From assembly GCF_900009135.1 (NCBI RefSeq), contig NZ_LT797700.1:30557-94556 (forward strand): a stretch of 64,000 bases of DNA. The letters are read 5' to 3'. Source of the DNA: Planktothrix sp. PCC 11201 (GTDB lineage Bacteria; Cyanobacteriota; Cyanobacteriia; Cyanobacteriales; Microcoleaceae). Each line of letters starts with the position of its first letter. The stretch's first letter is position 1. This document shows, piece by piece, positions 1 to 64,000 of this stretch. Below the pieces are notes generated by a model. The model was not told where the DNA came from. It saw only the letters and a list, made by a program, of their open reading frames with translations, and made no database searches. Both the position numbers and the translations under genes were made by a program.

Positions 1-33
1 CCCCTACCTCCCCTGCTCCCCCTGCGTTTCCTC

Positions 34-1563
34 ATGTCCGTTTCTTCCTCTCCGAACCCCAAATTCACAGAACTGCTTAATCGCCTCACGGAAATTAACG
101 ATATTAAATCGGCAATTTCCCTATTGCATTGGGATCAAGCCACCTATATGCCACCTGGTGGTGCTCAGGCCAGGGGGCGACAAATGGCGACCTTACGCCG
201 CCTCGCCCATGAAAAATTCATTGATCCCGTTTTGGGAGAACTTTTAGAGGATTTACGGACTGAGGAGGCTAACCGTCCCTATTCCTCCCTCGAAGCCAGT
301 TTAATCCGGGTCACCCGTCGAGATTATCAGCGGGCGGTGCAGGTTCCTTCAAAACTGATGGCACAGATATCCCAGCATCAATCCGCCTGCTATGATGCCT
401 GGGCTAAAGCAAGGGAAGCCCAAAGTTTTGCTATTGTTCAGCCTTATTTAAAAACCACTTTAGAATTGAGTCAGGAATATGCCAGATGTTTCCCCTGGTA
501 TGAACACATTGCCGATCCTTTAATTGATCAACAGGATCAGGGGATGACGGTGGCGAAGGTGCGATCGCTATTTGAACCTCTGCGTGAGCAATTAGTGATG
601 ATCGTGGAAACTCTCGGCAATTGTGTTCCGTTAAATAACTCTTGTTTACATCAAGATTTCTCTCCTAAAGAACAAATCAAGTTTAGTCTTGGGGTAATTC
701 AGGCTTTGGGTTATGACTTAAATCGAGGACGCCAAGACAAAACACTGCATCCGTTTATGACGAAATTCTCAATTAATGACGTGAGGATTACCACCCGTGT
801 TTATGAACACCATCTGGGACAGGCCCTATTTAGTACCATTCATGAAGCGGGTCATGCCCTCTATGAACAAGGAATTGCACCGGAGTTAGAAGGAACTCCT
901 TTAGCGGGGGGGGCTTCCTCGGGTTTGCATGAAAGTCAAGCTCGTTTATGGGAAAATGTCATCGGTCGCAGTCGAGGGTTTTGGGAATGGTGTTATCCTC
1001 GATTACAGGGGGTGTTTATGCGGCAGTTAGGACAGGTAACAACAAATCAATTTTATCAAGCCATTAATCAGGTAACTCCCTCTTTAATTCGTACCGATGC
1101 AGATGAAGTTACTTACAATTTACATATTATGATTCGCTTTGATTTAGAGTTAGCGATGTTGGAGGGAAAATTAGCCATTTCCGATTTACCAGAAGCTTGG
1201 AATGAACGGTATAGAAATGATTTAGGTGTTATTCCGAAAACAGATTTGGAAGGGGTTTTACAGGATGTGCACTGGTATATTGGATTAATTGGTGGAATGT
1301 TCCAGAGTTATACGTTAGGGAATTTAATGGCGGCTCAAATTTATAATACTGCTATACATCTCGATCCTGAAATTCCCTTTGAAATTGAACGGGGCAGTGT
1401 GAAGCGGCTGTTAGAATGGTTGCAACAAAATATTCATCAACATGGCCGAAAATTCACAACCCAGGAATTAATTGAACAGGTCACGGGTTCCCCTTTGAAA
1501 ATCGATCCGTTTCTTCATTATCTACATAATAAATATGAATATCTCTACAATTGTAAATTCTAA
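34..1563 (+). CDS. M32 family metallocarboxypeptidase (carboxypeptidase Taq type)
   Basis: This 509-residue protein has the usual M32 length. The zinc site is visible as HEAGH at residues 270-274, and the third ligand lies in the HESQ motif at 299-302, which is diagnostic of M32. The family removes C-terminal residues from peptides, with broad specificity, in the cytoplasm; no signal peptide or membrane segment is seen. The ATG at 34 starts a sequence rich in Ser and Pro, and family homology seems to begin near residue 10. Only 33 bases precede it, so an earlier start outside the window cannot be fully excluded. The next gene is convergent, so this one is probably the end of a transcript. The family assignment is firm; the physiological substrate is unknown. 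Confidence 0.93.
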   Translation: MSVSSSPNPKFTELLNRLTEINDIKSAISLLHWDQATYMPPGGAQARGRQMATLRRLAHEKFIDPVLGELLEDLRTEEANRPYSSLEASLIRVTRRDYQRAVQVPSKLMAQISQHQSACYDAWAKAREAQSFAIVQPYLKTTLELSQEYARCFPWYEHIADPLIDQQDQGMTVAKVRSLFEPLREQLVMIVETLGNCVPLNNSCLHQDFSPKEQIKFSLGVIQALGYDLNRGRQDKTLHPFMTKFSINDVRITTRVYEHHLGQALFSTIHEAGHALYEQGIAPELEGTPLAGGASSGLHESQARLWENVIGRSRGFWEWCYPRLQGVFMRQLGQVTTNQFYQAINQVTPSLIRTDADEVTYNLHIMIRFDLELAMLEGKLAISDLPEAWNERYRNDLGVIPKTDLEGVLQDVHWYIGLIGGMFQSYTLGNLMAAQIYNTAIHLDPEIPFEIERGSVKRLLEWLQQNIHQHGRKFTTQELIEQVTGSPLKIDPFLHYLHNKYEYLYNCKF

Positions 1564-1597
1564 TATGAAATCCTTAAATTAGTGCTAGAGATGGCAA

Positions 1598-1618
1598 GGG
1601 AACAGGGAACAGGGAACA
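1598..1618. repeat. Short tandem heptamer repeat, GGGAACA x3
   Basis: Three exact head-to-tail copies of GGGAACA lie between two convergent genes. Short tandemly repeated heptamers are typical of filamentous cyanobacterial intergenic DNA. No function can be assigned. Confidence 0.8.
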
Positions 1619-1696
1619 GAAATAATACTTCTAGCTCTTTCATATCAGTATTAAAATGTTACAACCTATTTAGGATTGCTATATTATTTAAGACTT

Positions 1697-1717
1697 AAAA
1701 AGGTGGCTTACGCCACC
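1697..1717 (-). terminator. Rho-independent terminator of the DUF1517 gene
   Basis: On the minus strand a perfect stem GGTGGC-GTAA-GCCACC (1702-1717) is followed directly by TTTTT (1701-1697). It lies 8 bases after the DUF1517 stop codon, in the right orientation. Confidence 0.8.
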
Positions 1718-1724
1718 CGAAAGC

Positions 1725-2660
1725 TTAAACCAAGGTTAAATCAGGATAATAAGCCAACATATCGTCGGTGCTGAGGGTATCCCCACTAGCTTGAGGTGTC
1801 CAGAGAATTTCTACAGCCAATAATTGTTCACTACCAACGGAACCTAAACGACTTAATGCTTGACGTAATGTTTCAGGACTATTCACTTTAGGAAGTTGAA
1901 TTTTTCCCAAAGTTCCTACCACCAATGTCACCACAATATATTCGTTGTCCGTGGTGGTTAAATCTCCCGTTTGACTGACTAAGGTTCCCTGATTTCCCGG
2001 CAAAGAAGGGGCTACCCCACCAATTAACTGATTATTAACATTAGACAGGGTTTCTTCAGCAAATTTACTCCGTTCGGCTAAAGCCCATTGATTGAATTTA
2101 GCTTCAGCCGAATTCATGCCCGTTTGTTCCGACTCCGCAGACCCATAGGCCCAATATTCAGGATGGCGTAACAGGGCTAAGGTGGCTTCCTGCAAAACTT
2201 GGGCGCGACCGGCGGCGGAACCCGTATCGGCGGTTTGGGCCATGCGGTCTAAATCCCCTTGTAAATTTCGAGCTTGGGCCAGTAACCCCACTTGTAAACG
2301 GGCCACAGAAACCGTCGGGTTACTGCCATATCCCGGTTCATCCTGTCCTTGTCCGATGGCCGACCGGATACTATTGAAGATGAACCCGGCGAGCGCCATA
2401 AAAATTAGGAGGGAAAATAACCCACCCCCACCAAAGCCAAAGAAGGGGATGAGGAAAGGAAATCCAAAACCGCCTCCGCCGTAGTACCCCCCTCCAGAAC
2501 GGCCAGGACTGGGACTATAGCTACGACTGGGAGAGGATCTAAAGGAGCCTCCCCCGATGCGTCCCCCGCTTCTAGCGGCTAATACACCATCGACTTGACT
2601 AAAAAATAAAACAGCAACTAAGCTAAAGATAGCTAAGGGTTTTAAAAGTTTTTTGAACAT
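1725..2660 (-). CDS. DUF1517 family membrane protein
   Basis: The 311-residue product begins with a hydrophobic signal or anchor (residues about 8-28, ending in VLAA). A Gly/Ser/Pro-rich stretch follows (30-75), then a second hydrophobic helix in the GGGLFSLLIFMALAGFIF region (about 80-96), and a soluble C-terminal domain of about 190 residues containing LLRHPEYWAYGS. This order matches the DUF1517 family of cyanobacteria and plastids, whose role is not established. The C-terminal domain may face the lumen or cytoplasm; the sequence does not decide this. Start is the ATG at 2660. A good terminator follows the gene, and it appears to be transcribed alone. The family call is confident, but no function should be assigned. 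Confidence 0.85.
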   Translation of the reverse strand: MFKKLLKPLAIFSLVAVLFFSQVDGVLAARSGGRIGGGSFRSSPSRSYSPSPGRSGGGYYGGGGFGFPFLIPFFGFGGGGLFSLLIFMALAGFIFNSIRSAIGQGQDEPGYGSNPTVSVARLQVGLLAQARNLQGDLDRMAQTADTGSAAGRAQVLQEATLALLRHPEYWAYGSAESEQTGMNSAEAKFNQWALAERSKFAEETLSNVNNQLIGGVAPSLPGNQGTLVSQTGDLTTTDNEYIVVTLVVGTLGKIQLPKVNSPETLRQALSRLGSVGSEQLLAVEILWTPQASGDTLSTDDMLAYYPDLTLV

Positions 2661-2967
2661 AAATCACATCTCATTTTTTTAGGACATCGAAACTGGAAAA
2701 TTCTCTTGAGGAAGACAACAGAGGCTCTGTACTTCCTTGATTGTGGGAGTTTTTCTGCAACTTTACCTATACTGTAACGTTTTTTTAATTTTGCTTCAGC
2801 CAGATTCTGGTTCGGGATTTACCCTCAAGGGTAGGGAATTTTCTCCTGGTCTTTCTTGCCAGTTTCCATTACCTTTTGCCGTCCTTGAGGTTATCGAGTC
2901 CGACGCCCGCCAGAATATTTATCCCAGGGGGTAGAAAAATTTTGCGATCGCTGTTATAATCAAAAAT

Positions 2968-2988
2968 AACTGATAACTGATAACTGAT
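2968..2988. repeat. Short tandem heptamer repeat, AACTGAT x3
   Basis: Three exact copies of AACTGAT lie just after a TATAAT (2955-2960) and just before a hairpin with a T tract. The 585-base space 2661-3245 holds this repeat, the terminator-like hairpin at 2991-3032, and a second heptamer block. No protein gene is supported in it. Confidence 0.8.
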
Positions 2989-2990
2989 CT

Positions 2991-3032
2991 AGCCACAGCC
3001 ACTATTCTTTAGTGACTGTGGCTTTCTTTTTT
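2991..3032 (+). terminator. Orphan plus-strand terminator hairpin
   Basis: AGCCACAG (2991-2998) pairs with CTGTGGCT (3016-3023), with an inner ACT/AGT pairing. The T-rich tract TTCTTTTTT follows. Both neighbouring genes are on the minus strand, so no annotated plus-strand gene ends here. It could terminate a short untranslated RNA that starts near 2965. Confidence 0.6.
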
Positions 3033-3065
3033 GGTTGGGATCAACCTTCAAACTCATTGGCAGTC

Positions 3066-3150
3066 GGGGAATGGGGAATGGGGAATTACGAATTACGAAT
3101 GGGTAATGGGTAATACTTCGACTTCGCTCAGTAACAGGGTAATGGGTAAT
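3066..3150. repeat. Composite heptamer repeat block
   Basis: Read from 3066, the sequence is GGGGAAT x3, TACGAAT x2, GGGTAAT x2, a 22-base insert holding ACTTCG twice, then GGGTAAT x2. All units are 7 nt long and directly adjacent, which suggests repeated slippage and conversion between related heptamers. It lies downstream of the DUF4336 gene. Confidence 0.8.
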
Positions 3151-3245
3151 GGGGATGCCCAGTGTTCCCAATTATGATCACAAAATATTAAGTCATCCAA
3201 ACCCCCAAACCCTGGAGATGGCCGAAGTTCTTGGGGTTTTTCTCC

Positions 3246-4448
3246 TTAAACTTTAGGTTTAGAGGGTGGTGTAATCTTAAATTTATTTAAAAGATGATTA
3301 ATTTCTAACAGTAACTCAAACTCTGATTCGGGCAATAAATCATAATGACTATTTTTTTCTAAAAAACTAAATGCCTGGCGAAATTGCTCCGGTGTTGCCA
3401 TAATCGGGGAATCAAAATGACAAGGAATAATCCGGTTAAACTCCCATTTAGAAACTTGATTTGCCCAATTTAAGGTTTCTTCTGGGGCGCGATTTAAAAT
3501 TAAAGTTTGTAAAATGGGAGCCACAAATAACTGCCCATTTCTGCTTAATGCTTCAAAGGTTTCTTGCCAATTGGGTTTCCATTTAAACGGATAAATTCCA
3601 AAATAGGCTTTTTTAGAACGGTCGGGTGCTTGCCACGATTCCCGCACCGCATCCCCCAACTCTATCGTATCTAAAACACTCGGACGAAAATAAAAGGAAA
3701 ATAACGAGATTCTCTGCCATCCTCGGCGACGGGTGATTTCTGTATCTTCTACTTTATGAAAAGTATCATCTTTGGCGTGGAATAGTAGGGGATAGGGATC
3801 GAGTTGTACAATCGCTGGAGGAGTGTTAGGAATGGAAACAATGGTATCGGTTACTAATAGGGTATGCGATCGCTTATGTAAAAAAACTACCTCGGCAAAC
3901 TGCCCAATTCCTAATGCTAAAGGGCCGAGAATTTTATAGTCAAATTCATCGGCAAAGGGTGTATTGCGACTATCCTGGGGCAGAATATGGGTGCGTTTTG
4001 CAGGTAAACCTAACCAACTTAGGGGTAAATTAATCGGAAAACTCCACTGTCCGGGGGCAACAAAAACTTGGGCGTTGGGAAATTTTCGGGCAAAGGGGCC
4101 AACAAATACCTTATGTTCAACTCCTGAAATCGTAGGTAGAATAATATATTTTACATCGCCATATTCTACGATTAATTCTCTGATTAAATTCAGACATTCG
4201 GAGGTGGGAGCCACGGGAGCATACACTAACAAACCCCCCTGTTCCAGTTTTACCACGGTCATCCGAATGGGCACCACCACATACAGAATCCCCTGCACCT
4301 GCTCAAATGTCCAAAGGGTATGGGGAATGACTTCCCGGCGGATGGTGCGTCGCTGACCGTAGGGATAAATGGGGACAACGGGCCACAGGGGCCATGAACA
4401 GTCCGGCAATGAACGGGGTTCTTCTGGGGGTTTCCGAGGGTGCTCCAC
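3246..4448 (-). CDS. DUF4336 domain-containing protein
   Basis: This 400-residue soluble protein matches the DUF4336 family found in cyanobacteria and plants. Recognisable segments are the N-terminal W-rich WPLWPVVPIYPYGQRRTI, then GGLLVYAPVAPT, a central VKYIILPT, and near the C-terminus IIPCHFDSPI. The strand-helix pattern and the late His-Asp resemble a metallo-beta-lactamase fold, but a full HxHxDH motif is not visible, so hydrolase activity is not claimed. The start is ATG 4448; codons for RRTIRREV lie close to it. The gene reads toward the heptamer block and follows the HAD gene on the same strand, separated by a 96-base spacer that holds direct repeats. Confidence 0.8.
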   Translation of the reverse strand: MEHPRKPPEEPRSLPDCSWPLWPVVPIYPYGQRRTIRREVIPHTLWTFEQVQGILYVVVPIRMTVVKLEQGGLLVYAPVAPTSECLNLIRELIVEYGDVKYIILPTISGVEHKVFVGPFARKFPNAQVFVAPGQWSFPINLPLSWLGLPAKRTHILPQDSRNTPFADEFDYKILGPLALGIGQFAEVVFLHKRSHTLLVTDTIVSIPNTPPAIVQLDPYPLLFHAKDDTFHKVEDTEITRRRGWQRISLFSFYFRPSVLDTIELGDAVRESWQAPDRSKKAYFGIYPFKWKPNWQETFEALSRNGQLFVAPILQTLILNRAPEETLNWANQVSKWEFNRIIPCHFDSPIMATPEQFRQAFSFLEKNSHYDLLPESEFELLLEINHLLNKFKITPPSKPKV

Positions 4449-4465
4449 TGTTTTTGTAACTCCTG

Positions 4466-4546
4466 TGTCCTGTAGACAGACGCGCCGCCGTGGCTCGTCT
4501 CTACTTTTGTCCTGTAGATAGACGCGCCGTGGCTCGTCTCTACTTT
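4466..4546. repeat. Two direct copies of a ~40-bp repeat
   Basis: Copy one (4466-4507) and copy two (4508-4546) share TGTCCTGTAGA, then ACGCGCC, then GTGGCTCGTCTCTAC. They differ by a 3-base GCC insertion and one substitution. The second copy overlaps the last codons of the HAD gene. The GTAGAGACG core is typical of dispersed cyanobacterial repeats. Confidence 0.75.
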
Positions 4547-5270
4547 AGAATATCGGAATTTGTTCTAAACTTTCAAATTCATCTAAAATCCCTTTTGGGG
4601 ATTCGTCTCGATGGACTAAAATGCCTCGTATTCCTAGGGCTTTTGCACCTTGATAATCGGCTTTAAAACTATCACCAATATGCCAAGTCTCTTGGGGTAA
4701 ACATTGATGTTTGGTTAAGGCAATTTGGAAGATTTCCGAACTGGGTTTGGCGGCTCCTACTTCTGTGGAAATGGTAACGCTTTGAAAAAATTCAGCTAAA
4801 TTTAAAGCATCTAAAACTGGATATAATCGGGAATCAAAATTAGATAATACTCCTAATTCTATCCCTTGCTCTTGCCAATCTTTTAATTTAGGGAGAACAT
4901 CGGGATAAACAAACCAAGGTTTTTCGGTTTCAAAATAATGATATAGAGCTTGAAAGAAGGCAGAAAAATCTGTAAAGTTATTATAGAGTCCAACGGTTTT
5001 AAAGGTTTGTTCAGCGATCGCTTTCCACCATTCAAATTCTAAGGGGGGAATTTCACTGGGATCAACCCCCGGAAATGCCATACTCGGAGCCGCTAAAAAA
5101 CAGTTAAAAAACACTTTATCCAAAATTTCAGCTTCAGCATTGACCCCAAATTGTTTTGCTATGATACGGTAGGCTTCCCCCACACTCTGACGCACACCAA
5201 ATAACGTCCCAACGGCATCTAAAAAAATGACACGGGGTTTTTCAATTGTAGAATTTTGCGGGTTAGTCAT
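4545..5270 (-). CDS. HAD-superfamily hydrolase (REG-2-like subfamily IA)
   Basis: The product is about 241 residues when started at the ATG at 5270. A longer open frame reaches 5342, but its first 24 residues (MIKKWKIENK...) overlap the upstream gene's stop and do not look like the family, so the internal start is preferred. HAD motif I is VIFLDAVGTLFG, with Asp nucleophile and second Asp replaced by a DxxGT form that occurs in the REG-2 group. Motif II is LGVLSNFDSRL, motif III includes the Lys of GAAKPSSEIF, and motif IV is HIGDSFKADYQGA. The cap lies between motifs I and II. It is probably a cytoplasmic phosphatase of unknown substrate. It lies 43 bases after the ndbB stop and is likely co-transcribed with it. 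Confidence 0.85.
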   Translation of the reverse strand: MTNPQNSTIEKPRVIFLDAVGTLFGVRQSVGEAYRIIAKQFGVNAEAEILDKVFFNCFLAAPSMAFPGVDPSEIPPLEFEWWKAIAEQTFKTVGLYNNFTDFSAFFQALYHYFETEKPWFVYPDVLPKLKDWQEQGIELGVLSNFDSRLYPVLDALNLAEFFQSVTISTEVGAAKPSSEIFQIALTKHQCLPQETWHIGDSFKADYQGAKALGIRGILVHRDESPKGILDEFESLEQIPIF

Positions 5271-5313
5271 AATTAGTGAGTCAAAAGTCAGGTTAACAGT
5301 GGAGACTTGATAC

Positions 5314-6534
5314 TTATTCTCTATCTTCCATTTTTTGATCAATTGAAATTAATAAATCCTGCAAGGGTCGGGTTATCCAATTAAACGCCACCCGAATTTG
5401 ATGGTCAAAGGTGGGGAAGCGATATAAATAGATTAAACGACGGGTTAAATGGGCAAATTGACCGTCTAATTTGATCCCTAAACCTGTTAAGGTGGCGTTA
5501 TCAGTTCCTAATGTCATTATTTCCCCTAAATTAATATATCGGAAGGGTAATAAGGGTCTTCCTGTTAATAACGCCCAAAGATTCCATCCGGTATAATCGG
5601 CTTGTTGAAAAGCGGCTTGGGCTGTGGTCGGAACTTTTTGACCATCAGCGTCTTGAGATTCTGCTAAATCTCCTAATGCAAAAATTTCAGGATGATCAAT
5701 TACTTGTAAGGTTGATGTGGTGACAATTTGACCCCGTTGATTGTGTTTTAAAGGCAGTGATCGCACCACCGGAGATACCTGGGTTCCCACCGTCCATAAC
5801 ACTAAATCCACTGGAATTTCATCAATTTCACCTCGATATTCTAGGGAAATTTTATTTCCTGCAACCGTCGCCACAGTGGTTTCTAAATCGATCCAAACCT
5901 GGCGATTTAATAAGGCATTTCTAGCCGATTCTTGATTAAATTCAGGAGAGGTTTTTAAGATTTCTTCCGCTTGTTCAATAATTCTAATCCGTCCTTTTGT
6001 TCCCAGGCGATCAGCTAATTTACAGGCGAGTTCCACCCCACTATAACCGCCACCTACAATGGCTATTCTAATTTTATCTTGATCTAAGGTTTCTAATCGT
6101 CGCAACTGTTCTTCTAAACGATAAGCATCGGCAATAGTTCGGAAGGGAATGGCATATTCTTTCGCCCCAGGAACTAAATCTAAAGGTGTTTCTCCTCCCA
6201 TTGCCAAAACCAAATAATCATAGGAAATAACGGTATTATCTTCTAGTTTAACCTGTTTACTATCGATCTCAATTTCACTAACCACTCCTTGACAAAATTG
6301 CACCTTAGTATCTTTTAATAGGTCTTCAAATGCGGGAGCAATTTCCCAGGTTTGCAGTTCATTGGTCAGCAATTCATACAGCAGAGGTAAAAACAAAAAA
6401 TGGTCATTTTGATCCACCAGAACAATTTCCGGTTGTTCCGATTTTTGCCAAGGAAGTTGACTCAAACGTAAGGCGGTGTACAGTCCACCAAAGCCTCCAC
6501 CAAGGATACAGATGCGGGTTTGCGGTTCAGTCAT
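5314..6534 (-). CDS. ndbB: Type II NAD(P)H dehydrogenase, NdbB-like (demethylphylloquinone reductase)
   Basis: The 406-residue flavoprotein has a FAD-binding GGGFGG at residues 12-17, an NAD(P)-binding GGGYSG at 161-166, and the second FAD motif FALGDLAE near 286. It resembles cyanobacterial NdbB over its whole length, for example RICILGGGFGGLYTALRL and the C-terminal RRLIYLYRFPTFDHQ. NdbB is known to reduce demethylphylloquinone before the last methylation of vitamin K1 synthesis, so the gene fits the photosystem I theme of psaK, which starts 180 bases away on the other strand. There is no signal peptide; it is probably peripheral on the membrane. Start ATG 6534. NdbA or NdbC are alternatives, but length and N-terminus favour NdbB. 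Confidence 0.85.
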   Translation of the reverse strand: MTEPQTRICILGGGFGGLYTALRLSQLPWQKSEQPEIVLVDQNDHFLFLPLLYELLTNELQTWEIAPAFEDLLKDTKVQFCQGVVSEIEIDSKQVKLEDNTVISYDYLVLAMGGETPLDLVPGAKEYAIPFRTIADAYRLEEQLRRLETLDQDKIRIAIVGGGYSGVELACKLADRLGTKGRIRIIEQAEEILKTSPEFNQESARNALLNRQVWIDLETTVATVAGNKISLEYRGEIDEIPVDLVLWTVGTQVSPVVRSLPLKHNQRGQIVTTSTLQVIDHPEIFALGDLAESQDADGQKVPTTAQAAFQQADYTGWNLWALLTGRPLLPFRYINLGEIMTLGTDNATLTGLGIKLDGQFAHLTRRLIYLYRFPTFDHQIRVAFNWITRPLQDLLISIDQKMEDRE

Positions 6535-6714
6535 ATTAAAATTGGGGGTTTGGTGAGTTGGGCTGTTTCTTTCAACTAGGATAGCAATTTTAGTCGAAAA
6601 ATGTTAAGTATTGCTACAAGGGCGAAAATCAATTGCCTTTGTTTGGTACAACATCTTAGCTATAACGATTAATTTTCCTTGAGTACAGTTTAAAAAATTT
6701 TAGGAGATCATTCC

Positions 6715-6975
6715 ATGATGTTGTTAGCCGCCACCGTCGCTACCCCCGTTACTCACGCCTGGAGTCCTACCATCGCTATTGTGATGATTGTGTGTAATAT
6801 TGTGGCGATCGCCATTGGTAAATTCTCCATCCAACAGCCTAATGCTGGCCCTCAATTACCCTCACCCAATCTGTTTGGTGGTTTTGGCTTACCTGCGGTT
6901 TTAGCAACCACAAGTTTTGGTCATGTTTTAGGGGCGGGTGTGATTTTAGGATTATCCAGTTTAGGAGTTATTTAA
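6715..6975 (+). CDS. psaK: Photosystem I reaction center subunit PsaK
   Basis: PsaK is a two-helix peripheral subunit of photosystem I. The 86-residue product has helix one at about 18-38 (SPTIAIVMIVCNIVAIAIGK) and helix two at about 60-83, joined by the conserved stromal loop with LPSPNLFGGFGLPAVLATTSFGH, shown here only in part as LFGGFGLPA. Two ATG codons are adjacent (6715, 6718). The ribosome binding site AGGAGA at 6702-6707 favours one of these. The upstream region is shared with the divergent ndbB. No clear -35/-10 pair was identified. A MITE-like element begins 13 bases after the stop codon. Confidence 0.96.
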   Translation: MMLLAATVATPVTHAWSPTIAIVMIVCNIVAIAIGKFSIQQPNAGPQLPSPNLFGGFGLPAVLATTSFGHVLGAGVILGLSSLGVI

Positions 6976-6987
6976 CTCATTTTAGAT

Positions 6988-7190
6988 GTAGGGGTAATTC
7001 CTGAATCATTGGTGTTAACTTAAATAATTAATGCCCTGAACTCAAGTTCGGGCTAAAAGCGATCGGCATCTAAAGATGACTCAACACTGGTCTTTATTAA
7101 CCCGTTTTAACGGGTTTGGGCTTTTAGCCTGAAATTTATTTCAAGGCTTTTGGCGTTAAGTTGACACTGATATTCATGAATTACTCCTAC
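6988..7190. mobile_element. MITE-like element with ~35-bp terminal inverted repeats
   Basis: The left end begins GTAGGGGTAATTC and runs to GTTAACTTAA (6988-7024). The complement of the right end (7190-7156) begins GTAGGAGTAATTC and runs to GTCAACTTAA. The ends align for about 35 positions with a handful of mismatches. The interior holds further palindromes: GCCCTGAACT/AAGTTCGGGC near 7033-7052 and AACCCG/CGGGTT near 7099-7116. There is no open reading frame for a transposase, so it is non-autonomous. No target duplication is obvious. The right end overlaps the cruP stop codon. Confidence 0.72.
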
Positions 7191-8755
7191 TCATAATCCT
7201 GTCCCGAACCATATTTCCAAGCCTCTAACCAACGATAATAATAGTATTGAGAAGAAAGGGGTAATTTCTTAAACATGGGTTCTAGGGTTTTTCCTAAAGG
7301 ATATAAACCCGTATAAAGCCCCAAATTCCAGTAGTGAATTGTCCAATCAATTAAACTCATTAACCCCACCTGGGGAATAATTTTAAAAATTAAATCAGGA
7401 TGAGTCATTGCTGTTTTTGATAGGGTTTTAGTTAAAGCAGAAAACTGTACCACATCTTGTAAAAATGGCTTTAAAATTGGTTCTCCCAATTGTTCCATTC
7501 CTTGAAATACGGTAGTTAATAATTGATTAATTTGTTCGGGGTTAATTGTTTGTTGAATTCCCACACTCATCGACCTTTGAAATAACCAAGTTACGGACAA
7601 ACTGGGCTGATAGGGTTGCAATAAAGATAAGGCATTTTGACTTAATTGATCGGTGGTTAAGGCGTGATCAATTCCATCCGTTAACCGTTGTAAGTGACGT
7701 ACCATCGCCCCAAATCCCCCAAAACTTAAAGGAGATTGATTTCCGCTACTATCCCCCACCGCCAAAACACGATTCCAGGGCATTTTTAACGGACTATCTT
7801 TATAACAGGGAAAGAAACCAAATAACGCCCGTTTAAAGGTTAATTGATTTAACTCAATCTGTTGATATTCGGGTAAAAGTTTAAAATAGTCTTCAAACAA
7901 AGATTCTAAACTAAACCGTTGGGGGTTAGCATCTAAATAAGTAAATAAATAAGTTGTTCTTCCATCCCTGGCTGGAAACGCTTCCCAAAAATATTGACAT
8001 TGATTTTTTAAGGGAGTAAATGAGGCAAAAATATCCCCCGTTTGATTATTAGGATATCCCGTCGCACAGGTTCCCACCACTAAACAAACCGCATCGGGTT
8101 TTTTTCCTTGTCTAGCTTGTCGAACTAGGGGGGAAAAATGACCCATTGCATCTATTAATAAACGGGTTTTGATCGTTTCTGACCCCTCTGCTACAAGGTG
8201 AGAGGAGTTAACGATTTCTACCCCATTAGGATGAATAATAGATCCTTGATAAGCCGTATTTTCTAATAATATTCCTCCGGCTTCTAAAAATTTAGTTTTG
8301 AGTGTTTCTAATAAATAAACTGGGTCAACTCCAATATTAAGAACATTTTTAACCCAAATATCATCACTATTAGGAAAACTTAAACGAGCGGGGTTATATT
8401 CCGTAGAGATCGCTGTTTTTAATTCTACTTCTGATAATAAATTTAATTCGATAAAAACCTCTAATTCCTTCCTGGAAATATTCCATTCCTGTTCCCGTCC
8501 TTGGAGTTTTCCCCGTTCAATTAATGCCACTCGCCACCCTTTCATCACTAAGGTAGCACCGATTAAAATTCCCAGAGTTCCCCCACAAATAACTACATCA
8601 TAATCCAGACTTTCCAAGGATTGATCATCCTGTTTAATGGTATGAGGAAGGGGGAGAGTATTGTTTTTTAACTCCGTCCAAAGTTCATCTACTTTTTGTA
8701 GACTCTTGAAAGGATTTCCATGAATTTGAGATAAAATTTCTTCCGTGAGAGACAT
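7187..8755 (-). CDS. cruP: CruP-type lycopene cyclase-like FAD protein
   Basis: This protein is about 522 residues from the ATG at 8755. An in-frame ATG at 8884 would add 43 residues not typical of the family. The dinucleotide fold is DVVICGGTLGILIGATLV, followed by the CruP signatures GREQEWNISRKEL, the FAD-proximal LLIDAMGHFSPLVRQAR, and SFGGFGAMVRHLQRL. CruA/CruP proteins belong to the lycopene cyclase flavoprotein family. CruP itself is widely conserved in oxygenic phototrophs, where plant work links it to limiting carotene epoxide and oxidative stress rather than clear cyclase activity. The last codons are GAG TAG, and the TAG lies inside the neighbouring MITE end, so the native C-terminus may have been altered. 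The upstream region faces the kinase operon divergently. Confidence 0.85.
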   Translation of the reverse strand: MSLTEEILSQIHGNPFKSLQKVDELWTELKNNTLPLPHTIKQDDQSLESLDYDVVICGGTLGILIGATLVMKGWRVALIERGKLQGREQEWNISRKELEVFIELNLLSEVELKTAISTEYNPARLSFPNSDDIWVKNVLNIGVDPVYLLETLKTKFLEAGGILLENTAYQGSIIHPNGVEIVNSSHLVAEGSETIKTRLLIDAMGHFSPLVRQARQGKKPDAVCLVVGTCATGYPNNQTGDIFASFTPLKNQCQYFWEAFPARDGRTTYLFTYLDANPQRFSLESLFEDYFKLLPEYQQIELNQLTFKRALFGFFPCYKDSPLKMPWNRVLAVGDSSGNQSPLSFGGFGAMVRHLQRLTDGIDHALTTDQLSQNALSLLQPYQPSLSVTWLFQRSMSVGIQQTINPEQINQLLTTVFQGMEQLGEPILKPFLQDVVQFSALTKTLSKTAMTHPDLIFKIIPQVGLMSLIDWTIHYWNLGLYTGLYPLGKTLEPMFKKLPLSSQYYYYRWLEAWKYGSGQDYE

Positions 8756-9131
8756 ATAGAGTAATCCTATTAAACTTGTGTTAAAAATTTTCTTATAAAA
8801 GGCAAGAGGCAATAGACTTTTAGGTATTTTATCAATATGATCCTGTTCTATAACATCTAATTTTTGATGCCCTAATGTAATCAAGACGACATTAACTGGA
8901 CTTGCCTTTCCAATACCATGGACTTTTTGCTCAAGATAGCATAAATTGATATTAACCTATAGCACTACGCACTCTTAGAACACCGGAACACCAGAATACC
9001 GGAACAGTAAGCATTAAAAGGGTTTCAGGACTTAAAAGTGTCCTAACTGTAATGCGCAGCACTATGGTACCAGGGAAAATTCTCAACAAGTCTCAATTGA
9101 TCATTTGATCATTATCCCATCCCATTAGATC

Positions 9132-12017
9132 ATGAATAAACCCTTCTATCAACGCCTAGCAGAGACTATCAATTTAAGTACATTGCTTTTAATTTTTATT
9201 TTCCCCTTTGCTTTGGTCGTTTATCAATTAATTGCGGAAATTGATAATAAAATTGAATTTGCCCAAAAAGAAAAACAAGGTTTGGCTTATAATTATCCCT
9301 TAAAAAATTTGCTAGTCAGTATGATTAATCACCGCACCCAAGTTGAGCGGTATTTTAATGGGAATAAATCTTTAGCTCCAGAAATCATCACCCAAGGAGA
9401 AAAGATTGAAACCGCAATCCAAAACCTTAATACAGTCGAACGGCAGTTAGCACCCCAACTAAAAGTTAGCCCCCAATGGATAGAAATTAAAACTTCTATC
9501 AAGGACAACTGGAAAAATTTACAAGCAGAAAAATTTAATTTATCTCCAGCTAAAAGCTGGGAAATTCATACAACAATTATCAATGATATTTTAGCTTTAA
9601 TTGATCATATCGGAGATATTTCTAATCTAATTCTTGATCCCTCTTTAGATAGTTACTATTTAATGGATGCCGTTATTAATCAACTGCCCTTAGCCCTGGA
9701 AAATACGGCTCAAGCTAAAGATTTAGGGATCAAGATCACCACTAAACAAAAGATGACAGAAAGTGAACAAGCCAGACTGTTGATTATTCAGAGTTTAATT
9801 GCACCGCCTTTACAACAAGTTAACAGAGGTTTGCAAGTTTCAGCCAATACTAATCCTCTAATTAAACCGCAGCTATCGGCAAATATTGACCCAAACTTCA
9901 AGAATATTCAAAATTTTATTAACTTACTCAACCAAGAAATTATTAATTCTCAGATTATCAACTTGTCTCCCAAAAAATATCAACAAATAGCGGAAAATGC
10001 CCTAGAATCACAACTAAAAATTTATGATACAGCCTTTCCTATATTAGATAATTTATTAGAACAACGGATTAACCAGTTATTGAATAGAAAATATCAAATT
10101 ATTGGGTTTGGATTGTTAGTATTAGGGGTTGTGCTTTGTATTTTCATCGCCTTTGTCATTAACCGCCAACAACGTCAAGCATTTGAAAAAGAATTGCAAG
10201 TGGCTGAAAAAAAATATCGTAGTATTTTTGAAAATGCGATTAATGGGATTTTCCAAATTACCCCAACGGGTCAATATCTGAATGCTAATCCGGCCCTTGC
10301 TCAAATTTACGGTTACAACTCTGTAGCCGAATTGATTACTGACCTAAACCATATTAAAAAGCAACCCTATGTTAACCCCAATCGCTGGAATGAATTAATT
10401 CAAATAATTAGCGATCACCGCAGTATTACCGACTTTGAATCTCAAGTTTATCGCCGCGATGGGAGTATAGTTTGGATTTCAGAAAATGCGGGTGCAATTT
10501 ATGATACAAATGGTAATATTATCTACTATGAAGGCACAGTAGAAGATATTACTGAATATAAACGCGCCGAACAAGAAATTTATGCCGCCAAAGAAGCCGC
10601 CGAAAATGCCAACAAAGCCAAAAGCGAATTTCTAGCTAATATGAGTCACGAATTACGAACTCCTCTGAATGGAATTTTAGGCTACGCCCAAATCCTCAAA
10701 CGTTCCCCGAAATTAGAAGAACGGGAACAAAATAGTGTCGATATTATTTACCAGTGCGGTTCCCACCTTCTAACTTTAATTAATGATATTCTTGATCTCT
10801 CAAAAATAGAAGCTCAAAAAATGGAGCTTTACCCCACGGATTTTCACCTTCCGGCTTTTCTGCAAGCTGTTGCTGAAATTTGTCGGATTCGCGCCGCCCA
10901 AAAAAGTCTCCAATTTTCCTATCAACCCGATCCTGATTTGCCAATTGCCATTCATACGGATGAAAAACGCTTGCGACAAGTATTAATTAATTTGATTGGC
11001 AATGCGATTAAATTTACGAAAACTGGAGAAGTTAGTTTCAGCGTTATTTTAATTGAAAAAACGGTTAATATTGTTAATAAAGTGAGTTACAAAATTCGCT
11101 TTACGGTTAAAGATACAGGGGTGGGGATTAACCCCGAAGAAATTGAAAGAATATTTCTACCCTTTGAACAGGTGGGATCTCGCCAGATTCGATCTGAAGG
11201 TACGGGCTTAGGACTAGCTATTAGTCAGAAAATTATTCAACTGATGGGTAGCAATCTTCAAGTCACCAGTCAATTGCAAATGGGCAGTATTTTTGGATTT
11301 GATTTAGAGGTATCAGAAGCTAATGACTGGGTAAATACGGTTTCCAAAAATGATCAAGGTAAAATTATTGGGTTTCAAGGAAATACCCAAAAAATTCTCG
11401 TGATTGATGATCGTTGGGAAAATCGCTCGGTTATTGCTAATTTATTGACGCCCCTTGGATTTGAAGTGATTGAAGCAGTCAATGGTCAAGAAGGATTAAA
11501 AATAGCAATTCAGCATCAACCCAACTTAGTAATCACCGATTTAGTTATGCCGGAAATGGATGGATTTCAACTCATGAAAACTTGGAAAAATATTCCAGAA
11601 GTCAAAGATATCAAAATTATTGTTTCTTCCGCAAGTGTGTTTGAAGAACATCAAAATCAAAGCCTAGAAGCGGGGGCTATTGATTTTTTGCCCAAACCAG
11701 TTCAAGCCGAAGAACTGTTAGATAAGTTATCGTTGCACCTGCAAATTCAATGGATTTATCAAGCTGAATCCTTGACAGTTGCCGGGATTACGCCCACTTC
11801 GGATAAATTGATTCTTCCCCCATCCGAAGTCTTAGATAAACTGTTTAATTTGGCGTTGCGAGGAAATTTGAAAGAGATCATTAAACAGACAGAAATCCTC
11901 GAAGCAACCGCTCCCCAATATTCACAATTTGCGTTAAAATTGCGAAAATTAGCACGGGAGTTTAAAGAGAAAAAAATATTAGAAATGCTCAATCAATATA
12001 AAGAGGTCAACTCATGA
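9132..12017 (+). CDS. Membrane hybrid histidine kinase (PAS-HisKA-HATPase-REC)
   Basis: The 961-residue protein has a transmembrane helix at about 17-33, a periplasmic helical sensor region of about 290 residues, and a second helix at about 322-344. Then come PAS (about 360-480), HisKA with the H-box [18 protein letters not shown] (His near residue 506), an HATPase with DTGVGI and GTGLGLA, and a receiver with Asp in [10 protein letters not shown] (near 801). After the receiver, residues 880-961 form a helical tail that could be a partial HPt-like region, although no clear phospho-His is seen. It senses an unknown extracytoplasmic signal. Its stop overlaps the next gene by 4 bases (ATGA), so translation is coupled. 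Start ATG 9132. Confidence 0.93.
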
Positions 12018-13855
12018 AAGATTTAATTCCTGAATCGGGTACAATTCTGGTGGTGGATGATATCCCGGCTAATTTAGGCGTGTTAACGGATGTTCTCAGC
12101 GAGGCGAATTTCACAGTCTTGGTGGCTGAAGATGGAGAAAGTGCGCTGCAAAAACTTGAATATGTGACTCCCGACTTAATTTTATTAGATGTGATGATGC
12201 CGGGCATTGATGGATTTGAAACCTATAAACGCCTAAGAGAAAATCCCTTAAATTCTAAAATTCCTGTCATTTTTATCACCGCTCTTTCCCAACCGAGTTA
12301 TGTGATCAAAGGTTTGTCTTTAGGCGCCGTTGATTATATTACCAAACCGTTTCAAAAGGAAGAAGTTTTAGCCAGAATCAAGACCCATTTAGAACTGCGA
12401 CGTTTAACTAAAATGCTCGAGCAAAAAAACCAGCATTTATCCGAGGAAATCTATGAACACGCCAAAGCCCGTGCAGACGTACAACGGCTCAATCAAAAAT
12501 TAGAAATCCGAGTGAAAGAACGAACGATTGAACTGTCTAAAACCCTAGAAAACCTGTATAAAAGTCAAGATTTATTAGAATATAATGCTTTGCATGATTC
12601 CTTAACGGGCTTGCCCAATCGGGATTGGTTGATGCAGCGATTAAAATATTTAATTGCTACGGATTCAAGCTATTCGGTTTTGTTTTTGGACTTAGATCGC
12701 TTTAAAATTATTAATGATAGTTTGGGGCATTTAGTTGGAGATGAACTGTTAAAATGTGTTGCCCATCGCATACAAGAGTGTTTAACGCCACCTCAAACGG
12801 CAACCCGCATGGGGGGAGATGAATTTGTCGTTTTAGCTGATACAGAAACACCAATTTCCCTGACCGAAAAACTCCTGGAACAGTTTAAGTTTCCCTTTAG
12901 TTTTAATGGCTATGAAATGATTATAGAAATTAGTATCGGTATAACTTCGAGTGCCATGGGTTATCAGGAACCGATGGATATTCTTAGAGATGTAGATATT
13001 GCCATGTATCGAGCCAAAAAGTTTGGTAGTGGTAGTTATCAGATTTTCAATCCCCAGATGCAAGCGGAGGTCACTGCACGGCTGCAATTAGAACAAGACT
13101 TAAGAAAAGCCATCCCGCAACAGGAATTTTGCTTATATTATCAGCCAATTGTTTCCCTGGTAACCGGAAAAATTAAAGCGGTTGAAGCCTTAGTTCGTTG
13201 GAAACATCCTCAAGGTATGATTGCCCCGGATCAATTTATTTCTGTGACTGAAGAAACCGGATTAATTAATCCTTTGGGCTGGTGGATTTTACGCGAAGCC
13301 TGTAGTCAGTTAAAAGCTTGGCAAGAGCAATTTCCTGACCTTCTTTTGAAAATGAACGTGAATTTTTCCTCCGTCCAATTCCAGCAAATTAATTTATTGG
13401 AACAGGTGGCAAAAATTTTAAAAGAAACGGGTATTTCTAAAAATACTTTAAGTATAGAAATTACTGAATTTTGTTTATTCCAAACGCCAAATTCCAACTT
13501 TCAATTATTAGAAGAAATTGGTGTTGGTTTATGTCTTGATGATTTTTGTACAGGCTATTCTTCTCTCAGGTTACTGAGGGATTTACCGATTAATACCTTA
13601 AAGATTGATCGTTCCTTTGTGCAGGATTTAATCAATTACCCCAATGATACAACCTTAATTGAAACTATTCTATTGTTAGGAAAAAGTTTGAATTTGGAAG
13701 TAATTGCAGAAGGTGTGGAAACTCAAGAACAAGCAAAAATTCTTCGAGAATTAGGCTGTATTTGGGCGCAAGGGTACTTATTCTCTTACCCATTAGACTA
13801 TCAAGGTGCAACTCAATTTATAACTGAAAACCAGGAAAAAAATTATGACCAATAA
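12014..13855 (+). CDS. Response regulator with REC-GGDEF-EAL domains
   Basis: The 613-residue cytoplasmic protein begins with a receiver (about 8-125) whose phospho-acceptor lies in [14 protein letters not shown] coiled coil (130-175) follows, then GGDEF (about 190-350) with an intact RMGGDEF, and EAL (about 370-605) with [16 protein letters not shown] and EGVET. It therefore could both make and break cyclic di-GMP, with activity set by phosphorylation from the adjacent kinases. Which activity dominates cannot be read from sequence. It overlaps the upstream kinase by 4 bases and the downstream REC-kinase by 11 bases. The middle position in an overlapping operon makes partnership with both kinases likely. 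Confidence 0.94.
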
Positions 13856-15233
13856 TTTATCTTTTTCAGGAAATACCATCCTAATTGTAGATGATAACCC
13901 CACCAATTTAGGGGTAATCTTCAATGTCTTAGATGAAGCCGGGCTGGAAGTTTTGGTCGCGCAAGATGGAGAAAGTGCGCTGCAAAAAACAGAATACGTC
14001 ATTCCCGATTTAATTTTACTGGATATTATGATGCCCGGAATTGACGGCTTTGAAACCTGTTCTCGACTCAAAACTAACCCTTCAACCTCTGATATTCCGA
14101 TCATTTTTATGACGGCTCTAGGGAATACCGAGCAGAAAGTTAAAGGCTTAAGTTTAGGTGCTGTTGATTATATCACAAAACCCTTTAAAAAAGAAGAAGT
14201 ATTAGCGCGAATGAAAGTTCATTTAGAATTGCGAAACTTGACTAAAGCATTAGCTAGTAAAAATCAATTACTCGAAGAAAAAATTCAAGAAAAAACCCGT
14301 TTAGAAGAAACTTTACAACGATTGAATCAAGAATTAGAAACCCGGGTTGAAGCCAGAACTACCGAACTCAAACAAGCATTACAAAACCTCCAACAAACTC
14401 AACTCCAATTAATTCAAAGCGAAAAAATGTCTACCCTGGGTCAATTAGTAGCCGGAGTCGCCCATGAAATTAACAATCCCGTGGCTTTTATCCATGGAAA
14501 TCTCAATCATACTGAAAGGTATATTCAAGATTTGTTGACAATATTTCAACTTTATCAACAGCAAACTCCCTCCCCAGATCCGGCGATTACAACTCTAGCG
14601 GAGGAGGTGGATTTAGAGTATTTAATCCAGGACTTACCCCAGGTGATTTCATCCATGAAAGTTGGGGTAGAAAGGATTCGTCAAATTAGTGTCTCTTTAA
14701 GAACTTTTTCCCGTACTGATAATACATCAAAACAAGAAACTAATCTGCATGAAGGGATTGATAGTGCTTTATTAATTTTAAAATATCGGTTAAAAGCAAA
14801 TGAAAAAATTTTGCCCATAGAAGTGATTAAAAACTATGGAGACTTACCTTTAGTACCCTGTTACCCCGGACAACTAAATCAGGTATTTATTAATATTATT
14901 GCTAATGCTATTGATGCCTTAGAAGAAGCAGGATTTAAGCGGAATTCGGAAGCAATTAAAGCCAATCCCAGTCAAATTATAATTAAAACAGAAGTTGACC
15001 CTAGTCAAAATAATGTTAGTATTCGGATTAAAGATAATGGTTTGGGAATGTCGGAGGAAATACGCAGCAAAATCTTTGATTATTTGTTTACCACTAAGCC
15101 CCCAGAAAAGGGTACGGGATTAGGTTTATCCATTAGCTATCAGATTGTTGTAGAAAAACATTGTGGCCAGTTAAATTGCTATTCACAACCGGGAGTTGGG
15201 ACGGAGTTTATAATTAAAATTCCTTTAAGTTAA
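13845..15233 (+). CDS. Receiver-histidine kinase (REC-coiled coil-HisKA-HATPase)
   Basis: The 462-residue soluble protein begins with a receiver (about 10-125, LILLDIMMPGIDG) closely related to that of the upstream GGDEF-EAL protein. It continues through a long coiled coil (130-190) into a HisKA with H-box GVAHEINNPVAFIHGN (His near 207) and an HATPase with NIIANAIDAL, DNGLGM and GTGLGLSISYQ. The REC-kinase order suggests that phosphorylation of the receiver controls the kinase, acting as a relay in the pathway started by the first gene. The start at 13845 overlaps the preceding gene by 11 bases. The gene ends 17 bases before the convergent histidine phosphatase gene, with no obvious terminator between them. 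Confidence 0.93.
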   Translation: MTNNLSFSGNTILIVDDNPTNLGVIFNVLDEAGLEVLVAQDGESALQKTEYVIPDLILLDIMMPGIDGFETCSRLKTNPSTSDIPIIFMTALGNTEQKVKGLSLGAVDYITKPFKKEEVLARMKVHLELRNLTKALASKNQLLEEKIQEKTRLEETLQRLNQELETRVEARTTELKQALQNLQQTQLQLIQSEKMSTLGQLVAGVAHEINNPVAFIHGNLNHTERYIQDLLTIFQLYQQQTPSPDPAITTLAEEVDLEYLIQDLPQVISSMKVGVERIRQISVSLRTFSRTDNTSKQETNLHEGIDSALLILKYRLKANEKILPIEVIKNYGDLPLVPCYPGQLNQVFINIIANAIDALEEAGFKRNSEAIKANPSQIIIKTEVDPSQNNVSIRIKDNGLGMSEEIRSKIFDYLFTTKPPEKGTGLGLSISYQIVVEKHCGQLNCYSQPGVGTEFIIKIPLS

Positions 15234-15250
15234 AGGGAGAGTATAGCAAT

Positions 15251-15880
15251 TTAAACATTTTCCAATTCAGTCAGATGGGCGGTATCTCCGTTGAGTTCTA
15301 GTATCCATTCATCTCCATTTTGAACAATTTTTACTAAACAACAAAGAGAGGCTTTAATATCCATTTCTTCTAAGGTGGGAATTAGTCCCATGGCTGTTCC
15401 CAATACCGAAGCACCATGTCCAACCAATAATAAATTATCCTCGGGAAACGTGTTAACCAAACGTTGGGAAGTCTCAGCAGTTCGTTGTAAACAATCTTTC
15501 CAAGTTTCAGGATAATTAGGAACTCCCAGAGGATGAGATAAATCAATTTTAGGGAATTTTTGAGCTAAAAATTCTGGGGATAATGTTTCAGGATAACTCA
15601 TCCATTCAGGGTTTAACCATTCTCCTAAACCCCAATCTAATTTGAGCGGTAAATCTAATTTTTTAGCCACAGCATGGGCGGTTTGTACGGTTCTTAAAAA
15701 GGGAGAAGCAATAATTTGGGTAATTCCTTCCCCCACTAAACGATTTGCTAATTGTTGGGCTTGAATTTGACCATCTTTGGATAAATGGGGGTCATAAGGT
15801 CGTTCTGCGGTATCAAACCAAGCGGGATTGACAAAATCAATCCGATTTCCATGGCGGGCTATCCATACAGTTTTAGACAT
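15251..15880 (-). CDS. Histidine phosphatase family protein
   Basis: The 209-residue protein shows the phosphohistidine motif ARHGNR at residues 9-14, in place of the more common RHGE/RHGQ, and the second catalytic His in LLVGHGASVLG near 155. The ASPFLRTVQTA segment holds the conserved Arg. These are the marks of the phosphoglycerate mutase-like superfamily. The N-terminal VWIARHGNRIDFVNPAW pattern matches the SixA/UBASH3-like phosphatase group better than glycolytic mutases. The substrate is unknown; with the kinase operon next door, a phosphohistidine target is possible but unsupported. Start ATG 15880. Confidence 0.85.
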   Translation of the reverse strand: MSKTVWIARHGNRIDFVNPAWFDTAERPYDPHLSKDGQIQAQQLANRLVGEGITQIIASPFLRTVQTAHAVAKKLDLPLKLDWGLGEWLNPEWMSYPETLSPEFLAQKFPKIDLSHPLGVPNYPETWKDCLQRTAETSQRLVNTFPEDNLLLVGHGASVLGTAMGLIPTLEEMDIKASLCCLVKIVQNGDEWILELNGDTAHLTELENV

Positions 15881-15947
15881 AGGTTCGGTTTAGATTTTTC
15901 ACCTAACTTACCTTACCTTAATTCCGGCACAATTAGGATTTTTTATT

Positions 15948-17450
15948 CTACCAAGGACTACCAATTAATGTAAACGCCGCCCAATAATAGGGATGGGAAA
16001 GATTGTCATTTCCCTCCGAGGCAATTTCAGGCGGTAAGGTCACTTCACCCCGGGATGATAATAATTCTCCCTTTTGCAAACGAACATTCCCTTTTAACAT
16101 CTGAATTTGAGTTTTTTGCAAGGCTTGGGCTTTAGTAGAAGCGGTTTTTAACTGTTGATAAAACTCGCTCATTAAGGCTAAAGTTCCCGTGTCACTCACA
16201 TACCATAAACTCGCTAAAGCTGTTTTTACCCCCGACTGAAAAGCTAATCCCGCAAATCCTAATTCCGCCTCCTCATCTCCAACGGCGGTTTTACAAGCAC
16301 TTAAAACTAATAATTCAATTTGAGGATTTTTCCAATTAAACTGACCCATTTGATCTAATTTTAGCTGCTCATCCCAAAATTGAATATAGGAATTTCCAGG
16401 TTTTCCAGGTTTAAATTCTGCATGGGTCGCCAGATGAACAATTCTATAGGGACTGAAGGATAATAGCTGTCTTAAATTATCTACAGTAAACTTTTGATTC
16501 AGAAAAAAATTCCCTGGCCACTGTCCTGGATTTTCCTGATTTCCCATCGGAAATATTACCCCATTCATCCCATCGGAGTTGACAATTGTAGATAACTCAA
16601 AAGGAACCGCAGGTAAGGGATTTTGATTTTTAAATTCCGAGGCTCCCATAGCTAAAACTAGAGCATCTTTTACACTTTCATAATTGAGATTCATCAAATT
16701 AAAAGCTGGAATTCTAGTTAGGGCATATTTTTCAATTAAAAAACGTTCTCCATCATGTAAAACCGCTAGGGGGAGCGTTCTTAACCCATCACCCAAACAG
16801 AACAAGATTGTATCGATATTTTCTGCTTTTAATTGGGCTTCAACGGGCTTAATAATCACACTATAAAGTCGTTGAGCCGATTCCAGATAGGACTGATTTT
16901 GTAAATTTCGAGGATTAGTTATTTCTTGAAATAAATTAATCGCTTCAGCTTTTAAGGTTGCGGTTTGCACATTGGGTTGAATTAAACCTAAAGGTTCTTT
17001 TCCCGGGGTAATTAAGGCTAAAACTAATCCTTGGGGTTCAGGAACAACCCAGAGAACCGCGTGTTTGGTTTGGGTTTTTTGGCTAATTTCTGTTAAGATT
17101 TTAGCAATATCAGGAGGCTGTAGGTTGCTATCGGTTAGATTTCTCCCAAAATAGGTTTCATAGTCTAATTCCCATGTTTTTTCCATCTTGGTAATCGGAT
17201 TATTTCCGTTAATACTGCGAATGATTTGTTGTTGGGAAGTGGGTACAGGTTCGGTGAGAACCGGACGACCAAAAGATAATTTCTCCCCAGGGACTAGACT
17301 CCACCCCCAGAGTCCAATCACCACCAGACTGAATAGAAATATCGGAAGGGTTCGGCGCATCAGTTGATTAACCCTGGGATTTGTGAAACCAGAACTCAGA
17401 TATTTTGAAATATCTAAAAATAGCAGACAATAACGTTGTATTATTTTCAT
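15948..17450 (-). CDS. CHAT domain (caspase-like) protein with N-terminal membrane anchor
   Basis: The 500-residue protein has a membrane helix at about 34-52. A linker and alpha/beta region follow, then a CHAT domain from about 160 to the end. The catalytic dyad is visible as His343 in HLATHAEF and Cys386 in LVLSACKTAVGD. The segment VKTALASLWYVSDTGT is also typical. CHAT proteins are caspase-superfamily peptidases; many cyanobacterial members carry TPRs, but none are seen here. No partner gene adjoins it, since the flanking genes are unrelated. It is probably anchored with the protease domain on one side of the membrane, but topology is unresolved. Start ATG 17450. Confidence 0.9.
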   Translation of the reverse strand: MKIIQRYCLLFLDISKYLSSGFTNPRVNQLMRRTLPIFLFSLVVIGLWGWSLVPGEKLSFGRPVLTEPVPTSQQQIIRSINGNNPITKMEKTWELDYETYFGRNLTDSNLQPPDIAKILTEISQKTQTKHAVLWVVPEPQGLVLALITPGKEPLGLIQPNVQTATLKAEAINLFQEITNPRNLQNQSYLESAQRLYSVIIKPVEAQLKAENIDTILFCLGDGLRTLPLAVLHDGERFLIEKYALTRIPAFNLMNLNYESVKDALVLAMGASEFKNQNPLPAVPFELSTIVNSDGMNGVIFPMGNQENPGQWPGNFFLNQKFTVDNLRQLLSFSPYRIVHLATHAEFKPGKPGNSYIQFWDEQLKLDQMGQFNWKNPQIELLVLSACKTAVGDEEAELGFAGLAFQSGVKTALASLWYVSDTGTLALMSEFYQQLKTASTKAQALQKTQIQMLKGNVRLQKGELLSSRGEVTLPPEIASEGNDNLSHPYYWAAFTLIGSPW

Positions 17451-17649
17451 AGATTCAAGATAAAAAAATAATTGGAGGAAATTAACATCAATCTTTGTTT
17501 ATCTCGGTTTCCGCCTGGTGGTTGTCTAATCTAACGTTTAAATCCTAAAGTAGAATAGACGTTGGCTAAAAATTTATGATGAGTTTTCAAAAATCCCGTC
17601 CCTTGAGACTGGGTAGTTTCTAACCCTAGTTTAACGCTTACTGACAATT

Positions 17650-18753
17650 ATGACGCCTCCCTCAAATTCGGAGACACCGGAATCTAACTCCAACTTAAAC
17701 CCCGTTTTACCGGAAAATCCCGAACAAAATTCTCCTAACTCTCCTTCTCCTCTCTCTAATCTTGATGCTATTTCTCAAGATATTAACTCATCGGTGATGG
17801 ATGGGGTTGAGTCGGTTTCTGAATCTTTACAGTCAGATATTGAAGGTGAGGAAATTGGAAATTCCGCCGAATCTATCGCAGTAGATCCTATTAATTTGAT
17901 ATCTTCGGACTCGATCACTGAATTGGAAGAAGAAACGGAAAATCAGTTATCCTCTGAACCCCAAATCTCCCCACCTCAATTGTATCTTCCTGTCAGTAAA
18001 ACGATAACCGATGAAGGAGATGAAATTCCCGATGAAGTTGAAATGGGTTTTTTCGACCATTTAGAGGAATTAAGACAACGGATTTTTTATTCTCTAATTG
18101 CGGTATTTATTGCGATTATTGGCTGCTTTGCTTTTGTTAATCCGATTGTACAATTATTACAACGTCCTGCATCGGGGATTAAATTTGTTCAACTCGCCCC
18201 TGGAGAATATTTCTTTGTTTCCTTAAAAGTAGCGGGTTATAGTGGGTTGGTCGTCGCAACTCCGTTTCTTTTATATCAAATTACGATGTTTGTTTTACCC
18301 GGATTAACTCGCAAAGAACGCCGTTTATTAGTCCCCACCTTATTAGGTTCGAGTGTTTTATTTTTATTCGGTTTAGGCTTTGCCTATATTGCTTTAATTC
18401 CAGCGGCATTGAACTTTTTTGTGAGTTATGGGGCGGATGTGGTTGAACAATTCTTTTCCATTGAAAAATACTTTGAATTTGTTTTAGTCCTATTATTCTG
18501 TACTGGAATAGCCTTTCAAATTCCCGTCATTCAAGCCATATTAGGCGGGTTAAAAATTGTATCTTCCCAGACAATGTTATCCGGTTGGCGATATGTTATT
18601 TTAGGAGGAGCCGTATTAGGGGCTGTGTTAACCCCATCCACTGACCCCCTCACCCAAAGTTTATTAGCTGGGGCTATATTAGGGCTTTATTTTGGCGGAA
18701 TTGGCATTGTCAAAATGATTGAAAATACCTCAGAACATTCTCAAGATCAATAA
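17650..18753 (+). CDS. tatC: Sec-independent protein translocase TatC with acidic N-terminal extension
   Basis: TatC is the core receptor of the twin-arginine export pathway. The conserved domain begins near residue 130 with [14 protein letters not shown] and continues through six membrane helices, including [11 protein letters not shown] and the helix ending in [10 protein letters not shown]. Residues 1-129 form a Ser/Pro/Glu-rich, low-complexity extension with no predicted helix, about half as long as the TatC domain. Extended N-termini occur in cyanobacterial TatC, but this one is long. An ATG-started TatC beginning at MGFFDHL would also be functional, but no good internal ribosome site was seen, so ATG 17650 is kept. 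The gene is followed by a heptamer repeat and a convergent gene. Confidence 0.93.
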
Positions 18754-18773
18754 AAAATAAAGCCCTATTACCT

Positions 18774-18794
18774 ATTCCCTGTTCCCTGTTCCCT
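18774..18794. repeat. Short tandem heptamer repeat, RTTCCCT x3
   Basis: ATTCCCT followed by two copies of GTTCCCT fill the space between the convergent tatC and HD-like genes. It is the complement of the AGGGAAC heptamer family seen at 1598. Confidence 0.75.
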
Positions 18795-18795
18795 C

Positions 18796-20160
18796 TTATA
18801 AAGATTGACAAAGAGCAGCTTTCCGAGAGTCAAATAACTGAACAATTCCATCAGTAACAGCTTTTTTGACATCCGTATCAAAACCTGCCAAAAATTCTTC
18901 ATGACCAATTTTATCTTGGAAAAATTCCTGGGCGCGGTTGCGTTGATGGATAATTTCATCAAACCCTAAACATTTGACCATATAAGTTGTTAATGGAGAA
19001 TTTTTAATATCATAGGATGAACTTTGGGTGCGTCCTTCATCTAATAATGTTAAAACCAGTTTTTCTAAGTCCGTTGTCGGTTGGTGGGGGTGGGGAATGG
19101 GGGGCAGAAAATCCACTAAAGAAACCGCAGAAAATCCTTCTGAGGGCATTTCACCCATTAAAGTTGAAACCGGAATTACCCGGCCAAATCGTAAAGATAA
19201 CGCCTCTAAAAAAGCAATCGTAAACAACTTACTGACCAAATAAAGTCGCCCTACCTCAATATTTTTTCTCGCCATCGCGACTAGATTGTTATAGGTGGCA
19301 TCATCAGGATAGCCTTTAAACTGATGAAAAATAATTTCGGGTTTAATAAAATTCATAAACCCTTCCATTTTTTGCAAAGCTGTCCGATACTGATTAATGG
19401 TATAGGAACTGGAATTTTTGAGATAATGATTCGTTTCCGGTAATAAATTCCAGGTATTGTCTAAAAATTTTGCCGCACTCTCATGGGCAAAACTTCCCAC
19501 ATCCCGATTAGAAAGTCTCACAGAACGTTTAATAGTTTCAATTAACTGATCATCGGTTAATTTTAAATTAAACCGTTCACAAACATCCTGTAACCGTCCA
19601 TATAAAATATCACTATTACTTCCCAATTCTGTTTTTGTTCTAAAGGGAATAGTCGCTTCAATACAAGCTACTACTTGTACTAATAATTCTAAAGATAACA
19701 AATCTTCTAATACTTTACTAGCAACTAATGCACTTAAAAACTCATTCTGTCCCGTCATGGGGGATAGAGTTTGACCTGGAGCAAAATCAAAGATTTGTCT
19801 GACCATTTCAAAGATCTGATCCTGGGGTAATTCCTCAGCATCACGGATAACTAAATGTACTCCCACTTGTCGCACAAAAGGAGCAATATAATAGGTCAAA
19901 TTAAAATTAACACTCTGATCCACCTGCACATAGACAACATCATGAAACAAGGCGGCTAAAACTTCAATCGGGTCATCTTCCCCCCCCACCTCAAAAATAT
20001 GATTCGGGGTGTGAAAATAGCGCCAAGGCCCGGTCATTGTTTGTACAATCAGTTCTGCTATTTTAGGCAGTTCTGTATAATCCATCTCAATTTTGAGCTT
20101 CTGCATCGCCCAAATTAGCTTTTCTAAGCACTGTTTGTTGTAATCGGTGTTCATACCCAT
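18796..20160 (-). CDS. Unknown protein with HD-like metal-binding N-terminal region
   Basis: The product is about 454 residues from ATG 20160; ATG 20154 and a TTG at 20169 are alternatives. Residues 45-90 hold YFHTPNHIFEV followed by AALFHDVVYVQVD, spacing that fits the H...HD core of HD-superfamily phosphohydrolases. The middle part is helical, and the C-terminus carries ending QLFDSRKAALCQSL. No nucleotide-cyclase or GGDEF partner domain is attached. Substrate and role are unknown; a phosphohydrolase is plausible by motif only. It is convergent with tatC and lies downstream of a decayed cyclase remnant, with no operon partner. The HD match is moderate, because the full set of metal ligands was not traced. 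Confidence 0.7.
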   Translation of the reverse strand: MGMNTDYNKQCLEKLIWAMQKLKIEMDYTELPKIAELIVQTMTGPWRYFHTPNHIFEVGGEDDPIEVLAALFHDVVYVQVDQSVNFNLTYYIAPFVRQVGVHLVIRDAEELPQDQIFEMVRQIFDFAPGQTLSPMTGQNEFLSALVASKVLEDLLSLELLVQVVACIEATIPFRTKTELGSNSDILYGRLQDVCERFNLKLTDDQLIETIKRSVRLSNRDVGSFAHESAAKFLDNTWNLLPETNHYLKNSSSYTINQYRTALQKMEGFMNFIKPEIIFHQFKGYPDDATYNNLVAMARKNIEVGRLYLVSKLFTIAFLEALSLRFGRVIPVSTLMGEMPSEGFSAVSLVDFLPPIPHPHQPTTDLEKLVLTLLDEGRTQSSSYDIKNSPLTTYMVKCLGFDEIIHQRNRAQEFFQDKIGHEEFLAGFDTDVKKAVTDGIVQLFDSRKAALCQSL

Positions 20161-20378
20161 TTTTACCAATAAACCTTATATACTGAACTTAAATTATTGA
20201 TATCTTATTATGGCTTTAGTTTTATGGGGAGTAGTTGGTTAACCCCCTATATTCGGATTTCAAATCAGTTTAATGTGAATCAACCCCAAATTTTACATCC
20301 TCTATTCCAGAATAGCAAACCATCGGAGTTTGAGACCGACACGTTTACCCCATTACCTCCCAAACCGAATCACCAGGT

Positions 20379-20735
20379 GAGGGCTATATTGCCCGATATT
20401 TAGGGGATGGGATCTTAATCTATTTTGGTTATCCCATCGCCCATGAAGATGATGCTCAACGGGTTCTGATGGTCGCATTAGTGATTATTGCAGCGATGGC
20501 AGCCCTCAAAACCTACAATATGTAGAAGCCACGATCGCGATTTCCCAAGAACAAAACTTTGAATTTTGGCTGGTTCATGGTAGAATGCGGAGAGGCTGGG
20601 TATTAGTTGAACGCAAAACTCTATCGTTTATGCGGAAAACTGAATCTGAAAGTCACTCAAAGTTTAGAAGCAGCAAAACTTGATTTTCAAAAAGCGATTA
20701 TTATTGCCCAAAAACAACAGGATAAAGTGTTATAA
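20379..20735 (+). pseudogene. Remnant of class III adenylate cyclase / ATPase-TPR protein
   Basis: Three adjacent frames encode pieces of one known architecture. From 20382, [18 protein letters not shown] and AHEDDAQR match the cyclase domain with its conserved GDG, then a TAG at 20523. In the next frame from 20525, EATIAISQEQNFEFWLVHG and RGWVLVE match the C-terminal TPR region of the same multidomain proteins. In a third frame, DFQKAIIIAQKQQDK (ending 20735) matches the tail. The middle (ATPase and most TPRs) is missing. This is a deleted and frameshifted gene with no plausible product. The space 20170-20378 upstream holds nothing recognised. Confidence 0.7.
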
Positions 20736-20780
20736 TTGGGAGAAAAAAAGAATCACAAATTATGCTAATAAAATAGGGAA

Positions 20781-21662
20781 ATGAAAACAGCATTTTTAGG
20801 TTTAGGAGTGATGGGTGGTTTCATGGGCGCCAACCTCGCAGCATCAGGATATTCTGTTAAGGCTTGGAATCGAACGAGCGATCGCCATGGTGTTAAAATA
20901 GCATCCGAAGCGGGTGCTAATATTGTTTTTTCTATTCAAGAAGCCGTTACGGATGTTGATATTATTTTTACCTGTGTTGGCGATATTCCTGACGTTGAAG
21001 CAGTGATATTAGGCGAAAAAGGTGTGATTCATTTTGCCAAATCCGGGGCAATTGTGATTGATTTTAGTACCATTGGTTCAGAAGCCGCCCGCCGCATTTC
21101 TCAACAGCTTGAATCCCATCAAATTAAATTCTTAGATGCTCCGGTTTCTGGGGGTGATATTGGAGCGAAAAACGGCACATTAACCATTATGGTCGGAGGG
21201 GATAAAAATACCTTTGAAACGGTAAAACCCCTGTTAGAAACCATGGGAAAAACAATTCGTTATTGTGGCAAAGTGGGGAGTGGTCAAGCCGTCAAATTAT
21301 GTAATCAAGTTTTAGCTTCTTTAAATATGGTGGGTATTTGTGAAGCCCTATTATTAGCCGAAAAACAAGGAATTGATCCAAATTTAGTGGTTGAAATTTG
21401 TAGTACCGGAGCCGCCGGGTCTTGGGCTTTATCAAATTTAGGATCAAAAGTCGCTAATAGTGATTTTGCACCGGGTTTTATGATTAAACATATCCTCAAA
21501 GACCTCAGAATTGTTCAAGAAACTCTCAATTCCGATCCCACTTTACCTGGTACTGAATTAGCAGATCATCTATTTAAAATTGTCCAAAAATTAGACCAAG
21601 GATTGGGGGAAAATCAAGGGACACAGGCGATGATTCGAGCCTATAAAGAAGCCGATAGTTAA
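20781..21662 (+). CDS. NAD(P)-dependent beta-hydroxyacid dehydrogenase (GLYR / 3-hydroxyisobutyrate dehydrogenase family)
   Basis: The 293-residue enzyme has the Rossmann motif GLGVMG (residues 7-12), the substrate-binding FLDAPVSGGDIGAKNGTLT and the catalytic Lys in GSGQAVKLCNQ. These define the beta-hydroxyacid dehydrogenase family. The early WNRTSDRH after the second strand suggests NADP preference, because an Arg follows Asn. Substrates in the family include 3-hydroxyisobutyrate, tartronate semialdehyde, glyoxylate and succinic semialdehyde; the sequence does not settle which. Cyanobacterial genes of this form are usually annotated as glyoxylate/succinic semialdehyde reductases. It is cytoplasmic, starts at ATG 20781 and stands alone between two decayed genes. 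Confidence 0.88.
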   Translation: MKTAFLGLGVMGGFMGANLAASGYSVKAWNRTSDRHGVKIASEAGANIVFSIQEAVTDVDIIFTCVGDIPDVEAVILGEKGVIHFAKSGAIVIDFSTIGSEAARRISQQLESHQIKFLDAPVSGGDIGAKNGTLTIMVGGDKNTFETVKPLLETMGKTIRYCGKVGSGQAVKLCNQVLASLNMVGICEALLLAEKQGIDPNLVVEICSTGAAGSWALSNLGSKVANSDFAPGFMIKHILKDLRIVQETLNSDPTLPGTELADHLFKIVQKLDQGLGENQGTQAMIRAYKEADS

Positions 21663-21702
21663 AGGTGATTTAATTGACAAAACTGAATCTTCTATTGACT
21701 CC

Positions 21703-21998
21703 CTAATTCTCGGGCATAATTAACTGTAAGGGGTAAATTTCTACCTGGGTTAATACTTCAGAAATAACTGAATTCTTAAAATCCCTTCCACCGATGATAG
21801 GAATTCCCGCTTCTTCTAGGGTTTCCCGTTGGGCCGCCGCCGCCGTAAAGGTTTCATCCGGTTCCACTCGTCCCCCTGGAAAATACCAGGGACTGTTTCT
21901 CGTGACCTCCTGAATCAATAAAAAGCGGTTGTCAGAACGCACAACAACCACAACAAACAACTCTGTTGAGATAGGATCACGAAAGGATCACGAAGCAT
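21703..21998 (-). pseudogene. Nudix hydrolase gene, frameshifted at start and truncated
   Basis: The frame 21960-21703 reads VVVVVRSDNRFLLIQE and an intact Nudix box GGRVEPDETF...RETLEEAGI. It stops after only about 85 residues, well short of a Nudix fold. An ATG at 21998 begins M-L-R-D-P, the usual start of this cyanobacterial Nudix group, but it is out of frame because an exact 11-bp unit is present twice (21973-21994). Deleting one unit in silico gives MLRDPISTELFVVVVVR in frame. The 5' end and the 3' end are both damaged, so a pseudogene is most likely. A TTG start at 21960 cannot be wholly excluded. Confidence 0.7.
21973..21994. repeat. Exact 11-bp tandem duplication
   Basis: AGGATCACGAA occurs at 21973-21983 and again at 21984-21994 with no gap. 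It lies inside the Nudix start region and shifts its frame by +2. Confidence 0.9.
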
Positions 21999-22188
21999 AA
22001 GCAATAAAGGCTTAAAATCAATTCTCTTTATTCTGACTCACATTGAGAATCAATACCAAGAGCAGAATGACTGAAAGGCTTATATATTAATGGTTTTAGA
22101 GAATTTTTCAAGAATGCTGAAAAATTTTTGGTAAAAACCCTTGACAAATACCAGGTAGGTGATGCTAATATTAATAACTGTGAAGCAA

Positions 22189-22260
22189 TGGGGCGTCGCC
22201 AAGTGGTAAGGCATCGGGTTTTGGTCCCGACATCCAGAGGTTCGAATCCTTTCGCCCCAG
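22189..22260 (+). tRNA. trnQ: tRNA-Gln (UUG)
   Basis: The 72-base sequence folds as a cloverleaf. The acceptor stem TGGGGCG pairs with CGCCCCA, discriminator G. The anticodon stem TCGGG/CCCGA closes the loop TTTTGGT, with anticodon TTG. The T arm contains GGTTCGAATCC. The terminal CCA is not encoded. It is followed by a terminator-like hairpin at 22288-22316. Confidence 0.96.
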
Positions 22261-22287
22261 TTATAAATATTATATCTGCAAAAAAGC

Positions 22288-22316
22288 CCTAGACAATATC
22301 TGTCTAAGGTTTCTTT
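22288..22316 (+). terminator. Terminator downstream of tRNA-Gln
   Basis: CCTAGACA pairs with TGTCTA-GG (one bulged A) around the loop ATATC, and a TTTCTTT tract follows. Its position 27 bases after the tRNA fits transcription termination. Confidence 0.6.
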
Positions 22317-22352
22317 GTATCAGTTTATTCCCCATTCCCGATCAAGAATTTC

Positions 22353-22397
22353 AGAGGATGACACAGATTAAAATCAGTGAAATCCGCGTAATCCTCT
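22353..22397. repeat. Short inverted repeat, dispersed-repeat type
   Basis: AGAGGAT (22353-22359) and ATCCTCT (22391-22397) flank a segment with ATCAGTGAAATCCGCGTAAT, a sequence style common as dispersed repeats in cyanobacterial genomes. The remaining space to 22412 is non-coding. Confidence 0.5.
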
Positions 22398-22411
22398 TAA
22401 ATCCGCGATCC

Positions 22412-23092
22412 CTATTCCCTATTATCCACTTGATTTTTTAATAGATTTTGAGTCATGGTGGCTAACTTTTCCAAACTTTCTTCTAATTCCGTGGCTCGTT
22501 TTTTGGAATTTAGTTTTCGTTTTAGGGCTGCTCGGGCTAAATCTTCTCGATTTCGTTTTAAGGCTTCCATCGCCACTTGCTGCCAAGAATTCATTTCAGC
22601 TAGGGCTTGTTTATACTGAGGATGAACGTCATCCCAAGCCACCCGAATTTCCCCTAAAGCTCGATTTAAAAGTTGGTTAGCATCCTGGGGTTGACCGCCC
22701 ATAATAGCTTGTTTTAGAGGCTCAGATAAGGTATCAATATTAATATCACGAAGCAGGGGAATAAAATTCTCAATCTGTTGACTTTTACTCTCCCCAGTCA
22801 CGCACCATGTGGCAAAATGTTCACAATTATTAAACAATAGATTATATTGATTTTCTCCTAAACGACTTTCGGCCCGGTTAATCACAGTCTCTGCAATATA
22901 ACGAATGGGATACTGTCGGATATGAATTTTTTGACCTTTGGAAAAAACTTCTATGGAAGTTCGTTCGATAATTTCACTGGGTTTGCGATAATGAATTGCG
23001 GTACCATCACCACAATCAATACCATGGTGTTCATATAAACCCTCTAGGTTCCAAAATTCCCGAAAAATATAGATTTGGTCGCCTCTTGCCAT
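22412..23092 (-). CDS. LRAT-fold (lecithin retinol acyltransferase family) protein
   Basis: The 226-residue protein carries an LRAT domain in residues 1-110. The catalytic His lies in LYEHHGIDCGDG (His22 or His23), and the catalytic Cys90 lies in FNNCEHFATWC. The NlpC/P60-related LRAT fold includes acyltransferases and thiol hydrolases. Residues 120-226 are helical and highly charged, with a coiled-coil tail ending in ELEESLEKLATMTQNLLKN. No signal peptide is seen. Substrate is unknown; bacterial members act on lipids or proteins. It lies between tRNA-Gln and a c-di-GMP signalling gene on the same strand, with a 72-base gap to the latter. Start ATG 23092. Confidence 0.85.
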   Translation of the reverse strand: MARGDQIYIFREFWNLEGLYEHHGIDCGDGTAIHYRKPSEIIERTSIEVFSKGQKIHIRQYPIRYIAETVINRAESRLGENQYNLLFNNCEHFATWCVTGESKSQQIENFIPLLRDINIDTLSEPLKQAIMGGQPQDANQLLNRALGEIRVAWDDVHPQYKQALAEMNSWQQVAMEALKRNREDLARAALKRKLNSKKRATELEESLEKLATMTQNLLKNQVDNRE

Positions 23093-23164
23093 AAAATGTT
23101 TAATGATTACTCCGCTTCCTCTTTTATCTTAACGGTTTTGATGGGAACATCTAGGGCGGTTATT

Positions 23165-25048
23165 TCAACAATTTTGGTTAATAAAATTCATCACCTCTGT
23201 GGGGTTTAGGGGAGGCGAGAATAAATAGCCCTGTCCAAAGTCACAGCCCAGTTGCTCAAAAATTTCAACTTGTTGGGAGGTTTCAATTCCCTCTGCTACA
23301 ACTTTTAAGCCCAAACTATGAGCCAAATTAATAATAGTTTTAGCAATCTCAAAATCCTTATTGTCAATTTCGATATTTTGAACAAAAGAACGATCTATTT
23401 TCAAGGTGTCTACGGGCAACTTTTGTAAATAGCTTAGAGAAGAATATCCCGTGCCAAAATCATCAATTAATAATCTAATTTTCAAAGATTTTAACTTTTC
23501 TAATAATCCGGTTGCATGGTTTATGTTCTCCATCAAACTACTCTCTGTAATTTCTAATTTTAGACTAAAAGGAGGAAGTTCTAAAGAATCTAAAACCCGT
23601 TTAACTTCCTGAATTAAACTCGGATGTCTTAACTGAATTTCCGAAAGATTAACACTCACATATAAATCAGGAAACTGGGTTTGCCATTCTAATAAATGTT
23701 GACAGGCTTGGGATAAAACCCATTGTCCCATCGAAACAATTAATCCCGCTTTTTCGGCTAAATTAATTAACTGAACTGGAGATACAAACCCACGGTCGGG
23801 ATGATACCAACGCACTAAGGCTTCAAAACCCACCACTTTTTGAGTTTCTAGGGAGACAATGGGTTGATAATTTAAACTCAGTTGTTGACGTTCAATTGCC
23901 CGTTGTAAATCCGCTTCTAATTGCAGATGTTCAGCCATAACTGTTGCCATATTTGGTTCATAAAATACCGTTGCTCCTCGTCCTTTTTGTTTAGCATAAT
24001 ACATGGCAGTGTCGGCAGCTTGAAGATAATCTTCTGGACGTTGACTCTGGAAATCATCTAAAACAACACCAATACTGGTAGCTGATGAAATCGTCACCGT
24101 ATCCAACCGAAAGGGAAAATCTAAAGCAGCATGAATGCGTTCAATTTTTTCGGTTAAAATATTACAATTGCTAATATCAGTAAATAAAATTGCAAATTCA
24201 TCGGTTCCGACTCGGGCAACGATATCGCGGTGACTAACAAAGGTTTTCAGACGCTCGGCAACGGCAATTAGGAGTTGTTCTGCCAAGGCATGACCAAAGG
24301 CATATTTTAGAGGCTTAAATCGATCAATATCTAAGGATAAAACTGCAAAATTATTAGATTTTTTAAATGGGTGATTAATCGCAACTTGTAGGCGATCTAA
24401 TAATAAACTACGATTGGCTAATCCGGTGAGTAAATCACTAAAGGCATAGTGTTCTAATTCGGCTTTAGTTTTGAGCCGTTCTGTAACATCTTGAGCGAGA
24501 ATGACTTCAGCAAATTGCCCTTTCCATTCTAAAGTATGACCTGTTACTTCTACGCTGATTAATGTGCCATCTTTTTTGTGATGTCGCCAAAGTCCCACTC
24601 GATTCAATCCTATCTGAATTTTAGATAGACTTTCTAAGAGTCGGGGAATTTCTTCAGGAGGTCGAATTTCTGTAATTTTCATCGAGAGAAATTCGGCCTC
24701 TGAATAGCCATAATGTTGAATTGCAGCTTCATTAACCGCTAGAAAGTTAAGGGTTTTGAGATCATAAACCCACATCGGTTGAGGATGGGCACAAAACAAA
24801 CTTCGATATCTCTGTTCGGACTTTTCTAAATGATGAGTTCCTAACCGGATGAGAAAGTAGAGCAGGGTGCTTGTGATTGCAATAAAAAGTCCTCCTTTTA
24901 TGCTATGAATCAGAGTTGAAAATGGGGAATTAGGCACGAGGAAATACAGGAGTTGATCGGATGAAAACACCCAAATACTACTGATAAAGGCGTAAACACT
25001 AGCCAATTTCAGGGCTAGATTTTGGGATAAAATGCGATCGCGTGTCAC
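23165..25048 (-). CDS. Membrane PAS-GGDEF-EAL protein with degenerate GGDEF
   Basis: The 627-residue protein has two membrane helices (about 13-33 and 42-64), a PAS domain (about 75-195), GGDEF (about 205-360) and EAL (about 375-625). The GGDEF signature reads VGTDEF, so the first Gly of the catalytic loop is replaced and cyclase activity is doubtful. The EAL domain keeps FEALVRW, DDFGTGYSSLSYL and EGIET, consistent with c-di-GMP hydrolysis. The likely role is a phosphodiesterase with GTP- or signal-sensing GGDEF and PAS domains. The start is GTG 25048, supported by the helix close behind it; there is no ATG upstream that fits. It is transcribed alone or with the LRAT gene. Confidence 0.9.
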   Translation of the reverse strand: MTRDRILSQNLALKLASVYAFISSIWVFSSDQLLYFLVPNSPFSTLIHSIKGGLFIAITSTLLYFLIRLGTHHLEKSEQRYRSLFCAHPQPMWVYDLKTLNFLAVNEAAIQHYGYSEAEFLSMKITEIRPPEEIPRLLESLSKIQIGLNRVGLWRHHKKDGTLISVEVTGHTLEWKGQFAEVILAQDVTERLKTKAELEHYAFSDLLTGLANRSLLLDRLQVAINHPFKKSNNFAVLSLDIDRFKPLKYAFGHALAEQLLIAVAERLKTFVSHRDIVARVGTDEFAILFTDISNCNILTEKIERIHAALDFPFRLDTVTISSATSIGVVLDDFQSQRPEDYLQAADTAMYYAKQKGRGATVFYEPNMATVMAEHLQLEADLQRAIERQQLSLNYQPIVSLETQKVVGFEALVRWYHPDRGFVSPVQLINLAEKAGLIVSMGQWVLSQACQHLLEWQTQFPDLYVSVNLSEIQLRHPSLIQEVKRVLDSLELPPFSLKLEITESSLMENINHATGLLEKLKSLKIRLLIDDFGTGYSSLSYLQKLPVDTLKIDRSFVQNIEIDNKDFEIAKTIINLAHSLGLKVVAEGIETSQQVEIFEQLGCDFGQGYLFSPPLNPTEVMNFINQNC

Positions 25049-25189
25049 TTTAAAAATACAGTCTGACGACTGTTATGGACTAAGATTTGCATGAATTAAA
25101 GTCTAAACTAAAGTGCTACCTATTGGCAGAAAGCCACTAAACGCGCTAAAGTCTTAAGGGTTAGTCTCGGCTTGCATCTTCAAAAAACT

Positions 25190-27853
25190 ATGAGCGTTCC
25201 CTCCAGTGCGTCCTCTGCCCCTTCAGTTCCCGAAAAGTCACTTCCGCCCAATGCAGACTATCGCCAGCTTGATCGGGAAAAGTTATCGGAAATGATGCAC
25301 CGTTATATTGAAGTCAAAGAACAATATCCCCATGCCTTACTATTATTTCGGGTGGGGGATTTCTTTGAGTGTTTTTTCCAGGATGCTATTACAATAGCGC
25401 AAGAATTGGAATTAGTGCAAACGGCAAAACACGGAGGGAAAGAAATCGGGCGAGTTCCGATGACGGGTGTTCCCCATCATGCAGTAGAACGCTATGCCAC
25501 TATGCTATTAGAAAAAGGCTATGCGGTGGCGATTTGTGATCAAGTTGAAGATGCGGAAATTGCGGCTAGAGAAAAACGCCAAGTGCGTCGAGAAATTACC
25601 CGAATTTTAACCCCCGGAACTCTGACGGATGACGGAATGCTTAAAGGGCGTAAAAATAATTATTTAGCCGCAGTTGTGATTGCTGGAGATCATTGGGGGT
25701 TAGCCTATTCTGATATTTCTACGGGGGAATTTTTAACCACCCAAGCGCAAAATTTAGAACAACTGACCCAGGAGTTAATGCGTCTCCAACCGTCGGAAGT
25801 GTTGTTTCCAATTAATGCCCCGGATTTAGGAAAAATGCTCCGTCCTGGGGAAAAATCTAGTCAGTTACCCGATTGTTTACCCAATTGTTTTTGTTATTCC
25901 TTGCGATCGCAATTTCCCTTTAGTTTAAATGAAGCTAGAAATAAAATTTTAGAACAATTTCAACTGCGTTCTTTAGAAGGTTTGGGCTGTGATCATTTAC
26001 CCCTCGGAGTGCGCGCCGCCGGAGGATTATTAGATTATTTAGAAGATACTCAACGGCAAAATCAAGTTCCCCTACAACGACTTCGTACCTATACCATTAC
26101 CGATTATTTAATCCTAGATTATCAAAGTCGTCGCAATTTAGAAATTACCCAAACCGTTCGGGATGGAACTTTACATGGTTCTTTATTGTGGGCTTTAGAT
26201 AAAACTAGCACCGCCATGGGGGGGCGGGCGTTGCGTCGTTGGTTATTACAACCTTTATTAGATCTGCGAGGAATTCGGGCGCGCCATGATACGATTCAAG
26301 AGTTAGTAGAAAATCATGAATTAAGGTTTCAATTGCAACAATTACTCCGACAAATTTATGATTTAGAACGGTTAACTGGACGGGCAGGAAATGGCACGGC
26401 AAATGCTAGGGATTTAGTGGCTTTGGCCGATTCCTTGGCCAAATTACCGGAATTATCGGTTTTAGTCAGTCAAGGTCATTCTCCCTACTTAAAAGCCCTA
26501 CAAACTGTTCCTCCCATCTTAGAAGAATTGGCCCATAAAATTCAATCCTATTTAGTAGATTCCCCGCCCCAACACTTGAAAGAGGGGGGAATTATTCGGT
26601 CGGGAATGGATGAACAATTAGACGCGCTGCGGGTATTAGCAGAAGCTGATCAACAATGGTTAGCAAACTTGGAAGTACAAGAACGGGAACGCACCGGAAT
26701 TTCCACTTTAAAAGTAGGTTTTAATAAGGCTTTCGGTTATTATATTAGTATAACACGCTCTAAATTAGATCAAGCTCCTAATGATTATATTCGGAAACAA
26801 ACCTTAACCAATGAAGAACGATTTATTACCCCGGAATTAAAGGAACGAGAAGCCAGAATTTTAACGGCAAAAGACGATTTAAACCAATTGGAATATGAGA
26901 TTTTTCTGCGATTAAGATTAGAAGTCGGAGAACACTCAGAATTAATTAGAGATGTATCTCGGGCGGTGGCTGCAATTGATGTTTTATCGGGGTTAGCGGA
27001 TATTGCAGTCTATCAAGGTTATTGTCGTCCTGAAATGGTAGAGAGTCGAGAAGTTAAAATTATTGAAGGTCGCCATCCTGTGGTCGAAAAATCCTTACCG
27101 CCGGGGTTTTTTGTCCCGAATACGGCTCAGTTAGGAAGTCAAGAAGAAGGGTCAGAAACCCCAGGAGTTAAACCCTATGCTCACCCCGATTTAATTATTT
27201 TAACCGGGCCGAATGCCAGTGGCAAAAGTTGTTATTTACGGCAAGTCGGGTTAATTCAATTATTAGCTCAAGTGGGGAGTTTTGTTCCCGCTAAATCCGC
27301 TAAATTAGGGGTTTGCGATCGCATTTTTACCCGGGTTGGGGCGGTGGATGATTTAGCCACAGGTCAATCTACTTTTATGGTAGAAATGAATGAAACTGCT
27401 AATATTTTAAATCATGCCACATCTAAATCCTTAGTATTATTAGATGAAATTGGTCGCGGGACGGCTACCTTTGATGGGTTATCTATTGCTTGGTCAGTGG
27501 CGGAATATTTAGCTACAGAAATTCGATCTCGGACAATTTTTGCCACCCATTACCACGAATTAAATGAACTCGCTTCAATTATTCCCAATGTGGCAAACTA
27601 TCAAGTTACAGTTAAAGAATTACCCGATAAAATTATATTTCTGCATCAAGTTCAACCCGGAGGAGCCGATAAATCCTATGGAATTGAAGCGGGGCGGTTA
27701 GCGGGTTTACCGGATGTGGTAATTCAACGGGCCAAACAAGTGATGCGTCAAATTGAAAAGCATAGTAAAATTGCCATGGGATTGAGAAAGGGAATTAAAA
27801 AACAGGATAAAAAAGATGATTCTGTAGAACAGTTAGATATTTTTGAGGATTAA
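25190..27853 (+). CDS. mutS: DNA mismatch repair protein MutS
   Basis: MutS recognises mismatches and recruits MutL. The 887-residue protein from ATG 25190 (a TTG at 25172 would add six residues) has the mismatch-binding motif GDFFECFF, in which the usual F-x-E is preserved as FFE. The connector and lever domains follow, then the ATPase with Walker [10 protein letters not shown] near residue 673, Walker [17 protein letters not shown] and the signature ATHYHELN. Clamp-domain [10 protein letters not shown] is also present. Length and domain order are normal for cyanobacterial MutS1. The gene stands alone, and the -35 element was not identified. MutS2 is excluded by the N-terminal domain. Confidence 0.97.
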
Positions 27854-28003
27854 TTTCAAAAATAGTTTATAATAGGGTTAGGCTGTTAGGTATTTGAATC
27901 GAATTGCCCTAACGTTCTCAAGGGTTATCGGATGAAAAACTACAAAGCAACAGCCTAGGGGTGCAACTTTAATCGATAAATTAAATTGAGGCATAGAAAC
28001 CCT

Positions 28004-28360
28004 ATGAATACAATATCTGGAAATAGAATTTGTAAATTAGCTATTTTAGGATTAGTCCCCATCACCCTAAGTTTTACTACACCTGCAAATACGGCGAATC
28101 AATCTTATCCAACTGTTTCAGAAACTAATCCTCAATTACAATTAGCACAGACTCCTATTGGTTATTGTACCGTTGCTGACCCCACGGGAACACCCCTGAA
28201 TGTTCGACAAAAACCCAATGGAAAAGTGATTGGCAGCCTAAAAAATGGAACCATTGTCGCATTAGGAGAAGCCGATGGCAGTGAAGGAGAAAAATGGGCA
28301 AAAATCATCAAACCCTTACAAGGTTATGTTTGGTCAGATTACTTAAAAGATTGTAAATAG
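28004..28360 (+). CDS. Exported SH3-domain protein
   Basis: The 118-residue product starts at ATG 28004; a TTG at 27986 would add six residues. A signal peptide is clear (ICKLAILGLVPITLSF, with cleavage near PANTA). The mature part carries a bacterial SH3 repeat, seen as GTPLNVRQKPNGKVIGSL followed by GTIVALGE and KIIKPLQGYVWSDYL. Such domains bind peptidoglycan or surface proteins. It is small, with a single SH3 unit, and is probably periplasmic. A TATAAT at 27868-27873 is a possible -10. A perfect 9-bp hairpin at 28402-28422 lies downstream. Confidence 0.82.
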   Translation: MNTISGNRICKLAILGLVPITLSFTTPANTANQSYPTVSETNPQLQLAQTPIGYCTVADPTGTPLNVRQKPNGKVIGSLKNGTIVALGEADGSEGEKWAKIIKPLQGYVWSDYLKDCK

Positions 28361-28401
28361 ATTAGGAAAATCCGGCTTTCTGGTGATGTAAAATAAACTG
28401 T

Positions 28402-28422
28402 GGGGTTTGGATACCAAACCCC
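28402..28422 (+). terminator. Hairpin after the SH3 gene
   Basis: GGGGTTTGG and CCAAACCCC pair perfectly around ATA. No T run follows, so it may act as a weak terminator or a transcript stabiliser. Confidence 0.5.
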
Positions 28423-28599
28423 TATGGTAACGTCTTATAACTTTAATTTCCTGACCTCTTGATGCACACTTAGACACAACCCCTAGCGATTCACCACGGA
28501 GAATGGCAAAATTGAAAGGGTTTGGCTTTTTGTTCGCCAAATGCCTATACATCTAATACAGTTGTAGGGGTGAGGTTTTTAGGAGGTTGTGGGAGTTCG

Positions 28600-29403
28600 A
28601 TGAATATTCAAGAGATTTTTGCCAAGGGTGGGCCAGCAATGTGGCCGTTGCTGATCTTGTCCATCCTGTCGATGAGTGTGGTCATAGAACGGATTTGGTT
28701 TTGGAGTACGACCCTAACCAAAGAAAAACAAATCGTGAACCGAGTCATTGACTCAGCCCGACGGGGACAATGGGGAAAAGCCCATCAAATTGCTAAACAA
28801 TCTAGCAATCAACCAATGGGACGTTTTCTCTATGCACCCCTGCGGTTACAGTCTCCCGACCCCGAACTTTTTCGTTTAGCCTTAGAAGCGGCGGCGGATG
28901 AAGAATTAGCCTTTATGCGTCGGGGCGATAAAATTTTCGAGGCGGTGATTGCCATGGCCCCTCTGTTGGGACTATTGGGAACGGTGTTAGGGTTAATTAA
29001 CTCCCTGGGTTCGATTCGTTTGGGTGATATTGGAACTTCATCCTCTGCGGATGTGACCTTGGGGATTGCGGAAGCCTTAATTTCAACCGCAACGGGATTA
29101 ATTGTGGCGATTATTAGTCTAGCATTTTATCGTTTTTTTCAGGGGTTAATGTTTGGTCAAGCCAAAATATTCCGCAAAGCCGGAAACGAATTAGAATTGA
29201 TGTATCGTCAGAATTGGCCCTATGCCAAATCTCAGTTACAAATTCCTGAAACCGAGGAGGAGGAAGCCGAAGAACCAGAAGAAATAGATGAACCACTTTT
29301 GAAATTTCCTCTAGTCGATGAAGACAATAATAACTCTAGTCCTGAACCAGAAAAAAAAGCTAAACCTGTAAAAAAATCTGAATCTTTGGATGAGGAGAAA
29401 TAA
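28600..29403 (+). CDS. exbB: MotA/TolQ/ExbB proton channel family protein
   Basis: The product is about 267 residues when started at ATG 28600, where [22 protein letters not shown] matches the family; a longer frame from 28522 adds 26 poor residues. AGGAGG lies at 28581-28586. Three membrane helices are seen, the second and third around [15 protein letters not shown] and [18 protein letters not shown], which form the ion-conducting part. The C-terminus is acidic and charged (about 60 residues), ending EEK. ExbB works with ExbD to energise outer-membrane transport or cell envelope machines. The ExbD partner begins 71 bases downstream. No TonB gene is nearby. Confidence 0.88.
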
Positions 29404-29473
29404 ATGTTTTCAACAACAAATAAAGTTACTATTTTGTCAGGGAAAACTCTAAGACATTAATCACAAAATTTTT

Positions 29474-30154
29474 ATGAAAATTAGAACAGATTCGACCACC
29501 GATGAAGCCAGAATAGAATTAATTCCCTTAATTGACGTGGTGTTTTGTATTCTCACGTTCTTTATTTTGGCATCCCTACAACTAACTCGTCAACAGGCAA
29601 TTAATGTGGATTTGCCTAAAGCCAGTACGGGGGAAACCCAAATGCAAAAAATGTTAATTGTGGGGATTGATAAATCTGGACAAACCTATATTGAACAACA
29701 ACCTGTTAATCAAGATCAATTAGACCGATCATTATTACGATTTCGACGTTGGAATCCCAGTGGATTAATTGTGTTATATGCCCCGAAAGAAGCCCTTTAT
29801 AATGATGTAGTTCGGGTGTTAGACCGTTTGCGGGCTATTGGTGGAGAACGGGTCGCCTTGGCCACATTACCCAGTTCTCAGGAAATCAAACCCCCAACAA
29901 ATCCGTTAAATCCTACGGTAACGCCTCCCGGTAATCTCACCCCACCTTTTGCCCCTACAGCACCCAATTCAGGGGATGTACTGCCTCCGATTTCTCCCTT
30001 ACCTCCGACTTTACCTAATAGTCTTCCGGCTCAGAATAGTCCGGTATTAACTCCATCAGTTCCCCAACCGGACAATACGAATCCCTTTGCCCCTCAAATT
30101 CCTCCTTCTGACAATAATATTCCCTCCGATGGTCAGGGGCAAAGAAGCTTTTAA
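29474..30154 (+). CDS. exbD: ExbD/TolR family biopolymer transport protein
   Basis: The 226-residue protein has one N-terminal membrane helix carrying the conserved Asp (LIPLIDVVFCILTFFIL), then a periplasmic ExbD domain (to about residue 135, including DVVRVLDRLRAIGGERVAL). After that comes a Pro-rich tail of about 85 residues (PPTNPLNPTVTPP and similar), which is longer than in most ExbD proteins and could span peptidoglycan. It pairs with the ExbB gene 71 bases upstream. Which outer-membrane transporter it energises cannot be read here. Start ATG 29474. Confidence 0.88.
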   Translation: MKIRTDSTTDEARIELIPLIDVVFCILTFFILASLQLTRQQAINVDLPKASTGETQMQKMLIVGIDKSGQTYIEQQPVNQDQLDRSLLRFRRWNPSGLIVLYAPKEALYNDVVRVLDRLRAIGGERVALATLPSSQEIKPPTNPLNPTVTPPGNLTPPFAPTAPNSGDVLPPISPLPPTLPNSLPAQNSPVLTPSVPQPDNTNPFAPQIPPSDNNIPSDGQGQRSF

Positions 30155-30427
30155 TGGGGAAACTGGGTTTGTTTAAATCCTCCTGAGTAAACTAAATTGA
30201 GAATTAATTTTTATAGCAATCAGTCGGTTAAGCTGTTAAGCAGTTAAACTGTATATTCTAGCCAGTGAGGACACTGGCACTGCAAGGGTTTGACAACGAC
30301 CCCATACCCAATTTAGATAATTAACAGCTTATTGACAACTTCCTTGTGTCTTTGTGGTTAAATTAGGCTTTACCGTTGTCAACATACCAGAGCTAACTGC
30401 TATGATTTTAATTCTCAATTTTTAACT

Positions 30428-31633
30428 CTAATTTCTTAGATTAAGTTGAGCCAAAGCATGATTTAACTGCTGGGAAATAGCCTCTTGATTAGGATTTAAT
30501 TCCAGGGCTTGACGATAACAACTCACCGCATCTTCGAGATCGGTACGACCATCTTTTTCTAGGGGTTGAACGTGGGAACGCTGTTCCAGGGCATCCCCTA
30601 AATGTCCATACACCACATCAGATAAGCTCACATCTAAGGCCCGACGGTAGGCCAAAATCGCATCATCCCAGCGTTGCAGTTGAGCCAGGGCAAACCCCAG
30701 GTGATCTTGACCTTCTAGGGAATGGGGTTCTAAATCTACAGATTTCCGGTAAGCCGTGGCCGCCTGTTCCCAACGTTGGAGGGTGGAGAGGGCATCTCCT
30801 AAGTGTTGATAAATAATCGCTGAAGTCGGTGCGAGATCTAAGGCTTTCTTGTAAGCTGCGATCGCATTTTCCCAGTCATGAACCAGGGATAGGGTATGTC
30901 CCAGAAAATGATAATAAATAGCGGATTTGGGGTCATGGTCGGTAGCCTTGCGGTAGTAGGCGATCGCCTCTTGATATTGACCCTGATCTCGGAAAATCAT
31001 CCCCAACTGATAATAACTCCAAGCGGATTTGGGGTTAATCTGAATCACATTTTGGTAAGAGGCGATCGCTTCCTTAATTTGATTATTTGCCTTTAACGCT
31101 TCTGCCAACTGCTGATGGAGTTCCCCATTATTGGGAGTTGCCGTCACCGCTTTGTGTAAATAGGCTATGCCTTCGCGTCCCTGTCCCTGTTGAGCAAAGG
31201 CATCCCACAGATATTGATAACAGGCAGTAGCATCGGGTTCGAGTTCAATGGCTGTTTCCAGGGAACTAATCGCCTCAGCAAACTGTCCCTGTTGACAGAG
31301 CAGTTTCCCTAGACTCTGCTGAAACTCATAAAAATCAGGATTGATTTCTACAGCCCGGCGATAGGCTTCTAAGGCTTCTGGAATTTTACCCTGTTGCTCT
31401 AGGATCTCCCCCAGGTTATAATAAGACCAAGCGGAGTTGGGGTTGAGTTCGCAGGCTTTTTGGTAACTTGCGATCGCCTCCTCAACCTGACCCAGTTGAG
31501 CCAGGGTTTCCCCCAAGTTGTGGTGATACCATGAAAAGCTGGGTTTTTCACTAATCGCTTGGCGATAGGTAACTATGGATTTCTGAAGCTGGTTTAATTG
31601 CTTCTGTTTGTTTGCTTGGTCAAAATGACTCAT
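30428..31633 (-). CDS. TPR repeat protein
   Basis: The protein is about 401 residues from the ATG at 31633, or 413 from ATG 31669. A still longer frame reaching 31789 would run into the divergent 2009-residue gene and adds a poor N-terminus. It consists of around ten TPR units of 34 residues, each with a G-Y-A...P pattern such as EAIASYQKACELNPNSAWSYY. No catalytic domain is seen. TPRs here probably mediate binding to the glycosyltransferases of the cluster, which share the same repeat style. The divergent gene starts 100 bases away, so the two may share a promoter region. Confidence 0.85.
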   Translation of the reverse strand: MSHFDQANKQKQLNQLQKSIVTYRQAISEKPSFSWYHHNLGETLAQLGQVEEAIASYQKACELNPNSAWSYYNLGEILEQQGKIPEALEAYRRAVEINPDFYEFQQSLGKLLCQQGQFAEAISSLETAIELEPDATACYQYLWDAFAQQGQGREGIAYLHKAVTATPNNGELHQQLAEALKANNQIKEAIASYQNVIQINPKSAWSYYQLGMIFRDQGQYQEAIAYYRKATDHDPKSAIYYHFLGHTLSLVHDWENAIAAYKKALDLAPTSAIIYQHLGDALSTLQRWEQAATAYRKSVDLEPHSLEGQDHLGFALAQLQRWDDAILAYRRALDVSLSDVVYGHLGDALEQRSHVQPLEKDGRTDLEDAVSCYRQALELNPNQEAISQQLNHALAQLNLRN

Positions 31634-31733
31634 ATACACTTGCAATGTGACTTTTAATAAGGTACTCATATTAGTGTAATATACAATCTTTAATAATTTT
31701 TTCAGTAAAGTAAAACGTAAAAAAAGGAAAAAA

Positions 31734-34700
31734 ATGGGATTAGGAAATTGCCAAAATCTGATGAGTCTCCTCCAAAAGGAATATAACATTGAAACCTTTA
31801 TTGAAACCGGAACCTTTCAGGGCGGAACAGCAGTTTGGGCATCTAATTTGTTTAAAAATGTATTCACCATTGAATTATGCCAACAGTTCTATGAAAGCAC
31901 ATCAAAAAATTATGAACATATTCAAAACATCCAATTTCTGTATGGTCATACCACAGAACATTTAAAAGCAATAGTTCCTCAACTACAAGGATCAGCTTTG
32001 TTTTGGTTGGATGCCCATTGGTCAGGGGGAATTACAGCAGGACAAGAAGAAGAATGTCCTATACTTGAAGAATTGCAAATCATCAAAGCCTCAGAATGGG
32101 AACACTTCATATTAATTGATGATGCACGGATGTTTTTATCACCTCCTCATGCTCCCCATCAATTAGAACAATGGCCAGCTATCCATGAAGTCATCGAAGA
32201 ACTACTTACGTTTAAACGTCAATACATTGTCGTTATCGAAGATGCGATTATTTCAGTTCCAGAAAGGGCAAAATCGGTATTAGGCAACTATTGTCAAAAG
32301 GGAATTACAAAAGTTTGGGAAGAATATGCTCGTTCTTTTCATACGTTGGGTTATCCTATCTCTTTTGAAAATTCCCAACCCACTCCAGTAGTTCAGACAG
32401 CAATAGCACCGCAAGCTGAACCCGATAACCTTCAATTTGAGGGAAGTGGAGAAGCTCAAGTGATCCGAAGATTTGTTACCCCAGGTTCAGTCGTTCTTGA
32501 TGTGGGGGCTAATTTAGGAGATTGGACAAAAGCAGTTTTAAGCATTTGCCCCGATGCAGAAATTCATTTATTTGAACCGATTCCAGTCGTTTACAAAGAC
32601 TTAATTAAAAACTTAGGGGAAAAATTCTCAACAGCCCAAATCATCCCTAATAGTTTTGCCATTGGGAATCAAGCTGGAGTGCAAACATTTTATCACTATC
32701 AGGCTCAATCCATATTGAGTACATTTCATCGGCGATTAGAAGTTGAGAAAACTGGAACTCTACAACAGCCCCAGGAAATCCAAGTGCTGAAAAATACTGT
32801 AGATAACTACTGTATTCAACAAAGGGTAGAAAGAATCAACTTCCTAAAAATTGACGTAGGAGGCGGAGAATTAGATGTTTTAAAAGGAGCAGAAAAATGC
32901 TTAAATAAAGGAAAAATAGACTATATTCAATTTGAATATGGAGGTACTTATTTAGATGCTAAAATAACTTTAAAAGAGACTTTTGAATATTTGCATAAAG
33001 TTCGTTACGTAATATTTAAAATTCAGGGAAACAGCTTGGAATATAAGCCAGTCTTTGAACCCTCGGATGAAAACTATGAGTATAGTAATTATTTGGCAGT
33101 AAATGAGCGCTTTCGCGCGAATGTATTAGGTGAACCCCTGGGGCTATTAGATGTTCCCCAACTCTGTCGCCAACATTCGATTACACCCAGAGGTATTATT
33201 CACGTTGGAGCGCATGAAGGCTCAGAAGTCGAATACTATTTAGCGATGGGAGTGCAAAGGGTACTGTTTATTGAAGCTAACCCCACTGTATTTGAACGTT
33301 TACAAACCAATATTGCTCAATATCCAAATGTGCAGGCGGTTAATTATGCGATTAGTCATGAAAATGGGACTGTTACCTTGCGAGTGACTTCTTTTGATCA
33401 AAGTAGTTCAATTCTCCCTTTAAAGCATCATTTAGATATCTATCCGACCATTCAAGAAACAGAACAAGTGACTGTTCCTTCCCGAACCTTGGATACCCTA
33501 TTACAAGAATTAGGACTGAATCCTGCTGATTTTAATATTCTCAACATTGATATTCAAGGAGCAGAACTTTTAGCGTTACAAGGTGCAACCAACTGGCTTC
33601 AATATGTGGAAGCTATTAATACAGAAGTTAACTATAAAGAACTATATGAGGGCTGTGCATTAATTGATGATTTAGATGAATTTCTAGATCAGTATGGCTT
33701 GCAACGGGTGGCAACTACAACACCCCATCCATTCTGGGGGGATGCCTTTTATTTGAAGAAACCACTCGTTACCATGTCAATTTTGAGTCGCGCTCGCTTT
33801 GGAAATCAAATATTTCTCTATGCAGCGTTGAAAATTCATCAAAAAGAACATGATATTCGTGTCGAAACAACACCTTGGCTCGGTCAATATCTATTTGGTC
33901 ATCATGATCCTCTCATTTCCAAAGATTTACCCATAGAATTGGACTCAGGACTTTCAATCCTGAATGGTAAAGAACCTTTTAAAAACGTAGAATTTGGTGG
34001 GCCAACTTATCAAGTACATACCAAGTATTATGCCCCTTATAAAGACTTTTTCCGTTCTTTATTCAAACCGATTCCCACAATTGAAGCAAAAATGAAAGAA
34101 GCACTCCAACGTTTGCATGAACGTGGGAAAACGATTGTTGGCTTACATTTGCGAAGAGGAGATTATAGAGAACCTTATGCAGATTTTATGTTTTACGCGC
34201 CTAATTCTTGCTATAGAAATTGGTTAAAAGGGTTGTGGGAAACTTTAGAATCTCCTGTATTATTTATTGCTAGTGATGATTTGGAATCCATGCTGGAAGA
34301 TTTTGCAGATTATCATCCAGTCACCACAAAAGATTTAGGGATTGAACTACCAGAGGCTAGTTTCTATACTGACTTTTATCTATTAAGTCACTGTGATGTA
34401 TTAGCTACTTCCAATAGTACGTTCTCTTTTACCGCAGCAATGCTAAATGAACGGTGTAAATTTTTCTTCCGTCCTCATTTACCAAGTCAAAAACTAATTC
34501 CTTTTGATCCTTGGGATAGTGAACCTTTATTGTGGCAGGGAAGAGGGACTTGGGTTGAGAGTGAAGGATTAGACAACAAGACAGGTCAAAACCCAGTTGG
34601 AATGGTTAACATTTCTCCTGTGATCACAGCATCCCTATTAGGAGAAGCTAGTTTTGGGCGTTTAGGAAATCAAATCTTTCAATATGCTTTCTTAAAACTA

Positions 34701-37700
34701 TACGCTCTTGAGCATAATTTACGAGTAGAAACACCCGCATGGATTGGTCAATATTTATTTGGTCACCATGATCCTTTACCGTTGAATCCTTTACCTCAAA
34801 TTCAAGAACAGCAACAACCTTACAAACTTTCAGAATCAACAATTTTGAATGCGAAAAATCCATTTAAAAATGTAGACTTTCAGGGATATTTTCAATTCCA
34901 TACCCAATACCATGCTCGACACAAAGAGTATTTTTGTTCTTTATTTAAACCTGTACCCGCCCTTGAAAGTTTACTTCAAGAAGCCCTTCATTGCTTGCGT
35001 TTGAAAGGAAAAACTGTGGTGGGAATTCATTTACGACGAGGAGATTATCATGTCGTCAGTAATGTTGTACCTTACCTAACCGTTGTTCCCAGTCAATGGT
35101 ATCAGGAATGGCTTAAAGGCTTTTGGGAAACTTTAGATGAACCTGTGCTATTTATTGCCAGTGATGAAGTAGAAATTGTCATTGATGATTTCTCGGACTA
35201 TGACCCAATTACCATCCATGATTTAGGAATTGATTTACCTCAAGCTCCTTTCTATCCAGATTTTCATATTTTGAGTCAATGTGATGTTTTAGCGATTTCA
35301 AACAGCACCTTTTCATTTGCAGCCGCCATGCTCAATGAACGCTGTAAGTTTTTCTTCCGTCCTCATTTGCAGCAGAAAAAATTAATTCCGTTTGATCCTT
35401 GGAATAGTGAACCTTTATTAAGGGACAATCCTGAGCAGACAGAAAATCCTAGTTCTGACTACTTACTCCAAGCCAACTTGGTTGAGTCAGAGAATTCAGA
35501 ATTACTCTGGGGACATCATATCGATGCTCCTGCTGTTGGCAAATTAATAGTTAGCCAAGTTTTAATTGGTGGTTGGGTCATTGGAAAACAGACACAAGCA
35601 GTGGTCGTTGAATTGATTCACCAGGGTCAGGTGATTCGTCAAATTCCTGTGGGTGATATTCGTACAGATGTCGCTCAATCTTACCCAGATGCTTCTTTTG
35701 CACTCGAAAGTGGTTATGCAGCTTTAATTACAGTTCCTGAAACACAATCTAGTTCAGAAATTAAGATTCAAGTTGTTTTAGCTGATCAAACCTGCGTGAA
35801 ATTAGGTGTTATTTACTTTCAACCAACGGAACAAAAATGGTCTGTAGTTTCAATTCCTAACGCCAAACCCCGAAAACAATGTGAACTAAGTATCTGCGCG
35901 ATTATGAAAAATGAAGCTCCCTATCTGATGGAATGGTTGGAGTTTCATAAACTGGTTGGAGTAGAACGATTTTATCTCTACAACAATAACAGCAATGATG
36001 AAACCCTAGATATCATAGAACCCTATGTTAAATCCAGCCAAGTAATTTTACACAATTGGCCCATTAGTCCTGGACAACAAACATTAGCTTATGAACATTG
36101 TTTAGGAACCTATTTCTTTGAATCCCAATGGATTGCATTTATTGATTTAGATGAGTTTTTATATCCAACCGATCAGCAGGATTTAAAAGCGGTTTTAAAA
36201 GAGTTTAGTGGAGTGCCTGCGGTGGGGGTGAATATGCTTTATTTTGGCACATCTGGTCATCTGACTCGACCCGATGGGTTACAAATTGAAAACTTTACAA
36301 TGCGAGGATCTGATGATTTTCAAGGTAATAAAATGATTAAAAGCATTGTTCGTCCTGATCTAGTGCTTCCTCCTACTTGTCCTCATTTTTTCCCTCCCAT
36401 CAATCCAGAAACCTATGGTGTAACGGAAAACCAACAACCACTTTTAAGTTCTGTGGCGGCTGAGGTTTCTGTGCAGAAGTTACGGATTAACCACTATTGC
36501 ACTCGTTCTAGGGCCGATATGATCCAAAAAGCAATGCGAGGAAGTGCCATTTTCCCGTGGCAAATAAGTTTGGAAGGTTTAGAATATTTGAATCGAAATG
36601 ATATTCAAGATTTAACGATTCAGCGTTTTGTGATTCCGTTAAAGCAAGCATTACAATCTAAGATGAGTCAGTCACCAACTGCTCAAATTCTCAATGAAAA
36701 ATGGGGTTTACAGTCTCAAGTTGGTCAGCTTAAAATTCAGCTAGAGCAATCACAAATCAAGTTATACAAATTCCTCTGGAAAAAAGGGAGTTTACATCAT
36801 CCTTATTTTCCCCAGCAGTCCAAAATGAAATGGTTTTTTGCCATTAATGATGAAAGTCCATATTTTGCTGCTTATGCTCAAATGTTGAAAGTAGCTGTTT
36901 ACACAGCACGACAATATACTTCTCTTGAACCTTTCTGTATTTATGATGGTAAAGAGAATGAAGTTACAGAATGGATGCGGAATCAGGGTGTCACTATTAT
37001 TCATCACCGAATTCCTCATTATGAAAAATTGAAGTCTTACTTTTCTTGGTCTTTAAATGTTGCATCGGGTGCTTTTCTAAGAATTGAAATTCCGACAATT
37101 ATGAAACAGTATCAGATGGATGATGAGTATGTTCTTTATACGGATTGTGATGTGATGTTTTTAAATGATGTTGTTGACTATTTACAAGGAATAACTTGCG
37201 AATATATTGCCGCCACTCCAGAACATGATCCCAATGATTGGAGTTATTTGAACAGTGGGGTGTTATATATGAATATCAAAAACTTGCAAAAAATTAACCA
37301 GGAATTTAACACCTTTATTGATGGAAATTTGGATAAAATTATGCAGTTGGCTTATGATCAAGGTGCCTATAACCTATTTTTTGTAGGGAAGTGGGATAAA
37401 TTAGATGTGGGAATGAACTGGAAATCCTATTGGGATCTTAATTGTGATGCAAAAATGATTCATTTTCATGGGCCAAAACCTAATCAAGAAGTTGTTCATC
37501 ACTTGGGACACTTTGCCAATAAAGCTTACTGGGAAAATACAGAAATTTGGAAAGAAAAGTATCAAGAATTAGCACAGAACCATAATCCATTAAAAATTGA
37601 ACATGAATTACACAAAATCAAATCTGAATTGCAGATAACAAAGGAACAATTAGAGCAATCGCAATCTCAATTTGATGAAGTTCTAGCTGAGTTAGAAGAA

Positions 37701-37763
37701 GCTCACTGGCAACTTCATCAACACCAACAATCTAAAACTGATGAATCTGTCTCAGTTCAATAG
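31734..37763 (+). CDS. 2009-residue multimodular methyltransferase/glycosyltransferase
   Basis: Eight modules can be read in order. (1) About 1-205: class I methyltransferase-like, FIETGTFQGGTAVW. (2) About 215-440: FkbM methyltransferase, VLDVGANLGDWTKAV. (3) About 460-665: second FkbM, GIIHVGAHEGSEVEYY. (4) About 680-940: GT11 alpha-1,2-fucosyltransferase-like, FGNQIFLYAAL with HLRRGDY near 808. (5) About 970-1235: second GT11, LGNQIFQYAFL with HLRRGDY near 1100. (6) About 1245-1370: the GW/RTDV module. (7) About 1380-1640: GT92-like, CAIMKNEAPYLMEWLEFHKL and DLDEF. (8) About 1695-1930: GT8-like, YTDCDVMF and HFHGPKP. The tail is a coiled coil. SD AAGGA lies before ATG 31734. The protein probably modifies a surface glycan; the product is unknown. 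A bidirectional terminator follows. Confidence 0.9.
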   Translation: MGLGNCQNLMSLLQKEYNIETFIETGTFQGGTAVWASNLFKNVFTIELCQQFYESTSKNYEHIQNIQFLYGHTTEHLKAIVPQLQGSALFWLDAHWSGGITAGQEEECPILEELQIIKASEWEHFILIDDARMFLSPPHAPHQLEQWPAIHEVIEELLTFKRQYIVVIEDAIISVPERAKSVLGNYCQKGITKVWEEYARSFHTLGYPISFENSQPTPVVQTAIAPQAEPDNLQFEGSGEAQVIRRFVTPGSVVLDVGANLGDWTKAVLSICPDAEIHLFEPIPVVYKDLIKNLGEKFSTAQIIPNSFAIGNQAGVQTFYHYQAQSILSTFHRRLEVEKTGTLQQPQEIQVLKNTVDNYCIQQRVERINFLKIDVGGGELDVLKGAEKCLNKGKIDYIQFEYGGTYLDAKITLKETFEYLHKVRYVIFKIQGNSLEYKPVFEPSDENYEYSNYLAVNERFRANVLGEPLGLLDVPQLCRQHSITPRGIIHVGAHEGSEVEYYLAMGVQRVLFIEANPTVFERLQTNIAQYPNVQAVNYAISHENGTVTLRVTSFDQSSSILPLKHHLDIYPTIQETEQVTVPSRTLDTLLQELGLNPADFNILNIDIQGAELLALQGATNWLQYVEAINTEVNYKELYEGCALIDDLDEFLDQYGLQRVATTTPHPFWGDAFYLKKPLVTMSILSRARFGNQIFLYAALKIHQKEHDIRVETTPWLGQYLFGHHDPLISKDLPIELDSGLSILNGKEPFKNVEFGGPTYQVHTKYYAPYKDFFRSLFKPIPTIEAKMKEALQRLHERGKTIVGLHLRRGDYREPYADFMFYAPNSCYRNWLKGLWETLESPVLFIASDDLESMLEDFADYHPVTTKDLGIELPEASFYTDFYLLSHCDVLATSNSTFSFTAAMLNERCKFFFRPHLPSQKLIPFDPWDSEPLLWQGRGTWVESEGLDNKTGQNPVGMVNISPVITASLLGEASFGRLGNQIFQYAFLKLYALEHNLRVETPAWIGQYLFGHHDPLPLNPLPQIQEQQQPYKLSESTILNAKNPFKNVDFQGYFQFHTQYHARHKEYFCSLFKPVPALESLLQEALHCLRLKGKTVVGIHLRRGDYHVVSNVVPYLTVVPSQWYQEWLKGFWETLDEPVLFIASDEVEIVIDDFSDYDPITIHDLGIDLPQAPFYPDFHILSQCDVLAISNSTFSFAAAMLNERCKFFFRPHLQQKKLIPFDPWNSEPLLRDNPEQTENPSSDYLLQANLVESENSELLWGHHIDAPAVGKLIVSQVLIGGWVIGKQTQAVVVELIHQGQVIRQIPVGDIRTDVAQSYPDASFALESGYAALITVPETQSSSEIKIQVVLADQTCVKLGVIYFQPTEQKWSVVSIPNAKPRKQCELSICAIMKNEAPYLMEWLEFHKLVGVERFYLYNNNSNDETLDIIEPYVKSSQVILHNWPISPGQQTLAYEHCLGTYFFESQWIAFIDLDEFLYPTDQQDLKAVLKEFSGVPAVGVNMLYFGTSGHLTRPDGLQIENFTMRGSDDFQGNKMIKSIVRPDLVLPPTCPHFFPPINPETYGVTENQQPLLSSVAAEVSVQKLRINHYCTRSRADMIQKAMRGSAIFPWQISLEGLEYLNRNDIQDLTIQRFVIPLKQALQSKMSQSPTAQILNEKWGLQSQVGQLKIQLEQSQIKLYKFLWKKGSLHHPYFPQQSKMKWFFAINDESPYFAAYAQMLKVAVYTARQYTSLEPFCIYDGKENEVTEWMRNQGVTIIHHRIPHYEKLKSYFSWSLNVASGAFLRIEIPTIMKQYQMDDEYVLYTDCDVMFLNDVVDYLQGITCEYIAATPEHDPNDWSYLNSGVLYMNIKNLQKINQEFNTFIDGNLDKIMQLAYDQGAYNLFFVGKWDKLDVGMNWKSYWDLNCDAKMIHFHGPKPNQEVVHHLGHFANKAYWENTEIWKEKYQELAQNHNPLKIEHELHKIKSELQITKEQLEQSQSQFDEVLAELEEAHWQLHQHQQSKTDESVSVQ

Positions 37764-37779
37764 ATTCAGAAAATCCAAT

Positions 37780-37820
37780 AAAACCGTCTGCACTATATAT
37801 TAAGCTCGGACGGTTTTTTT
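37780..37820. terminator. Bidirectional terminator after the 2009-residue gene
   Basis: AAAACCGTC (37780-37788) pairs with GACGGTTTT (37809-37817), and T continues to 37820. It lies 17 bases after the stop of the plus-strand gene and 15 bases after the stop of the convergent methyltransferase. The T tract is strongest for the plus strand. Confidence 0.75.
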
Positions 37821-37834
37821 ATGCTCTAAATTTT

Positions 37835-38809
37835 CTAAATTTGTGGTTTAGGATAATGAGTCTTAGTTTCTAACACATCATCTAATGTCACATCCCATCT
37901 AAATTTATCATAATTCACTTCTCTAACTTTTTTCGCTAAAATAGCAACTCCCCCAAAACCCGGTTGTGTTGCTAATAATTCTTGAGGTGAATTGACCTGA
38001 TCTAAATGAAAGCGTAAAGGCGCAAAAAGACCCGATTTTATAATTTCAAATCCTAAAGCTGGAGAAAACAATACCCTTAAACCTTCATCAGAAAAACGCC
38101 AAAAATCCCAGGGTTTTTCATGGAGAGGCCAAGCGAAATGACTACTGTTATAAGTAATACCACCCACTTCAAGCAGTTTGCTAATTTCTCTAGCTGCAAT
38201 CCAAGGCATTGCTAAATGTTCAAAGACAGAGATAGAAAAAATTGCATCAAATTTTTGATTCCCAAAGTATTGAGACAGTTTATGAGCATCTCCAACAACA
38301 TCTGTATTAGAGTCTGGATAATAGTCAAACCCAGTATAAGATTTACAATCAGGAAATAAAGGGCGCTTGCTGGCACTGCCAGGAGAAACAACGCGCGAAC
38401 CAATTTCTAAAACGTTTAAGTGATTTTCGTTAACTAAATTAATAAAATCATTAAATAAACCGCCAGCATCAATATAGTCTATAGGGGGCAGAGGCAATGA
38501 CCCATCAAAAACAAGTGTTTTTTGATAAGTTTCACCTTGAGCATGAGTATTCAATGTGACTTGATGTTGGGTTAAGCGCGGGAGATGAACCACAAAACCA
38601 CAATTTTGGGTTTGATACTGGGGATAAATCGCAGCGACATCAGGACGAGGATACCATGCAGTAATTGGGACTCTATTCCTATCTACAGAAATTTCTACTT
38701 GGTCTAATGCTCCTTTTTTAGAAATAAGCCAGCCTCTAATGGTAATCGAGTAGTCATTTGACCACGATTCATCCACTGCTAAAATAATTTTTTCATCTTC
38801 TACAAGCAT
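37835..38809 (-). CDS. Methyltransferase with N-terminal GW/RPDV module (copy 1)
   Basis: The 324-residue protein has two parts. Residues 1-100 contain the module with IRGWLISKKGALDQVEIS, AWYPRPDVAAIYPQ and NCGFVVHLPR. From about 110, a class I methyltransferase-like domain has LNVLEIGSRVVSPG, DVVGDAHKLSQYF and the Met/Trp-type FDAIFSISVFEHLAMPW. The GxG of motif I is replaced by LEIGSR, so cofactor binding should be tested. ATG 38809 is preceded by AAGGAAAAG. The paralogue lies directly upstream with 23 bases between them, so they form a pair in one transcript. The target is unknown, but the neighbours point to a glycan or lipid substrate. Confidence 0.85.
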   Translation of the reverse strand: MLVEDEKIILAVDESWSNDYSITIRGWLISKKGALDQVEISVDRNRVPITAWYPRPDVAAIYPQYQTQNCGFVVHLPRLTQHQVTLNTHAQGETYQKTLVFDGSLPLPPIDYIDAGGLFNDFINLVNENHLNVLEIGSRVVSPGSASKRPLFPDCKSYTGFDYYPDSNTDVVGDAHKLSQYFGNQKFDAIFSISVFEHLAMPWIAAREISKLLEVGGITYNSSHFAWPLHEKPWDFWRFSDEGLRVLFSPALGFEIIKSGLFAPLRFHLDQVNSPQELLATQPGFGGVAILAKKVREVNYDKFRWDVTLDDVLETKTHYPKPQI

Positions 38810-38832
38810 CGACTTTTCCTTTATTTTTTCTA

Positions 38833-39807
38833 TTAACGCTGGGGATAATGACTATTCTGATCTAAGACTTCTTCTAATTTGACATTCCACTTGAATTCAT
38901 TATAATTTACGGCTTTAACTTTTCTAGCAAGAATGGAAACATGAGTAAAAACAGGAAAACTTGGTAAACGTTCAAGATTAGGACTTAACTGATCACTATA
39001 CAAACGGACAGGTTCATGAAAAGCAGATTGAATGACTTCAAATCCCAAAGCAGGTGAAAACAAAATCTTCAGACCCGCATCACAATACCGCCAAAAATCC
39101 CAAGGAAGCTCATGGCTGGGAAAAGCAAAATGGGTTTGGTGAAATGTTACACCCCCTACTTCAAGCAGTTTACTAATCTCTAATGCTACAACCCAAGGCA
39201 TTGCTAAATGTTCAAATACTGCTAGAGAAAATATAGCACCAAATTTCTCTTTTTCAAAGTATTTAGATAACTGGTGTGCATCTCCTACAACATCTGTATT
39301 ACTGTCTGGATAATAATCAAATCCTGTGTAAGAAGATGCTCCTTGAAAAAAAACTCTTTGACTGTTAGTTCCAGAAACAACCATACGTGAGCCAATTTCT
39401 AAAACTTTTAAGTGATTATTATTAACAATTTTGATAAAGTCATGGTAAAGACCAGAACCATCAGGGAAAATGTTAGGATCAGGTGGCTGTGGTAATGACC
39501 CATCAAAGAAAACAGTTTTATTAAAAGTTTTACCTTGACCTTCAGCATTAAATGTAACCTGATGTTTCGCAATACGGGGGAGATGAACGACAAAACCACA
39601 ATTTTTTGTGTAATATAGGGGATATACTGCTTCGACATCTGGACGGGGATGCCAGGAAGTTATGAGAACACTATTACCTCCCACAGAAATTTCTACTTTG
39701 TCTAAAGCACCCTTTTTTGAAGTAATCCACCCTCTTAAACCGATTGCATGATCATCTGACCAAGATTCATCTACTGATAAAATCAAGTTTTCGTCTTCTA
39801 CCAACAT
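38833..39807 (-). CDS. Methyltransferase with N-terminal GW/RPDV module (copy 2)
   Basis: This 324-residue protein is paralogous to the next gene downstream over its full length (RGWITSKKGALDKVEIS, WHPRPDVEAVYP, NCGFVVHLPR, LKVLEIGSRMVVSG, GAIFSLAVFEHLAMPW). Equal lengths and 23-base spacing indicate a tandem duplication that has diverged, clearly since the two N-terminal halves differ by scattered substitutions. Function is inferred as for its copy. Start ATG 39807. The upstream gene is the TPR-GT2 fusion, 73 bases away on the same strand, so a common transcript is likely. Confidence 0.85.
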   Translation of the reverse strand: MLVEDENLILSVDESWSDDHAIGLRGWITSKKGALDKVEISVGGNSVLITSWHPRPDVEAVYPLYYTKNCGFVVHLPRIAKHQVTFNAEGQGKTFNKTVFFDGSLPQPPDPNIFPDGSGLYHDFIKIVNNNHLKVLEIGSRMVVSGTNSQRVFFQGASSYTGFDYYPDSNTDVVGDAHQLSKYFEKEKFGAIFSLAVFEHLAMPWVVALEISKLLEVGGVTFHQTHFAFPSHELPWDFWRYCDAGLKILFSPALGFEVIQSAFHEPVRLYSDQLSPNLERLPSFPVFTHVSILARKVKAVNYNEFKWNVKLEEVLDQNSHYPQR

Positions 39808-39880
39808 ATCCCCATTCCCTATATTTAAGTTTCAAGAATCTAAGCGATCAGAATTAATTAAAGGATTCATGTATTTGTAT

Positions 39881-42800
39881 TTAATCCTGAACCTTAATAC
39901 TAAAGTTCTGACAAACTCTTGTCAAGTGAGGACTATAACAAGGGTCATTATCAATATACTTGTGCCAACGTCCTTCAATGATTTTTGATTCTCGGTTTAG
40001 GCGTTCTTTCTTTTCCGGTGTATCTTCATAACCTCGACTTTTTGATTCATGATGATAAAGTGTAACATGAGGTAAGTACAAATTACGATAACCTTTATTT
40101 AGCATTTTTAAACACAAATCTACATCATTATAAGCTACGGTCAACTGTTCATCAAAACCTCCAATTTGTTCAAATACTTCTCGCCGACACATCAAGCAAG
40201 CTCCTGTAACCGCAGAAACATTATTAAACCCAATAACATTGCCAAAATATCCAGGGATATCAGAAGACATGGCATAATACCCATGACCAGCAACCCCACC
40301 TAAACCCATCACAACTCCGGCGTGTTGAATCGTATTATCTGGGAATAATAATAATGCTCCTACCGCACCGATTTGAGGACGTTGGACTTGTTCTACCATC
40401 GCATTCATCCAGTCAGGATTAATCACTTCGGTATCATTATTTAAGAATAGCAGATAATCTCCCGTTGCTTGACTGACTCCATAATTATTAATGATGGAGA
40501 AGTTAAAGGGAATATCTAAACGATAACATTTAAACCGTGAGGGTTCCTGAGAACTCCACTTAGAAAACACTTTAAATGTATAGTCTTGAACACTGCCATT
40601 ATCAATCACAATCACTTCATAGTTAGGATAGGTTGTTAGAGTAAAAATAGACTCTAAACATCGGTCTAAAACTTCTCCTAAATCTCTTGTTGGAATAATG
40701 ATGCTAACCTTCTTATCATCCGTAATTTCATACCGGACTAAATGATGTCCTAAAAACCCTGGAACTCCTGTTACTATTCCTGTTTCTCCTCGTCTATCTA
40801 TAGCATCCTGAATCGCTTTTTCTGACGCTTCATAAGCATAGGGTTTGGCTTCACTTCCCCCTGCGGTGGAGCCGGAGTGCATTCGCCAGTGATATAAAAC
40901 TTTGGGAATATGGGCAATTTTTTGAGTTTTTTCGGTAAATCTCAACACTAAATCATAATCTTGAGCGCCTTCATATCCGATTCTAAAACCTTTAATTTCT
41001 TCTATAATAGAACGTCGGTAGGTTCCTAAATGACAGGTGTACATCCGTGACAAAAAGGATTCAGGACACCATTCCGGTTTGAAGTAAGGATTAATTAAGT
41101 TACCATTGGGACTAATTTTATCTTCATCGGAATAAATCATATCTAAATCAGGATTCCGATTTAATAATAAAGCGACTTCATACAACCCATCGGGAGTAAT
41201 TAAATCATCATGATCCAATAGGGTAATAAATTCTCCAGTTGCTAATTCTAATGCTGAGTTAGAGGATGCAGAAATATGACCATTTTCTGTTCTATAAATA
41301 ACTTTTATTCGATAATCTTTAGCTTGATATTCTTCTAAAACCTTCTTGACATGGGGAGAGGGAGAAGCATCATCAGCAATACAAAATTCCCAGTGGGGAT
41401 AAATTTGATTAATCACAGATTCTATGGCTTCTCGGAGAAATTCTTCTGGGGTATTATAAACAGGCATAATCACGCTGAATACGGGTTTATACCTGAATAA
41501 TTCCATCGTTTCTGCCATTTTTCTTAAATCTGCTGCTCTGGGAAAGTTCTTTTCTCGCCAGAGTTTGTACATATAATCTTCAACTAAAATATGCTCTAAA
41601 AGTGCTGTTTTTAAGCCGTTGAAATCAATTCCTAATGCGGGATCAAGTTCGGATGCTCGTCGATAATGATGTAGAGAATCTTCTATTTTACCTTGTTTAG
41701 CAAGTGCTGTTGCTAAGTTACAATGTGACCAACCAAAATGGGGGTTAATTTCTAAGCATTTGCGGTAAGTTGCGATCGCTTCTTCTGCATTACCTTGTTT
41801 TTCTAAAGTATCACCTAAATTATGATAAGACCAGTAAAAACCAGGATTGAATTCAATCGCTTTTTTATAAGATAAAACCGCTTGTTCAAATTTCTTTTGG
41901 CGTTGTCGAATATCCCCTAAATTGTGATAGGAACCAAAAAAATCAGGGTTTAACTCAATCGCTTTTTGATAGGTTTTTGCTGCTTCTTCTAACTTACCAA
42001 TTTTTTCTAAAGGTTCTCCTAGCCGATGATAAATATCCGATGAATTTGGGTTAATTTCTAAGGCTTTCTGGTAAATCGCGATCGCATCTTCAAACTCACT
42101 CATCCTGACAAATGCTTCTCCCAACTTTAGTAATAGTTCAAAGTCTCGGGGGTCAGCATCTTTAACTTTTTTATAATAAATCAGAGCTTGTTCACGCTGA
42201 TTTTTATTCCATGATAGATTAGCGTATTTCCAACATAAATCTAGGTTATCTGGCTGGGATTTTAATAACGTTTGATAAGCTTCAATATCATCACCATTAA
42301 GTTCTATCGTTTTTTGATAATATTGATTTGCTTTTTGTAAATCGCCTGGGGTTCCTCGGTGTTTTAAAGCATCGGCTAACCGAGGATAAATATTGGTTAA
42401 ATTAGGGTTCAATTCTAATACTTTGGAATAGGAAGCGATCGCAGCGTCCCATCGTTCTAATTTAGCTAAAACCTCCGCAAAACTCTGATGACATTCGGCT
42501 GAATCAGGATTTAATACAATTGCTTGGGAATAAGCAGAAACTGCATTTTCCCATTGATTGAGTTGAGCAAAAACATTACCTAAACCGTGATGAAATATCG
42601 CTGCATTAGGTTTAATTTGAATAGCTTGGGAATAGGCATCAATGGCTTGATTCAACTGTTGACAATGACAATAAACATCTCCCAGTGCATGATAGATTTC
42701 TGGTGATTTAGGATTAAATTCTACAGCTTCTAACAATATCTTTAAGGCATCTTCAAACAAACCTTTTTGAACTAATATTTTACCTAATATTCCATAAGCA

Positions 42801-43345
42801 TCTCCTAAATTGGGATTGAGATCAATCGCTTTTCGACAAGAATCTATGGCCTCATCCAGTTGACCCCTTTGGGCTAAGGCTTCTCCTAAATATTGATAAG
42901 CGATCGCATCTTCTGAATTAAGTTCCAGAGCTTTCTGATAGCAACTAATTGCTTGTTCTAATTCACCTTGTTTAAATAGGGCTTTCCCTAAACTATTATA
43001 AAATTCTGTCACATTAGGATTAATAGCGATCGCACATTTTAACGCCTTAATTGTATCTGGTAAATTTCCCAATTTTAATAAAACTTCTGCTAATTGATAA
43101 TGTGACCAAGCTGAATCATTATTTAATTCAATAGCACGCTGAAAAGCTTGCATTGCCTCTGATAGTTGATTATTTTCTGCTAACACTTCCCCTAAATTAT
43201 GGTAAACCCAATGAAAATCAGGGCTTAATTGCGCTACTCTACGATAAGCAATAATAGCAGCTTGCAATTGACCCGATTGTTTCAGTTGATTGGCTTCTTC
43301 AAGTAAATTCGTAGCTGTTTTGAAGTTGTTGGATTTAGATAGCAT
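39881..43345 (-). CDS. TPR protein fused to two GT2 glycosyltransferase domains
   Basis: The 1154-residue protein starts with about fifteen TPR units (residues 10-575), then a helical linker (YKLWREKNFPRAADL). The first GT2 domain (about 620-860) has FSVIMPVYNTPEEF, the D-D pair IADDASPS and LLDHDDLITPDG. The second (about 875-1130) has VSIIIPTRDLGEVL, NGSVQDYT and FLNNDTEVINPDWM, ending GFDEQLTVAYNDVDLC. GT2 enzymes are inverting, with nucleotide-sugar donors; two domains in tandem suggest alternate additions to one chain. The TPR part may hold an acceptor. ATG 43345 is used. It is the intact form of the pair split at 45690, and is closely related to it. Confidence 0.92.
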   Translation of the reverse strand: MLSKSNNFKTATNLLEEANQLKQSGQLQAAIIAYRRVAQLSPDFHWVYHNLGEVLAENNQLSEAMQAFQRAIELNNDSAWSHYQLAEVLLKLGNLPDTIKALKCAIAINPNVTEFYNSLGKALFKQGELEQAISCYQKALELNSEDAIAYQYLGEALAQRGQLDEAIDSCRKAIDLNPNLGDAYGILGKILVQKGLFEDALKILLEAVEFNPKSPEIYHALGDVYCHCQQLNQAIDAYSQAIQIKPNAAIFHHGLGNVFAQLNQWENAVSAYSQAIVLNPDSAECHQSFAEVLAKLERWDAAIASYSKVLELNPNLTNIYPRLADALKHRGTPGDLQKANQYYQKTIELNGDDIEAYQTLLKSQPDNLDLCWKYANLSWNKNQREQALIYYKKVKDADPRDFELLLKLGEAFVRMSEFEDAIAIYQKALEINPNSSDIYHRLGEPLEKIGKLEEAAKTYQKAIELNPDFFGSYHNLGDIRQRQKKFEQAVLSYKKAIEFNPGFYWSYHNLGDTLEKQGNAEEAIATYRKCLEINPHFGWSHCNLATALAKQGKIEDSLHHYRRASELDPALGIDFNGLKTALLEHILVEDYMYKLWREKNFPRAADLRKMAETMELFRYKPVFSVIMPVYNTPEEFLREAIESVINQIYPHWEFCIADDASPSPHVKKVLEEYQAKDYRIKVIYRTENGHISASSNSALELATGEFITLLDHDDLITPDGLYEVALLLNRNPDLDMIYSDEDKISPNGNLINPYFKPEWCPESFLSRMYTCHLGTYRRSIIEEIKGFRIGYEGAQDYDLVLRFTEKTQKIAHIPKVLYHWRMHSGSTAGGSEAKPYAYEASEKAIQDAIDRRGETGIVTGVPGFLGHHLVRYEITDDKKVSIIIPTRDLGEVLDRCLESIFTLTTYPNYEVIVIDNGSVQDYTFKVFSKWSSQEPSRFKCYRLDIPFNFSIINNYGVSQATGDYLLFLNNDTEVINPDWMNAMVEQVQRPQIGAVGALLLFPDNTIQHAGVVMGLGGVAGHGYYAMSSDIPGYFGNVIGFNNVSAVTGACLMCRREVFEQIGGFDEQLTVAYNDVDLCLKMLNKGYRNLYLPHVTLYHHESKSRGYEDTPEKKERLNRESKIIEGRWHKYIDNDPCYSPHLTRVCQNFSIKVQD

Positions 43346-43524
43346 TTTTGATTTTTCCTGAATTTAACTGAGTCATGATGTTGTTGCGCTTTAGCGCTCT
43401 GGGTAGGGGCGATTACTCCTTTGTGTATGCGAGGTCATTATCAACACCTACTTATCTGTAAAAAAATGACGGCGTATATAGTTGATTAACTGTTAACTTT
43501 CAACTCTTACACTAATTACTGATT

Positions 43525-43551
43525 GGTGCGTGCGAAAAGCTCTTACGCACC
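43525..43551 (-). terminator. Hairpin after the GT2-GT2 gene
   Basis: GGTGCGT (43525-43531) pairs with ACGCACC (43545-43551) 6 bases after the stop of the minus-strand GT2 gene. There is no T tract on the minus strand, so it may be a processing or weak terminator site. Confidence 0.45.
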
Positions 43552-43557
43552 CTAAAT

Positions 43558-45522
43558 TTAAGGGTTAATCTTTAGTTTTACTTTTGCAAATTTAGCATAA
43601 GTTCCCTCTTTTAGAACAGCTTGGAATAACAATTCTGTTTGTTCAGACAAATTTCTGAGTTCAATTGTTTCGCAAAATCCACAAAACTCTGAATTTAGGT
43701 TTTCAGGATGTAGTAAACCAACATCAGGACGGGGAAAGTTAGCTGGAATTTCCTTTATTAACTGGCCATGATTCCCAATAATTTGAACTGCGGTTATTTT
43801 CTCCTGCTGTCCGAGTACCCAACCTTTAAAATTAATTTCGCTAATTCCCCAATAAGTTTTAATTTCAGGTTTATCTATCGCACAATCCTGTAACACTATA
43901 TCATCAAATTCTATAAAATTACCAAAAATTTCTACTTCAGCAAATTGCCTTAAACTATAATCAGATGCGGATAACGTTAAATTATGATTATAGCAAGGAT
44001 CGTGATCAACATAGCGTTGCCATCTTTGCCGAGTAATTGTCACTTCCTGCATAAATCGTTCTAGCTTATCTGGTGTTGTATCATAACCCCGACTCTTGGA
44101 TTCATCATGATATAAAACAACGTGGGGTAAATAAATATTCCGATAGCCCTGTTCAACTATTTTTAAGCAGAAATCAACATCATTATAAGCCACGGCTAAC
44201 TGTTCATCAAACCCTCCCACTTGTGTAAATATTTCTCGCCGACACATCAAACAAGCTGCCGTCACCGCCGAATAATTACTAATAGAAATAATTTGACCAT
44301 AATATCCGGGGTCTGTTTCCGATGCCATCCGGTGACTATGGGCGGCAAAATGACCAATTCCCACCACAACACCAGCGTGTTGAACGATTTTATCAGGATA
44401 ACGCAATAACGCACCCACCGCACCAATAGAAGGCCGTTGCGCCTGTTCTAGCATGGCATTAATCCAATCAGGATAAATCACTTCGGTATCATTATTTAAG
44501 AATAGCAAATAATCCCCGGTGGCTTTACTAACGGCGTAGTTATTAATCTTAGAAAAATTGAAAGGAATATCTAAAGAATAATATCTAAACCGATTCGGTT
44601 CTTTTTCTTGCCATTTTTCTAAAATTTCCTGGGTTTGTACTTCCGTACTTCCGTTATCAATGACAATCACTTCATAATCAGGATAGATACTTAGGGTAAA
44701 GATAGATTCCAAACAGCGATTTAAGATTTTTCCTAAGTCTTTAGTCGGAATAATAATACTAACCCGTTTGTAATCTAAAATTTTATAGCGAACTTGATAA
44801 TGTCCTAAATACATCGGCACATCTTTAACAATTCCGGGTTCTCCCCTGCGGTTAATTGCATCTTGTAACGCCCGTTTAGCGGCTTCATAAGCATAGGGTT
44901 TCGCCTCAGTACCTCCGGCGGCAGAACTATTATGAATTCGCCAATGATAGAGGATTTTAGGAATATGAAAAATCTTATCGGTTTTTTCGGTAAATCTCAA
45001 GACTAAATCATAATCTTGACTGCCTTCATATCCAGTTCTAAATCCTCCAATTTGACTAATAATTTCCCGGCGATAAACTCCAAAATGACAGGTATACATC
45101 CGAGATAAAAAGGAATCAGGACACCAATCAGGTTTAAAGAAATGACCCGTTAATTCTCCCTTTTCATTCAGTTTATCCTCATCGGAATAAATCATATCCG
45201 CGACGGGATTTTGATTCAATAAACTCACGACTTCATATAAAGCATCGGGAGTCAAAACATCATCATGATCTAATAAACCGATAAATTCTCCCGTTGCTAA
45301 CTCTAAAGCAGAATTAGAAGTTACAGAAATATGACCGTTTTTAGTTCTAAAAACGACTTTAATTCGGCTATCTTTCTGTTGATATGCTTCTAATATGGGT
45401 TTGATATGGGCTGCAGGAGAGGCGTCATCCGCAATACACAATTCCCAATTAGAATAAACCTGATCTAACACCGATTGAATCGCTTCATGTAGAAACGTTT
45501 CAGGGGTGTTATAAACAGGCAT
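43558..45522 (-). CDS. Double GT2 glycosyltransferase, probable C-terminal half of a frameshifted TPR-GT2 fusion
   Basis: From ATG 45522 the 654-residue frame has two GT2 domains (MPVYNTPETFLHEA to about 230; VSIIIPTKDLGKILNRC, NNDTEVIYPDWINAM from about 250) and a C-terminal GW/RPDV module (KGWVLGQQEKI, FPRPDVGLLHP, FCGFCETIEL). The ATG lies inside the first beta strand of the GT2 fold, with no ribosome site, so it is not a credible start. The frame is open upstream, through YDQLYQAWLKYN and FSYQPLISII, to the A10 run at 45691. No start codon occurs in that extension. The likely gene product is translated as a continuation of the TPR gene upstream, by a -1 shift. Confidence 0.85.
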   Translation of the reverse strand: MPVYNTPETFLHEAIQSVLDQVYSNWELCIADDASPAAHIKPILEAYQQKDSRIKVVFRTKNGHISVTSNSALELATGEFIGLLDHDDVLTPDALYEVVSLLNQNPVADMIYSDEDKLNEKGELTGHFFKPDWCPDSFLSRMYTCHFGVYRREIISQIGGFRTGYEGSQDYDLVLRFTEKTDKIFHIPKILYHWRIHNSSAAGGTEAKPYAYEAAKRALQDAINRRGEPGIVKDVPMYLGHYQVRYKILDYKRVSIIIPTKDLGKILNRCLESIFTLSIYPDYEVIVIDNGSTEVQTQEILEKWQEKEPNRFRYYSLDIPFNFSKINNYAVSKATGDYLLFLNNDTEVIYPDWINAMLEQAQRPSIGAVGALLRYPDKIVQHAGVVVGIGHFAAHSHRMASETDPGYYGQIISISNYSAVTAACLMCRREIFTQVGGFDEQLAVAYNDVDFCLKIVEQGYRNIYLPHVVLYHDESKSRGYDTTPDKLERFMQEVTITRQRWQRYVDHDPCYNHNLTLSASDYSLRQFAEVEIFGNFIEFDDIVLQDCAIDKPEIKTYWGISEINFKGWVLGQQEKITAVQIIGNHGQLIKEIPANFPRPDVGLLHPENLNSEFCGFCETIELRNLSEQTELLFQAVLKEGTYAKFAKVKLKINP

Positions 45523-45558
45523 GATAATACTAATCAGGGGTTGATAGCTAAAATCCGT

Positions 45559-45603
45559 CGTAGTAAGCCCTTCAGGGCTATAAGGCGTGAACGCCTCACT
45601 ACG
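45559..45603. repeat. Palindromic repeat element, translated in frame
   Basis: CGTAGT (45559-45564) and ACTACG (45598-45603) are outer arms. Inside are two hairpins, AGCCC-TTCA-GGGCT and AGGCGT-GA-ACGCCT. The 45-base unit is a multiple of three. It is read on the minus strand, within the linker before GT2, as part of a Ser/Thr/Pro-rich peptide. The palindrome type is known as dispersed intergenic repeats of cyanobacteria. Confidence 0.8.
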
Positions 45604-45680
45604 GGTTGTGTTGTATTTTAGCCATGCCTGATAGAGTTGATCATACTCGGATTGAGATTGGGAGACGGAAAAGTAGGGGG

Positions 45681-48209
45681 TTAACCTAGCTTTTTTTTTT
45701 CGACAATTCCCTCTAATTTTTCAATTACTTCAGGATGATCGGGTTCTAACTGCAATGCCATTTGATAGAATACGATCGCACCATCCAAATGATTATGATT
45801 AACTAAAGTATTCGCTAACTGAATATACAATTGGGGATCATCGGGTTTAATCTCAATGGCTTTATGATAAGCCGCCACATGATCGGGGTTTTCTTCAATC
45901 ACTTGATAATAATAATCCAAGGATTCCTGTAAATCTAATTTAGCTCGATTTCTCAACGCATCGGCGAGTTTTTCTTGAATATTCGGTAAATCGGACTGAA
46001 CTTTAATTGCACCGCGATAGGCTACAACCGCTTCTTCCCAATTCTCTAATTCCGTTAAAACTTTCCCTAAATTATAATGAGACCAAGGGAATTCAGGATT
46101 CAGTTTAATGGCATTTTGATAAGCAGGAATTGCTTCTTCCAACCGTTCCAAACTCACTAAAGCATCAGCCAAACTATTGTATGACCAAGAGTAGCTAGAA
46201 TCTAAAGCGATCGCATTTTGATAAGCAGAAATCGCGGCTTCCCACCGTTCTTGTTTAAAGAAAATATCCGCTAAATTGTTCTGTGTCCAGAACACACTTG
46301 GATTCAGTTCAATGGAACGTTGATAAGCAGTAATAGCAGATTCAAACTGTTCTTGATCTCGGAGTAAATCCCCTAATTTTTGATAAACTTCTGCTTGACT
46401 ATCATCAATTTCGGTTGATTTTTGATAGGCTTTAATTGCTGCTTCTGCTTCCCCAACTTTCGCCAGGGCATCCCCGAGCCCTTTATAGGCTTCTGCATCT
46501 CCACTGGGGTTCATTTGCACCGCCTGACGGAAGACTTGCACCGCTTCTTGCCAATTTTCCTGTTTAACTAAAACTTTTCCTAGCCCATAATAGGAAGAAA
46601 CCAATTTAGGATTCAAGGAAATGGATTTTTTGTAAATGTTAACCGCTTCTTCTAACCGCCACTGACGGTTGAAAATCTCTCCGATTTTATAATAAGCAAC
46701 GGCTTGATTCGGGTCTAATTCCAAGATTTTGTTATAAACTCGGATTGCATCATCCCAACGTTCTTGACGGCTGAATAAATCGGCAAACCCATAATAAAAT
46801 TCTAACTTAGAGGGTTCTAATTCTAAGGCTTTTTGATAGGAAAAAATTGCAGATTCAGTTTCCCCTTTTGCTTGATACAATTGCCCTAATTGATAATAGA
46901 TTCCTGCCCACTGAGGATTGAGTTGTAACGCCTTTTGATAGGCTGTGAGTGCCTCATCAAATTTACCTTGTTTAAAGCGAGTATTACCTAAATTAAAATG
47001 TTCCTCCGGTGTGGCTTTTTCCGGTTCCAAACTATAGGCTTTTTCTAAACATTGGGATGCCTGTTCTAACTGCCCCATTTGGGTGAGAATCTTAGCATAA
47101 TTACGATAAACTCCGGCAAAATCTGGTTTTAAACTAACAGCTTGTTGATAATAGGAGGCAGCTTTTTCTAAGCGTTCTTCCTGAGCATATAAACTGCCCA
47201 AATTCGCATAAACTTCGGGATATTGGGGTTGAATTTCTAAGGCTTTTGAATAACACCGAATTGCCGCCGACATTTCCCCTAAAATTTGTAACGCATTCCC
47301 TTGAATTTTATAGGCTTCTGCTAAATCGGGCTGTAATTTTAAGGCTTTTTGACAGGTCGCGATCGCTTGATCCCATTCCTTCAAGGCACAATAGGCTTGG
47401 GCTTGTTTTAAATAGGTTTGGGGATTATTGGGCTGATTCATCGGGGGTTTCGTATTATAACTCACCGTTTGCTGACGAGTTGCCCCGGCTAAAGTTTCTT
47501 GGGGTAATAATTCCCTGGCTGTGGCGGCGGCTAAGGTATCCGAGGGGGCTGAACCGATGGTCGGAGGAGTATTCAATGCGATCGCTTGACGGTAGACCTG
47601 GGTTGCTTCCTGGGCTTTTCCTTGGTCTTTGAGCAGAGTAGCCAAAGCTTGATGGGCCGTCGTCAAATTGGGATCAAGTTTAATTGCATTCCGATAGCAG
47701 ATCTGCGCTTCCTTGACCTGTCCCTGTTGTGCTAACTGCTGGCCAAGGTTAAAATGTTCTTCTGCGGTGGCTTGATTCGGTTCTAATGTCAAGGCTTGAT
47801 AGAAGGCCTGTGCCGATTTTTGGGGGTCGCCCAGTTGTGTCCAAACTTTGGCTAAATTCCGATACGCCCCGGCGAAATCCGGTTTCAGGGTGACAGCTTT
47901 TTGATAACAAGCGATCGCCTGTTGCCATTGTTGTGATTTGGCATACAGACTTCCCAAGTTAGCATGAACTTCTGGCCAATTAGGTTGAAGTTGCAATGTT
48001 CGGCTATACCAGTCTTGCGCGTCCTGTAATTTCCCCTGTCTTTGGAATATATCCGCCATCAGTTTATAACCGGGGGCATAATCAGACTGAATTTGCAATA
48101 ACTGGTTACAAGCCTTAATTGCATCCTCAAATTGCCCTTGATTAATATAGATTTCTGTTTGTTGATGGAGAAACTGTACACTGCGGGCGCGAATTTCGTT
48201 AGGTGACAT
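45681..48209 (-). CDS. TPR protein, probable N-terminal half of a TPR-GT2-GT2 fusion
   Basis: The frame gives about 842 residues from ATG 48209 (MSPNEIRARS); a GTG at 48257 would add 16 residues. It is made of about twenty TPR units in two blocks, with a low-complexity Thr/Pro/Gln linker around residues 235-275. It ends at a TAA just after a run of ten A's. The downstream frame carries the GT2 domains that follow TPRs in the homologous 39881-43345 gene. If a shift occurs at A10, the fusion would be about 1570 residues. If not, this protein is a scaffold. Either way, the C-terminal VEKKKLG is atypical for a natural TPR end. Confidence 0.85.
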   Translation of the reverse strand: MSPNEIRARSVQFLHQQTEIYINQGQFEDAIKACNQLLQIQSDYAPGYKLMADIFQRQGKLQDAQDWYSRTLQLQPNWPEVHANLGSLYAKSQQWQQAIACYQKAVTLKPDFAGAYRNLAKVWTQLGDPQKSAQAFYQALTLEPNQATAEEHFNLGQQLAQQGQVKEAQICYRNAIKLDPNLTTAHQALATLLKDQGKAQEATQVYRQAIALNTPPTIGSAPSDTLAAATARELLPQETLAGATRQQTVSYNTKPPMNQPNNPQTYLKQAQAYCALKEWDQAIATCQKALKLQPDLAEAYKIQGNALQILGEMSAAIRCYSKALEIQPQYPEVYANLGSLYAQEERLEKAASYYQQAVSLKPDFAGVYRNYAKILTQMGQLEQASQCLEKAYSLEPEKATPEEHFNLGNTRFKQGKFDEALTAYQKALQLNPQWAGIYYQLGQLYQAKGETESAIFSYQKALELEPSKLEFYYGFADLFSRQERWDDAIRVYNKILELDPNQAVAYYKIGEIFNRQWRLEEAVNIYKKSISLNPKLVSSYYGLGKVLVKQENWQEAVQVFRQAVQMNPSGDAEAYKGLGDALAKVGEAEAAIKAYQKSTEIDDSQAEVYQKLGDLLRDQEQFESAITAYQRSIELNPSVFWTQNNLADIFFKQERWEAAISAYQNAIALDSSYSWSYNSLADALVSLERLEEAIPAYQNAIKLNPEFPWSHYNLGKVLTELENWEEAVVAYRGAIKVQSDLPNIQEKLADALRNRAKLDLQESLDYYYQVIEENPDHVAAYHKAIEIKPDDPQLYIQLANTLVNHNHLDGAIVFYQMALQLEPDHPEVIEKLEGIVEKKKLG
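45684..45704 (-). promoter_or_regulatory. Candidate -1 frameshift or slippage site (A10)
   Basis: On the minus strand the TPR frame reads GTC GAA AAA AAA AAG CTA GGT TAA. The run of ten A's (45691-45700) includes a dnaX-type heptamer A-AAA-AAG in the zero frame, corresponding to plus positions 45690-45696. A -1 shift, or one extra A in the RNA, makes the next codons GCT AGG TTA ACC and leads directly into the GT2 frame. Confidence 0.65.
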
Positions 48210-48251
48210 AGTTAGTTTCAGTTCAGACAATTGAAATTTTATCACTAAGTG

Positions 48252-48330
48252 AACCACGAAGGCACAAAGGCACGAAGATTTACACCCAGTCTGTCCACAT
48301 CCTCACTTCTTAGCGTCTCCGTGTCTTTGT
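48252..48330. repeat. Imperfect inverted repeat, dispersed-repeat type
   Basis: ACCACGAAGGCACAAAGG near 48254 is partly complementary to CTCCGTGTCTTTGTG ending 48330. A similar TTGTGTCTTTGTGGTTAAA occurs near 30343-30362, so this is a dispersed element in the 48210-48364 spacer. Confidence 0.5.
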
Positions 48331-48364
48331 GTTTATAATCTTCTATCTAACTTAATATTAATAG

Positions 48365-51196
48365 TCATTTCAACATTTTTAATAGCCGTTTCAAAGAAAC
48401 AAGATTCACCCAAATATCTTCTGTCAAGGAATTTTGATACATTAACCCCCGTAGGGGATAGCAAGAAAATCCTTCCCCCGTCAGGCAATAATGTTCCAAT
48501 TCCAGATACTGACTAATCACCCAATAATAATGACGATTATAGTGGGCAGACATCCACTCAATTACTTGGGTTCCGGGTTGACAAAACAGAATATTGGTTA
48601 AACCGCTACCATGGGCTCCCATAATTACCTTAGCTTGAGCAAACAAAGCCACCTGTTCCGTAAAGGATAGGGTTTCGAGTTGCACGGTCACAAAACCCCA
48701 AGGACGAAGGGTTTCAATCACCTCTTTCTCATTTAAAACCCGACGATATCTGGCATTTCCCCGACTAATATAAATCCGTTCGGGATAATTCCTCCCCGGA
48801 GTTTGACCATCAGGAAGAAACCAACGGCGTAAAGTATCAATCGCCCAGGGTTGTAACCATCCCATATATCCCGCCCAGGAGGGAACAATTAATTGCTGTG
48901 CCTGAATATGGGGAAACTGATCACTTTCGAGGATTTTAAACTCTGGAATTCCTAAGCGAGTTAGGGTTTCCCGTTGAAAGGGCGCTTGGTAACTATTCAC
49001 CAAAAACCAATCGATTTGATTGAACTTAATCCCACTTTGGCGCAAGAGTTCCAGTCGCGGTAAAATATCCACCATCCAATGAAAATAGACATTCCCCGAT
49101 AACCCCGACAATACCGCGACCCGACCTTCAATCTGTTGCAGGGGGGGTAATTGTGACTGTTGAAACACTTGATGCTGTTGGGGGTCATAACTGGGACAAC
49201 AGGGAAGGGGAGCGGGATATTCCCGGGAGACATCGGCTAATAGTTGATTATCGGGTGTAATAATGGCGATCGCTTTGCAAACCAGCCAATAATTCTGTTG
49301 GGGAACAATCCAGGCTCGTCCATTGGGAATGACCGCCACAAATAAGGGCGTTGAGGCCGTATTGTTTTTGGACACCAAACCTTTTTCAATCCCATGTCCC
49401 AAATTCTGCCACTGAAACGATTTGAACACACCTTTAAGACAGGGTTCACAATCCAACCCCCCGCATTGATTGGGTTTAGAGGGTGTCTGTTTCCAGTTAT
49501 CCAAGTTTTGGGAACCCAATAATTCTGATAGATCACAATAATGACTATCGCGTAAATTATTATTTGTCAGCCATGTTAGGGTTGAATCACAAACTCCTTG
49601 GGGAATATTTGTCCGTTGAATATAGGGCGCATTAGCCCATTCTTGCAGTAGGTTTAAGGTGGAAGGAGAGTTACTAACCCAGGACTGAAACCGACTATCT
49701 TGCTGTATCTGCAAAACCTGACTATAGTAATCGGTCGCAGATTCCCAATTGCCTTGTTTTTCCGTAATTATCCCCAATTGTAAATTCACTTCAAGGAACT
49801 GACTAGGGGAAAAAACAGACGACCGTTTGAGTAAAATTCGAGCCGTTTGATAAACTGTTAATGCGGCATTTAGTTGTTGGTTTTTCAATAAACAATTGCC
49901 CAATTTTAGATAAACTTCTACGGATTGAGGTTGAATTTGTGCTGCTTTTTGGTAGTAGCTCACTGCTTGATCAAACTTTCCGTAAATAGCTAAAGTATTT
50001 CCCAGGTGAAGATAGGTTTTATAGAGATGTTTATAGACCGTTTTACCCCCCCTAGCTCCCTCCTGGTCTGGGATAGGGACAGACACTTTCCCCTCCTGTT
50101 CATCAGAGTTATCAGTATCTGCCCCCCATTGGTAAGGGGGGAATAGGGGGGTATCATCCTGTTGTAATGCCGTGAGAAAATCAGCACAGGACTTTCGGGC
50201 TAAAGATAATTCATCTGATCCCGAAAGCTGCTGCATTCCCTGACAATAACCCTCTACAAATTTAGGTTCAAGGGAGATGACTTTTTTAAAACAACTCAAC
50301 GCAGCATCCAGTTTTCCTAAATTGAGTAAAGAAGCTCCACAGTCAATATAGGCAAATAGATTATCGGGTTCTAAATCAATAACTTTTTTAAAGTAATAAA
50401 CAGCATTCTTATGTTGATTTTGTTGCTGGAGAATCTTCCCTAAATTATTATAAACCAGAGGAAAATCTTCTTTGGTTTCTAGGGCCTGACGATAGGATTG
50501 AATGGCTTCTTTTATTTTACCTTGGGCTACAAATACTTGACCAATATTATTATAGGTTAAAGAATTTTCACTTTCAGTTTCATTATAAGTTAGACACCTA
50601 TTCCATGCTGCTAAAGCCCCGTCATAATCATTTGTTGCAAACAATAAACACCCTAAATTATTATAGGCATTTGCTAAATCGGGCTGAAGCTGAATCACTC
50701 GTTGATAGAGGGCGATCGCTCGTTTTGTATCTCCCAATTGTCCATAGGCCATGGCTAAGGCAAAATAGGAATGAACATGATTAGGATTTTGTTCTAAGGT
50801 TTTTTGATAGCATCGAATTGCTCTGGGAATATCCCCACTCCAGAAATATGCCTGACCCCATTGAAAATATAATTCTGTCCAACTAGGACGCAAATTTAGG
50901 GCTTTTTTATAACAGAAAAATGCTGGCTCAAACTCTCCTGTATTCCGTAAAACCTGAGCTAAATAGGCATAGGCTTCTACAAAATCCGGTTGTAATTTAA
51001 TTGCCTTTTTATAGGCAGAAATTGCTTCTGGAAATAGTCCTTGCACTTCATACCAATCCCCTAAAATTTTATAAGTTTGAGCCTGATCGGGATCTAGTGC
51101 TAAAATTTGCGAGATTGTCTGATGAGCTTCTCGCAGATTTCCCACATCTAAGTCAGCGATCGCCGATTGGATTAAGTCTTCAAGGCTTGGATTCAC
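48365..51196 (-). CDS. TPR protein with C-terminal GT61 (DUF563) glycosyltransferase domain
   Basis: The 943-residue protein starts at GTG 51196; no nearby ATG fits. Residues 10-510 hold around twelve TPR units, interrupted near 340-390 by a Gly/Pro/Asp-rich segment (PPYQWGADTDNSDE and IPDQEGARGGKTV) encoded by repetitive G/C-rich DNA. Residues about 620-930 form a DUF563/GT61 glycosyltransferase, with AVLSGLSGNVYFHWMVDIL, IYISRGNARYRRVLNE, and the diagnostic VIMGAHGSGLTNILFC. GT61 enzymes are xylosyl- or related glycosyltransferases. It belongs to the same cluster and lies upstream of the TPR gene at 48209, 156 bases apart. Confidence 0.9.
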   Translation of the reverse strand: MNPSLEDLIQSAIADLDVGNLREAHQTISQILALDPDQAQTYKILGDWYEVQGLFPEAISAYKKAIKLQPDFVEAYAYLAQVLRNTGEFEPAFFCYKKALNLRPSWTELYFQWGQAYFWSGDIPRAIRCYQKTLEQNPNHVHSYFALAMAYGQLGDTKRAIALYQRVIQLQPDLANAYNNLGCLLFATNDYDGALAAWNRCLTYNETESENSLTYNNIGQVFVAQGKIKEAIQSYRQALETKEDFPLVYNNLGKILQQQNQHKNAVYYFKKVIDLEPDNLFAYIDCGASLLNLGKLDAALSCFKKVISLEPKFVEGYCQGMQQLSGSDELSLARKSCADFLTALQQDDTPLFPPYQWGADTDNSDEQEGKVSVPIPDQEGARGGKTVYKHLYKTYLHLGNTLAIYGKFDQAVSYYQKAAQIQPQSVEVYLKLGNCLLKNQQLNAALTVYQTARILLKRSSVFSPSQFLEVNLQLGIITEKQGNWESATDYYSQVLQIQQDSRFQSWVSNSPSTLNLLQEWANAPYIQRTNIPQGVCDSTLTWLTNNNLRDSHYCDLSELLGSQNLDNWKQTPSKPNQCGGLDCEPCLKGVFKSFQWQNLGHGIEKGLVSKNNTASTPLFVAVIPNGRAWIVPQQNYWLVCKAIAIITPDNQLLADVSREYPAPLPCCPSYDPQQHQVFQQSQLPPLQQIEGRVAVLSGLSGNVYFHWMVDILPRLELLRQSGIKFNQIDWFLVNSYQAPFQRETLTRLGIPEFKILESDQFPHIQAQQLIVPSWAGYMGWLQPWAIDTLRRWFLPDGQTPGRNYPERIYISRGNARYRRVLNEKEVIETLRPWGFVTVQLETLSFTEQVALFAQAKVIMGAHGSGLTNILFCQPGTQVIEWMSAHYNRHYYWVISQYLELEHYCLTGEGFSCYPLRGLMYQNSLTEDIWVNLVSLKRLLKMLK
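50044..50152. repeat. G/C-rich repeat inserted in frame in the GT61 gene
   Basis: The segment contains ACCCCCCCTAGCTCCC, TCCTGGTCTGGGATAG, GCCCCCCATTGGTAAGG and GGGAATAGGGGGGT. It interrupts the TPR array with no stop codon and no TPR consensus. The G/C-run style matches dispersed intergenic repeats. Confidence 0.6.
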
Positions 51197-51379
51197 AGTG
51201 TTTTGGGCTGCTTGATTGACAAATAGGAGGGGTAGAAAGTTTCAACAACAGTTAGGATTTCATTCTAACATAGAGACTACCATATTCGTTCAACTAGCTT
51301 GAGCATCTAAAAGCTAAGTTTATTGGCTATTTTTTATAATTATACTTTTTTTGAATGATTATTATTAAGTCATTTTATT

Positions 51380-51512
51380 TCATTCCCAATCTTCAAGTTG
51401 TAAATTTTTAATTCTTTGGAACTCTTTAGTATTATGAGTGACTAAAATAAAATTGTTGGCTAATGCAATAGCAGCAATATTGAACCAATAATCCCCCGAA
51501 TGCTGTTCGGGG
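51380..51512 (-). pseudogene. C-terminal remnant of a VapC-type PIN toxin
   Basis: The minus frame ending with TGA at 51380 reads HSGDYWFNIAAIALANNF then ILVTHNTKEFQRI and LQLEDWE, which is the C-terminal third of a VapC toxin. The catalytic N-terminal Asp is missing, and no start codon or upstream half exists. The rest of 51197-51523 is AT-rich and holds nothing else recognised. Confidence 0.75.
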
Positions 51513-51516
51513 GATT
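51490..51516. terminator. 11-bp perfect inverted repeat after the S41 protease gene
   Basis: AATCCCCCGAA and TTCGGGGGATT are separated by TGCTG, 8 bases beyond the stop of the minus-strand protease gene. No T tract follows on that strand. It overlaps the VapC remnant and may be a fortuitous terminator made from old coding sequence. Confidence 0.55.
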
Positions 51517-51523
51517 GTCAGTG

Positions 51524-52822
51524 TTACTTAGACTCGTTAATGGCTAAGGGTCGATTGCCACCCACCCCCGCCAAAATAGAAACGGCCTTGGCGTAAAAAG
51601 GGTCTTGGGCTGTCCCGATTAACTTCGGATCGGTAGCCAATTGTTTTTTCTGATCATCGGAGATATCGACCTTAACATCGGGAGTGACCCCTTTATGGCT
51701 AATATCAATACCATTGGGCGTGTAATAATGGGCGATCGTCACCGCCAGCCCGGAACCATCGGAGAGGGAAAACACCGATTGGACTAAAGCCTTGCCAAAG
51801 GTTTGAGTTCCCATCACCACACCGCGTTGATTATCCTTCAATGCTCCGGCTAAAATTTCACTCGCACTGGCGGAATTACCATCAACTAACACGACAACAG
51901 GTAATTTTGTGATCGAGGTGCGGTTATTGCGAATTTCCTGGGTTTTGCCATTGCGATCAACGGTACTCACAATTGCCCCCGTATCCATCCACATCCGAGC
52001 AATATCAATACTGGTACGCAATAATCCCCCGGGATTTCCCCGTAAATCCAGAACAAAAGCCTGAACATTTTCTTTGGTTAAGGCTTGAATTGCGGCTTGC
52101 ATTTGTTCGGCTGCATGGGAATTAAATTCCCGCAGTTGAATATAACCAATTTTGCGATTTCCTTCGTTATTGACCCGATAGGTGACGGTTTCTAATTCAA
52201 TTCGGGCGCGAGTCAGAGTCAAATCAAATTCTTTTTGTCCTTCCCGTCCAATGCGCAAATTGACATTGGTGCCAATCGCCCCCCGAATCTTATTGGCCGC
52301 TTGTTCAACGGTCATGCCCGTGGTGGAGACTCCATCAATAGAAAGCACCCGATCCCCTGAAAGAATTCCAGCTTTGATAGCAGGAGAATTTTTAATCGGT
52401 TCGACAACGGTAATGGCTTTGGTTTTTTCATCCAGGGTCAACTGCATTCCTACCCCGGAAAGTTCCCCCGCCGTTTGATTGGTTAATGCTTCATACTGTT
52501 TGGGATCCATGAAGCGAGTATAGGGATCTTGGAGTTTTTCCAGGGCTTTTCGCAGGGCTGTATAGGCTTCTTCCCTGGAAGTATAGTTCTTGCTCAGGAG
52601 TTCTTCCCTTTGGGCTTGCCAGTTGACTTGGTTAAACTTGCCATCAACAAATTCCCGAAAAACAATCTGCCAAGCCTCATCCAATACGGCTTTGGGACTA
52701 TCTTTGAGGGGGGTACTGACGCTACTACTCCAAGCGGGCATGACGAAAGCGGTAACGGCTGCGATCGCCCCTGTAAATAAAGCCTGACGGAGCACAGAAA
52801 AGCTTTTAACGTTTTGATTCAT
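51524..52822 (-). CDS. S41 family C-terminal processing protease (Ctp)
   Basis: The 432-residue protease has an N-terminal signal peptide (AAVTAFVMPAWSSS region), a PDZ domain (about 105-195, GVGMQLTLDE and SGDRVLSIDGVS) and an S41 catalytic core. The Ser lies in VLVDGNSASASEILAGAL, and the Lys in GTQTFGKALVQ, the standard Ser-Lys dyad. Cyanobacterial Ctps act in the thylakoid lumen or periplasm; CtpA cleaves the D1 precursor. Several paralogues exist per genome, and the sequence alone does not decide between CtpA, B and C. Start ATG 52822. The 483-base space to the next gene was searched: no gene is supported there. Confidence 0.93.
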   Translation of the reverse strand: MNQNVKSFSVLRQALFTGAIAAVTAFVMPAWSSSVSTPLKDSPKAVLDEAWQIVFREFVDGKFNQVNWQAQREELLSKNYTSREEAYTALRKALEKLQDPYTRFMDPKQYEALTNQTAGELSGVGMQLTLDEKTKAITVVEPIKNSPAIKAGILSGDRVLSIDGVSTTGMTVEQAANKIRGAIGTNVNLRIGREGQKEFDLTLTRARIELETVTYRVNNEGNRKIGYIQLREFNSHAAEQMQAAIQALTKENVQAFVLDLRGNPGGLLRTSIDIARMWMDTGAIVSTVDRNGKTQEIRNNRTSITKLPVVVLVDGNSASASEILAGALKDNQRGVVMGTQTFGKALVQSVFSLSDGSGLAVTIAHYYTPNGIDISHKGVTPDVKVDISDDQKKQLATDPKLIGTAQDPFYAKAVSILAGVGGNRPLAINESK

Positions 52823-53305
52823 TGAGTCTCCCTATATCGCTTGATATCCTTAACTCCTCTTTAGAGTTGGGATGGAAAGCCTAGATTTAATTTTAAAGTG
52901 ATCTGATTCTGAAATTTGATGGGCAAAAGGAAAAAACGGCTTAAGATTAGCGATCTTTACCATTTTCCCGTGCAATTTTTCCTGATTTGAGGGGGATGGA
53001 CAAAAACAAGTTATGCCCCACCTCAACTTGACTCGATTGCCAAATATAGAGGGTGCAGAACCGTTGCCAAAAAAAAGCCTCTAGTGATCCTTCATGATAG
53101 CGCGGGGATTTTCCTGACTTAATTGTTTTTCTGCTCCGATTATAGCTTGAGGTATAATTAGATGGGTGGGTTTGCCGTTAATGATAGATAAAATCATCAC
53201 TCCCGACCGATTACACCCCCAATAAAAGTTTAACTTGAGTTTTTCAAATCTGGTTAAAAAATTCGTGATATCATTGCCAGGGCGCAAGGAGTTTTAGCAA
53301 AAATT

Positions 53306-54151
53306 GTGGTTCATCTTTTAGTTAAGTCTGCTTTGCCGAAAGGATTGTCTTTCCTAATGCCGATGGCGATCGCTGGAATCGCCTTAGTCAGTATTATTAG
53401 CATACAACTTCATGCTCCGGGTGGGTTAGAGGTTTCTCGGGTGCAAACACCACGACTGGATAAGGAAGCTAGGATCGCAGCCCAACAAGAAAAAGAACGG
53501 GAGGCGGCACGGTTAAGATTACTCCAAAAATTACCCACATTGGGTTATGGGAATTTACTGGCGAGTTGGACATTTTTAAACTTTCTGCAATATTTTGGGG
53601 ATGATTTGGCGCGTGAGCAAACAGATTATGAACTGTTAGATGATTATTTCGAGGTCATAGTTACTCACGATCCCCTTTGGGTAGAAATGTACAATTTTTT
53701 ATCGACATCGGTTTCTTTTTACCAAGCCCGACCTGATTTAACGGTTAAACTGATAGATAGGGGGTTGAAATCTCTTTCTCCAGAAAAGAACCCTCAATCT
53801 TGGTTAGTTTGGAGAGTTAAAGGCGTTGATGAATTATTATTAATTGGTGATACTCAGGCTTCGATTAAATCCCATGAAATGGCAGCAAAATGGGCGGAAG
53901 GAACACCGGATCAAATATTTTCCCCTCGTTTACGAGAATTTGCTGAAGCTTTAAGAAAAAATCCCGATAATAAATTAATCCGCATTCAATCTTGGTTGAT
54001 GGTTTATAGTGCTACACAAGATAAGCTAGTCAGAAAAAGAGCGATTCAAGAATTAATTAAATTAGGAGTTAAAGTGGAAGTTCAAAAAGATGGGGAATTA
54101 AAGTATACCATTCCTCCTGAATCTCCAAAACCTGAAGCCAAAAAGAAATAA
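53306..54151 (+). CDS. Conserved hypothetical protein with membrane anchor and TPR-like region
   Basis: The 281-residue protein starts at GTG 53306; an in-frame ATG at about 53357 is an alternative. It has one hydrophobic helix (about 15-33, FLMPMAIAGIALVSIISI), and a charged basic/acidic stretch (RLDKEARIAAQQEKERE). From 70 the segment LASWTFLNFLQYFGDDLAREQ and YEVIVTHDPLWVEMYNFLS has a pattern suggestive of helical repeats. The C-terminus is charged, ending EAKKK. Function is unknown. The protein would probably be tethered to the membrane with its C-terminal part in the lumen or periplasm. It is a stand-alone gene with hairpins downstream. Confidence 0.75.
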   Translation: MVHLLVKSALPKGLSFLMPMAIAGIALVSIISIQLHAPGGLEVSRVQTPRLDKEARIAAQQEKEREAARLRLLQKLPTLGYGNLLASWTFLNFLQYFGDDLAREQTDYELLDDYFEVIVTHDPLWVEMYNFLSTSVSFYQARPDLTVKLIDRGLKSLSPEKNPQSWLVWRVKGVDELLLIGDTQASIKSHEMAAKWAEGTPDQIFSPRLREFAEALRKNPDNKLIRIQSWLMVYSATQDKLVRKRAIQELIKLGVKVEVQKDGELKYTIPPESPKPEAKKK

Positions 54152-54216
54152 AATAGTTTTGTAGTTAAACTATATAGTCTAGCTATATATAATCTAGTGA
54201 GGAATATTTGATTTCA

Positions 54217-54236
54217 AAACCCGCGTCGGCGGGTTT
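54217..54236. terminator. Hairpin between convergent genes
   Basis: AAACCCGC and GCGGGTTT pair perfectly around GTCG. It lies 66 bases after the hypothetical gene and 49 bases beyond the end of the kinase gene, so it can serve both directions. TTT is present, but the T tract is short. Confidence 0.6.
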
Positions 54237-54247
54237 CGTCTGTGTAG

Positions 54248-54267
54248 CGACAGATTTCAATCTGTCG
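54248..54267. repeat. Perfect 9-bp inverted repeat
   Basis: CGACAGATT and AATCTGTCG surround TC. This GTAGCGACAGATT-type palindrome is a common dispersed cyanobacterial repeat. Confidence 0.65.
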
Positions 54268-54284
54268 GAATCTGAAAACTATAA

Positions 54285-56030
54285 CTAATTTCTCAACCAT
54301 CGAAATAGGGGAAGAATGAAATAGTGAGTTATTCCTAAACAGAAAGCTGTTGTGCCACTGAGTAACGCCATAAATCCTAAATTATGCCAAAATTGGGATA
54401 GATTAGGGTGTTGAATTTTAGTAGGAAACTGTAACAGTTCTTGAGGCAAAATATTAAATTGATTAAAACCTAAAAATAGAGTAGTAACGGTTAATAAAAC
54501 AAATATCCCCTGAAATATTTGATCATTGCGTAACCCTAAACCTAAAGTTACTAACCCGGCGGCTATTCCTAAAGGGAGTTGATGAAACAATTCTAATTCC
54601 CATCCCTGAAGACCTATATTTCCGAATTGATTGATCAGTTGTCCACTAGCTCCCCCCACAATATAGCCTAACATTCCCATAATCCCAGCTAACCAATAAC
54701 GGCGACGTTGACCGAAACCTCCCGCATCGGTTAATCCAATTCCAGCGCCTAATCCGGCTAATCCCCAAACTAACACTTCCGCACCTAAAGTTAGGGGAAC
54801 ATTCGGTAAAATCTGGGGTAATTCTTGGGCTAAAACCACAGTAATTTTTTCTCCTAATCCCGAAAAATAAATTAATATTGATCCAATTACTGTTCCGACA
54901 ATTGATCCAGTTCCAGCTAAGGCAATTTCCCAACTGGTTTCGACTAAACCCCGCACAGAATGTATGGTTAATTTTCCTAGTCCAAATACCAGTTGAATTA
55001 ATTTTTTATCCCATTGAATTAAAGTCGTTGTCAGATGATTAAGGAACTGTTGATGGGAAGACATCATCCGTCGAGGATGTTTTTTCTGTCGAATAATTCT
55101 AAAAATATCTGTTTGAATTTCTTTGGCGGTTTGGGGACGTTGACGGGGATCGAGTTGCACCATTCGCTCTAATAAATTAGCAAATCCGGCACTAACCAGG
55201 GCTTTTTCTCGCCAACGCAATTCTCCTGTGTAAGCATCATCTAAGTCCCCGGGAAATTGACCCGTTAATAAATGAATACAGGTGCGCCCCAAGGCATAAA
55301 AATCCGTTGCTGGCCCGACCACCGCCCCCATCACCTGTTCCGGGGGACTATATCCGGCGGAAATTAGGCGGGTACTACTGCGGGGGCTACTTTCGCGATC
55401 GCCATGGGGGACAGAGCCAATTTGTTTAGCCCCTCCAAAGTCAATCATCACCAGTTGGGTGTCCGAAACCTGACCCCCCTTGCCGCCGGATGTCATCCGT
55501 AACATCACGTTTGAGGGTTTGATGTCTCGATGAATGATTTGATGGCCATGCAATTCCCTTAATATATCTAAGGCTTGGGATAGCCAACTGATCACCCAGT
55601 CTTCGGGACAGCCTTGGGGATATTGCTCTAAAATTTCCTGTAGGGTGGGGCCATTAATTTTTTCCATCACCAAACAGGGGAGATGGCCTTCGGAGCCGTT
55701 GCGTTTTTTTAAATAAAAATAGCCATCTGCCTCGACCCTAGGAACTCCTGGATGGCGTAATTGGGCTAAAACCGCCGCTTCGTGTTCAAAGAGTTCTAAG
55801 GCTTTCGGGGAGGGTTCCACCAGGACTTTTAAGACTTTTTCGGTTTGGGCTTTGAGATCCCAGACGGTATAAAGGCGGGAAAATCCCCCGGTTCCTAAAT
55901 TGTGTAAAGGAATATAGCGTTGGTTCAGTTGTAGGGGGGCGCCACAACTCTGACAAAATTTATTCCCCCAAGGTTGATTTGAGGGATGGGAGCATTGGGG
56001 ATTAATACAATGGATAGTGGGTGAAGTCAC
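54285..56030 (-). CDS. Zinc-ribbon serine/threonine protein kinase with membrane C-terminus
   Basis: The 581-residue protein starts at GTG 56030. Residues 8-29 form a four-Cys zinc ribbon (Cys8, 13, 26, 29). The kinase domain (about 38-300) has a Gly-rich loop LGTGGFS (45-51), probable catalytic Lys68, catalytic loop HRDIKPSN (His167-Asp169), and IDFGGAK (Asp197), so it looks active. The activation segment holds SAGYSPPEQ. Residues 365-575 comprise several hydrophobic helices, an unusual tail that places the kinase at the membrane. The substrates are unknown. The gene is divergent from rbcL, with 552 bases between them. Confidence 0.93.
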   Translation of the reverse strand: MTSPTIHCINPQCSHPSNQPWGNKFCQSCGAPLQLNQRYIPLHNLGTGGFSRLYTVWDLKAQTEKVLKVLVEPSPKALELFEHEAAVLAQLRHPGVPRVEADGYFYLKKRNGSEGHLPCLVMEKINGPTLQEILEQYPQGCPEDWVISWLSQALDILRELHGHQIIHRDIKPSNVMLRMTSGGKGGQVSDTQLVMIDFGGAKQIGSVPHGDRESSPRSSTRLISAGYSPPEQVMGAVVGPATDFYALGRTCIHLLTGQFPGDLDDAYTGELRWREKALVSAGFANLLERMVQLDPRQRPQTAKEIQTDIFRIIRQKKHPRRMMSSHQQFLNHLTTTLIQWDKKLIQLVFGLGKLTIHSVRGLVETSWEIALAGTGSIVGTVIGSILIYFSGLGEKITVVLAQELPQILPNVPLTLGAEVLVWGLAGLGAGIGLTDAGGFGQRRRYWLAGIMGMLGYIVGGASGQLINQFGNIGLQGWELELFHQLPLGIAAGLVTLGLGLRNDQIFQGIFVLLTVTTLFLGFNQFNILPQELLQFPTKIQHPNLSQFWHNLGFMALLSGTTAFCLGITHYFILPLFRWLRN

Positions 56031-56582
56031 AATGGGCGGTGAACAGTCGCGGTATTGGGTTAATAACCATCTTAACGAACAGTTCCACCCATAGCCCAGT
56101 TTTATTATGATTGACTTAAATCAATTGCTAATAAATTTACTATAGACTATATACTATCTATAGACCTTGAAACTTAAAATTAGGGATGAAACTGTATACC
56201 CATCGAAAGTGGACAAGACCCAATTTCCCTAGCCTAACTTTAAATTTGAAATCCGAAATTACCGATGATGTTCTGCTTGACAATGGACTATGATTATGCA
56301 GTCTAAATTTCAGAAAATAGTTAAGTAAAACCACTTATTCTGTTAACCAGAATTTATTTCATAAGACTTAATATAAAAAAGATCGTTTTAGTGATATACA
56401 CGCGAAAAAACACAGGGGATCTGAGGGAAATATTCCAAAATAAGAAGAAATATAAACAAATGTTATAAAAATATTAAAAAGATTCAACGTTGCAATGACT
56501 CGTTTCTTGATACTATTTTAATCAATTGCCAATCCGTGCATAAAATAATCGATTCCTAAACAAAGGGAGCTTTAAGGGAGAT
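56031..56582 (+). promoter_or_regulatory. Long AT-rich leader and promoter region of the rbc operon
   Basis: The 552-base region upstream of rbcL is AT-rich and has no gene. A near-palindrome TTGACTTAAATCAA at 56111-56124 is a possible LysR-type (RbcR/CbbR) or other regulator site. TTGACA occurs near 56279, but a properly spaced -10 was not found. AAAGGGAG precedes rbcL by 12 bases, and AAGGGAG by 2 bases. The transcript start cannot be set from sequence. Confidence 0.5.
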
Positions 56583-58013
56583 ATGTCTTACTCTCAAACA
56601 CAAACCAAGTCCAAATCTGGCTACAAAGCCGGTGTACAGGACTATAAACTGACCTATTACACGCCTGACTATACACCAAAAGATACAGACGTTCTGGCTG
56701 CTTTTCGGATGAGTCCTCAACCTGGAGTTCCTCCCGAAGAAGCTGGCGCGGCTGTTGCTGCTGAATCCTCCACTGGAACTTGGACAACGGTGTGGACGGA
56801 CTTACTGACTGACCTCGACCGCTATAAAGGTCGTTGCTATGAAGTCGAACCCGTTCCCGGTGAAGATAACCAATATATTTGCTACGTCGCCTATCCTCTG
56901 GATCTGTTTGAGGAAGGTTCCGTCACCAACTTGCTGACCTCTTTAGTCGGTAACGTGTTTGGTTTTAAAGCCCTGCGGTCATTGCGTTTAGAAGATTTAC
57001 GCATCCCCATCGCTTACCTGAAAACCTTCCAAGGCCCTCCCCACGGGATTACCGTTGAGCGCGATAAATTAAACAAATACGGTCGCCCTCTCCTCGGTTG
57101 TACAATTAAGCCTAAACTCGGTCTGTCTGCCAAAAACTATGGCCGCGCCGTCTATGAGTGCTTACGCGGTGGCTTAGACTTCACCAAAGACGACGAAAAC
57201 ATCAACTCCCAGCCCTTTATGCGCTGGCGCGATCGCTTCCTGTTCGTTCAAGAAGCCATCGAAAAAGCTCAAGCAGAAACAGGGGAAATTAAAGGTCACT
57301 ACTTAAACGTGACCGCCCCCACCTGCGAAGAAATGATGGAACGGGCTGAATTCGCTAAAGAAATCAAAACCCCGATCATCATGCACGACTACCTTACGGG
57401 TGGTTTCACTGCTAATACCACCTTGGCCAAATGGTGTCGTCGTAATGGCATTCTGCTCCACATTCACCGTGCTATGCACGCTGTGATTGACCGTCAGAAA
57501 AATCACGGGATTCACTTCCGCGTGTTAGCCAAATGCTTACGGATGTCTGGTGGTGACCACCTGCACTCCGGTACCGTTGTGGGTAAACTGGAAGGGGAAA
57601 AAGGCATCACCATGGGCTTTGTTGACCTGATGCGTGAAGATCACGTTGAGGTTGATCGCTCTCGTGGGATCTACTTTACCCAAGATTGGGCTTCTATGCC
57701 TGGTGTAATGCCCGTGGCTTCCGGTGGGATTCACGTTTGGCATATGCCCGCCCTGGTGGAAATCTTCGGCGATGACTCTTGCTTACAGTTCGGTGGTGGA
57801 ACTCTCGGACACCCCTGGGGTAATGCTCCTGGTGCTACCGCTAACCGTGTGGCCCTCGAAGCTTGTGTTCAAGCGCGTAACGAAGGTCGCAACCTCATGC
57901 GTGAAGGCGGCGACGTTATCCGTGAAGCTTGCAAATGGTCTCCTGAACTGGCCGTTGCTTGCGAACTCTGGAAAGAAATCAAGTTTGAGTTCGAGTCGAT
58001 GGATACCGTCTAA
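56583..58013 (+). CDS. rbcL: RuBisCO large subunit, form IB
   Basis: RbcL fixes CO2 onto ribulose-1,5-bisphosphate in the carboxysome. The 476-residue protein has the carbamylated Lys (Lys202, spinach 201) in [17 protein letters not shown], the N-terminal [12 protein letters not shown], the loop 6 KLEGEKG, and the C-terminal [13 protein letters not shown]. All are intact. The codon use (many C-ending codons) differs from most neighbours and suits high expression. ATG 56583 is used. rbcX follows after 121 bases and rbcS after that. A long inverted repeat lies between rbcL and rbcX. Confidence 0.99.
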
Positions 58014-58015
58014 TT

Positions 58016-58108
58016 GATTTGAGATTCAGGATTTTGGATTTTGGGTCAGACTTGACAAGTCAGGTCGGTTGTAGTTACAACTCAATCCAAAATCTAAAAT
58101 CTCAATCC
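58016..58108. repeat. Inverted repeat in the rbcL-rbcX spacer
   Basis: The left arm (58016-58044, GATTTGAGATTCAGGATTTTGG) is imperfectly complementary to the right arm (58083-58108, CAATCCAAAATCTAAAATC). Between them GACTTG-A-CAAGTC and GTTGTA-GT-TACAAC form smaller palindromes. The mRNA could fold into a long stem just after the rbcL stop, which might protect or process the transcript. Confidence 0.65.
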
Positions 58109-58134
58109 ATCATCAAGAGGGTTAGGGTCAGCCT

Positions 58135-58539
58135 ATGGATATCAAACAAGTTGCGAAAGAAACATCGAAGGTGCTGGCAAGTTACCTGACCTATCAGGCT
58201 GTAAGAATTATCACGAATCAACTTCGGGAAACAAACCCTGGAAAAGCAATCTGGCTAAGTGAATTTTCCTCAACGGGAAAAATTCAGGACGGGGAGGCCT
58301 ATCTACAGGAAATGCTCCAAGAAAGTCATGAGATGGCGTTTCGGATTATGACGGTACGGGAACATCTGGTACAGGAAGTTTCTGATTATTTACCGGAAAT
58401 GGTTCGTGAAAATATTCAAAAAGCTAATATAGATTATCGCCGTCAGTATTTAGAACGAATTACGCAACTGAGTAGTGTTGAATCTAACCCGGAGATCGAA
58501 TTACAAACGGACTCAGAACCGAACCCCGACTTGCGGTGA
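58135..58539 (+). CDS. rbcX: RuBisCO assembly chaperone RbcX
   Basis: RbcX binds the C-terminus of RbcL and supports assembly of the eight-subunit core. The 134-residue protein has the four-helix pattern with KETSKVLASYLTYQAVRII, then the loop and ETNPGKAIWLSEFSS, typical of RbcX. It lies between rbcL and rbcS, the usual order in filamentous cyanobacteria, 121 bases after rbcL and 66 bases before the rbcS start. The C-terminus, after about residue 115, is poorly conserved and acidic. Start ATG 58135, preceded by GAGGGT. Confidence 0.96.
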   Translation: MDIKQVAKETSKVLASYLTYQAVRIITNQLRETNPGKAIWLSEFSSTGKIQDGEAYLQEMLQESHEMAFRIMTVREHLVQEVSDYLPEMVRENIQKANIDYRRQYLERITQLSSVESNPEIELQTDSEPNPDLR

Positions 58540-58605
58540 GTTTCAAGGATGATGACCACTGCGATCGCCTATTAACCTTTAGTGGATTTAACTTTAGAAA
58601 CAACA

Positions 58606-58941
58606 ATGCGGACATTACCAAAAGAACGTCGTTTTGAAACGTTATCCTATCTTCCTCCCTTGACTGATGCTCAAATCGTCAAGCAAGTCCAATATATTCT
58701 GGATCAAGGATATATCCCGGGTGTGGAATTTAGTGAATCTTCCGAACCCACCCAACATTATTGGACGCTGTGGAAACTGCCTTTATTCAATGCTACTACT
58801 TCTCAAGAAGTTTTGAATGAAGTTCAAGCTTGCCGCCAAGAAAATTCTAAATCCTATATCCGTGTGATGGGTTTTGATAACGTGAAGCAGTGCCAAGTGT
58901 TAAGCTTCATCGTCCACAAACCCAGTAGCTCTTTATACTAA
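58606..58941 (+). CDS. rbcS: RuBisCO small subunit, form IB
   Basis: RbcS caps the RbcL octamer. The start is ATG 58606, giving 111 residues beginning [19 protein letters not shown]; an in-frame GTG at 58582 would add eight residues not seen in the family. Conserved parts include [18 protein letters not shown] and [17 protein letters not shown]. Length and sequence are normal. It is last in the rbcL-rbcX-rbcS operon, and a strong terminator lies at 59034-59058. Confidence 0.98.
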
Positions 58942-59033
58942 GTAGGGTTTGAGATTGAATGAGTTAGGGCGACATGAATCATCCCCTAACTCGCTAATTT
59001 CTTAAAACTATTTTAGAACTTGAGCCAAATTTG

Positions 59034-59058
59034 AGCAGGGAATCTCCCTGCTTTTTTT
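59034..59058 (+). terminator. Rho-independent terminator of the rbc operon
   Basis: AGCAGGGA pairs with TCCCTGCT around ATC, followed by TTTTTT. It lies 93 bases after rbcS. A weaker palindrome with GAGTTAGGG/CCCTAACTC precedes it at about 58959-58992. Confidence 0.9.
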
Positions 59059-59106
59059 AGTCGTAAGCTTTAAGATTAAATTTTATACTTAACTTAAACG
59101 GATGTT

Positions 59107-60729
59107 ATGCCCCGTCTCTGGAACTTTTTCAAAGGAATTCGCCCTCAAATTCTGAGGTTATTTTTAATTGTTGTTATTGTTATTGGTATTGCCTTTCGGT
59201 TTGTAGCTTTAGATGGAAAAATCTATTGGCATGATGAGGTTTATACTACCTTGCGAGCTGCTGGATATACGGGTCAAGAATTTACTCAGGAATTCTATCA
59301 GAATCGCATTGTTTCCCCCGTTGACCTCCTCAAATATCAACAACTGAAACCTAATAGTACCCCCCTAGATACCCTCAATTCTCTAGCCACAGAAGATCCT
59401 CAACATTCTCCGTTTTATTTTTTATTAGCACGGGTCTGGATGTTTTTGTTTGGGGGTTCTATTTTTGCTTCTCGGTTTTTACCTGCTTTAATTAGTTTAA
59501 TTTCCCTGCCATTTATGTATTTATTGGCTTGGGAATTATTTCAATCTTCCCAAACCGCTTTACTGGCTACAGCTTTTTTAGCCCTATCTCCCTTTGATAT
59601 TTTATTTGCTCAAACTGCCCGACAATATAGTTTACTTACCTTAATGGTAATTGCTGCTGGTTATGCCTTACTAAAAGCGATTCGTTGGCGTCATCCTTTA
59701 TTTTGGGCAGGTTATAGTTTAGCCTGTATTTTTGGACTCTATACCCATATTTTATTCGGGTTAACAATGATGGGGCATGGGGCTTATATTCTGTTATTGA
59801 GTATGGAGTCTTCACAATCTTTTAGAAAACGAAAACGCTTTACTTTTTCTCCGTTATTATTGGAATTTTTAGGGGCTGTTGCGATCACAATTTTAGCTTT
59901 TAGTCCTTGGCTAATTATTTTAATCAATAATTTACAACGGGCGATGGATGTTACCAATTGGTCAAGCAATTCCATCAGTTTACTAAATTTAAGCAAGTTT
60001 TGGATTTTGAGTTTTACTTCTGTATTTGTTGATATAAATTTCGATTTTAATAGTATTCAGATGTATTTACTCAGACTTCCTTTTGTGATATTAATTCTGG
60101 CGGCATTATTTCAAATTAGCCAACAAACTAATCGACAAACTCGCCTATTTATTTGGACATCTATTTTAGTTCCCTTTTTAATATTAGCCCTACCCGATGT
60201 GCTTTTGGGAGGAGGACGTTCTGCGGTAACATGCTTTCTAATTCCCTGTTTTCCCGCCCTTCAATTAGCCGTTGCTTATTTGTTTTCTACCCATATTAAA
60301 AGTAATAAAAATTCCTTGATTGATGGAGAAAAAGTTTGGCGAGGACTACTAGCAATAGTTTTTACATTTAGCTTAATTTCTATTAGTATGAGTGCGAATG
60401 CTCAAAGCTGGTGGCATCAAGTTCCCAGTTTTGAAAATCCTCAAATTGCCCAAGAATTAAATAAAAATAAATCCGCCACTCTCATCGTCGATCACGGGAG
60501 TTATTATACAAATTTAGGGAATATTATTTCTCTGAGTTATGAATTAAACCCTGATATTAAACTACTGATGGTTAATTCCGAACCCAATCTATTATTACTC
60601 CCCCTAGGGCCAAAGGTTTTTGTTCTTAACCCCTCTGAGGAATTACGCCAAACCATTAAAAATGAAAACTATCAATTAGAAAAAGTAGAAAAAGTTGATC
60701 AAAAATCACGACTCTGGGAACTCAAGTAA
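59107..60729 (+). CDS. Membrane glycosyltransferase, GT39/ArnT-like family
   Basis: The 540-residue protein has about eleven hydrophobic helices. The conserved start motif HDEVYTTLRAAGYTG follows the first helix, with the Asp-Glu pair typical of GT-C enzymes. RLWEL ends the C-terminal soluble part (about 420-540). Such enzymes use polyprenyl-phosphate sugars to glycosylate lipids or proteins on the outer face of the membrane. Donor and acceptor are unknown. It lies after the rbc operon terminator and 85 bases before a ligase gene on the same strand; a common transcript is possible. Confidence 0.87.
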   Translation: MPRLWNFFKGIRPQILRLFLIVVIVIGIAFRFVALDGKIYWHDEVYTTLRAAGYTGQEFTQEFYQNRIVSPVDLLKYQQLKPNSTPLDTLNSLATEDPQHSPFYFLLARVWMFLFGGSIFASRFLPALISLISLPFMYLLAWELFQSSQTALLATAFLALSPFDILFAQTARQYSLLTLMVIAAGYALLKAIRWRHPLFWAGYSLACIFGLYTHILFGLTMMGHGAYILLLSMESSQSFRKRKRFTFSPLLLEFLGAVAITILAFSPWLIILINNLQRAMDVTNWSSNSISLLNLSKFWILSFTSVFVDINFDFNSIQMYLLRLPFVILILAALFQISQQTNRQTRLFIWTSILVPFLILALPDVLLGGGRSAVTCFLIPCFPALQLAVAYLFSTHIKSNKNSLIDGEKVWRGLLAIVFTFSLISISMSANAQSWWHQVPSFENPQIAQELNKNKSATLIVDHGSYYTNLGNIISLSYELNPDIKLLMVNSEPNLLLLPLGPKVFVLNPSEELRQTIKNENYQLEKVEKVDQKSRLWELK

Positions 60730-60814
60730 CAAAATCTTGCAATTCTTATCGAAACTGCTATGGGGTTAATCCCCTGAACTAATATAGAGATATCGGGTTC
60801 AATAGGTTAGAGTT

Positions 60815-62398
60815 ATGGTTGTAGTGCATCACTCCCAGGAAAACACAATTCAACGGTTTCGAGAACTGCAAACTCAACTTCGGCAACGCTTTCAAAGTTT
60901 AAGCGATCAGGAATTAGAGGATCAGGATGTCGTTGTAATTCCGTCATTGAGTTTAGATAGCCACCAATTAGAAAAAATTCCGGGTTCCCATCAGTATGAA
61001 GAACGATTACTCTTTTCTTTAATTCGATTACGCAATCCTAGAATGCGGTTAATTTATGTGTCTTCCCAACCCATTCACCCCACCGTAATTGATTATTATT
61101 TACACCTAATGCCCGGAATTCCTATTAGTCATATTCGGGATCGTTTATTGTTATTTTCAACCTATGATACTTCTCCCAAACCCTTAACCCAAAAAATTTT
61201 AGAACGTCCCCGTTTAATTTCTCGAATTCATCAAGTTTTAAGACCCAATCAATCCTATATGATTTGTTTTAATTCCACCCCCCTAGAACGGGAATTATCT
61301 GTACAATTAGATATCCCATTATTTGGGGTTGATCCTGACTTAAATTATTGGGGAACTAAAAGTGGCAGTCGGCAAATCTTTGCCGAAGCAGGTATTCCCC
61401 ATCCCGACGGTAGTGGTTTAGTTTTTAATACGGAAGATTTAACTAAAGTAACCTTAGAGTTATGGAGTCGTCAACCGAACTTAAACCGAATTGTGGTTAA
61501 ACTAAATCAGGGATTTTCTGGAGAAGGAAATGCCCTATTAGATTTAAGACCTCTGCAAGATTTAAACCTTGATGAAAGAGAGAAAATTCTCAAAAATTAC
61601 TGGAATAAATTAAGTTTTCAAGCCCCGAATGAAACCTGGGAAACTTTTCGCGATCGCATTTCTCAATTAGGGGCAATTGTAGAGGTTTTTATTGAAGGAG
61701 AAATCAAAGAATCTCCTAGTGTTCAGTGTGAAATTACTCCCAATGGCAAGACTCAAATTATCTCCACCCATGATCAAATTTTAGGGGGCCCCGATGGTCA
61801 AATTTTCCAAGGTTGTCGATTTCCAGCCCAAGCCGCCTATCGATTAAAATTGCAAGAAATGGGAGAAAAAATTGGTCAAAATTTAGCCAATAAAGGGGCA
61901 TTAGAACGGTTTGGTGTAGATTTTATTGCGGTCTACAAACCGGACAGTTTAGATTGGGATTTACAGGCGATAGAAATTAACCTCCGTCGAGGGGGCACCA
62001 CCCATCCATTTATGACTTTAAAGTTATTAACCAATGGATATTATGATTTACAAACCGGGTTATTTTATAGTCGAAAATCTCAACCTAAATTTTATATTGC
62101 TTCGGATAATTTGCAACATAACAAGTATCAGGGATTATTACCTAATGATTTAATGGATATTATTGTTAATCATCAATTGCATTTTGATAGTAGTACGGAA
62201 ACGGGAACAGTTTTTCACTTAATGGGGTGTTTATCTCGTTATGGAAAGTTAGGATTAACTTGTATTGGTGATTCTCCTGAACAGGCGCAAGACATTTATG
62301 ATCGAGTGGTAGATGTTCTCAATCAAGAAACGGAAATTCAACCCTTTAAAAGTTGGGAAAACTATTGTTTATCCACAGCTATCCCCCTAGTTTTTTGA
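60815..62398 (+). CDS. ATP-grasp peptide ligase, PGM1-related
   Basis: The 527-residue protein matches the cyanobacterial PGM1-related ligase group. The ATP-grasp part (about 180-400) shows GTKSGSRQIFAEAGIP, IVVKLNQGFSGEGN, VFIEGEIKESPSVQ and the metal-binding EINLRRGGTTHPF. The N-terminal 170 residues form another alpha/beta domain (LLFSLIRLRNPRMRLIYVSS). PGM1 makes a peptide bond in pheganomycin assembly, but whether this enzyme joins peptides is unknown. It is a likely cytoplasmic carboxylate-amine ligase. Start ATG 60815. The C-terminal 130 residues (FHLMGCLSRYGKLG) are shared within the group. Confidence 0.83.
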   Translation: MVVVHHSQENTIQRFRELQTQLRQRFQSLSDQELEDQDVVVIPSLSLDSHQLEKIPGSHQYEERLLFSLIRLRNPRMRLIYVSSQPIHPTVIDYYLHLMPGIPISHIRDRLLLFSTYDTSPKPLTQKILERPRLISRIHQVLRPNQSYMICFNSTPLERELSVQLDIPLFGVDPDLNYWGTKSGSRQIFAEAGIPHPDGSGLVFNTEDLTKVTLELWSRQPNLNRIVVKLNQGFSGEGNALLDLRPLQDLNLDEREKILKNYWNKLSFQAPNETWETFRDRISQLGAIVEVFIEGEIKESPSVQCEITPNGKTQIISTHDQILGGPDGQIFQGCRFPAQAAYRLKLQEMGEKIGQNLANKGALERFGVDFIAVYKPDSLDWDLQAIEINLRRGGTTHPFMTLKLLTNGYYDLQTGLFYSRKSQPKFYIASDNLQHNKYQGLLPNDLMDIIVNHQLHFDSSTETGTVFHLMGCLSRYGKLGLTCIGDSPEQAQDIYDRVVDVLNQETEIQPFKSWENYCLSTAIPLVF

Positions 62399-62527
62399 TG
62401 CTTAATTGTTGTGAGCGATCGCCTATTCTTAAGTTACGAACTAAAGAATGCAATCTCAACGCTAATTTCCCACCAAAAAGCCCAGTTCCTCCGGTGAATC
62501 ATACATTTTTTATAACTTCAAATAGTG

Positions 62528-62558
62528 TATAATAAAACTGAATTAGATTATAAAAGGA
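62528..62558 (+). promoter_or_regulatory. -10 box and ribosome binding site of the toxin-antitoxin pair
   Basis: TATAAT at 62528-62533 precedes AAAGGA at 62553-62558, which lies 7 bases before the antitoxin ATG. No good -35 box was found, which is compatible with autoregulated TA promoters. Confidence 0.55.
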
Positions 62559-62565
62559 TAGTTCT

Positions 62566-62940
62566 ATGACTGCCAACTTAATTCAATCGTCATCTCCATC
62601 TATTGCCAAATTGACTTATCCGGTGTTAATTCAAAAACAAAATCAAGAATATATAGTAACAGTATTAGGTTTAGATTGTAAAGCTAAGGGTGCAAGTCGA
62701 GAAGCAGCACTAGAACAATTATTAGAACAAGTTAATGCTATTCTGAAACAAGGTGAAATTGTGCAACTGGAAATTCCTCTACCCAAACCAGAACATCCTT
62801 GGATGAAGTTTGCAGGAATGTATAAAGATAACCCGCTTTTTGATGAAGTACAAGATTATATAAAAGCTGATCGGAAGCAACTTGATGCTGAAATGGAAGA
62901 ATATTATTGTCAACTTGAAGCAAAGGAGGAAGTAAAGTGA
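62566..62940 (+). CDS. Antitoxin with HicB-like N-terminal half (VapB partner)
   Basis: The 124-residue protein reads VLIQKQNQEYIVTVLGLD, then KGASREAALEQLLEQ, a HicB-like beta-beta-alpha pattern (about 18-65). Residues 70-120 carry HPWMKFAGMYKDNPLFDEV, the usual C-terminal toxin-binding segment of small cyanobacterial antitoxins. The stop overlaps the toxin start by 4 bases (GTGA). It should bind and neutralise the VapC protein and repress its own promoter. Mixed ancestry is inferred from motif style; a true HicB-only assignment is less likely because the partner is a PIN protein. Confidence 0.82.
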   Translation: MTANLIQSSSPSIAKLTYPVLIQKQNQEYIVTVLGLDCKAKGASREAALEQLLEQVNAILKQGEIVQLEIPLPKPEHPWMKFAGMYKDNPLFDEVQDYIKADRKQLDAEMEEYYCQLEAKEEVK

Positions 62941-63371
62941 GTTTGTGGGTACTAGATACAGATCATATTACACTTTTTGAAAATCAGCATCCTGTAGTTA
63001 TACAGCGTGTTATGGAAACTGATCCTGATGAGATTACTGTTACTATTATTACAGTAGAAGAACAAATGAAAGGATGGTTAAATGCGATCCAGCAATCTTC
63101 TCAATCTAATCGATTAATTTGGGGATATAAAGGTTTACAAGATGGATTAAAGTTCTTTCAAACAATTCAAGTATTAGATTTTGATCAGGATGCTTACAAT
63201 TGCTACATAGACTTAGTACGTCAAAAAGTTAGAATTGGGACAAGAGATTTACGCATTGCTGCAACTGTAATTTCTAAAAATGGAATTTTAGTAACACGAA
63301 ATCGACAGGATTTTGAACGAGTTCCTGGGTTAAGCTTTGAAGATTGGAGTATTGAAAATATGGGTGTTTAA
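62937..63371 (+). CDS. vapC: VapC-type PIN domain ribonuclease toxin
   Basis: The 144-residue toxin has the first acidic residues Asp7 and Asp9 in VLDTDHITLFE, a second acid in VTIITVEEQMKG, and the C-terminal IGTRDLRIAATVISKNGILV ending RNRQDFERVPG. All PIN acids appear present, so it is probably active. It starts at GTG 62937 by a 4-base overlap with the antitoxin, so translation is coupled. VapC toxins cut tRNA or rRNA. A dead relative of this type lies at 51380-51512. Confidence 0.9.
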   Translation: MSLWVLDTDHITLFENQHPVVIQRVMETDPDEITVTIITVEEQMKGWLNAIQQSSQSNRLIWGYKGLQDGLKFFQTIQVLDFDQDAYNCYIDLVRQKVRIGTRDLRIAATVISKNGILVTRNRQDFERVPGLSFEDWSIENMGV

Positions 63372-63493
63372 ACGGTGCGACCAATTGACTAATTTTTAAT
63401 TCCGTTATTAATTAATAAACACACTCTAATTAGGCTGCATTTCTAATAATTTTAGGTTAATAATGGGATAACAATTCCTTGATCACTTGTTAT

Positions 63494-64000
63494 TTAAGTA
63501 TTATCACAATAGTCTTTTTGCACAACATCACTAATACTGTCCATTAACCACTGATTGCTATTTGCATCATAAATTAGTTTAAAAATCGCACTTTCACAGG
63601 CAGTTTCCCCATTTTTCATATCATATTTTAACCAGACTTTAATCGTTGCATTGGTATTACTTGTGGCAAAAGTTCTAAAAGTGTAAACTTCCACCTTACT
63701 CACCAAGTCCCACCAAGGATTGTTGATTTTTTCGGTGGCTTCTTTGCGCCAAGGAACACTCAGTAACTCAATAGCAGCTTGTTTATTAGTTGTTGCTAAT
63801 TGATAATATTGAATAATAGTGTTTTCGGGGTTAGAGTTTTGAGATTGTGTTGCTAAGGGTTGTGATGGCGTTTTTTTGACGTGAGATGACCAACTGGCAT
63901 AAACAGCAATACTTAATATACATAATCCTACACCAACAATCCATTGTTGAGCAGGTGCAGATTTAAACCTAGCTATTGTTAATTGTAGCCATTGAATGAA
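63494..64000 (-). CDS. Partial membrane-anchored protein of unknown function
   Basis: The minus frame is open from the right edge to a TAA at 63494 (168 residues visible). It contains a membrane helix (QQWIVGVGLCILSIAVYASW), a Ser/Gln/Pro-rich linker, and a soluble C-terminal domain with SVPWRKEATEKINNPWWDLV, VKVWLKYDMKNGE and MDSISDVVQKDYC. The start lies outside the window. The C-terminal alpha+beta domain resembles NTF2-like domains at the end of cyanobacterial kinases, but this is a guess. An internal TTG at 63706 is not a likely start. The 122-base gap to the toxin gene has nothing notable. Confidence 0.75.
   Translation of the reverse strand, partial: FIQWLQLTIARFKSAPAQQWIVGVGLCILSIAVYASWSSHVKKTPSQPLATQSQNSNPENTIIQYYQLATTNKQAAIELLSVPWRKEATEKINNPWWDLVSKVEVYTFRTFATSNTNATIKVWLKYDMKNGETACESAIFKLIYDANSNQWLMDSISDVVQKDYCDNT

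Follow-up and report, generated by a model that had tools for sequence, protein, structure and literature searches.

A run of ten adenines in Planktothrix sp. PCC 11201 joins the end of a TPR frame to a GT2 glycosyltransferase frame that lies in the -1 register, and we consider it very probable that this A10 is a functional recoding site. If the site is recoded functionally, transcription is probably the main step. For the locus as a whole, comparison with related genomes makes it likely that RNA-polymerase slippage adds one A and that the gene thereby has two products, a TPR protein and a TPR-GT2-GT2 fusion, with ribosomal -1 shifting perhaps contributing. A first-pass annotation of this DNA had proposed, as one of several readings, that programmed recoding gives both a TPR protein and a TPR-glycosyltransferase, and our comparison supports that reading. 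The features are listed here by their positions in the window, which is the whole 64,000-nt stretch of DNA that was analysed.

45691–45700, minus strand: A10 tract, the candidate slippage site; exactly ten A's in 9/9 covered Planktothrix genomes.
45690–45696, minus strand: heptamer A_AAA_AAG in the zero frame, a possible ribosomal -1 site; invariant in 9/9.
45681–45683, minus strand: zero-frame stop TAA of the TPR frame; the same stop in 9/9.
45681–48257, minus strand: TPR ORF in the zero frame, 858 aa, with a putative GTG start that was mechanically listed.
45523–45690, minus strand: linker in the -1 frame, 56 codons; Y20, W23, N27, P51 and S54 invariant in 22 aligned sequences.
43558–45522, minus strand: GT2-GT2 ORF listed from its first ATG; if started there it would be without residues 53–56 of strand 1.
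45710–45713, minus strand: GAGG, Shine-Dalgarno-like, 13 nt upstream of the heptamer, a candidate stimulator; kept in 9/9.
45559–45603, minus strand: REP-like palindromic repeat, in frame in the linker, with a species-dependent copy number.
39881–43345, minus strand: paralogue, TPR-GT2-GT2 in a single continuous frame.

Read directly from the window, the zero frame at the junction runs GTC GAA AAA AAA AAG CTA GGT TAA on the minus strand. The ten A's are as first annotated, but the TPR gene does not stop right after them, since the TAA lies two codons past the AAG that closes the run. The heptamer A_AAA_AAG does stand in the zero frame and a -1 shift there does enter the GT2 frame, both of which had been pointed out before; the -1 codons run from GCT at 45690 and stay open through the linker to the GT2 stop at 43558. 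We infer that RNA polymerase slips on A10 and that a share of the transcripts carries eleven A's. Transcripts with A10 would give the 858-aa TPR protein, and those with A11 would be read on through the linker and two GT2 domains, producing a fusion that, counted from the listed start, is about 1,566 aa long. A ribosomal -1 shift on A_AAA_AAG, perhaps aided by the GAGG, would yield this fusion too and may contribute to its amount. The short product may serve as a TPR scaffold or partner that binds other partners or competes, and the long product would be a TPR-tethered double GT2 that probably acts in surface glycan synthesis.

All ten Planktothrix genomes (10/10) matched in a genus-wide search. 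One of them (G006) was dropped from the counts because its contig ends before the junction, which leaves nine covered genomes. Counting the A's in related strains had been proposed as a check, and the run is exactly ten A's long in 9/9, followed by the invariant GCTAGGTTAA. The zero frame ends at the same TAA, the +1 frame reads KKKS and then stops, and the -1 frame remains open despite a linker of 50–73 codons, each in 9/9 genomes. Over the 1-kb junction region the other eight share 83–93% identity with the window. Four of the nine are named records (P. rubescens PCC7821, on a 5.46-Mb contig, P. paucivesiculata PCC 9631 and two metagenome bins); these records (L002–L005) and the genomes G002, G003, G005 and G008 were counted once. 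Around the site 11/13 codons are invariant, a level reached by 7/1532 windows with the site's own included, and when only synonymous columns are taken 11/12 are invariant, as in 10/777 windows; the 13-codon window was picked after the alignment had been seen. The junction's A codons alone are weak evidence, because 41/59 conserved Lys columns in Planktothrix are all-AAA in the nine genomes anyway.

The scarcity of long A runs gives this constancy its setting. The A10 is the sole run of at least nine A's on either strand of the window, where A 9-mers match twice against a mean of 15.15 in shuffles, so that long A runs are depleted. Runs of at least ten A's occur at nine separate places in the 5.99-Mb genome, and of the eight others only an A11 is in sense orientation within an ORF of more than 100 codons. 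A coding sample from the same genome (280 predicted ORFs, 330 kb) held no A run of ten or more where 4.4 were expected from synonymous shuffles, and four A9 runs where 7.0 were expected; KK[KN] was encoded with AAA AAA in 12/26 cases in that sample. A large share of bacterial genomes is described as showing selection against A/T runs once these reach nine (PMC1088944). As controls we followed two coding A9 runs, hand-picked from five listed, which were kept as A9 in 1/10 and 4/10 genomes (own included), and the A11 region, to which one other genome matched over part of its length, with the run gone. Thus, three control A runs were not kept, whereas the junction run was kept in 9/9. The A11 itself is in frame in a 720-codon ORF (L051 position 1501, G000:C23). 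As in slippage genes, the junction holds a homopolymer of about nine or more, its tract is kept while such tracts are avoided or lost, and the downstream frame is conserved.

Beyond the genus, 41/61 genomes of the family matched at E<=1e-150, 31 of them outside Planktothrix. We read 29 loci from 28 of these 31 genomes (G011, G012 and G035 are not in the count); they fall into few clades and hence are not independent. Except for G060 they have continuous frames of about 1,040–1,610 codons, the frame of G020 being truncated where its contig ends. KK[KN] stands at the TPR block's end in 24/29 loci; 23 of these 24 encode its first two Lys residues as AAA AAA within a run of A8–A10, and G049b has AAG AAA AAA and a run of A6. 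KK[KN] is missing from G021 (A7) and from G014, G045, G048 and G049a, which apart from G021 have a shorter TPR and no such motif. In 7 of the 24 a T or C replaces the G, leaving a tract without A_AAA_AAG. Two single-contig genomes of genus g8 carry A10 at the same place and in frame with GT2, and the TPR block of G018 (g8) is 55% identical to, and colinear with, the window's. Genera g5, g10 and g11 have A8 or A9 in frame, G049b excepted, and in genera g7 and g9 the corresponding TPR block closes with A9 or A10 (A7 in G021), after which come what appear by eye to be further TPR-like repeats and then a GT2 of the paralogue type.

Because these homologues are continuous and yet carry A8–A10 at the same TPR end in 23/29 loci, the tract is, judged by the loci read, conserved more than the frame across the related genera. 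The first-pass annotation had held that homologues in one unbroken frame that lack an A run would speak against recoding; such loci do exist (6/29 in the family, with no run of at least eight, and most of those read outside it), but 22/29 family loci are continuous with A8–A10. In the g7/g9 genes and in g8 both other frames stop within 4–13 codons after the tract, and in g5/g10/g11 one other frame runs for 26–73 codons in 5/12 loci. We considered immediate stopping of both other frames as a general feature of the tract and gave it little weight, given the 5/12 exceptions and a chance of 12–23% that both stop within 7 codons.

The order-wide search matched 90/291 genomes at E<=1e-190, and nine loci beyond the family were read, in eight of which a comparable tract is absent. 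G263, G086 and G124 carry an A8 elsewhere in the ORF; the one in G124 falls within the linker, 17 codons short of GT2. In G118 an A9 lies well past the point where GT2 begins. G196:C4 (L144), from another family, has an in-frame A10 (IKKKLA) at codon 769 of a 1349-codon ORF, 50 codons before GT2; G068, of the same family as G196, has no run of at least seven A's in its ORF.

The strongest alternative is dnaX-like programmed ribosomal -1 frameshifting alone, in which tRNA-Lys slips on A_AAA_AAG, the GAGG stimulates the shift and RNA polymerase copies A10 faithfully. The heptamer and the GAGG 13 nt upstream of it are both invariant in 9/9 genomes, the codons around the site are unusually fixed, and in E. 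coli A_AA.A_AA.G ranks among the most efficient motifs (PMC4066793). However, the three best heptamers of this kind shift at about 0.3% in E. coli when stimulators are lacking (PMC4066793), the GAGG pairing is short, and we found no structure in the first 86 nt downstream (fold without pseudoknots, z +0.93). A consensus fold over 7 of the 9 Planktothrix loci came to -2.7 kcal/mol with no compensatory changes. Extending the stretch to 146 nt, which takes in the REP-like repeat, gave z -1.71, with 10/200 shuffles as stable; the REP-like hairpin was considered as a stimulator and probably does not act, being about 90 nt downstream, variable and not seen in G009. Furthermore, four A's beyond what the heptamer needs are kept, and the 7/24 KK[KN] family loci with T or C for G have the tract but not the heptamer. 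The emphasis first placed on the dnaX heptamer is thus borne out only as regards its invariance in the genus and the GAGG upstream, and not by the absence of structure from the first 86 nt downstream, the excess A's and the presence of the tract in other frames.

On this evidence ribosomal frameshifting as the sole mechanism is unlikely. RNA-polymerase slippage is favoured at least as much because the tract exceeds the need of the heptamer, shows no structure in the first 86 nt downstream and persists in other frames and before other bases. The direction of slippage also fits, since insertions are reported to prevail in A/T runs during transcription (PMC5574713). E. coli ribosomes also slide on iterated AAA codons (PMC4363877).

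Phase variation, in which the tract would change length in the DNA between cells so that each clone would produce one of the two, TPR protein or fusion, would suit a homopolymer beside a probable surface-glycan enzyme, and tract length does differ between genera. One locus of genus g11, G060:C280 (L104), has an A10 at about 2689 on the reverse strand, with 777-codon TPR and 719-codon GT2 frames whose split needs one A fewer, set against A8 or A9 in frame in its relatives; this split is seen in a single draft genome, where error, mutation and variant are all conceivable. Against phase variation, A10 is present in all nine covered Planktothrix genomes, one per species, among which the fused state would be expected at least once. 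The phase-variable switch suggested in the first-pass annotation thus found no support in a length that is constant across nine species, and we regard it as very unlikely.

Equally improbable is that the GT2 is an independent gene, reached from a non-standard start or by termination-reinitiation after the TAA. The two frames are adjacent, and the linker of some species does contain a GTG or TTG. In the window, however, the -1 frame has no ATG, GTG or TTG from the A run to the ATG at 45522, and the nine genomes share no start codon before this ATG. The Pfam GT2 match begins three residues upstream of it. In our AlphaFold2 model (mean pLDDT 75.6, built on a 22-row alignment) the ATG is residue 57, within a strand predicted at 53–59, and a linker helix is placed with low confidence at 13–27 (mean pLDDT about 45–49 in residues 11–30). 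Five residues that precede the ATG, Tyr20, Trp23, Asn27, Pro51 and Ser54, do not vary among the 22 sequences of the alignment (A1, 22 of 47 fetched homologous loci). Translation begun at the ATG would leave out conserved parts of the GT2, namely these residues and part of strand 1, and other genera have one continuous frame. We therefore rejected a start of its own for the GT2; the earlier remark that this frame has no start codon before an ATG inside the GT2 core strand agrees with both sequence and predicted structure.

The -1 frame also appears to be translated and selected. Median dN/dS was 0.147 for TPR and 0.155 for GT2 (36 pairs each), 0.169 for the first 34 linker codons and 0.285 for the whole linker including the repeat (35/36 pairs, one pair being dropped for the linker as it gave no usable dS). 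These values indicate that the GT2 frame is under purifying selection. Linker length varies, by eye, largely through copies of the REP-like repeat, with the frame kept in all nine genomes. A dead or decaying gene, or a one-base assembly error, as the frame broken in the DNA as assembled might suggest, has next to no probability left and is refuted at genus level by a constant A10, constant frames, the same stop in 9/9 covered genomes (named records of different origin included) and the GT2-frame dN/dS. The one-base error or mutation allowed for at first falls with it: sequencing error and a one-strain mutation are rejected by the likeness of A10, TAA and open -1 frame in 9/9, and chance assembly error at the junction is, on this comparison, excluded.

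RNA-polymerase slippage remains our preferred reading, and the family offers a possible history for it. Tentatively, and with rather less confidence than for the Planktothrix site itself, we suggest that a slippage tract closing the TPR block was kept across the family (Planktothrix and six related genera) while the GT module and the frame changed, so that the default product flips. Some other genera would then make the fusion by default and a truncated TPR protein as the minority, Planktothrix would make the TPR protein by default and the fusion as the minority, and in each the cell would use polymerase slippage to balance free TPR scaffold against TPR-tethered glycosyltransferase.

The phylogeny bears on where the frame changed. 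The nine Planktothrix GT2s form one clade (100/100) in a tree in which several deep branches are weak, and the neighbouring gene at 39881–43345 groups with the g7/g9 genes. This neighbour has TPR and two GT2-type Pfam matches in one frame; the first-pass annotation had taken it as the intact homologue, and it has the TPR-GT2-GT2 order described, but it is a paralogue and not the closest counterpart. Among the TPR blocks compared, that of g8 is the closest from outside the genus, yet the g8 GT2 is not sister to that of Planktothrix in the tree. The Planktothrix frame change therefore probably accompanied an alteration downstream of the tract rather than within it.

Ribosomal -1 frameshifting in E. 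coli dnaX is stimulated by a Shine-Dalgarno-like element upstream and a stem-loop downstream. Planktothrix has the same heptamer A_AAA_AAG and a Shine-Dalgarno-like element upstream, but differs in that no downstream stem-loop was found, the A tract is longer and the shift would lead to the longer product, whereas the -1 shift in E. coli dnaX makes the shorter one (PMC4066793). Thermus thermophilus dnaX uses transcriptional slippage on an A9 (PMC1088944); with its other frames stopping soon after the tract, it resembles the in-frame homologues of the related genera, and its unslipped frame encodes the long product, whereas that of Planktothrix encodes the short one.

The secretion-system gene tssM offers a further parallel. 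In Citrobacter rodentium tssM1 (A11), slippage gives about 20–25% of the long form and both forms are needed, while in Yersinia pseudotuberculosis tssM3 (A9) slippage gives the short form (PMC4256274). The likeness lies in an A tract, a stop soon after it and a short and a full-length protein; the tssM cases were demonstrated by mass spectrometry, blots and reporters, whereas the Planktothrix TPR-glycosyltransferase is known from sequence comparison only. By analogy, the mirror relation between tssM1 and tssM3, long against short, may also hold between Planktothrix and the related genera. For IS elements, including those of Nostoc sp. PCC 7120, slippage on A8–A10 has been proposed (PMC1088944). 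There too an A8–A10 tract joins two frames in a cyanobacterium, although in mobile elements and not in a chromosomal gene kept across the Planktothrix genus.

To our knowledge, proven slippage genes outside mobile elements are few. A literature search for frameshifting and Planktothrix returned no papers. Searches on slippage, frameshifting or recoding together with glycosyltransferase, TPR or cyanobacteria, mostly at the level of listings, gave no report of this gene and no cyanobacterial cellular gene with transcriptional slippage. In the main text of the GeneTack paper TPR is absent and 'glycosyl' occurs once, as DNA glycosylase. Ribosomal frameshifting is described in other settings, for a carboxysome gene (PMC5009743) and for chlD (PMC9227772). 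The type of device is known; what appears to be new, within the literature searched, is the gene, its lineage and the family-wide tract. Nine natural copies with a fixed tract, together with in-frame relatives, make the locus directly testable. Gene callers would split such genes in two, which would leave this enzyme, and perhaps others, misannotated.

The neighbours of the locus on the window comprise a TPR-GT61 gene (48365–51196), the TPR-GT2-GT2 paralogue and a probable methyltransferase (38833–39807), whose Methyltransf_11 match is barely above the cut-off. The ORFs at 37835–38809 and 38833–39807 (both minus strand) are adjacent and by eye similar, each of 324 aa, and their N-terminal part resembles, again by eye, the C-terminal extension of the GT2 ORF.

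The REP-like repeat in the enzyme's linker is 45 nt long and palindromic. By eye, the linker holds two copies in G003, G005 and G007 and none was seen in G009. Among the matches listed, short matches to it (about 80–98% identity) lie at many places in the ten Planktothrix genomes, with tandem arrays in G004:C41 and G007:C28.
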